This document shows positions 1 through 28,993 of a stretch of 28,993 nt of DNA, one piece after another; the first letter of the stretch is position 1; each line of letters starts with the position of its first letter. The DNA lies in IMG/VR virus record IMGVR_UViG_3300037321_000095, positions 1-28,993 of that record; one strand, 5' to 3'. The notes under the pieces are model-generated. The model was not told the origin of the DNA. It saw nothing but the letters and a program-made list of their open reading frames with translations, and made no database searches. A program made the position numbers and the translations under genes. Source of the DNA: a virus.

Positions 1-595
1 ACGCCGCAAAGACAAAGCCGCTGCGCGCATGGTACAGGCTCACGCGGTCGGCCTCGACAGTGCCGCGGCCCCGCGTCTTCGGCGCGCAAAGATCGGGATA
101 GTCAGCGCGCACTAGGTCGTTATTGTCGAGCTCGCTCTTGAACGTCGCCAGGTGCGTCTCGGCCTGAGTGCTCGAGTCAGCGAAGGCCGCGGCGAAGCTG
201 ACGTGCCCATGCGCCGCGGCCCAAAGCGGCAGCGCCAGAAAGTGCCAGGTCGTCTTGCCCATATTCCGCGGCGCGACGATCGCCTCGCGGCGCTCTTGCG
301 GATTCACGGCGCGCTTGCGCCACGCCGCGGCACGGTCGGCCCACTCGACATGCACTTCGCTAAGCGTGACGGCGCCCGACTCGTCGCTCAAGTGCTTACG
401 CAAGTAGACCAGCGCAAAGAGCAACGGGTCGCGCTCAGTCACGCCGCGCCGGTACTCGCTCGCTACAGCGGGCCCGCGGCGCTCGGCGTCAAGGGATCGC
501 TCGGCGAAAGCCGCGTAAAAAGCGGCCACGCCGCAACCGTCAAGCGTGCGCCGTAGCCGCTTGCGCTCGGCTTTCAAGCCGCCGCTAGTCGCCAC
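1..595 (-). CDS. terL: Terminase large subunit, N-terminal part (runs off left edge)
   Basis: This is the ATPase/nuclease motor that pumps phage DNA into the prohead. Reading leftwards from a GTG at 595 gives 198 open codons to the window edge, with no stop. Residues 108-115 read APRNMGKT, a deviant Walker A motif of the kind found in large terminases, followed by the helix TTWHFLALPLWAAAHGH. The acidic and W-rich stretch before it (VHVEWADRAAAWRKR) fits the adapter region of actinophage TerL. Walker B and the nuclease domain lie outside the window. The start overlaps the end of the upstream gene by 11 bases, and no in-frame start was seen just upstream. The order small subunit, small gene, large subunit supports the call. 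Partial gene. Confidence 0.85.
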   Translation of the reverse strand, partial: MATSGGLKAERKRLRRTLDGCGVAAFYAAFAERSLDAERRGPAVASEYRRGVTERDPLLFALVYLRKHLSDESGAVTLSEVHVEWADRAAAWRKRAVNPQERREAIVAPRNMGKTTWHFLALPLWAAAHGHVSFAAAFADSSTQAETHLATFKSELDNNDLVRADYPDLCAPKTRGRGTVEADRVSLYHARSGFVFAA

Positions 596-1052
596 TCTCG
601 CGCAGCCCGTCGACGATCCGGTCGGCGTAGCGGCTACGCGCGATAGCGTCGAGCACGTCGTCGTCGTCTTCGTCTGGCATGACCAGCCGCGCCGCCTCAA
701 CCCTCAGCGCGTAGTCATGATCTTCGGCGCGGCGCTGAGTGATCCCGACGTCAAGCGTCTTTAGTTGCGCGTCAATGTCGTCATGTTCAAGCAACGGCAC
801 GTCAACGTCGAAAACCTCGTTAGGGTCATGGCGCTCGGGCCAGTCGTCGGCGACCTCGGGCGCCGCGTCATCCCACGTAAAGACGGCGGCGTGCGGCGTG
901 CCCGGCAAGAAGCTGGGCATGTCGGAATCGGCAGCGGCGTGCCCGGCTGACTTCTCGCATTGCAGCGTCGCTACGCGCTTACCGCTGACCATGAGGTAGC
1001 CGAGCTCTCGGCACGCCGCCGGCTCGAGGGCCGCGTCGCTTTCGGGGGTCAT
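585..1052 (-). CDS. Hypothetical acidic protein between terminase genes
   Basis: A 155-residue protein I do not recognise. It is acidic, especially in the C-terminal half, which has a run of Glu/Asp (MPDEDDDDVLDAIARSRYAD). The middle has aromatic patches (AAVFTWDDAAPEVADDWPER). No membrane segment or zinc motif is visible. The ATG overlaps the stop of the terminase small-subunit candidate by four bases (ATGA), and its own end overlaps the terL start, so it is translationally coupled to both terminase genes. A role in packaging is inferred from position only. Confidence 0.75.
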   Translation of the reverse strand: MTPESDAALEPAACRELGYLMVSGKRVATLQCEKSAGHAAADSDMPSFLPGTPHAAVFTWDDAAPEVADDWPERHDPNEVFDVDVPLLEHDDIDAQLKTLDVGITQRRAEDHDYALRVEAARLVMPDEDDDDVLDAIARSRYADRIVDGLRESGD

Positions 1053-1639
1053 CGTCTAGCCTTTCGTTTCTTTGACTGCTTATCATTGCCGGCAAGCATG
1101 GCCTCAAGCTCTGCGATCACGCCGTCGCGGCTTGTGACCTCGACCCGCGCCTCGAGCGGCGCGTCGAGCCCTAGCAACTTGCGCCGCGACTCGCCGACGG
1201 CGCGAAGCTCGCGCAGTAGTGCCGTGATCTGACGCGCGTCAAGCGGCACGGCCGCGTCGGGCGCCTCTTTGAGTAGCTGCGCCAACGATTCATAACCGAG
1301 CGCCGCGGCGACCTTCGCCGTCTCTGCCGCGTCAATAGACCGCGAGAGCACCACGGCGAGCGCCCTGTGCTGTAGGTCAAGGTCGGCAAGCTCGCGCGCT
1401 ATATACACGCCGCGCTCTTCGGTCAGCGTCTCGCGCGCCGACTCGACATAACCGACGACGAGGCCGCGCAGCGCGTGCTCGCCCAGGTCGTAACCCAGCC
1501 CGCCGCGGTCGGCCGGCTCGATCACAAGGCGGCGCATATCGCGATAGCTCAAGTGCTCGAGATGACGCTCGTAAGCCCAGCGCTGCTCAATCAGCAAGCG
1601 CGTCGCCGATATCTCGGCATACTTCGGGCGCTTAGTCAT
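1049..1639 (-). CDS. terS: Putative terminase small subunit
   Basis: A 196-residue, mostly helical, charged protein. In this position it should bind the packaging start site and load TerL. Residues about 10-60 (RLLIEQRWAYERHLEHLSYRDMRRL...) look like a helix-turn-helix DNA-binding domain. They are followed by long amphipathic helices (ESARETLTEERGVYIARELADLDLQ) like the oligomerisation core of small terminases. The C terminus is strongly basic (KQSKKRKARR). The start overlaps the stop of the upstream zinc-ribbon gene by eight bases. The family call rests on domain pattern and on lying two genes upstream of terL; sequence-level homology was not tested. Confidence 0.6.
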   Translation of the reverse strand: MTKRPKYAEISATRLLIEQRWAYERHLEHLSYRDMRRLVIEPADRGGLGYDLGEHALRGLVVGYVESARETLTEERGVYIARELADLDLQHRALAVVLSRSIDAAETAKVAAALGYESLAQLLKEAPDAAVPLDARQITALLRELRAVGESRRKLLGLDAPLEARVEVTSRDGVIAELEAMLAGNDKQSKKRKARR

Positions 1640-1835
1640 GGCGCGATTCTACGCCCGCCGCCAGCGGGCCGCTCGCGTCGCGCGCCGCGTCGGCGCGAGG
1701 CGGCAAGTCTTGAACACTGCCGCACGCGACGCACTGGGCTCGGCGCTGGTAGCCGTAATGTGCGGGCCCGGCGCGCCAACCGACCCAGCCGGGCCGGCGG
1801 CAGTGATCGCACGCCCATAACGCCCAGCCGCTCAC
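1632..1835 (-). CDS. Small zinc-ribbon protein
   Basis: A 67-residue protein with two CxxC pairs, CDHC near residue 9 and CVAC near residue 35, separated by a Gly/Trp-rich loop (RPGWVGWRAGPAHYGYQ). That is a single zinc-ribbon arrangement. Such mini-proteins often accompany terminase genes in actinophages, but no defined function is known to me. The ATG overlaps the stop of the upstream gene by four bases, and the end runs eight bases into the terminase small-subunit candidate, so the four leftward genes form one tight operon. Confidence 0.7.
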   Translation of the reverse strand: MSGWALWACDHCRRPGWVGWRAGPAHYGYQRRAQCVACGSVQDLPPRADAARDASGPLAAGVESRHD

Positions 1836-2296
1836 GACGTCGCCGCCGCGTCAAGCTCGCCGAGCTCGGCGAGCGCCGCCGTCATCGTCATGGCGCGGCC
1901 CGCAATTATCGCGCCGTCAGCGCGCAGCGTTGAAGCTTTGCCAGCCCAACGGTAAAAGACTCGAGCGCGCACGCCGTCGCGGCGCTGCACGGCAAGCACG
2001 ACGACGCGCCCCACGATGCCCAGAGCGACGACGTCGCCGTGTCTCTCGAGCTTTGCATAGGCGCGAGCAATAGCGGGCGGCAGGTCGGCGCGTGCCAGTC
2101 GCGGCGCGGCGCGGCGCTCGCCGGCTTCGGCGGCCCTCTTGACGCTCGCGGCGTATTCTTCAACGGCCGCGGCTCGGCTTGCGCGCAGCATATCGCCGTA
2201 GCTCTTGAGCGCCTGGCGCGCGTGCGCGGCGCTTTCGGTCAGCGCGTGCTGCGGCGGCGGGTAGCCGAGGCTCGGCGCGGCTTTGTATGTTGCCAT
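1832..2296 (-). CDS. Hypothetical protein, first gene of the packaging operon
   Basis: A 154-residue unrecognised protein. The first half is alanine-rich and helical (HARQALKSYGDMLRASRAAAVEEYAA). The second half looks beta-rich (DVVALGIVGRVVVLAVQRRDG). I place the start at ATG 2296 rather than GTG 2302, because the -10 box of the only good promoter ends at 2304 and transcription should begin around 2297, past the GTG. There is therefore no room for a Shine-Dalgarno sequence, and the mRNA would be leaderless. It overlaps the next gene by four bases. Confidence 0.7.
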   Translation of the reverse strand: MATYKAAPSLGYPPPQHALTESAAHARQALKSYGDMLRASRAAAVEEYAASVKRAAEAGERRAAPRLARADLPPAIARAYAKLERHGDVVALGIVGRVVVLAVQRRDGVRARVFYRWAGKASTLRADGAIIAGRAMTMTAALAELGELDAAATS

Positions 2297-2303
2297 GAGC
2301 ACT

Positions 2304-2332
2304 AGCCTAGTGGCGAACTACTAGAGGCGCAA
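2304..2332 (-). promoter_or_regulatory. Minus-strand promoter of the packaging operon (P1)
   Basis: Read on the minus strand: TTGCGC at 2332-2327, a 17-base spacer, and TAGGCT at 2309-2304. The -10 is preceded by CGCCAC, as in the promoter at 9811. The spacer contains CTAGTAG, the complement of the CTACTAG element found in the other three promoters of this set. The expected start site, about seven bases after the -10, coincides with ATG 2296. Confidence 0.65.
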
Positions 2333-2482
2333 CACTCGGCGCGCTCACAGTAAGCACTCGGGATAACGCGACGCAACGGAGCGCCTTTATTCTCGGCAGC
2401 CCACTAAGGCGACAGATATGCCAGCACTAATCGCGGCGCGGCGGCTTAGCGGCGGCGATCACGCCCAGATAGGCGCGACTTG

Positions 2483-2585
2483 CACGAAAGTTTCACGACT
2501 TTCACGGCAGCTCCGCTAACCCCTTGCCTGGGTGCGCACACGATAGAGTTACAGGGAAGGCGTGAAAGTCATGAAAGCGTGAAAC
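2483..2585. repeat. Inverted GTGAAAG-type repeat cluster
   Basis: The right arm at 2561-2585 contains three TGAAA cores, at 2563, 2572 and 2580. The left arm contains the complement TTTCA at 2491 and 2500, plus GAAAG at 2486. The 16-base TTTCACGACTTTCACG at 2491-2506 matches the reverse complement of 2561-2576 at 15 of 16 positions. The arms are separated by 54 bases. The 8-9 base periodicity within each arm resembles iterons or tandem operators. Confidence 0.7.
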
Positions 2586-2725
2586 ACTAAGCGCCCCGAA
2601 AGCGCCGCGCTAACCTGGGAGAAAACCTAACCAAAAGCGCGACGCCTTCGCCCTCGTCGACGTGTAGGGTTGCCTCACGCCCACCGACCGCAACCTGGCC
2701 CGACGCATACCGCGCCGCGCCGCTG

Positions 2726-2738
2726 CAGTCACTGACTG
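2726..2738. promoter_or_regulatory. Perfect odd palindrome at the ribosome binding site
   Basis: CAGTCA, a single C, then TGACTG: six-base arms around one central base, ending at the first base of the GAAAGG ribosome binding site of the gene at 2752. It could be a protein operator or a small hairpin controlling translation of the replication operon. It may also be chance; 12 paired bases is short. Confidence 0.4.
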
Positions 2739-2751
2739 AAAGGCCGACACA

Positions 2752-3096
2752 ATGGCACCCCCGAGACTTCGCCAGATACGTCGCACCGCCGGCTACGACC
2801 TGCCCCTGCGGCCCGACCTTCATGCGACGCCCTACGCTTTCGCCGTCGAGCTCAAGCAACCAGCGGCCGACAACGGCCCCATCTTCGCGATCGTGCTCTG
2901 CCCTTGGTGCGGCGCACGCGAGACCCAGCCGCTACAGCCCGAGTATGACCGCGACCCGCAACCGTGCATGAGCGGCGAGGCTGTGCGCTACTACGTCGTC
3001 GCCGTGCCCGCTCAGGTGCCCGTCATGGCCCCCGCCGCCGAGTCGCAGCGCAACTTTGACGACGAGGCTCGCGCGCAAGAGGCGGCCCGTCGATGA
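2752..3096 (+). CDS. Hypothetical protein with one CxxC motif
   Basis: A 114-residue unrecognised protein that opens the replication operon. It has a basic N terminus (PPRLRQIRRTAGYDLPLRPD), a CPWCG motif near residue 50 and one further Cys near residue 72 (QPCMSGEAVRYYVV), which could form an incomplete or shared metal site. A GAAAGG ribosome binding site lies seven bases before the ATG. Its stop overlaps the next start (ATGA), so it is coupled to the downstream gene and, through it, to the primase-helicase. Confidence 0.75.
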   Translation: MAPPRLRQIRRTAGYDLPLRPDLHATPYAFAVELKQPAADNGPIFAIVLCPWCGARETQPLQPEYDRDPQPCMSGEAVRYYVVAVPAQVPVMAPAAESQRNFDDEARAQEAARR

Positions 3097-3443
3097 CCGC
3101 CCGCGTCTACTACGGCCCGCCGCGCGATCTCGCCGCCGTGCCGTTGCGCGACTTTGACGACGTCGTCGGCGTCGTTACAGGGCTTGACGTCGCGCTTTCG
3201 GCGACCACCCCCTTTAACGAGTATTACGGCCCCGCCGAAGCCGGCGAACCGTGGCCAGACCCGATCGTCGGCGAGTTATGGCAGCGCGTCGCCGAGCTCG
3301 GCGTCGACCTTGAACTCATAGACGGCCGCTGGCTAGTCGAGGTCGACCGCGACAACTGCAGCGGCTGCGCTGGCGTTTACGGCTGCCCGCCCGGATCGCA
3401 TGAAATGCTTGTGCGAGAGCTAACCTGGCGCGCCAGCGCATGA
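3093..3443 (+). CDS. Hypothetical protein with a C-terminal cysteine cluster
   Basis: A 116-residue acidic protein I cannot assign. Its C-terminal third has CSGCAGVYGCPPG, three cysteines within ten residues, which could bind zinc. The middle contains WQRVAELGVDLELIDGRWLVEVD, a helix followed by a beta hairpin. It is linked to both neighbours by four-base ATGA overlaps, so it is made together with the primase-helicase and may assist it; that role is inference from position. Confidence 0.75.
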   Translation: MTARVYYGPPRDLAAVPLRDFDDVVGVVTGLDVALSATTPFNEYYGPAEAGEPWPDPIVGELWQRVAELGVDLELIDGRWLVEVDRDNCSGCAGVYGCPPGSHEMLVRELTWRASA

Positions 3444-5881
3444 CGAAAAAACCCGCCGCCCCCAAGCCCCTCGACGTCGCCTTCAGCCTCGCCCGCCACG
3501 GCTTTCACGTCTTCCCGGTCAGCGCCCGCAAAGTGCCGCTCGTCAAGCTCTGGCAGAGCGAAGCCAGCACCGACCCTGAAGTGCTCGCTACGTGGTGGCT
3601 CGTCGACTTCCCTGACGCCCTTGTCGGCTACGCGGCCGGCCTGAGCGACGTCGTGATCGTCGACCTTGACGCTGATAAAGGCAACGGCTCAGGCGTTGAC
3701 AATCTAAAGACGGGCGCCCACGACCTACCGCAGACGCTCCACTACTCAACGCCGAGCGGCGGCGCCCACTACGTCTACCGCGCGCCGAAAGGCAACCCGC
3801 TTACGATCGCCCAGAATCACCCTGTAGCGGCAGTCGACATTCGCGCCGGTAACGGCTTTGCGATCTACTACGGCCAGCGACTCACCAGCGCCCCGGCGCT
3901 CGCCGCTGCGCCCTCGTGGGCGCTGGTGGAAGCAAGAGACCCTGCCGACGCTCGAGCGCCGGGCGCTAGCGTCTCAGCGTGGCTCTCGCGAGCTACAGGC
4001 GGCAAGCCCAGCGCCACGGTCAAAGCCGCCGCCGCCAGGATCGCCGAGCACGACACCGACCACGCCGTCATGCTCGAGGCGGTCGGCCAGATTGTCGCGC
4101 TCGGCACTCAAGGCCAGCGCGGCGCGGGCGTGGCTCTCGCGAAAGCGCGCAAGCGCTACAGTCTCCACTACCCCGACTACGCCCGAGCTTTCGACAACGC
4201 CGCCGAAGGCAGCGTCAAACACGTCGGGCTGCCGCCCGTCACGATCCCGCTCAGCAAAGCCGAGCGCAAGGCGGTAGCCGCCCGCGCGCATGTCTCAGCG
4301 CCGCAAGCAATCCGCGAGCGTGCGGCGCTGGCGGCGGTAGGCGAAGACGGGACAATCTTTGACGACTTGACCGACGCGGCGCTGGCCGAGCAAGTCGCGG
4401 CCGAAGCCGAAGGGCTCTTCGCCGTGGCAAAAGGGCTAGGGCTTGTCAAGTATGATGCCGGCCGCTGGTCGCCCGTCGACGAGCTCGCGCTAATTGAGGC
4501 TGTGCGTAAAATCATGCGGCGCATACGCGCGACCGAGACCCGCGCGGCAATTATGCGCGGCGATAAAAGGCGCGAAAGCGACGCGCGGGCGCTCGAGCAA
4601 CGCACGCGCATTGTTGCCGTCGCACGGCTGGCGCTTGGTATTCTTTCGGGCGAAGCCGCCATGCCTGACGCCTACCCCGAGCTACTCAACACCCCGACGG
4701 GCGTCGTCGACTTGCGTACAGGAAAGCTCAAGCCGCACGACCCAAGACTTCTGCTAACTAAAATGACAACGGCAGAATACAACCCCGACGCCGACCGCTC
4801 TATGTGGCTGCGGGCGCTCGAGGCCGTGCCGCCCAAGGTTGCCGACTGGCTTCAGGTGCGCCTCGGTCAAGCGGCGACTGGCTACACGCCTGAAGACGAC
4901 GTCATGCCGATCTTCATGGGCTCGGGAGATAATGGAAAGACGACCGTCTTGCACGCCCCGCGCCAAGCGCTCGGCGACTACGCCGTGACCGTGCCTGACC
5001 GTCTTTTTATGGCTAACCCCGGCGATCATCCGACCGAGCTGACCACGCTCATGGGCGCGCGTTTTGCCGTCGCCGAAGAGCTGGCCGAAGGTCGCAACCT
5101 GAACGTCAAGCGCGTAAAAGACACCCTGGGCACGCCGACAATCACGGCGCGGCGGATGCGCTCGGATAACGTGACCTGGCTGGCGACACATTCGCTCATG
5201 CTGACTACCAACTACACGCCCATCGTCAACGAGACCGATCATGGCACCTGGCGGCGGCTTTGCTTGGTCGTCTTCCCATTCAAGTACGTGCGGCAAGAAA
5301 AGCTAGACGCCCTAAAAACTGAGGGCCGGCTGACGTCGCGCTACCGACTGCGAGACCCGAGCGTGAAGCGCGCGCTCGACACGGCCGATCCCGGCGTGCT
5401 GGCCTGGATGGTTGAAGGCGCCAAGCGCTGGTTCGACGCCGGCGCGATCATGCCGCCCATGCCCAAGCGCGTCGCGGCCGACACTCTCGCCTGGCGCCAC
5501 GAGGCCGACCCGGTACTCAGCTACGCCGACGAGCGGCTAGTCGTCGGCCGCGACGCGGCGGGCTGGGCCGTGGCCGCTGCCGATCTTGCCTCAGACTTCA
5601 ATGCTTACATAGAAGCGCGCGGGCACCGGGCTTGGTCGCTGCAGACAATCAACGCCCGTTTCACTGGTCACGAGGCGCTGCGCGACGCCGTGCGTAGAAG
5701 GGTTGCCTTCGGCCCGAAGCACACCCCGAGCCGCCCGTCAAGTTTTATGATGAAACCGCTTAGTGCCAACACCAACGCCTGGCTGGGCGTCAAGTTCGCT
5801 AGCGAAGACCCGCGACTGGTGAGCGAAGCAGAGCGCGACGCCGACGTCGCAAAAAGCCTCGAGCGCCGCCTGAAAGATTGA
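3440..5881 (+). CDS. Primase-polymerase / SF3 (D5/P4-type) helicase
   Basis: An 813-residue replication protein. It probably makes primers and unwinds DNA at the phage origin. The N-terminal domain is the bifunctional primase-polymerase type: VDLDAD at 74-79 supplies the metal-binding acids, STPSGGAHYVY at 103-113 is the conserved GGxH motif, and VDIR follows at 132-135. The C-terminal half is a D5/P4-family helicase: Walker A GSGDNGKTT at 494-502, a Walker B-like FAVAEELAEGRNLN, and the TTNYTP...TWRRL sensor/arginine region. No separate phage polymerase was found, so the host replicase probably extends the primers. The start overlaps the upstream stop (ATGA). A strong inverted repeat follows the stop. 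Confidence 0.92.
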   Translation: MTKKPAAPKPLDVAFSLARHGFHVFPVSARKVPLVKLWQSEASTDPEVLATWWLVDFPDALVGYAAGLSDVVIVDLDADKGNGSGVDNLKTGAHDLPQTLHYSTPSGGAHYVYRAPKGNPLTIAQNHPVAAVDIRAGNGFAIYYGQRLTSAPALAAAPSWALVEARDPADARAPGASVSAWLSRATGGKPSATVKAAAARIAEHDTDHAVMLEAVGQIVALGTQGQRGAGVALAKARKRYSLHYPDYARAFDNAAEGSVKHVGLPPVTIPLSKAERKAVAARAHVSAPQAIRERAALAAVGEDGTIFDDLTDAALAEQVAAEAEGLFAVAKGLGLVKYDAGRWSPVDELALIEAVRKIMRRIRATETRAAIMRGDKRRESDARALEQRTRIVAVARLALGILSGEAAMPDAYPELLNTPTGVVDLRTGKLKPHDPRLLLTKMTTAEYNPDADRSMWLRALEAVPPKVADWLQVRLGQAATGYTPEDDVMPIFMGSGDNGKTTVLHAPRQALGDYAVTVPDRLFMANPGDHPTELTTLMGARFAVAEELAEGRNLNVKRVKDTLGTPTITARRMRSDNVTWLATHSLMLTTNYTPIVNETDHGTWRRLCLVVFPFKYVRQEKLDALKTEGRLTSRYRLRDPSVKRALDTADPGVLAWMVEGAKRWFDAGAIMPPMPKRVAADTLAWRHEADPVLSYADERLVVGRDAAGWAVAAADLASDFNAYIEARGHRAWSLQTINARFTGHEALRDAVRRRVAFGPKHTPSRPSSFMMKPLSANTNAWLGVKFASEDPRLVSEAERDADVAKSLERRLKD

Positions 5882-5893
5882 CGACGACGCGAA

Positions 5894-5940
5894 AGAGCCC
5901 CGCCAGTGATCCCGTTAGCGGGGCTTATCGGCGGGGCTCT
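5894..5940. terminator. Bidirectional terminator with an alternative stem
   Basis: AGAGCCCCGCC at 5894-5904 pairs perfectly with GGCGGGGCTCT at 5930-5940, 13 bases after the primase-helicase stop and 56 bases beyond the end of the opposing minus-strand gene. Inside the loop, GCGGGGCT at 5918-5925 can instead pair with AGCCCCGC at 5896-5903, giving a shorter competing hairpin. No long U tract follows on the plus strand; the minus strand has only TTT. Confidence 0.7.
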
Positions 5941-5996
5941 AGTGCTGGCGCCTGGCGACTCGCCGCCTAAGCGCTGCCGCTCGCGGGCGACTAGGG

Positions 5997-6275
5997 CTAA
6001 AGCTTAGCCGCTGCAGCGCTCGGGTCAAGCATGTTTGCTTTCGCCTTGACGACGAGCCCGCCCTTCTGCAGCCGCGAGGAAAGCGCGCCGGGCTGCACGG
6101 CCAGCAGAAGCGTCGACAAGTCGGCGCCAGCGCGCTCTAAGTCGCCGAGCGCGAGCTCAATGACGACGCCTATATTCATCGCCCCGCCGAGCCGCAAGTC
6201 TGTGCTGTCAATAGTGCGATGCACCGCCACGCCGCGAGGCAACGCGACCCCGTCGTTGTCGTCGTCGTCGCTCAC
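5997..6275 (-). CDS. Hypothetical protein partnered with a ribbon-helix-helix regulator
   Basis: A 92-residue unrecognised protein. It starts with an acidic tail (MSDDDDNDG) followed by a likely folded helix/strand core (MNIGVVIELALGDLERAGADLSTLLLAVQPGALSS). Its ATG overlaps the stop of the regulator upstream by four bases, so the two are a co-translated pair. A two-gene unit of a small RHH protein plus a small partner resembles toxin-antitoxin or repressor/anti-repressor layouts, but nothing in this sequence looks like a known toxin fold. Confidence 0.65.
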   Translation of the reverse strand: MSDDDDNDGVALPRGVAVHRTIDSTDLRLGGAMNIGVVIELALGDLERAGADLSTLLLAVQPGALSSRLQKGGLVVKAKANMLDPSAAAAKL

Positions 6276-6541
6276 GACGTCACGACCGTCGAGCTGGCGC
6301 TTGTGCCGCTGGCGCGCAGCGCGTAAAGCCGGGCTGCGTTGACGAGCTCAAAAAGCGGCGCGCCGTATTGTTCACTGATTGACACCAGCTCAGCGCCGGC
6401 GTCTAGGCGCTCGCGCACGACGTCGGCCTTTGAGCGCTGCTGGTTGAGCGCTGCCGCTTCGATTGCGTCGGCTTGCTCGTGGCTGAGCATGACCGCCAAA
6501 GATCGCGGGAAGCGCGCCGGCGGCATTGTCTGGGAAGCCAT
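6272..6541 (-). CDS. Ribbon-helix-helix (CopG/MetJ-like) regulator
   Basis: An 89-residue candidate DNA-binding protein. Residues about 12-50 fit the ribbon-helix-helix pattern: a short strand (RSLAVMLS), helix 1 (HEQADAIEAAALNQQ), a turn with KADV, and helix 2 (VRERLDAGAELV). I choose ATG 6541 because AAGGGGG lies eight bases upstream; an upstream start at 6574 would place that Shine-Dalgarno inside the gene. It faces away from the promoter at 6581, so binding to the TAGCGCGCTA palindrome at that promoter could control both directions. The target is inference. Confidence 0.65.
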   Translation of the reverse strand: MASQTMPPARFPRSLAVMLSHEQADAIEAAALNQQRSKADVVRERLDAGAELVSISEQYGAPLFELVNAARLYALRASGTSASSTVVTS

Positions 6542-6580
6542 AGCGGCGCCCCCTTTCATTAGTAGGTGATCCAACCCTAC

Positions 6581-6609
6581 TTGACGCGCCGATAGCGCGC
6601 TACTAGGCT
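6581..6609 (+). promoter_or_regulatory. Promoter of the methyltransferase operon (P2)
   Basis: TTGACG at 6581-6586, exactly 17 bases, then TAGGCT at 6604-6609. A perfect ten-base palindrome, TAGCGCGCTA, occupies 6593-6602 in the spacer and runs into the CTACTAGGCT element. The expected start is near 6616. The leader then forms a small hairpin (GCCCG at 6621-6625 with CGGGC at 6631-6635) just before the GAAAGG ribosome binding site of the gene at 6652. Confidence 0.8.
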
Positions 6610-6651
6610 AAGCAACGCAAGCCCGAAAGCCGGGCGGCAGAAAGGCTCGCA

Positions 6652-7107
6652 ATGTCTGAAAATATGTACGTCGTGACGCTAACGGCGAGCGAGCTCTCGC
6701 TCGTCGAGCGCGCTCTTGACCGCAAGCTTGAGGCAAAGCTCGCGCCCAAGCCGCGCGCAGCAAGGCCGAGCGCGGCCTCTCGCGACTGGCGGCGCTACGG
6801 TCGAGAGCTTGCCGACATTATGACCACGACGTCGACGCCGGAGCTTGAGGCGTGGATGGGGAGAAAGCGCACGCCCGGCTTCGCGCCCCGCCCCTTCGCC
6901 TCGCCCGCGGCGAGCAAGCCAAGGAAGGCAACGACCGCGCAGCGCCAAGATATCCAGCGCTTTGCCGAAGAAGCAGTCATGGCGTGGGAGCGCCTCGGGC
7001 ATGTTGTCATCGTTGAGCCCGGCACCGACTCGGCGGGCAAGCCTTCGACTGCGGTCGCACTCGACTGGCGCAACGTGCGCGTCTTGCCGCTGGGCGTGAC
7101 CGCGTGA
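6652..7107 (+). CDS. Hypothetical protein, first gene of the methyltransferase operon
   Basis: A 151-residue unrecognised protein. The N terminus (YVVTLTASELSLVERALDRKLEAK) looks like a strand and a helix. A basic, Ala/Pro-rich linker (KPRAARPSAASRDWRR) follows, then a second basic linker, and a C-terminal region with VMAWERLGHVVIVEPG and LDWRNVRVLPLG that is probably a small beta-rich domain. It sits directly behind the P2 promoter and its leader hairpin, with GAAAGG before the ATG. It ends in a GTGA overlap with the next gene. Confidence 0.75.
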   Translation: MSENMYVVTLTASELSLVERALDRKLEAKLAPKPRAARPSAASRDWRRYGRELADIMTTTSTPELEAWMGRKRTPGFAPRPFASPAASKPRKATTAQRQDIQRFAEEAVMAWERLGHVVIVEPGTDSAGKPSTAVALDWRNVRVLPLGVTA

Positions 7108-7418
7108 GCGCCCCGCTTGTCTGCCCGCCGCTGACCGTGCCGGGCTGGCTTGACGAGACCGGCGAGCCGACCTCGTGCGTAGGCGATCACCCCTGCCCCG
7201 GCTTTGACGCTGAGACCTGCACGGTTGACAACAACGGCCCCGAGCCTTACCCCGAGCCGCTGCCGCTTGAGACGACCGCGCCGATACCGACCGCGCCACT
7301 GCCCGACGAGCTGGCCGAGACGGGCGCCGCGCTCGACTCAGGTCTCGTGCTGGCGCTCGCGCTTGCCGTCGCGGCTATCGCGGCCGGCGTGCGCCTGGCG
7401 CTAGGCCGCCGCGCATGA
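7104..7418 (+). CDS. Single-pass membrane protein with LAETG-type sorting signal
   Basis: A 104-residue protein. The C terminus has the three parts of a sortase signal in order: the pentapeptide LAETG, a hydrophobic stretch (LVLALALAVAAIAAGV), and a basic tail (LALGRRA). LAXTG is the motif of class E sortases of high-G+C Gram-positives. The region before it is rich in proline and acid residues, like a wall-spanning spacer, and the N-terminal part has four cysteines. No N-terminal signal peptide is visible from the GTG start, which overlaps the previous stop, so anchoring to the wall is uncertain. It could simply be a C-terminally anchored membrane protein. Confidence 0.7.
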   Translation: MSAPLVCPPLTVPGWLDETGEPTSCVGDHPCPGFDAETCTVDNNGPEPYPEPLPLETTAPIPTAPLPDELAETGAALDSGLVLALALAVAAIAAGVRLALGRRA

Positions 7419-8839
7419 GCGCCCGACCGCTGCCGCCGCTCTTGCTGCGCGGCGAGTGTATTGCCGTCATGCGATCGCTACCCGCCGACAGCGTTGACGC
7501 CGTCGTGACCGATCCGCCTTACGGGCTCGAGTTCATGGGTAAAGGTTGGGATGCACCGTGGGCTGACACCGACATAAACGCCGACGCAGGATTCAAGGGC
7601 GGCGGCCTGAGCCAAACCCGCAACCTCCCATCGTTCACTGGTAGCACTAACCCAAAGTGCCTAGCCTGCAAGGGCACGCAGAGAGGGCGCCGCGACGGGA
7701 CTGCAAAGGTCGCCGTCTGCCTGTGCCCCGACGGTGGGCGATTCCCCAACGTGCGAGGTGTGGAGATGCGAGCGTTTCAACACTGGTGCGAGCAGTGGGC
7801 GCGCGAGGCGCTGCGCGTGCTCAAGCCCGGCGGCTACCTTCTCGCTTTCGGCGGCTCGCGCACTTGGCACCGACTCGCCGCCGGCATTGAAGACGCGGGC
7901 TTCGAGATGCGCGACTCAATCGCATGGCTTTACGGCTCAGGCTTCCCGAAGTCGCTCGACGTCTCGAAGGCGATCGACAAGGCGGCGGGAGCCGAGCGGC
8001 GCGAGACTTCGCGCGTCAAGGGCGCGGGCATAGGCGGGGGCTCAACTTTTACAGACGATAACTGGAAAGGCATAGGCGCTGAAAGCTTTGCGAAGCAGGA
8101 CGCCCCCGCGACCCCCGACGCCGAGCGGTGGCAAGGCTGGGGCACGGCGCTAAAGCCCGCCTTCGAGCCGGTCGTCGTCGCGCGCAAGCCGCTAGGCGCT
8201 AAGACGGTCGCGGCTAACGTGCTGGCGCATGGTACCGGGGCGCTGAACATTGACGCGACGCGGGTCGCGAGTGGTGACGCTTTCGGCGGCGGAGCAAGGG
8301 GCGCTTCCGGCTTTGCGACTGGCTACTCGGGCGACGGCTGGGCGGCCGGTAGTGACGCCGGCCGCTGGCCCGCTAACGTCATGCTCGACGAGTCGCAAGC
8401 GGCAGCGCTCGACGCGCAGAGCGGCACGACGACGAGCCAAAGCGGCGACAGGCGGGCGGCCAATTCTGGCGGGGTGGGCTTCACCCACGGAGGCGGCGAG
8501 GTGCCGCGGATGGGCCACCTCGACACCGGCGGCGCGTCGCGTTTCTTCTACGTCGCGAAAGCGCCGAAGTCTGAGCGGCCCGTCGTCGACGGCGTCGCGC
8601 ACCCTACCGTCAAGCCGCTGGCGCTCATGCGTTACTTGTGCCGACTAGTGACTCAGCCGGGCGGGCTCGTGCTCGACCCGTTCGCCGGTAGCGGCACGAC
8701 GCTTGAGGCCGCGCACCTCGAGGGCTTCGAGGCTATCGGCGTCGAGATGACGCCCGACTACTGGCCGCTGATTGACGCCCGGATCGCTCGCGCGATCGTC
8801 AAGCGCGCCACCGAGACAAAGGTGGCCGACGATGCTTGA
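7415..8839 (+). CDS. Site-specific DNA methyltransferase (beta-class, N6-A or N4-C)
   Basis: A 474-residue enzyme that should methylate adenine N6 or cytosine N4 using SAM. DPPYG at 33-37 is catalytic motif IV. The SAM-binding motif DPFAGSGTT comes at 421-429, so the catalytic motif precedes the SAM motif (beta order). Between them are RVLKPGGYLLAFGG and the W-YGSGFPKS block typical of phage methyltransferases. A four-cysteine insert (C82, C85, C102, C104) probably binds zinc. No restriction endonuclease lies beside it, so it is a solitary enzyme. Likely roles are protection of phage DNA from host restriction, or regulation. ATGA overlap with the upstream gene. Confidence 0.92.
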   Translation: MSARPLPPLLLRGECIAVMRSLPADSVDAVVTDPPYGLEFMGKGWDAPWADTDINADAGFKGGGLSQTRNLPSFTGSTNPKCLACKGTQRGRRDGTAKVAVCLCPDGGRFPNVRGVEMRAFQHWCEQWAREALRVLKPGGYLLAFGGSRTWHRLAAGIEDAGFEMRDSIAWLYGSGFPKSLDVSKAIDKAAGAERRETSRVKGAGIGGGSTFTDDNWKGIGAESFAKQDAPATPDAERWQGWGTALKPAFEPVVVARKPLGAKTVAANVLAHGTGALNIDATRVASGDAFGGGARGASGFATGYSGDGWAAGSDAGRWPANVMLDESQAAALDAQSGTTTSQSGDRRAANSGGVGFTHGGGEVPRMGHLDTGGASRFFYVAKAPKSERPVVDGVAHPTVKPLALMRYLCRLVTQPGGLVLDPFAGSGTTLEAAHLEGFEAIGVEMTPDYWPLIDARIARAIVKRATETKVADDA

Positions 8840-9008
8840 CGACTTCGAGCCTGAGCTCGAGGCGCTGCGGCGTCTTGTGTGGATCATGGCGCGCCGCGCC
8901 GACTGGCTGCACGTTACCGACGCCGAGCTCGCCGACGCCCCGCGCGAGGCTCGCCTCGTGATCGTGGCGACAACTGACGGGCTACTAATTACGGCGGCGC
9001 ACTCGTGA
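8832..9008 (+). CDS. Hypothetical small protein
   Basis: A 58-residue protein of unknown role starting at ATG 8832, eight bases before the end of the methyltransferase gene. AAAGGTGG lies about seven bases upstream and supports this start. Residues 1-20 form an acidic helix (DDFEPELEALRRLVWIMARR) and the end looks like a beta hairpin (RLVIVATTDGLLITAA). An earlier in-frame ATG at 8772 would lie deep within the methyltransferase gene and has no comparable ribosome binding site. Confidence 0.65.
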   Translation: MLDDFEPELEALRRLVWIMARRADWLHVTDAELADAPREARLVIVATTDGLLITAAHS

Positions 9009-9556
9009 CGCGCTGGGCAGATATTAGCGCCGGCGATATGGTCGAGCTCAAGGGCTCGGCGTGGCTGGTCGTCAAGGCAAAGCACAAGCCGAAGCGCTCG
9101 CGCGTGACCGTGCGCGCAAGCGCTGGCGAGTACACGCGCGACGTCGACCCGCGCGAGAAAGTCACGCGGCTAGACCAAGGCGACGGCCCGCTGCGCGACG
9201 ATCGCGGCGCGCAAAGGCGCTGGGCTACGGCCGACGAGGCGGTCGCCGATCTTGGCAAAGGCGCGCGCTGGGATACGCCCGCGACCGACGCGCCGGGCGC
9301 CGCAGTCGAGTCGATACTCGGCGCGCGGCTCGTCGCCGAAAGCCCCGGCGTGACCGCCGGCTACTTCGTGCCGCCGATCACGCTTACGACGGTACGCTCC
9401 CACCTGGCGCTCTTTCATGGGCTGCCCGGCCACGAGCAACCCGTCGACGACGCTGACGCCCTGGCCGTGCATAGGATCGACCACGACACGCGCGACCACG
9501 AGGCGCGGGCCGGCGCGGTCGATCACTGGCATACAAAAAGGCGGCCGGGCTCGTGA
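9005..9556 (+). CDS. Hypothetical protein: SH3-like N terminus, histidine-rich C terminus
   Basis: A 183-residue protein. The first 55 residues (WADISAGDMVELKGSAWLVV...RVTVRASAGEYTRDV) look like a small SH3-like barrel. The last 60 residues carry a spaced histidine array (TVRSHLALFHGLPGHE, then HRIDHDTRDHEARAGAVDHWH). I recall this pattern from many short actinophage proteins, sometimes as a stand-alone domain; it probably binds a metal. Its function is unknown. The GTG start forms a GTGA overlap with the upstream gene. Confidence 0.7.
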   Translation: MTRWADISAGDMVELKGSAWLVVKAKHKPKRSRVTVRASAGEYTRDVDPREKVTRLDQGDGPLRDDRGAQRRWATADEAVADLGKGARWDTPATDAPGAAVESILGARLVAESPGVTAGYFVPPITLTTVRSHLALFHGLPGHEQPVDDADALAVHRIDHDTRDHEARAGAVDHWHTKRRPGS

Positions 9557-9801
9557 CGCGGCGAGACGCGCCGCCGCCCGGTACCTGGGTGCGCTGCGAG
9601 GCGTCGGGTAAGCGCGGCTACTACACGCGGGCCGACGCTAAGCGCGCCAGGCGTCAGACTTTCGGTTACTCAGCCGAAGCTGGCGCGCTGACGGTCTACC
9701 GCTGCGAGGGGTGCGATCGCTACCACGTCGGGCACATGAGCAAAGCGACCCGGCGCGGCGAAGCCCCGAGACCTGGGGCCACTAAGCCCCAAGATATCTA
9801 G
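9553..9801 (+). CDS. Small basic zinc-ribbon-like protein
   Basis: An 82-residue basic protein. Its pattern is one Cys (VRCEASGKRGYYTRADAK), a basic helix, then VYRCEGCDRYHVGHM with CxxC and a following His. This GK.-Y-A.A...YRC..C..-H layout is common in small actinobacterial and phage proteins thought to bind zinc and perhaps nucleic acid. It is the last gene of the methyltransferase block, joined by a GTGA overlap, and is followed within ten bases by the next promoter region. Confidence 0.7.
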   Translation: MTRRDAPPPGTWVRCEASGKRGYYTRADAKRARRQTFGYSAEAGALTVYRCEGCDRYHVGHMSKATRRGEAPRPGATKPQDI

Positions 9802-9810
9802 CGCTTAGTA

Positions 9811-9839
9811 TTGACGCGCTACTAGCGCGCCACTATGCT
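9811..9839 (+). promoter_or_regulatory. Promoter of the nuclease operon (P3)
   Basis: TTGACG at 9811-9816, 17 bases, then TATGCT at 9834-9839. The spacer carries GCGCTACTAGCGC at 9817-9829 with its leading G at 9816-9817, an odd palindrome with six-base arms. Further AGCGCT lies just upstream at 9800. The expected start near 9846 is followed at once by a hairpin, AGCCCG 9849-9854 with CGGGCT 9860-9865, then AAAGG and ATG 9883. Confidence 0.8.
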
Positions 9840-9882
9840 TGAGGTATCAGCCCGGCACGCGGGCTCAACGAAAGGTCACCTA

Positions 9883-10188
9883 ATGTCAGATCGTACACTC
9901 GCCCAGATTGCCGCCTCGTTGATCGTTGTCCCCGAGGGCTTGACCGCTCGCGAGCTTCACGTCGAAGCAATGACCGCCTCAATGCGGGCCAGCCGAACCG
10001 ACTTGCTTGACCTGCGCGAGCACCTGATCGCAAAGGCCCGCGTTTACCGCGACGCCGCCGCCGCTCTCGAGGCGGCTCGCGCCCTCAATCTAGACGACGA
10101 GCGCGAAGCGGGCGACGATTGCGAAGGCCACGAAACGACACGCGGGGCAATCGGTAGCGTTTTTTACTGTGACGGCTCGTGCGCGTGA
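9883..10188 (+). CDS. Hypothetical protein
   Basis: A 101-residue mostly helical protein of unknown function. The middle (LLDLREHLIAKARVYRDAAAALEAARAL) could form a coiled coil. Near the C terminus, CEGHETTRGAIGSVFYCDGSC contains three Cys and a His that could bind zinc. I use ATG 9883, preceded by AAAGG nine bases earlier. An in-frame ATG at 9835 lies inside the -10 box of the promoter and cannot be on its transcript. Confidence 0.7.
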   Translation: MSDRTLAQIAASLIVVPEGLTARELHVEAMTASMRASRTDLLDLREHLIAKARVYRDAAAALEAARALNLDDEREAGDDCEGHETTRGAIGSVFYCDGSCA

Positions 10189-10331
10189 CGCGCCTAGTCT
10201 GGCGCTCGCGCGCCCCGCGCTGGCTTCACGCGCTGGCGCTCGGCGTTGTCTGCGCCGCGGCAGTGTTGACCGCCTGGGCGTTTCTTATACTTCTGACCTT
10301 GGCCTTCGACGCCGTCGGCCCTGCGCTGTAA
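10185..10331 (+). CDS. Small membrane protein
   Basis: A 48-residue protein starting with GTG at 10185, which forms a GTGA overlap with the previous stop. The N terminus is basic (TRLVWRSRAPRW) and is followed by a long hydrophobic segment (ALALGVVCAAAVLTAWAFLI and LLTLAF), giving one long or two short membrane spans with the N terminus probably inside. No function can be given; small hydrophobic proteins in early regions sometimes act in host takeover or superinfection exclusion. Confidence 0.6.
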   Translation: MTRLVWRSRAPRWLHALALGVVCAAAVLTAWAFLILLTLAFDAVGPAL

Positions 10332-10373
10332 CCTGACCGAGCATCATAACCCCCGAGAAAAGAGAATCCCATC

Positions 10374-12098
10374 ATGAGCAAAAAAGACAAGGCCGCTAAG
10401 GCCGCAAAAGCCGAAAAGCTGGCAAGCAAAATTGCAAAGCTTGAGGCTTTCGCCGCCGACAAGAGCAACCCTAAAGGCGACCGCAAGGCTGCCCGCCGCG
10501 AGGCCGCCCGTCGTGTTTTTGAGTCCCTGCCGACACACGGCGAGCCCGCGCCCGTCGCTCAGCTCGAGCCCGATCAGACTGACGCCGATGCGCGCAAGTC
10601 TGCCGAGCGCTCGCGCACTAAGGCGCTCGCCGCCACGATGAAAGCTCAGCCAGAACCCGCGCCCGTTGCCGAGCCGCAAGCCGACGGCGACGTCGCTGCT
10701 CGCGTGCAAGCTAAGCGGCTACTTCGTAAAGCCGGGCTAGCGACCGAGAGCGAGACCGGCGGCGCGCTGATCGTCGACCCCGACGACGTGCCGCGCGACA
10801 ACGCCGCGCTGGTCGCCGCCTACAACCTCGTCGTCGGCGTAACGACTGGGCACTACTTGACCAGCGACGACGAGCGCGCAGCCATTGACGCCCGCGTCGA
10901 GGCGCCCGACGTGAAGCGCAAGGCGAAGCCTGACGAAGTTGTCGTCGAGATTGACGGCGAGGCGCTTGCTAAGCCCGAAGAGGCCGCCGTCGATCCCGAG
11001 CCGGTCACGATCGCCGAGCACGAGGCGGTCGCCGTCGAGACGGAGAAGGGCCGCGAGTTTGCCGTCGGGCCCGCCGCCGCTGCCGCTGTCGCCGCGCACG
11101 ATATTGCAAAGCCGAGCGAGGCGCCCGTCGCGCTTGAGCAAAACGGGCTAAATCAGTACAAAATCAAGCACCCTGACACTGGAAAGATTGTCGGCTACAC
11201 GCGCGTTACGACTTATATCGCCAATCTCGAAGACACGAGCGCGCTCGACAAGTGGAGGCAACGGATCTTGCTTGAAGGGCTGGTCGCTAACGAGACGGCC
11301 GTCGGCACGACTGAGCGCAGCGCCGACACGGTGCCGCCTCACCTTTTGAGCATTATGCGTGACGCTATCCACGAGCGCGAGGTCGCGACCGCAAAGGCCC
11401 GCAAGGCCGACCGCAAAGGTAAGCTACTTCCGGGCGAGCTGGCCGAGCGCGTCGAGACGGCCATGCGGGCGTTCAAGAAAATTGCGGGCGACGTCGCGCA
11501 GCAAGCCCTAGACCTCGGCGGCGTGCGCGACGCGGCAACGAAAGGCACCGACTTGCACGCGCTGACTGAGCTTTGCGACGAGCACGGCCTCGACGCCGTG
11601 CAGGCAGAGCTTGACGCTGAGCGCATTACGCCGGCCGACTACGCCGATATCGCCGCCTACGACGGCGCCATGCGCCGCGCAGGGCTGAAAGTGCTCGAGC
11701 GCGAGCTGGTTGTCGTTGACGACGAGCGGCGCGTCGCCGGCCGCCTCGACAAGATTGTGCTCGGCAAGGCGACCCCCGACGCCGCGCGCGCAAGTCGCAT
11801 GGTCGCCGACGTGAAGACTGGGCGCATTGACTACGGCGCGGGCAAGATCGCGCAGCAGCTCGGCCTTTACGCCGGCGCGAAGCGTTACGACCTGGAGACG
11901 CACGAGCGCAGCGCCCACGGCGCTAGCCGCACGACGGCGCTGCTTATCCACCTGCCCGCCGGTACGGCAACGTGCTTTATTTACGCGGTCGACCTCAAGG
12001 TCGGCGCTATCGGTAACCGGCTCAGCGGCGAGGTTCGCGCCTGGCGCAGCGCCGGCAAGAAGGCCGTCAGCAAGTTTGACCTGGCAGCCAACCAATGA
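10374..12098 (+). CDS. RecB/Cas4-like PD-(D/E)XK exonuclease with a long N-terminal extension
   Basis: A 574-residue protein. The C-terminal half carries the PD-(D/E)XK nuclease signature in order: GTDLHAL (motif with His), VAGRLDKIV (metal-binding Asp), VADVKTGR (the D-x-K pair) and QQLGLYAGAKRY (QxxxY). Such nucleases resect DNA ends for recombination or replication. Only two cysteines are present, so the four-cysteine iron-sulphur cluster of true Cas4 is absent. The first 250 residues are Ala/Lys/Glu-rich and repetitive: a basic start (SKKDKAAKAAKAEKLASK), then acidic spacer, probably disordered or coiled. The ATG follows a GAGAAAAGAGA ribosome binding site. It is probably partnered with the SSB candidate at 13176. 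Confidence 0.8.
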   Translation: MSKKDKAAKAAKAEKLASKIAKLEAFAADKSNPKGDRKAARREAARRVFESLPTHGEPAPVAQLEPDQTDADARKSAERSRTKALAATMKAQPEPAPVAEPQADGDVAARVQAKRLLRKAGLATESETGGALIVDPDDVPRDNAALVAAYNLVVGVTTGHYLTSDDERAAIDARVEAPDVKRKAKPDEVVVEIDGEALAKPEEAAVDPEPVTIAEHEAVAVETEKGREFAVGPAAAAAVAAHDIAKPSEAPVALEQNGLNQYKIKHPDTGKIVGYTRVTTYIANLEDTSALDKWRQRILLEGLVANETAVGTTERSADTVPPHLLSIMRDAIHEREVATAKARKADRKGKLLPGELAERVETAMRAFKKIAGDVAQQALDLGGVRDAATKGTDLHALTELCDEHGLDAVQAELDAERITPADYADIAAYDGAMRRAGLKVLERELVVVDDERRVAGRLDKIVLGKATPDAARASRMVADVKTGRIDYGAGKIAQQLGLYAGAKRYDLETHERSAHGASRTTALLIHLPAGTATCFIYAVDLKVGAIGNRLSGEVRAWRSAGKKAVSKFDLAANQ

Positions 12099-12427
12099 GT
12101 GACGACTACACCATGAACGAGGCCGTGGCTGACTTGACTGTGCGACAGCGGGATGCGTTGATAATTCTGGCCGAACGCGACAACCCACAGGGCATGACGC
12201 CGGGTGGCTTCGCCGTGCATTTCTGGCCGGGTAAAACTTTTGCTCGGAGCAATGGCCCGCGGGGGCTTGGGCCTGATGCGTCGGGCAGGCACGCGGGAAA
12301 GATGCTTACACGCTTGCAGCGCATGGGTCTTGTGAGATTGACCGAGAAGGAAGGCGGTCTTTACTACACCGCGCGAATCACCGAGGGCGGGCGGAATGCA
12401 ATCATCGGCGAGGCAACCCATGAGTAA
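12095..12427 (+). CDS. Winged-helix DNA-binding protein, compositionally distinct
   Basis: A 110-residue protein with a probable winged helix-turn-helix: LTVRQRDALIILAERDN, GKMLTRLQRMGLVRLTEKEG (recognition helix and turn), and GGLYYTARITEGGRNAI (wing), as in MarR/PadR-like regulators. The middle holds an unusual GMTPGGFAVHFWPGKTF loop. Codon use differs from the neighbours: more GGG, CGG, GAT and AAG, and fewer GCG/CGC runs. This suggests recent acquisition. ATGA overlap with the nuclease gene, so it may regulate this operon. Confidence 0.65.
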   Translation: MSDDYTMNEAVADLTVRQRDALIILAERDNPQGMTPGGFAVHFWPGKTFARSNGPRGLGPDASGRHAGKMLTRLQRMGLVRLTEKEGGLYYTARITEGGRNAIIGEATHE

Positions 12428-12448
12428 CGACGGAAGGAAGTGGGCAGC

Positions 12449-12634
12449 GTGAGTAAGTCGAAGAGGACACCGCGGTATTTCCCGGCAATGAAAGTTAGGG
12501 GTGCGCGGCGGCGCGTGGTAGCGGGCGTCCACTTGTTTTGCGGGGCGATGGATCGTCTCGGCCTTGCGGCCACGGTTGCTGCCCTGAGCGTTGCCCGGTT
12601 CCCCGCCTCGGTGAGACGGGCGCCCCATGAGTGA
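12449..12634 (+). CDS. Hypothetical small basic protein
   Basis: A 61-residue, strongly basic protein (SKSKRTPRYFPAMKVRGARRR) with a hydrophobic middle (VAGVHLF, LGLAATVAALSV). It may be a small membrane-associated or nucleic-acid-binding protein; I do not recognise it. I choose GTG 12449 because GGAAGGAAG lies just upstream; an earlier GTG at 12440 overlaps that site. Like the winged-helix gene before it, its composition is milder than the surrounding DNA. Confidence 0.45.
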   Translation: MSKSKRTPRYFPAMKVRGARRRVVAGVHLFCGAMDRLGLAATVAALSVARFPASVRRAPHE

Positions 12635-12914
12635 CGCGGCCCTCGTTGCCGTCATGCTGGCGGGCTTCGGCTTTGCGGTCGCTTGCTTTAGCGCGTCGGT
12701 GATCTTGACTGCCTCGCGGCGGCAGACCGTTTTACCGGAGCGGCTGAAAGCCCGCCACGGCGGGCTGCCCGTCGCGGTAAGGCTTGAGCTCATGGATCGG
12801 CGTCATGCCCGTTTAGGGCTCGTCAAGATTGTCGCCGCCGCCTCTTTCTGGCTGGGCGTAGGCGGCGCAATCTGGGCGCTAGCTTGCCTTGGCGCGTTGC
12901 TATTGACTAACTAA
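12627..12914 (+). CDS. Two-span membrane protein
   Basis: A 95-residue protein with two clear hydrophobic segments, at about 4-29 (ALVAVMLAGFGFAVACFSAS) and 65-93 (IVAAASFWLGVGGAIWALAC and so on). They are joined by a basic loop (SRRQTVLPERLKARHGG) likely to lie in the cytoplasm. Function unknown; a role in the envelope or exclusion is possible. The ATG overlaps the previous stop by eight bases, and its 3' end holds the -35 box of the next promoter. Confidence 0.7.
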   Translation: MSDAALVAVMLAGFGFAVACFSASVILTASRRQTVLPERLKARHGGLPVAVRLELMDRRHARLGLVKIVAAASFWLGVGGAIWALACLGALLLTN

Positions 12915-12931
12915 GAGCGCACTACTAGCCT
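12903..12931 (+). promoter_or_regulatory. Promoter of the SSB/endonuclease operon (P4)
   Basis: TTGACT at 12903-12908, 17 bases, then TAGCCT at 12926-12931, with CACTACTAGCCT across the -10. The -35 lies within the last codons of the upstream membrane-protein gene. Transcription should begin near 12938, giving a leader of about 240 bases before the next start codon, far longer than from the sister promoters. Confidence 0.75.
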
Positions 12932-12937
12932 AGACTG

Positions 12938-13175
12938 ATAACTAAATATCCCCGAGACTCGACCGGCCTCGCGCCCCCCCGCGCGTCGCCAGTCGTCGGG
13001 CGTGGCTCTTGAGAGCTAGGCAGCGCCCCCCGCTGCCGACTGGGAGCAATACCTAGCCGCTCACGAGCCGCCAGTAGAGACCGGCATTTCTACTGGCGGC
13101 GTACACTCCCCCGCTGCTGCGGGCGAGCTCGACACCGATAACGGCCCGAGTTGATCCGAAAGAAAGGCGCCAATT
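12938..13175 (+). ncRNA. Long structured 5' leader (candidate regulatory RNA)
   Basis: A gene-free leader with four hairpins in a row. They are GCTCT 13005-13009 with AGAGC 13012-13016; GGCAGCG 13019-13025 with CGCTGCC 13031-13037 around a CCCCC loop; a perfect 12-base stem, GCCGCCAGTAGA 13067-13078 with TCTACTGGCGGC 13089-13100, around a ten-base loop; and CCCGC 13110-13114 with GCGGG 13119-13123. None is followed by a U tract. An AGAAAGG ribosome binding site precedes ATG 13176. Possible roles are feedback by the encoded DNA-binding protein, RNA stability, or a single-strand initiation site. Confidence 0.5.
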
Positions 13176-13637
13176 ATGGCGAAAGACAAAGACAAAAAGA
13201 GCAAGCCCGGCAAAGGCGCGGCAAAGTCGGCTGGGTTCGCCGAAGGGTTCGCGAAGCCCAGCGAGGCTCCAGCCGGCGGCGAAGGCTGGAATATGACCGA
13301 GCAAGCTGAGGGCAAGCTCTTGCTCTTTATGCCGCTGCGCGAAGAGAGCGTCGAGACGGCAGACTACGGCGCGAAGCCCGTCATCGTTGCCGACGTCGTC
13401 GTGCTCAACGAGAAAAAGCCCGCAAAGTCTGAGGCGCACCCCGAGGTCTTCGTCTGGGGCGGCTACCTTCGCGGCGCCCTGCGCGGCTTTATCGGCGAGC
13501 GCCGCGTGCTGGGTCGCCTTGTGCGAGGCACGACCAAAGAGCGCGGCAACTTCCCCTGGCTCTTAGAAGACGCGACCGACGAAGAGACGGCTATCGCCGT
13601 CGCCTACCTCGAGAGTGTCGACCCCTTCAGCAAGTAG
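13176..13637 (+). CDS. Putative single-strand-DNA-binding-like protein
   Basis: A 153-residue protein. A basic, disordered N terminus (AKDKDKKSKPGKGAAKSAG) precedes a beta-rich core: GKLLLFMPLREESVETADYGAKPVIVADVVVLNEKK, then EVFVWGGYLRGALRGFIG, GRLVRGTTKERGNFPWLLED and a C-terminal AVAYLES helix. This core is common in actinophages next to replication genes, and I believe it is an OB-fold-like DNA-binding protein, though that is recalled rather than tested. It is behind its own promoter and long leader, suggesting strong and regulated expression. AGAAAGG lies upstream of the ATG. Confidence 0.5.
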   Translation: MAKDKDKKSKPGKGAAKSAGFAEGFAKPSEAPAGGEGWNMTEQAEGKLLLFMPLREESVETADYGAKPVIVADVVVLNEKKPAKSEAHPEVFVWGGYLRGALRGFIGERRVLGRLVRGTTKERGNFPWLLEDATDEETAIAVAYLESVDPFSK

Positions 13638-13645
13638 CCCCGACC

Positions 13646-13690
13646 GCCTGGCGGCCCGTAGCGCACCCGAAGCGCCGCGGGCCGCCAGGC
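13646..13690 (+). terminator. Strong hairpin, probable terminator or attenuator
   Basis: GCCTGGCGGCCCG at 13646-13658 pairs perfectly over 13 bases with CGGGCCGCCAGGC at 13678-13690; the loop is 19 bases. It begins seven bases after the SSB-like stop. There is no U tract, so it may be partial, reducing expression of the downstream genes relative to the SSB-like gene, or may protect the 3' end of the message. Confidence 0.6.
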
Positions 13691-13721
13691 TCCACCAGCG
13701 CTACCGACGAAAGGCCGCACA

Positions 13722-14033
13722 ATGACAACACTTTATCTCGACCCAGACGACCGCGAGCTACTGCGAGCCGCCGTCGCCGCGCTGCAAACAATCGCGGCGG
13801 CGCTCAGCGCCACGCTAAGCGACGATCTGGCGGCCACCGACACCCACGCACCCGCCAGCGCCGACGGCGACACCTGGCTGCCGCGTGCAGGCGAGCGTGC
13901 CATATTCACCAACGACCCAGTCGTCGTGAAGCGCCTCTTCTTTAGCGAGGGCATGATCGCCGCCCTCGTGGCCTTCAAAGACGGCAGCACCCTAACCACC
14001 TGGGCAAGCGCCCTAAGCGAGCCGCCAGCATGA
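13722..14033 (+). CDS. Hypothetical protein
   Basis: A 103-residue protein of unknown function. The first 40 residues are a helical, alanine-rich stretch (DDRELLRAAVAALQTIAAAL). After a Ser/Thr/Asp linker, the second half looks like a small beta fold (WLPRAGERAIFTND, VVVKRLFFSEGMIAALVAFKDGST). The ATG is preceded by GAAAGG. It ends in an ATGA overlap with the next gene. Confidence 0.7.
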   Translation: MTTLYLDPDDRELLRAAVAALQTIAAALSATLSDDLAATDTHAPASADGDTWLPRAGERAIFTNDPVVVKRLFFSEGMIAALVAFKDGSTLTTWASALSEPPA

Positions 14034-14308
14034 GCGCCGCTGAGCCGCTGAGCCCAGGCGACCGCGTCACGATCGCGGGCAAAGGGCGCAAGTCTTACGC
14101 CCTCGTCGTCATCGTGCGCGGCCAGCTCACCTACGACCGCCTCGGCCTGATCCCCGTCTCTGACGTGCGCGCCGTCTCTTATGGCATATTGGCCCGCAGC
14201 GCTAAAAGCTACTGGCGGCGCGGCGTCTCGCGCGATCGCGGCAAGCGCGTACCGCTGGCACGACTAGCGCTAGCCAAGCCGCGGCCGAGCAATGCCGGCG
14301 CCCTGTAA
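14030..14308 (+). CDS. Hypothetical basic protein, SH3/KOW-like start
   Basis: A 92-residue basic protein. The opening LSPGDRVTIAGKGRKSYALVV resembles a small KOW/SH3-like barrel, followed by an Arg-rich region (SAKSYWRRGVSRDRGKRVPLAR). It may bind nucleic acid. It overlaps the upstream gene by four bases (ATGA) and runs 17 bases into the downstream endonuclease gene. Confidence 0.65.
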   Translation: MSAAEPLSPGDRVTIAGKGRKSYALVVIVRGQLTYDRLGLIPVSDVRAVSYGILARSAKSYWRRGVSRDRGKRVPLARLALAKPRPSNAGAL

Positions 14309-15101
14309 ATCGTGCGGCAAGCGGCCAAAAGCTACCGGCCGGCACCGCTGCGCCTGGTGCGCGATCATGGCCGCGCCTATCGGCGAGCAAGTCGACGCCG
14401 CCCGCGAGCGCCGCGCCTTCGTGCCCGACGACCTCGCGCCGGCCCGAGTTGCCGAAAAGCTCTGGCCGGCAGGCTCGCGCTGGTGTTCAGGCTGCCGCTC
14501 TTTCGTGCCGCTCGAGTACGTCGCTACCGGCGCAAGCCGCTGCCGCGCGTGCCAGTCGGCGTCGACCCACGCGGCGCGCATAGAGAAAACCTACGGGCTA
14601 ACGGCCGCCGACTACGACGCGCTACTCGGCTTGCAGGGCGGCAAGTGCGCTATCTGCCGCGGCGCCCCAAAGTCGAAGCGGCTAGCGGTCGATCACGACC
14701 ACAAGAGCGGCGCTGTGCGCGGCTTGCTTTGCTCGCGCTGTAATCACGACCTACTCGGCAGCGCATGGGACTCTCTCGCCTTAGCGCACGCGCTCGTCAC
14801 CTACCTCGACACGCCGCCCGCGGCCGGCTCGTGGATCGCCCCCGAAGCGTTGCCGCCCAAGACGCGCGCAGCGGCGCCCAGTGCCGAGCTAAGCCTCGTT
14901 ACTGGTCACGGCCACCCGAAGCGCCCGGCGCTTGCCGCGGCTCTCGAGCGAGCCGCTGCCGCCTCGGCTGAGGTGTACCCGCCGCTTGTGTCGCTCTTCG
15001 CAGAGCTTGAGGCCGTGCTCGTTGAAGGCAACCGCGCCGCAATCGTTGACGCCGTTACGGCGCTACGCGCTCGCGGCTTTCTTCAGCCGACGCCTTTTTA
15101 G
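14292..15101 (+). CDS. Endonuclease VII-like HNH nuclease
   Basis: A 269-residue nuclease. Residues 100-155 match the recombination endonuclease VII core: YGLTAADYDALL, GGKCAICRG (C119, C122), LAVDHDHKSGAVRGLLC with the catalytic DHDH at 134-137, and CSRCNHDLLG (C147, C150, N151). Such enzymes resolve branched DNA before packaging. The N-terminal 90 residues hold two extra CxxC pairs of clusters (C5/C8/C20/C23 and C65/C68/C84/C87), probably two more zinc sites. The C-terminal 100 residues are alanine-rich and helical. The stop codon overlaps that of the opposing lysis gene. Confidence 0.88.
   Translation: MPAPCKSCGKRPKATGRHRCAWCAIMAAPIGEQVDAARERRAFVPDDLAPARVAEKLWPAGSRWCSGCRSFVPLEYVATGASRCRACQSASTHAARIEKTYGLTAADYDALLGLQGGKCAICRGAPKSKRLAVDHDHKSGAVRGLLCSRCNHDLLGSAWDSLALAHALVTYLDTPPAAGSWIAPEALPPKTRAAAPSAELSLVTGHGHPKRPALAAALERAAAASAEVYPPLVSLFAELEAVLVEGNRAAIVDAVTALRARGFLQPTPF
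15074..15099 (+). terminator. Weak intrinsic terminator at the end of the endonuclease gene
   Basis: CGGCT at 15074-15078 can pair with AGCCG at 15085-15089, followed after five bases by TTTTT at 15095-15099. The stem is only five base pairs, and it lies inside the coding region of the endonuclease. It is the only U-tract structure at the meeting point of the two large opposing transcripts. Confidence 0.35.
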
Positions 15102-15325
15102 ACGCGAGTCAAGTCGCGCACGGCGTAGCCGGCGACAGCGGCAGAGAGCGCCCCGAGGCCAGCGTAGGCGACCGGCGCCCACGCGCCGAGCCCAGCGCCG
15201 AGCGCCGCGTTAGCGACGGTCGCGTCAAGTACCGCGACAACTACCGGCACTAAAAGCGCCGCGATCGTTGAGGCGATCACCTTAGGGCTGACCGCCTGGG
15301 CCGCAGGGCTGTTGTTGTCGGGCAT
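15098..15325 (-). CDS. Putative holin (two-span membrane protein)
   Basis: A 75-residue protein with two hydrophobic segments, VIASTIAALLVPVVVAVL and WAPVAYAGLGALSAAVAGYAV. They are joined by a short loop, with a polar N terminus (PDNNSPAAQAVSP) and a basic end (RDLTRV). This is the size and shape of a class II holin, which forms the membrane lesion that lets the endolysin out. ATG 15325 is chosen because CGAAAGG lies about nine bases before it; the longer reading frame from 15394 has no such site. It is the last gene of the late operon. Confidence 0.65.
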   Translation of the reverse strand: MPDNNSPAAQAVSPKVIASTIAALLVPVVVAVLDATVANAALGAGLGAWAPVAYAGLGALSAAVAGYAVRDLTRV

Positions 15326-15344
15326 TGTTTTACCTTTCGTTATG

Positions 15345-15686
15345 TTATTGCGTGAACAAAAAAGAGACGAGCGCGCCAATAGCCAGCACGACAAAAGCCG
15401 TTACCAGCCCAGGCACCCAGGCGGAGCGAGCAACCGCCCCGCTGATCCTGGCGAGGTCGGCTGAGTGTTGGATCGTGCTTAGCTTGAGCTCTTGAATTGT
15501 CGCGCTTTGCACCGCGTGGACAACCTCAACCGACTTTAGGCGCGTCTCGTGATCGTCACCTTGCTTTGATCGGTCGGCAAGACTAGCGAGCGCCGCGTCA
15601 AGCTTCGAGCTCATAGCTACGACCGTGTCGTAAACCTCACGTTGAGTAATCCGCACGCCTTCGCCCGTCACGTTGTCCCCGCCCAT
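15345..15686 (-). CDS. Coiled-coil protein with C-terminal membrane anchor (holin-like)
   Basis: A 113-residue protein. The N-terminal two thirds are an amphipathic coiled coil (YDTVVAMSSKLDAALASLAD, HAVQSATIQELKLSTIQ). The C terminus is a single membrane span (VPGLVTAFVVLAIGALVSFL). This matches phage proteins often annotated as holin accessory or XhlA/DUF2746-like, found beside the holin. GTG 15692 is an alternative start. Neither start has a Shine-Dalgarno sequence, and a promoter-like TATAGT at 15701-15696 would start transcription at about 15689, so a leaderless message is possible. Confidence 0.6.
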   Translation of the reverse strand: MGGDNVTGEGVRITQREVYDTVVAMSSKLDAALASLADRSKQGDDHETRLKSVEVVHAVQSATIQELKLSTIQHSADLARISGAVARSAWVPGLVTAFVVLAIGALVSFLFTQ

Positions 15687-15695
15687 AATCACTAC

Positions 15696-15726
15696 ACTAT
15701 ATCCCGCGCCGGCTTGACGGGCTCAA
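15696..15726 (-). promoter_or_regulatory. Possible lysis-gene promoter
   Basis: On the minus strand, TTGAGC at 15726-15721 is followed by GATATA at 15703-15698 (17-base spacer) or by the better TATAGT at 15701-15696 (19-base spacer). The -35 overlaps the stop codon of the upstream tail gene. It does not carry the CTACTAG element of the four main promoters. Tentative. Confidence 0.35.
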
Positions 15727-16307
15727 GGGGCCGACCAAAAAACCGTCGCTACAATCGAGGCGAGCATCGAGCTACCCGCGCCAAAAAACGTCGTGACGTT
15801 GACCCGAGTCGACACGGCAAGCGCCGAAGCGGATACGTCAAAGGTGCGCGCGTGAACCAGCGTTCGCAAGCTTTCGGGCGTTGAGGTCTCGCCGCTTTCT
15901 GGGATGCCGCCGACGATGTACTGGCCTAAAACCGGCGCCCTAGAAGAAAGGCTAGGCCCGTCAACGCCGCCGATCCTGAGTCGCGCAAGCCCGCCCGCTG
16001 GCGAGTTGTAGCTACCGCCAAACACCACCACGCCCGACGCCAGAACCGTTGCGCGAGTAGCGCCCGCTGGCCTATCGAAGCTCAAATCTGCCGCGTCAAA
16101 ATTATTGATCGGCGCCGTGAGGTTGTTTTGAGTGTAAACGACGCTAGTGCTCGAGTCGGTCGCGACCGCGTTAGCGAGTCGAAAAGTGAGCCGCGCGACT
16201 TGCGATCCGCTCGGCGCGGCCAGCCGCTCGATGCGATCCTCAAGCTCCCGCAGGCGGTCGCTCATGGCGCGTAGGTCGTCGACGGGCCGACGAGGGTCTA
16301 CGATCAT
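15723..16307 (-). CDS. Putative minor tail protein
   Basis: A 194-residue protein. An N-terminal coiled coil (VDDLRAMSDRLRELEDRIERL) would trimerise it. The rest is Ser/Thr/Ala-rich and beta-like (ARLTFRLANAV, ATRATVLASGVVVFGGSYN, STRVNVTTFFGAG), as in tail-tip or fibre proteins. Its ATG overlaps the stop of the Gp37-like tail protein by four bases. A receptor-binding or fibre role is inferred from composition and position at the end of the tail block. Confidence 0.55.
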   Translation of the reverse strand: MIVDPRRPVDDLRAMSDRLRELEDRIERLAAPSGSQVARLTFRLANAVATDSSTSVVYTQNNLTAPINNFDAADLSFDRPAGATRATVLASGVVVFGGSYNSPAGGLARLRIGGVDGPSLSSRAPVLGQYIVGGIPESGETSTPESLRTLVHARTFDVSASALAVSTRVNVTTFFGAGSSMLASIVATVFWSAP

Positions 16308-17458
16308 GCGATCGCCTCTGCAAACACTAGAGAGTAGCTATCGTTTTGAGCGTCGCCCCTGATTGAAGCAATGCGCCTAACGTAATTACCGGGCGGCAGG
16401 AAGCGCTCAGACTCGCCGACCGTGATTGTCACAAGATCGCCAAGCCAGTAGTCGCCGAGAACCGCAGCGCCTAACTCGTCGCGCCGTACCGACAGCGACC
16501 AGAAGCTCGCGCCGTACCGGCCCAGCTCGACCGCTTGGTCGGCGTACTCTTGCGCCGTGGCCTGCACCGTGACGTCGCCTAGCCCGGTAACGCTTGACTG
16601 CAAAAGCGGGAAGCCCGCGAGGCTAAGCGCGGTCGACCGAGAGCGAGCCGCGATAACCTCGTCGCTGCTCGCCCCGCCGACCGCCCACGCCTCTTCAGCT
16701 AGCGCCGTGCCGTCTTCGCTGACCTCAAGGTCAAAGGCGCCCGCGCCCGTCGGCGCGCCTACGTTCCATTTAGTGAGCGTCGGGTCAGTGTTGCCGAGAC
16801 GCGGCACGGCCTCGCTGCCCGTTGTCATGACCCACTCAATGCCGAGACCGTCGGCCGAAAAGCGCGGCCTGAAAGCGATATCAGGGCCGTTTATAACGTT
16901 ACTCAAGTTGTCAAGTAGCAGCCTGATTGTCTTCAGGTCAACAGCGGCGACGCTGCGCTCGCGCGTGCCGAGCTCGTCGGCTGGCAGCACGATCGGCAAC
17001 GCCGCGCCCGGCCACTCTTGCAGCTGCTGTATATAACGCTTAGCGATTGTGCCAAGGCTCAGGCCCGTTAGCACCGTGTCGAGCGCGGGATCAGGCTCGA
17101 GCGTTACCGGGTCGACCAGCGGCACGGTGCGCGCCGCCGCGGGTAAGCAAAAGCGCCGCTGAAGGTACGACCGCAAGCCGCCAGCGGTAAGCGTTAGCGT
17201 CGCCGAGCTTGCCGAGTAGCCGCGCTTCCATATCGGCCCGGCCGCGACGGGCAGATTATCAACGACAAAGAGCAAACCATTACGGCCGAGAGCCGTCGAG
17301 CCGTTGACGGCAAGGGCGAGAGCTTGCGCGCTATCGACGGGCACGTCGCACCCCATCGTCTCGTCGCTATTGACCTTGACCGACCAGTCCGCCGTCGTAA
17401 TCGGCAGCGGCGTTATCCGGCGGCCCGTCAGCATTTCAAAAGAAAAAACCTCAAGCAT
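16304..17458 (-). CDS. Gp37-like minor tail protein
   Basis: A 384-residue protein resembling the siphovirus Gp37-like family of minor tail proteins, which follow the distal tail protein at the tail tip. Visible features are an N-terminal beta region (EVFSFEMLTGRRITPLPITT), WKRGYSASSATLTLTAGGLRSYLQRR, a helical stretch (LKTIRLLLDNLSNVIN), and a C-terminal beta domain (YWLGDLVTITVGESERFLPP and RIASIRGDAQNDSYSLVF). The overall size fits. It is separated from the endolysin gene by only six bases. Confidence 0.65.
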   Translation of the reverse strand: MLEVFSFEMLTGRRITPLPITTADWSVKVNSDETMGCDVPVDSAQALALAVNGSTALGRNGLLFVVDNLPVAAGPIWKRGYSASSATLTLTAGGLRSYLQRRFCLPAAARTVPLVDPVTLEPDPALDTVLTGLSLGTIAKRYIQQLQEWPGAALPIVLPADELGTRERSVAAVDLKTIRLLLDNLSNVINGPDIAFRPRFSADGLGIEWVMTTGSEAVPRLGNTDPTLTKWNVGAPTGAGAFDLEVSEDGTALAEEAWAVGGASSDEVIAARSRSTALSLAGFPLLQSSVTGLGDVTVQATAQEYADQAVELGRYGASFWSLSVRRDELGAAVLGDYWLGDLVTITVGESERFLPPGNYVRRIASIRGDAQNDSYSLVFAEAIA

Positions 17459-17464
17459 GGCGCC

Positions 17465-18250
17465 CTAGTTGCCGGGAAGTTTCTGCTGCCGGATAACCTC
17501 GGCGGCAATGTCGCTGGCCGTGGGCCCCGCGGGCGACACGTCACTCGGCGCGGCTGGCGTCGAGATTGCGCGCAGATAGTTCGAGTGAGCCGTGCGCGCC
17601 GAGTCTTGCAAGCGAATGTACACAGCGCGCTTCTCTGACTGCTCAGACCCGCTTCCGCGGTAAAGCAGCCGGGCCCAGTCGGTCGCCTCGTCTGGGTCGG
17701 TGATGACGTAATAGCCACGCTCTCGTGACGAGGGGCCACTGAGCGCGAGCCCAAATAACGACCATTCCGGGGTGCCTTCGTTACGCCTAACGAGTCTCAT
17801 ATCTTCCTCTTCTTCATTGCTCGGCTCGGGGGTGATTGCCCCAACGTATTCCCAATGCCAGGGCTCTTGTGACGCTTTGCCTGTAGCCCACGACCAGCCA
17901 TGCTTTGACGCATTTCTCTCTAGCCAGCGCAGCATAGCGCTGCTGTAACTTGCAAAGTCGATCGCCCGCCCCCAGCCGTGATTAGACGTGCCGGGCACTG
18001 CGGCGACATTGCCTCGACCAGCAATAAACTCGTTACGCAATCTTCGCTGACGAGCGAGCGCGCGGTACCCCTCGCCCACAGCGAGACGTCGGCCGGTCGC
18101 CTTGAAAAGCGCTTCGTTCATTTCGGCAAAAGTGCGGGCCGCGTCGCGTTGCGCGTATTGCTGGCCGAGCCCGTAAGCGCTGACACCAATGGCAACCATG
18201 CTCGAGCCGGGAATGGCACCGTTCTTGTGGCCGCCCCACGCGAGACTCAT
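17465..18250 (-). CDS. Endolysin / VanY-type D-Ala-D-Ala (or L-Ala-D-Glu) peptidase
   Basis: A 261-residue peptidoglycan peptidase. The catalytic domain (about 40-137) has the VanY zinc signature: GTSNHGWGRAIDFA with H91 and D98, and PWHWEYVG with H132 and E134. An EEEE linker at about 146 leads to a C-terminal domain (MRLVRRNEGTPEWSLFGLAL...GYYVITDPDEATDWARLLY) that I recall from endolysins of Microbacterium-type phages. It may act in wall binding. It lies between two tail genes, three genes upstream of the holin candidates, so a virion-associated role cannot be excluded. ATGA overlap with the upstream tail gene. Confidence 0.82.
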   Translation of the reverse strand: MSLAWGGHKNGAIPGSSMVAIGVSAYGLGQQYAQRDAARTFAEMNEALFKATGRRLAVGEGYRALARQRRLRNEFIAGRGNVAAVPGTSNHGWGRAIDFASYSSAMLRWLERNASKHGWSWATGKASQEPWHWEYVGAITPEPSNEEEEDMRLVRRNEGTPEWSLFGLALSGPSSRERGYYVITDPDEATDWARLLYRGSGSEQSEKRAVYIRLQDSARTAHSNYLRAISTPAAPSDVSPAGPTASDIAAEVIRQQKLPGN

Positions 18251-19602
18251 GCGAACAGCTCCACGATAACGACGCCATTAGCGCCTGCGCCGCCTGCTTC
18301 CGTTCCACGCCCACCCGACCCGCCGCCACCGTAAAGGTGCCCGGCGTCGCCCGCAGAAGTGTTGTTTGAACGGTCGCCAGCAGTGCCACCGCCGTAGCCG
18401 AGACCCGACGCGCCGCCATAACCGGCGGCCACAGACGTCGTACCACCACCGCCACCGTCCGACCCAAAAATCTGCAGGTCGCCGGCTGCGCCGCTGAGGG
18501 TTGCATACCCGCCGACGCCTGTAATTGACCCGCCGGGCCCACCAGGGCCGACAACAGTCGTGCCAAAGGAAGAGTCGCCACCTGCGCTGCCGTTAGTGTT
18601 TGAGCTTGGCGCCGAAGCTCCTGCGCCGCGCGTGACGGTTACGGATGAGGCAAGATCGGCCACGAGGATAAACGATTCAGCGTATGAGCCGCCAGCGCCG
18701 CCACCAGCGGCAGATGACGACGAGCCCGCCCCGGCACCGCCGCCGCCGACGCAGCGAACGCGCACGGCCCGCAAGTATGGATAGTCCCCCTTGTCGAACG
18801 CGCCCGAAGACGCAAACGTGACAGGCGTGCCGATCGGGCGATAGCCGACCTCAAGCGCCACAATGTCAGCCTCGGCGGTCACAATGTCAGCCTCGGCGGT
18901 CACAATGTCAGCCTCGGCGGCCGCCAGCCGGGCGCGATCTCCGACCCAGCTTGAGCCGGCCCGAACGTAAACGGCACCGTCGTCTAGCGCGACGCCCGTA
19001 TCGCCCTGCAGCGCAGCGGTCGGCAAGCTGGCGAAGTTTCTAGCAAAAATCGCGCCCCCCGACGCTTGAGCAAAGCCGTAGCTTTGCACGATCGTCGAGC
19101 CCGCGATAGAGGCCGCCCCGCTGGGCGTCGTGACTGTCGCAATCAACAGCGCCCCGCTCGGCAAAGCGGGCGCAACCGGCGACGACGCCGCCGTGCCCGC
19201 AGTGTAGCCAAAGACTGGCACCGCTCGACCAACGCCGCCCGGCCCATCTGTGCCCGACGTCGCCTCTCCCTCGTCGGGATCAGTCGCGCGAATCCACAGC
19301 AGGTCAATACGCGAATTAGAAACAGGCGCGGCGTCGATCGTCCAGGCCGTGCCCGCTGCGTCATTGACGAGGCGCGCTACGCCGTAGCCAAGCGAGTACG
19401 CAGCGCCGCCACGCTTGAGCGCGGCCACGAAAGCGACCGCCCCCACGTTCCACCCGCCGTTACCATATGCCACGCCCGCCGCCAGAACGGTCGTCGGGTC
19501 GGCGAAAACGCCCTCGCGAACAATCAGGCCGACCTCGAGCCGCCGCACGTCTAGCGCCGTCGGGTAGCCTTCGCTGATCGGATAGCTGCGCGTGAGTGTC
19601 AT
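18247..19602 (-). CDS. Minor tail / fibre protein with glycine-rich C terminus
   Basis: A 451-residue protein. The N-terminal 220 residues (YPISEGYPTALDVRRLEVGL, then beta-rich segments) resemble the virion-attachment domain of actinophage tail proteins. Next comes a short coiled coil of three near-identical heptads (ADIVTAE, ADIVTAE, ADIVALE), then a glycine-rich domain (about 275-451) with many GGGG, GGAGG and GGGGSGG stretches, as in glycine-rich receptor-binding tips. It probably contacts the host surface. The low complexity makes the C-terminal boundary of folds uncertain. Confidence 0.75.
   Translation of the reverse strand: MTLTRSYPISEGYPTALDVRRLEVGLIVREGVFADPTTVLAAGVAYGNGGWNVGAVAFVAALKRGGAAYSLGYGVARLVNDAAGTAWTIDAAPVSNSRIDLLWIRATDPDEGEATSGTDGPGGVGRAVPVFGYTAGTAASSPVAPALPSGALLIATVTTPSGAASIAGSTIVQSYGFAQASGGAIFARNFASLPTAALQGDTGVALDDGAVYVRAGSSWVGDRARLAAAEADIVTAEADIVTAEADIVALEVGYRPIGTPVTFASSGAFDKGDYPYLRAVRVRCVGGGGAGAGSSSSAAGGGAGGSYAESFILVADLASSVTVTRGAGASAPSSNTNGSAGGDSSFGTTVVGPGGPGGSITGVGGYATLSGAAGDLQIFGSDGGGGGTTSVAAGYGGASGLGYGGGTAGDRSNNTSAGDAGHLYGGGGSGGRGTEAGGAGANGVVIVELFA
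18859..18920 (-). repeat. Three tandem copies of a 21-base unit (one protein heptad each)
   Basis: Units at 18859-18879, 18880-18900 and 18901-18920 (the last one base short of a full match) are identical apart from that final base. Each encodes seven residues, ADIVTAE, so each copy adds exactly one coiled-coil heptad to the tail fibre without shifting frame. Confidence 0.9.
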
Positions 19603-19617
19603 GGTTGAATCCTAACG

Positions 19618-20472
19618 TTAGAGGTACGCCGACGCGGTAAGCGCCGTAAGGGTAGGCGTGCCAGTCACGGCGCCAAGAGCCACGAAAGCGACCTCGAGAC
19701 TAGCGTCGGGAAGCACTAACCACCACTGAGGCGCAGACAGATAGCGCCCGGCCGGCGTAGTGCCGTTGATAAAAGCGACGCGCGCCGCGAAGTCGACAAC
19801 AATCGTCGTGCCGCTAACGACCGGGCCCACGTATGGCACGCGCTGGCCCGTCGCCACGTTGACGAGCTCAAAGCCGTCAAGCATCTCGCCGCCGCTAATC
19901 GTAAACCTTGTAACCGTCGCCGAGTTGCCAATGTTGATCGTGACGACGCGCCCGTTGCTAGACGGGTCGCCGCCGAAGTCAAGAGGAAAGACGAGCGGGA
20001 ACTCAAGCCCGCCGCTCGCGACGCGCAGCGTCGTTGAGTCGGTCTGACCCGCGCCGTAGCGGCGAGGGTCTGCCGCCTTAGCGTCAATGGCAAAGCCGAT
20101 CTGCTGGTGAATTGTCCAAGGAAAAGTGACTGACTCAATATGCACCTCTCGGCTTGTCGTGCGTAGGTCGTCAGCCACGGTCATTGTTACGGCAACGCCG
20201 TCGTCGTAGAGACCAGTCAGGCGCTCGCGCATTGCCAGCGCCTCGCCGCGCGTCGCGCCGTAGAATTGACCCTCAATGCTCACAGTCAAGGCGTCAGCGT
20301 AGGCGCGCTCGGGGGCGAAAGCTCCCGGCGCACTAGGGCGCCGCTTGAAACGCAAGTCGGCCCCCACGTCGTACCAGCCGATCAGCGCGTCGTAGGTCGG
20401 CCCCGAGAACACCCCGTCGCCGGTAATGACGACCGTGTCGCGCGAGCTGGTAAGCGTTATAGTCGTGCCCAT
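19618..20472 (-). CDS. Distal tail protein (Dit-like)
   Basis: A 284-residue protein directly downstream of the tape measure gene, the usual place for Dit, the hexameric hub that joins the tail tube to the tip. The N-terminal half (WYDVGADLRFKRRPSAPGAF, RGEALAMRERLTGLYDDG, then VHIESVTFPWTIHQQIGFAI) matches the siphovirus tail-component pattern. The second half is beta-rich (GRVVTINIGNSATVTRFTIS, GTTIVVDFAARVAFING), like the Dit galectin-like domain. Confidence 0.75.
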   Translation of the reverse strand: MGTTITLTSSRDTVVITGDGVFSGPTYDALIGWYDVGADLRFKRRPSAPGAFAPERAYADALTVSIEGQFYGATRGEALAMRERLTGLYDDGVAVTMTVADDLRTTSREVHIESVTFPWTIHQQIGFAIDAKAADPRRYGAGQTDSTTLRVASGGLEFPLVFPLDFGGDPSSNGRVVTINIGNSATVTRFTISGGEMLDGFELVNVATGQRVPYVGPVVSGTTIVVDFAARVAFINGTTPAGRYLSAPQWWLVLPDASLEVAFVALGAVTGTPTLTALTASAYL

Positions 20473-20473
20473 C

Positions 20474-22270
20474 CTAAGCGACCCCCATGTAGCGATTGAG
20501 CTCTCGAGCCGCCTGGCGAGAAGCGAGCAGCGGGTCGCTAGACGTAATGCGTTGCGTCAGATTGATTACAGTACCGCCGCCGCCCATGCCGCCCCCCACG
20601 TCGCCGTTCGCGCCGCGCGTCGCGGCCGAAGCGGCTTGACGCGCAGCGCTAAGCGCGCCCTGCGGGCTGCTTATGCGTGATCTAATGTCGACCACGCCGT
20701 CAGCGCCGCTAGTGAATTGGTCAAGCAACGCGCCGCCCGAAGCCTTGACGCCCGCCCAGCCTGAGCCCGAGAAGGGCCCGCGCTCAGCCGGCGAGCTCGG
20801 GAAAAAGCCTTTCACAAAATCCATAACGCCGCCCACGACGCCGCCGACGCGGCCGAGCATTGAACCCATGCCGTCAAGAAAACCCTGGATCAGAGAGCGC
20901 CCCGCGCCGTAAAGAATAGACCCAAGACTGCCCAGCGCGCTTACCGCGCGGCCAGGCAGCCCCACGACAAAGCCGACCGCCCCCGCGATCGCCTCGCCGA
21001 CGCTCTCCCGAAAGTCAAAAAAGCTAGTAACCGCGTCGCGCAACGCCCCAGCTACCGTCAATTTCAACTCGCCCAGCGCCGTGCCCGCCACGAAGAGAAG
21101 GTCTAGCATGGCGCCGCCCGCGTCTTCAATGCGGCCGGCGAGCTCTTGCAGCGTTATGTCGCCATTCAAAAACTGAAAGAATCCGTCGAGAATGTCAAAG
21201 ATGCCCGCAGTATGCTCGACCCAGTCAAGGATCAGCGGGAGGATAATTTCAATCGCCTGGATAATGCCCGGCAGCGCCTTTACGCCCAGGTCGATTAGCT
21301 TAGGCAACAGCGGCACGATCGCCTCTATCAAGTCTAAGAAAGCCGGCGTCGACTCTTGCAGCGCGTCAGCCAGCAGGGGCCCAATGTCGCCGATAACGTC
21401 GTCTAGGATCGGCAGCAGATTGTCGTTAGCGAAAGTAACGAAAGTCGTCATGGCGGGAAGTAGAGAGTTGCCGAGGCTTGTCTGCGCCTCTTCAAAGCTT
21501 GCCGCCAGAATCTTCTGCTGACCGGCGAGCCCGTCGCTGGTCTTTAGGAAGTTGCCCTGCTGCGTGCCGGTCTGCGCGTAAATCTCGGCCTGAGCCGCGA
21601 GGACTTTCTGCTGCGGCGTGAGCGCGTCTTTCGTCGTCTCAATGATGCCGAGCTTCATGGCCCTGGCCTTGAGTGTTGCGTCGTCAAGCAGGACACCATA
21701 CGACCGGATAGGCTCAGACTCGCCGCGCAGCGCGGCCCCGATCGCCATAATCGCTCTGTCTGAGTTAGGGTCATCGTTGAAGGCGGCCAGGTCGCTAGCC
21801 AGGGTGACGAAGTCAGTAGAAAATCTGTCCAGCGCGCGGCCCGTAAGGCCGGCCGAAGAGCCGAATATGCCGAAGTTTTTAGCAGCATCTAGAGTTTGCT
21901 GTTGCGTCATGCCGAGCTGCGTGTTGGCCGTAGAGGCGAATCTCTCAATACCCGTCGACGCCGTGCCGAAGACCTCCCCGATAGCGTCCCGCGTCTCGGC
22001 CAGGTTGCTCGCTAATCCGACGCCTTCTAGCGTGAAGTCAAAACCGGCCCGCACGCCCTGGCTGATCGTCTGCCCTATGTTGGTGCCAATACCCAGCAGC
22101 GCGCCGACGCCAATCGCCGCGACCAGCCCCCCCAAAAACGCTTTACCCGAGCGACCGCCGGCCGCGCCCACCTGAGCATTAGCGCCCGACAGCGAACGGT
22201 CGACAGAGCGCGGCACGCCGCTAGCGTCAGCCGTTATCTCGACGACACCTTCAGCAACTACGACGGCCAC
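20474..22270 (-). CDS. Tape measure protein
   Basis: A 598-residue protein that sets tail length and is ejected ahead of the DNA. It starts with GTG one codon after the chaperone stop. The N terminus is followed by a Gly/Ala-rich hydrophobic stretch (AFLGGLVAAIGVGALLGIG). Residues about 90-280 are typical tape-measure sequence (GMTQQQTLDAAKNFGIFGSS, DLAAFNDDPNSDRAIMAIGAALRGE, SLGNSLLPAMTTFV). Hydrophobic helices lie in the centre (PLILDWVEHTAGIFDIL) and GVVGGVMDFVKGFFPSSPAERGPF near the end, a common tape-measure C-terminal signature. At about 0.15 nm per residue the tail would be roughly 90 nm, short for a siphovirus. Confidence 0.92.
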   Translation of the reverse strand: MAVVVAEGVVEITADASGVPRSVDRSLSGANAQVGAAGGRSGKAFLGGLVAAIGVGALLGIGTNIGQTISQGVRAGFDFTLEGVGLASNLAETRDAIGEVFGTASTGIERFASTANTQLGMTQQQTLDAAKNFGIFGSSAGLTGRALDRFSTDFVTLASDLAAFNDDPNSDRAIMAIGAALRGESEPIRSYGVLLDDATLKARAMKLGIIETTKDALTPQQKVLAAQAEIYAQTGTQQGNFLKTSDGLAGQQKILAASFEEAQTSLGNSLLPAMTTFVTFANDNLLPILDDVIGDIGPLLADALQESTPAFLDLIEAIVPLLPKLIDLGVKALPGIIQAIEIILPLILDWVEHTAGIFDILDGFFQFLNGDITLQELAGRIEDAGGAMLDLLFVAGTALGELKLTVAGALRDAVTSFFDFRESVGEAIAGAVGFVVGLPGRAVSALGSLGSILYGAGRSLIQGFLDGMGSMLGRVGGVVGGVMDFVKGFFPSSPAERGPFSGSGWAGVKASGGALLDQFTSGADGVVDIRSRISSPQGALSAARQAASAATRGANGDVGGGMGGGGTVINLTQRITSSDPLLASRQAARELNRYMGVA

Positions 22271-22273
22271 GAG

Positions 22274-22977
22274 TTACCCGCCCCGCTTCCACGTCGCCCA
22301 GCCTTCGCCAGCCAGCTCGGCGAGCGCAACGCTATCGCTCTGGTGTCGCACGCGCGCCCCCCGCGGCTCGGCGCGCGAAGCGCCGTCGCCCTCCCGCTCG
22401 CGCGGCAAGTCGAGAGAGACACGCCCACGCACCGCGCCGCCGGCGTAATAGGCAAGCTGCTCGGCGAGGCCAAAGAGACGCGCCGGCGAGACGGCGCGCC
22501 AGTCGTCGATCCTGTGCAGCGCTGAAAAGTCGCTGACGATCTGCGGCTCGTAGTCGAGCATCCAATCATGACGCTGCCTCGCTTCGTGGAAAGAATCAAA
22601 GAGCGGCGCTAGTGCGCCTGCCCGAAAGGGTCAGCCCCCTCGGGCTCTGAAGTAGTGCGGCCAAAGGCAACCGCGGTAGCCGCCTTTGCGACCTGGCGAA
22701 TTGTCGCCAGCGTGACGCCCGGCTCGCCTGCTAGCGCGTCGTAACCCGCCTCGCCGAGTACTTCCTCAAGCAGCCACGAGCCAGCCAAGTCTTCGCCCTC
22801 GTGGCGAGCTCGCTTTAGGTAGCCGAGCGCTAACCCGCCATTCTCTGCTTTCGGCATTGAATATTCAACGACGCTATCTTCGGCGCCTTCAACGCTGCGT
22901 ACGATGCTAAAAAGATGCACGCGCTCAGCAGCGTCGCCCCAAACCTCATGCCGTATGACTGGTGGTGTAACGCTCAT
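22274..22977 (-). CDS. Tail assembly chaperone fusion made by -1 frameshift (GT-like)
   Basis: Translation from ATG 22977 slips back one base at the heptamer 22630-22624 and continues in the -1 frame (PFRAGALAPLFDSFHEARQRH, then DWMLDYEPQIVSDFSALHRI) to the stop at 22274, giving about 234 residues. The downstream frame has no good start of its own that would include the conserved FHEARQRHDWMLDYEP stretch. The layout equals lambda G/GT: two overlapping frames between the major tail and tape measure genes. The fusion should bind the tape measure and recruit tail subunits, and does not enter the virion. The last 40 residues are charged and poorly conserved in appearance. Confidence 0.85.
22609..22977 (-). 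CDS. Tail assembly chaperone, unshifted product (G-like)
   Basis: A 122-residue acidic protein between the major tail and tape measure genes, the place of lambda G. The sequence has an N-terminal region (HEVWGDAAERVHLFSIVRSV), a central helical segment (GGLALGYLKRARHEGEDLAGSWLLEEVLGEAGYDAL), and a C-terminal tail (PEGADPFGQAH). It ends at TAG 12 bases after the slippery heptamer. It is the major product when ribosomes do not slip. Confidence 0.8.
   Translation of the reverse strand: MSVTPPVIRHEVWGDAAERVHLFSIVRSVEGAEDSVVEYSMPKAENGGLALGYLKRARHEGEDLAGSWLLEEVLGEAGYDALAGEPGVTLATIRQVAKAATAVAFGRTTSEPEGADPFGQAH
22624..22630 (-). promoter_or_regulatory. Programmed -1 ribosomal frameshift site
   Basis: On the minus strand the sequence reads CCCTTTC, a canonical X_XXY_YYZ heptamer whose zero-frame codons are CCT TTC. 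It lies four codons before the zero-frame stop. Slipping to CCC TTT opens directly onto the downstream chaperone frame with no intervening stop. A G-run eight bases upstream is a weaker alternative. Confidence 0.8.
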
Positions 22978-23008
22978 GGTCTCGTCTCTCTAGCTCTCGG
23001 GGGTGATA

Positions 23009-23032
23009 CGGGGCGACCAGGCGGCCGCCCCG
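23009..23032 (-). terminator. Hairpin between major tail and chaperone genes
   Basis: CGGGGCG at 23009-23015 pairs with CGCCCCG at 23026-23032 around a ten-base loop, just after the major tail protein stop. There is no U tract. It may partly terminate transcription so that the abundant major tail protein is made in excess over the chaperones. Confidence 0.4.
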
Positions 23033-23039
23033 CTGCGTG

Positions 23040-23579
23040 CTAAGCCGTTGCGTCTTCAATCACGAAAGGCACAATCGACGTGCTGACCCAGTGACCAGTG
23101 AAAGTGACGGGGATAACGGTCATCCCATCCTTCTTGTAAGCCGTACCGACCGAGTCTGTGCCCAGCACTTTACGCACGATAATGCGGCGACGAAACCCGC
23201 CCGGCGCAATGCCGTCGAGCAGCACCGCCTGATAGTCGGGCTGAAAAGCGGCCAGGCCGGTGTCGGGCGTGAAAATCTCTGACGCCGGCGCGGTCTCGTT
23301 GATCGCTCTTGCCAGATTCTCTAGCGTCGCCTCAGCCAAAACCGTTTTGATCGAGACGACTCGCGACGTGACCGTGCGGCCAATCTCGTCGACAATCTGG
23401 TCAACCGAAAGCACCGCGTACTCTTTCGCGATCGTAAGCTCGACGCCGTCGCGCGTGCCGCCCGCGCCCGTCCAACCCGCGCCGGGCGTAGCGCCGACGC
23501 TAGCCGGCTCGGCCACGCCGAAGGCCCCGACAAAAAGCGTCGCTGGCCCTTGTATGAGATTGCTACTGGTAACGGTCAT
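23040..23579 (-). CDS. Major tail protein (tail tube subunit)
   Basis: A 179-residue protein in the usual slot before the tail chaperones. It has the look of a tail-tube beta-sandwich: GPATLFVGAFGVAEP, the Gly-rich GAGWTGAGGTRDGVELTIAKEYAVLSVDQ, a helix-strand stretch with RTVTSRVVSIKTVLAEATLENLARA, and C-terminal strands (TVIPVTFTGHWV, IVPFVIED). Its ATG overlaps the preceding stop by four bases. Confidence 0.82.
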   Translation of the reverse strand: MTVTSSNLIQGPATLFVGAFGVAEPASVGATPGAGWTGAGGTRDGVELTIAKEYAVLSVDQIVDEIGRTVTSRVVSIKTVLAEATLENLARAINETAPASEIFTPDTGLAAFQPDYQAVLLDGIAPGGFRRRIIVRKVLGTDSVGTAYKKDGMTVIPVTFTGHWVSTSIVPFVIEDATA

Positions 23580-23761
23580 GCGCCCGCCCCCTCCTTGTCG
23601 GCCGCCTTCGCGGCTTTATCAGCGGCGCTATCTGCGCCGCCCGTCGCGCCCAAAGGCTTCGACACTTTCACGAGCCCCTGCGCCGTCAAGTCGGCAAGCT
23701 CTGCCGGCCCGACCTCGACGCTTAGCCCAAAAGTCGTTTCAATCTTTCTCAACTTCTCCAC
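23576..23761 (-). CDS. Hypothetical small protein before the major tail gene
   Basis: A 61-residue protein of unknown function starting with GTG 23761. The first half (EKLRKIETTFGLSVEVGPAE) may form a helix and strand; the second is an Ala/Lys/Asp-rich tail (ADSAADKAAKAADKEGAGA) that is probably disordered. It overlaps the major tail start by four bases, so it is translated just ahead of it. Confidence 0.6.
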   Translation of the reverse strand: MEKLRKIETTFGLSVEVGPAELADLTAQGLVKVSKPLGATGGADSAADKAAKAADKEGAGA

Positions 23762-23770
23762 CGTCTCGCC

Positions 23771-24226
23771 CTACTCTCTAACCCAGTCGATCGCCAGGTC
23801 TAACGTAAACCGGGCGAAGCTTGCCACGTCGTCGAGCACGCGGCGCGGCTCGCTTATCAGGTAAACAGAAAGCACGCGGGCGCCGCTGTAAAGCGACGAA
23901 AGCGTCACAGCCTGGCCGTAAACTTGCCCGCCTTCGGTCGCGACCCTCACGCGCTCGGCAAGCTGCGCGGCTAAGTTCCATTGCGGCCGCCCGCCGCCCT
24001 CGCTGGCGGGCGCTGCGTAGGCGTCAACTTGCACGACGGCTTTACGTCTCTCGGGCGTGTCAATATCTGCCGACCCGCCGACAAGCGCCGCGACGACGAC
24101 AAAGCCGCCGGCGCGCCAGACGTTGACGTCTTTAGGCAGCAAGGTCGCGACCTGCCCGGCGTCAAGGCCGACCCGCTGCACAAGCCACGCGACCGCGACG
24201 AGCTCAGGGTTAGGGATCAAAGTCAC
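23771..24226 (-). CDS. Putative tail terminator / tail completion protein
   Basis: A 151-residue protein between the HK97 gp10-like gene and the major tail gene, the usual place for the tail terminator, which caps the tube and joins it to the head. Features that fit are an N-terminal helix (ELVAVAWLVQRVGLDAGQVATLL), strands (FVVVAALVGGSADIDTPERR, AVVQVDAYAAP), a helix (NLAAQLAERVRVATEGG), and a strand-rich end (ARVLSVYLISEPRRVLDD, RFTLDLAIDWV). ATGA overlap with the upstream gene. Confidence 0.6.
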   Translation of the reverse strand: MTLIPNPELVAVAWLVQRVGLDAGQVATLLPKDVNVWRAGGFVVVAALVGGSADIDTPERRKAVVQVDAYAAPASEGGGRPQWNLAAQLAERVRVATEGGQVYGQAVTLSSLYSGARVLSVYLISEPRRVLDDVASFARFTLDLAIDWVRE

Positions 24227-24594
24227 GAGCCACCCCCGCGCGGCCGCTCGGGCTGGCCCTCAAAGTTCAGATCAGCGCTGCGTGATTGCAAAAGCGCCGG
24301 GCGAAGGTAGGGCTGAGCTTTCATGCGGCTAGTGCCTTGCTCAATAAAAAGCGCGTACTCTGCGCCCCGAGGCGCTGCCGCAGTCTTGCCGCCAGCGGCT
24401 AGCGTGCCGACGACGCGCGACCCCTCGACCTCGAGGTCGGTCTCTAGGGTGTCGTGAAGGTTGAAAGTGCGCTTAGGCACGACGCGCTGAGCGCGCCTAT
24501 GCATGGCGCTGAGTAGCCGGCGCATAGCGGGCTCTATCAAGTCGGCCACCTCGCCGGCGGCGATCACTCGGGTAATGCGTATTCTTGCCGTCAT
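24223..24594 (-). CDS. HK97 gp10-like tail completion protein
   Basis: A 123-residue head-tail joining protein. The family hallmark is clear: AEYALFIEQGTSRMKAQPYL, then RPALLQS, matching the Y-A-x-x-x-E-x-GT-x-x-M-x-A-x-P-(Y/F)-LRPA pattern of HK97 gp10-like proteins. The N-terminal helix (AAGEVADLIEPAMRRLLSAMH) and ...RTFNLHDTLETDLEV also fit. It overlaps the next gene by four bases. Confidence 0.85.
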   Translation of the reverse strand: MTARIRITRVIAAGEVADLIEPAMRRLLSAMHRRAQRVVPKRTFNLHDTLETDLEVEGSRVVGTLAAGGKTAAAPRGAEYALFIEQGTSRMKAQPYLRPALLQSRSADLNFEGQPERPRGGGS

Positions 24595-24640
24595 GCTCGC
24601 CCCCTCTACGGTCGCGTCGTGTCGTGCCGTGCTGCCCGAT

Positions 24641-24985
24641 CTACTCAGGTCTCGTGCGGCTCATTCTCAAGCGTAAAGCACCTAGCCCGCCAATAGAACG
24701 CGGCGTCGCCTTGACGCGCCGCACCCAATAAAGCGCGGCCGTAGTCTCGTCGCGCACGCGATCGCCCGCAACGGCCGGAAAAGTGCCCGGCGTGAAGCGC
24801 GCAACCATCTCCGAGACCTCAACCCAGACGCCGCTTACCGGGTCGAGTATCCGGCGCGACACTTCGACGAGCGACCCAGGCACGGCCGAAACGATCGCCG
24901 CGCCAGAATCGTCGTCAACCTCGTCGCCGAAGTCGTTTATTCTCGTGCCGCGCAAAAGCGAGAGCGTCGTCGTCGCCTTTATCAC
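24641..24985 (-). CDS. Putative head-tail connector (stopper-like)
   Basis: A 114-residue beta-rich protein in the connector block. I start it at GTG 24985, which forms a GTGA overlap with the stop of the upstream gene; the longer frame from 25111 would overlap that gene by over 120 bases. Visible features are KATTTLSLLRGTRINDFGDE, VSAVPGSLVEVSRRILDP, VARFTPGTFPAVAGDRVRDE and ALYWVRRVKATP, the short-strand pattern of head-closure proteins. The assignment rests largely on position. Confidence 0.6.
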   Translation of the reverse strand: MIKATTTLSLLRGTRINDFGDEVDDDSGAAIVSAVPGSLVEVSRRILDPVSGVWVEVSEMVARFTPGTFPAVAGDRVRDETTAALYWVRRVKATPRSIGGLGALRLRMSRTRPE

Positions 24986-25437
24986 GAGCCCGACCCTATC
25001 GGCTGCCACTCGCCTGGATGATCGCGCGAGCCGTCTAAGGCGTGGCGACGGATCGCCGCGTCGACGTCGCGCTCGGTCGGCTCGTTGTACAGGGTGCGCG
25101 TGCCGCGCCACGATAAGCGCTTCATGGCCCGGCGAGCCAGCGGCGAAAGCACCAGCCAGTCGGCCTTGCCCGTTGCGCTCTGCCCGTCAAAGCTCAGGCT
25201 TGAAACGTCGTCGCGCGTCAAAAAGTCAGGCTGGCTCAAAAGCCAAGCCGCTTGATAGGCGCACGCGACGCGCAGCCAGTAAAGGTCACGATCGCTAATA
25301 TCTGACCTGTGCTCTAGCGTGCCTTCAATTAGCCCAGTTGTCATCTCAATCACGACCGCCGACCGCGCCCGCTGCGCGGCGCTCACGGTCGCGCCGGTGA
25401 GCTCTGCCACTTCGGCAATGGTCGCAAACTCTGACAC
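24982..25437 (-). CDS. Head-tail adaptor protein
   Basis: A 151-residue, mostly helical protein. It begins like an HK97 gp6/SPP1 gp15-type adaptor: FATIAEVAELTGATVSAAQR, then ARSAVVIEMTTGLIEGTLE, DRDLYWLRVACAYQAAWLLS with the conserved aromatic helix, and a C-terminal LSPLARRAMKRLSWRGTRTL. Such adaptors bind the portal ring at the head exit. Start ATG 25437 is 70 bases after the previous gene. Confidence 0.7.
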   Translation of the reverse strand: MSEFATIAEVAELTGATVSAAQRARSAVVIEMTTGLIEGTLEHRSDISDRDLYWLRVACAYQAAWLLSQPDFLTRDDVSSLSFDGQSATGKADWLVLSPLARRAMKRLSWRGTRTLYNEPTERDVDAAIRRHALDGSRDHPGEWQPIGSGS

Positions 25438-25507
25438 GATCTACCCTTTCGATAATGGGCGACGGGCTCACCCCCGAGGCGCCGCCCGTCGCCCAGCTTG
25501 TCGGCCG

Positions 25508-25708
25508 CTACTTGCGCGGCGCTGCAATCGTCAACAGCAGCACGCCGTCGCCGCGGATCACCGCGCGCAACACTTCTGCCGCGCCAAGGTCGTGCTCCGG
25601 ATAACTCGTTGCGATCTCGGGCCCGTAAGCCTCGACCTCGCCGGGCTCCACGTCCTCAGCCTCGACCGGCTCAAGCTGCGACGCCGCTTCATTCTTTTTA
25701 TCAGTCAT
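25508..25708 (-). CDS. Hypothetical small acidic protein after the capsid gene
   Basis: A 66-residue protein with an acidic, Glu-rich N-terminal half (DKKNEAASQLEPVEAEDVEP) and a C-terminal strand-like end (AEVLRAVIRGDGVLLLTIAA). The ATG has a consensus Shine-Dalgarno, AGGAGGT, at 25721-25715, stronger than nearly all others here, suggesting high expression. Lying just behind the major capsid gene and its hairpin, it might be a head accessory or decoration protein; that is speculation from position. Confidence 0.65.
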   Translation of the reverse strand: MTDKKNEAASQLEPVEAEDVEPGEVEAYGPEIATSYPEHDLGAAEVLRAVIRGDGVLLLTIAAPRK

Positions 25709-25732
25709 TACCCGACCTCCTGGTCGATTAGG

Positions 25733-25763
25733 GCCGCGCCGTCGCGCGTGACGACGGCGCGGC
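25733..25763 (-). terminator. Strong hairpin after the major capsid gene
   Basis: GCCGCGCCGTCG at 25733-25744 pairs perfectly with CGACGGCGCGGC at 25752-25763 around a seven-base loop, starting nine bases after the capsid stop in the minus direction. No U tract follows. It probably reduces read-through or protects the capsid message end, so that capsid is made in excess. Confidence 0.6.
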
Positions 25764-25771
25764 TAGGTCAA

Positions 25772-26725
25772 CTAAGGCGCGACCGTGACCTCGAGCACCG
25801 CGACAGCGAACTCGTGCGCGAGCGCAAACCCGCGACGAGCGCGAACCTTGAGGATCGTCTCGTCAGTCAAGGCGGCCAGCCCAGTGTTACCGGGAATGAG
25901 GTAAGACTCGGGGCCGCTTCGGATGCCGAGGCGCAAAAACTCAGTGTTCCCGAAGATGACCAAAGCGTTGCCAGCAGTGCCGGCCACGCCCGCCGTGCCA
26001 GCTACCGCCTGACTCGCGAGAGCCGTGGCCGAAGTGACCGCGCCGTTGGTGAACAGGATCGGGTAGCCGAAGACCGTGTCGGGGTCTCCCACGCGCGGCG
26101 ACGGCGTGAAAATCGGCTGGCCCTGGTCGTCTTTGATCTTGCGAATCTGACCTTTGATCTTCGAGTGAGCCACGAAGGCCGAAGTCGAAGCGTCAAAATA
26201 CTGGCCCGACTCGACGAGGCTAGCGAGGTCGCTAAAGTCGTCATAGGTCAACGCGCCAGCCGTTGCCAGCTTGTGCGCGTTGCCCGTGTAGCCCGTTGCC
26301 GCGTTGGTCTGCCCAAGCGCCCGGTAAATCGACGTGAAGGGAATGGTCGTTCCATTCTCGGCCACGGTTACGCCCATCGTGGCGTTATCGAGCATGAGAC
26401 CAAAGCTAGTTACCCAGCCGGTCTTCTTGCTCTCAATAACGTCGGCGACGTCGTCGTCAATGTCTTCCTCGGCGATCCGCAGCGCGCGGCCAAACTTGCG
26501 CGCGGTAAGCAAAATCTCATCGTTAGCGCCAGTGTCTTCGCCGTAGCTTGCGCCCTTGGCGATTACCGAAACGTCCATGTCGACCATGCGCGGCTCGCTC
26601 TTGGTCGTGCCGGTCATCGGAACCCTTTTGAAAGCCGACTCTGAGACCGAGACTTGCGCGAGACGCTTGATAACTTCGCTGCCCTGCTCTTCGCGCAGCC
26701 AGGCTTCCATTGTGTTACGGGCCAT
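25772..26725 (-). CDS. Major capsid protein (HK97 fold)
   Basis: A 317-residue capsid subunit. HK97-type features are an N-terminal helix (MEAWLREEQGSEVIKRLAQ), ESAFKRVPMTG and VIAKGASYGED as the E-loop region, ILLTARKFGRALRIAEEDID with ADVIESKKTGWVTSFGLMLD as the spine helix region, and QPIFTPSPR...VFGYPILFTNGAV as the P-domain signature, ending ILKVRARRGFALAHEFAVAVLEV. ATG 26725 is preceded by AGGGGGGT; a longer start at 26743 lies upstream of that site. It follows the scaffold gene, the standard order. Confidence 0.92.
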   Translation of the reverse strand: MARNTMEAWLREEQGSEVIKRLAQVSVSESAFKRVPMTGTTKSEPRMVDMDVSVIAKGASYGEDTGANDEILLTARKFGRALRIAEEDIDDDVADVIESKKTGWVTSFGLMLDNATMGVTVAENGTTIPFTSIYRALGQTNAATGYTGNAHKLATAGALTYDDFSDLASLVESGQYFDASTSAFVAHSKIKGQIRKIKDDQGQPIFTPSPRVGDPDTVFGYPILFTNGAVTSATALASQAVAGTAGVAGTAGNALVIFGNTEFLRLGIRSGPESYLIPGNTGLAALTDETILKVRARRGFALAHEFAVAVLEVTVAP

Positions 26726-26857
26726 GAGAGACCCCCCTAACACCCCGCTCGGGGGCTTAGACGCTACCGGCGGCAGAAAGCCGTCGAGCTCATCCCGAGC
26801 GCGGGCCGCGAGGCCTTAGCGCCCAGGGTAGCACCTAACCCCGGCAAGTTGACAGAC

Positions 26858-27562
<705 letters not shown>

Positions 27563-27605
27563 GGTCTAGCGTCTCTCTTCTTCGGGGGTTGCCTTTGCGC
27601 TTAGT

Positions 27606-28487
27606 CTACGCATTAGGTCGGCCGCGAGTCGGAAACTCGCCCTTGCGTACCGCGCCACGAGCAAAAGCGCGCACGCTCTTGGGCGCGTCAACGCCGGTAG
27701 CAAGCAGCCGCTCGGCCGCGTCAACTCTTACGCGCATTGACTCAGATTCAAGCGAAAAGCCGCGCAGCACCGATCGGTCAGCCTCGCGCCGAAGCGCCGC
27801 CGCAAACTCGGGCGAAACGGCCGGCTCGAGAGTGCAGCGACAATTAGGGTGCCGTGGCGGCGTCATAACCGAGCCGCCGTAAACGGCCAGCGGCTTAGCG
27901 CCATACGTCGCCGAGCCGTCAAAGCTTGTGCCGGGTCGCGCGATCGTGCCGGAAAGCGCCAGGCAATGCACGCAAGCGTTAGTCTCGGCAATCCACAGCA
28001 ACGCCGCGCCCGTCTCTTCGGCGACCGCCTCGACGCCCTCAGAGCCGGCGCGCGTGATCGCGTCACTCGTGAGCGCCGAAAGATTACGAGCGCTGCCCAG
28101 AATGGGCGCCGCAATCGCGTCAGCCGACGCGCCAGCACGCGCGAGCCGCTGCGCGATAGCAAGCGCCGACGCGGCCTCTCTGCTACTGGCCGCGACGCTA
28201 GCGCGAAGGCCCCCGCTAGGCCGTGTTTCAATCGTCGACCGCGTCGCTCTCGGCGCAGTCGTGATCGCTTGCGCGTCGCTGACCCCCAGGCGGAAAGCCT
28301 GCGCTATTGCCGCCTCAAGCTCTGCCCGTAACGCCGGCGGCGCGTAACTCAAGACCAGCCGCGCAACCTCGTCGGGCGCTAGCACGAGAACCTCGCGCAA
28401 CCTACGCGCCGCCGCGAGCCAGCCGCCGACGTCGCCCGCCGACTTTAGCGCAGCCTCAAGCGCCGCAAGCTCGCGCTCTGCGCTCAC
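27606..28487 (-). CDS. MuF-like minor head protein
   Basis: A 293-residue head-morphogenesis protein located between portal and scaffold, where SPP1 gp7/Mu F-like proteins lie. The C-terminal MuF signature is clear: LLWIAETNACVHCLALSGTI with C172 and C175, then TPPRHPNCRCTLEP with H213, C216 and C218, probably a zinc site. The N-terminal 170 residues are alanine-rich helices. It starts at GTG 28487, three bases after the portal stop. No toxin-like domain is fused to it. Confidence 0.8.
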   Translation of the reverse strand: MSAERELAALEAALKSAGDVGGWLAAARRLREVLVLAPDEVARLVLSYAPPALRAELEAAIAQAFRLGVSDAQAITTAPRATRSTIETRPSGGLRASVAASSREAASALAIAQRLARAGASADAIAAPILGSARNLSALTSDAITRAGSEGVEAVAEETGAALLWIAETNACVHCLALSGTIARPGTSFDGSATYGAKPLAVYGGSVMTPPRHPNCRCTLEPAVSPEFAAALRREADRSVLRGFSLESESMRVRVDAAERLLATGVDAPKSVRAFARGAVRKGEFPTRGRPNA

Positions 28488-28490
28488 GCG

Positions 28491-28993
28491 CTAAGCCGCC
28501 GGATCAGCAGCAGCCGCGGCGCCCGAGCCCTCGCCAACCGGCCCCGTCAGCACGTTAGGCAGCAGCGCCCGCAACTCTTCGCCACTAACTACGCCGAACG
28601 TCGCCGCCTTGCCGAGCTCTGCCAGCGCGCCCGCAATCAGCTCGACCTCGTCAAGACTACGCGGCGCAACCCCCAGCCAGCCGTCGACCGTCTCTGGCAA
28701 GTAACCAGCCTCCACTAGCGCGTCTTTTAGCGGCACGCCCGCCCGCGTCTTGGCTTTCACTAGCGCCATGCCTTCGGCGTCGTTAGCGACCTCAGCCGGC
28801 AGCCAGGCGACCTTCACGCCGGCGCTCGCCGCGTCAATGCCGAACGCGGCGAGCAACGTCTCGACAAGGCGAACGTGTGACGAGCCGAGCGCGCGCTGCG
28901 CTTTCTTTGCGCGATTGATAAGCCGCGCCGAAGCGCGACGTCGCGACTCGCCGCTCGGCTGCTCGCCGGCCGCGTCGAACTCAAAAAATGGCA
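28491..28993 (-). CDS. Portal protein, C-terminal part (runs off right edge)
   Basis: Reading in from the right edge, the frame is open from the last bases (PFFEFDAAGEQPSGESRRRA, then SARLINRAKKAQRALGSSHV and RLVETLLAAFGID) to the stop at 28491, about 167 residues. The helical RASARLINRAKKAQRAL...VETLLAAFGI segment and the Ala/Glu-rich tail ending GEGSGAAAAADPAA fit the C-terminal part of Gp6-like portals (wing/crown helices). Position upstream of the MuF-like and scaffold genes supports this. The N-terminal two thirds lie outside the window. Confidence 0.75.
   Translation of the reverse strand, partial: PFFEFDAAGEQPSGESRRRASARLINRAKKAQRALGSSHVRLVETLLAAFGIDAASAGVKVAWLPAEVANDAEGMALVKAKTRAGVPLKDALVEAGYLPETVDGWLGVAPRSLDEVELIAGALAELGKAATFGVVSGEELRALLPNVLTGPVGEGSGAAAAADPAA

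Follow-up and report, generated by a model that had tools for sequence, protein, structure and literature searches.

The window, meaning the whole stretch of DNA analysed here, is a 28,993-base IMG/VR virus record of an actinophage, in which the replication and recombination genes lie mostly on the plus strand and the structural genes on the minus strand. At the centre of this analysis are a plus-strand gene starting at 13176, which encodes a protein of the PHROG_870 family (the 13176 protein), and the leader in front of it; between this gene and a RecB-like exonuclease gene upstream lie two or three small ORFs. The features of the locus are as follows.

10374..12098, plus strand: RecB-like exonuclease gene (phrog_466, E 3e-53), also the syntenic upstream neighbour in relatives
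12903..12931, plus strand: SigA-type promoter P4, TTGACT-N17-TAGCCT; since it ends at 12931, the transcript is predicted to start at about 12938, which gives a leader of about 240 nt
12938..13060, plus strand: additional structured domain (about 120 nt) in the upstream part of the leader, seen in the minimum free energy (MFE) fold (z -3.0), with hairpins at 12951-13000, 13019-13037 and 13040-13056
13067..13100, plus strand: hairpin 1, with GACC in its loop, aligned with relatives (z -6.2 for 13062-13103); probable homologue of their putative kissing hairpin 1
13106..13127, plus strand: hairpin 2, CUC-CCCGC-UGCU-GCGGG-GAG, where relatives have their putative kissing hairpin 2
13128..13150, plus strand: hairpin 3, directly before the Shine-Dalgarno (SD) tract
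13155..13175, plus strand: SD tract CCGAAAGAAAGG, weakly structured (mean unpaired 0.57-0.62), aligned with CCCGAAAGAGAAAGG of relatives
13176..13637, plus strand: gene for the 153-aa PHROG_870 protein, with an OB-like predicted fold and the C-terminus ...DPFSK; proposed SSB-like protein and regulator
13646..13690, plus strand: terminator-like hairpin 3' of the gene with 19-nt arms, with counterparts after the gene in the relatives folded

In a scan of 160-nt windows, the hairpin at 13646-13690 gives the strongest folding z anywhere in the window, and the leader also ranks near the top of the folding signals across the 29 kb. Every relative folded likewise has a strong hairpin after the gene, comparable to the one at 13646-13690 and mostly without a long T run. 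A P4-like promoter, TTGACG-N17-TAAGCT, was read from the sequence at the corresponding place in L017. Two further plus-strand promoters of the P4 form occur in the window at 6581-6609 and 9811-9839 (TTGACG-N17-TAGGCT and TTGACG-N17-TATGCT), each with one small hairpin and an ATG about 43 nt on, which agrees with the short leaders that a preliminary description of this DNA had ascribed to these sister promoters; the succession of promoter, hairpin, AAAGG site and ATG at 6581-6652 and 9811-9883 suggests a repeated promoter-hairpin-RBS cassette. The early region, otherwise on the plus strand, also contains a minus-strand promoter-like site, TTGACC-N16-TAAGCT, at 6001-6028 and a minus-strand ORF (6272-6574) matching an Arc-like repressor (phrog_3431), and a putative head scaffolding protein encoded at 26858-27562 on the minus strand carries about 15 aspartates in a row near its N-terminus.

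The leader at 12938-13175 folds with an MFE of -105.2 kcal/mol, as compared with -84.8 +/- 4.6 in shuffled sequences (z -4.49, with 0 of 200 shuffles as good, and z -4.19 in a second shuffle run), and both of its halves are more stable than their shuffles, with z -3.0 for 12938-13060 and z -3.7 for 13061-13175. The perfect 12-bp stem GCCGCCAGTAGA / TCTACTGGCGGC with a 10-nt loop, reported earlier, is present exactly at 13067-13100, where as RNA it forms 14 pairs closed by the 6-nt loop CCGGCA; perfect hairpins of at least 12 bp number 2 in the whole window versus 1 in total across 10 dinucleotide shuffles of it. The preliminary description had counted four hairpins in the roughly 240-base leader, and while stem-loops in a stable fold are indeed found, their number in the MFE structure exceeds four (12951-13000, 13019-13037, 13040-13056, 13067-13100, 13106-13127 and 13128-13150). 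The four hairpins are in fact two things, namely a lineage-specific upstream domain and a conserved element at 13067-13150. The upstream domain at 12938-13060 has no counterpart in relatives, whose leaders begin directly at hairpin 1; a possible alternative kissing pair within it, GCUAGG/CCUAGC (13043-13061 with 13005-13021), was spotted by eye.

Syntenic homologues of the 13176 gene were identified by tblastn in the Microbacterium phages Isperia, Wyvern, OscarSo, SM23 and FuzzBuster; ten further IMG/VR loci and one contig of a Frankiales MAG came from a profile search. All five named phages have the gene between the exonuclease, on its upstream side, and an endonuclease VII on its downstream side; in FuzzBuster the counterpart of the exonuclease is a hypothetical protein matching it in size and location. 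Complete leaders were available for 11 loci (the five named phages, L010, L011, L012, L015, L016 and L019) and a partial one for L009, the sequence of which begins inside the element and includes its 3' part. The complete leaders share one plan, in which hairpin 1, with a G+C-rich stem of about 13 bp and a large loop containing GACC, is followed by a short linker, hairpin 2, hairpin 3, an open A/G-rich SD tract and the ATG. The GACC of loop 1 is invariant across all complete leaders and the window, and the SD tract is mostly unpaired (0.57-0.82 in the window and relatives). Hairpin 3 is found in 10 of the complete leaders and is missing from L019, in which hairpin 2 is weak yet still supplies a perfect 7-nt partner for loop 1. 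RNAalifold, run on 10 leaders without prompting, recovered hairpins 1-3, with 14 of the 25 pairs changed on both sides.

In all 11 complete leaders, the loops of hairpins 1 and 2 are complementary over an uninterrupted run of 6-7 Watson-Crick pairs, with sequences that differ between leaders while the complementarity is kept:

GUGCUGC/GCAGCAC: Isperia, Wyvern and L016, with six of the pairs in OscarSo
GUGCUG/CAGCAC: L010 and L012
GUGAUGC/GCAUCAC: L011
CGCUGAC/GUCAGCG: SM23
AUGCUGA/UCAGCAU: FuzzBuster and L015
GGUGACC/GGUCACC: L019

Loops fit their own partners better than permuted ones, with P 5e-5 over the 11 leaders and P 0.002 over the 6 distinct types. When the loop-loop helix is included in the alignment, double changes are seen in 18 of 33 pairs and 89% of the cells are paired, versus 30-59% in slid controls; the covariation score of the full structure exceeds that of all 500 shuffles, a control that ignores the relatedness of the leaders, a weakness from which the slid controls are free. 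The covariation in relatives for which the preliminary description had called is thus present, and the three-hairpin fold with its loop-loop pairing covaries strongly. As judged from these sequences, the leaders of the relatives probably form kissing loops or a pseudoknot between hairpins 1 and 2. In L010, L011, L012, L015 and FuzzBuster the complementarity to loop 1 runs on from loop 2 into the 3' arm of hairpin 2, for 8-10 bp in all, and the loop-loop pairing can be either a kissing complex or, with this extension, an alternative pairing that opens hairpin 2. Since G-U pairs occur on the plus strand, the structure is assigned to the plus-strand RNA. An element acting as DNA, such as a single-strand origin (as suggested earlier), a replication origin or a recombination site, would suit the strong inverted repeat and the position between recombination genes, but is highly improbable because pairing is kept through G-U on the plus strand only, and also in view of the dependence of the element on the start codon of one gene and its location downstream of a promoter.

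The protein tree places the window inside a clade (support 100/100) in which 12 of the 13 other members carry the element, the exception being L013, the leader of which is shortened. The window leader keeps hairpins 1-3 in the same order directly before the start codon of the PHROG_870 gene (13067-13150), at comparable spacing; it also retains the GAGCCGCC start, the GACC of loop 1 and the SD tract CCGAAAGAAAGG. Unlike the relatives, it has a short loop 1 and carries the additional upstream domain. Its loops 1 and 2 can form 5 bp at best, including one G-U (CGGCA/UGCUG, P 0.14), and so fall short of the at least 6 bp of the family. The covariance model R1, built from the relatives without L009 and L019, gives the window leader 10.3 bits at the expected position; with filters off, E is 0.008 for the 501 bp searched, which does not reach significance at genome scale. 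That the window has lost the kissing element, its hairpins being unrelated replacements, would account for the non-significant loop pairing, the weak R1 score and the extra upstream domain, but is unlikely considering the shared order and spacing of the three hairpins relative to the ATG, the retained GACC, GAGCCGCC start and CCGAAAGAAAGG tract, and the position of the window protein within the clade. By these sequence features, the window leader is probably a divergent member of the conserved family. Its nearest relative, L003 (99%), ends inside the gene, and there is therefore no close relative with which to compare the window leader.

R1 recovers all members of the family, including the two left out of its construction, L009 (48 bits) and L019 (34 bits), and its credible matches comprise 12 loci, all directly before a PHROG_870-family gene. 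No further credible copy was found in the remainder of the same phage loci, nor any in roughly 2.1 Mb of further phage sequence chosen beforehand for containing the hairpin 2 or the loop 1 motif, and a search of 396 actinobacterial genomes returned three weak matches, none of them recognised before a PHROG_870 gene and all judged to be chance. As the credible R1 matches are confined to the leader of this gene, the element is tied to the PHROG_870 gene. The inspected distant homologues from Mycobacterium, Gordonia, Tsukamurella and Streptomyces phages are devoid of the conserved element. Several Streptomyces phage homologues have other strong hairpins in the leader, the big one being missing in YDN12 (L154); in L151-L154 and L144, all Streptomyces phages, a conserved promoter TTGACAC accompanies this different hairpin, which is large and highly variable (its absence from YDN12 being a natural deletion that could serve as a control). 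The earlier remark that the leader resembles no recognised RNA class was confirmed with Rfam, in which it matches no family at the gathering score and gives chance matches only (E up to 5) at a permissive threshold. Scanning IMG/VR for exact copies of the motifs of hairpin 2, the SD tract, the window's hairpin 1 and loop 1 yielded chance matches, already-known contigs or nothing, the results being screened with R1, and a distant blastn search with the window leader gave a single 20-base chance match. A survey of the literature on phage SSB genes with kissing-loop or structured-RNA leaders turned up the T4-type example alone. As far as could be searched, the RNA family and its gene association are undescribed, while operators formed by structured leaders are already known.

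The protein encoded downstream belongs to a large family without a named function, PHROG_870, with at least 117 phage records, and searches of Pfam, NCBIfam and PDB sequences with it gave nothing convincing. An AlphaFold2 model based on 11 homologues predicts five strands and a helix at moderate confidence (pLDDT 71), and its PDB fold matches are weak, none with E <0.001, and largely OB-fold-like, comprising the PRD1 P12 SSB, SsbA, RPA70N and ribosomal S12/S17-type chains. The N-terminus is lysine-rich in the Microbacterium-phage clade. Bacterial SSB carries an acidic PF tip at its C-terminus, which the EPPF or EAPF ends of the homologues L142, L157 and L145, and the DPF near the end of many others, appear to resemble. 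Because the OB-like model, the C-terminal tips and the exonuclease neighbour come together, an SSB-like role is plausible, and the 13176 protein is tentatively regarded as SSB-like. The earlier designation of the gene as SSB-like is tentatively supported by the predicted fold, the weak SSB fold matches and the tips of some homologues, and is not matched by any sequence family.

The leader is best explained as a structured RNA that acts in cis within the mRNA of the 13176 protein and is a divergent member of a family conserved before this gene in a clade of actinobacterial, mostly Microbacterium, phages. The computations carried out here establish the conserved fold, the loop-loop covariation, the nature of the element as a plus-strand RNA, its fixed link to one gene and the open SD tract. 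By analogy with T4 gene 32, the leader may be an autogenous translational operator, a reading to which a probability of roughly 0.4 is given. In this model the 13176 protein, once in excess over single-stranded DNA, would bind the folded leader domain and spread over the adjacent single-stranded ribosome-binding tract, thereby shutting off its own translation; binding of single-stranded DNA, binding of the leader and repression are all inferred. Among the three functions considered in the preliminary description, i.e. an autoregulatory site, a riboswitch-like element and a single-strand origin, the first would fit the layout best, a riboswitch being a less likely alternative. Counting against the operator are the reduced leader of L013, a member of the same clade, and YDN12, which is without the big hairpin of related Streptomyces phages, so that the structure is not indispensable there. 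The weak R1 score and the non-significant loop pairing of the window, the weakness of the fold matches behind the SSB-like assignment and the lack of UUAAA-type repeats also speak against it.

The main rival to the autogenous operator, itself rather unlikely, is a 5' stabilising or processing structure, in which the stacked hairpins would protect an abundant monocistronic SSB-like mRNA from decay or define its processed 5' end, the hairpin downstream of the gene would guard the 3' end, and protein feedback would play no part. Such a role would be consistent with the high stability of hairpin 1 and its location near the 5' end, with the strong hairpin that immediately follows the gene, both here and in the relatives folded, with the accessible SD, and with the Streptomyces phage homologues, several of which have strong but unrelated hairpins in their leaders, suggesting that stability matters more than sequence; a mere stabiliser, however, would have no need for loops kept specifically complementary through compensatory changes, or for an unpaired GACC that never varies. 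Somewhat less favoured is control by a different factor (a small RNA, a metabolite, or a further protein of phage or host origin), with the leader serving as its operator or switch through alternative pairings. The invariant GACC would agree with it, as would the complementarity of 8-10 bp, the pairing of which would open hairpin 2, but the leader shows neither a plus-strand terminator-like site nor sequestration of the SD that could serve as an expression platform, its conserved unpaired core of GACC only is scant for an aptamer, and the element occurs with the PHROG_870 gene only. Transcription attenuation was dropped from consideration, there being no terminator-like site on the plus strand of the leader.

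Should the leader act as an autogenous operator, it may further represent a new RNA family, a kissing-hairpin operator for translational self-control by a single-strand-binding protein of actinophages. It would be a second solution to the same problem, without kinship to the pseudoknot of T4 gene 32, and the window would carry an enlarged and divergent version of it; this wider proposal is put forward as possible but doubtful. The phages with such a covarying leader before their SSB-like gene include culturable ones of Microbacterium (the five named above), in which an independent origin of SSB autoregulation by folded mRNA would be testable, and the element offers a functional handle on PHROG_870.

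Among known systems, the Streptomyces phages of the Woodruffvirus group are alike in having a PHROG_870 gene near an exonuclease with a promoter and strong hairpins before it, but differ in the sequence and in the hairpins themselves, which are not recognised as the conserved element. In T4, the gene 32 operator is a pseudoknot that nucleates cooperative binding of gp32 over the ribosome-binding site (PMC535899; PMC3014915). The gene 32 operators of T4, T2 and RB69 are similar to the present element in that a tertiary-paired fold in a phage mRNA leader lies 5' of an open ribosome-binding tract and precedes the gene of a single-strand-binding, or here a putative SSB-like, protein in a replication and recombination context. 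The T4 operator, however, is an H-type pseudoknot of about 28 nt followed by A+U-rich unstructured UUAAA repeats up to the ribosome-binding site, whereas the relatives described here have three hairpins, the loops of the first two being complementary, and an A/G-rich tract that is only partly unpaired and lacks UUAAA-type repeats. The element is G+C-rich, about 110 nt long and without homology to the T4 operator, the likeness resting on layout, and membership in the T4-type class was rejected on account of the missing H-type pseudoknot, UUAAA repeats and homology. In kissing-hairpin RNA pairs such as ColE1 RNA I/II and OxyS-fhlA, the loops of two hairpins pair as proposed here, but between two RNAs, whereas in the actinophage element both loops lie in one leader.
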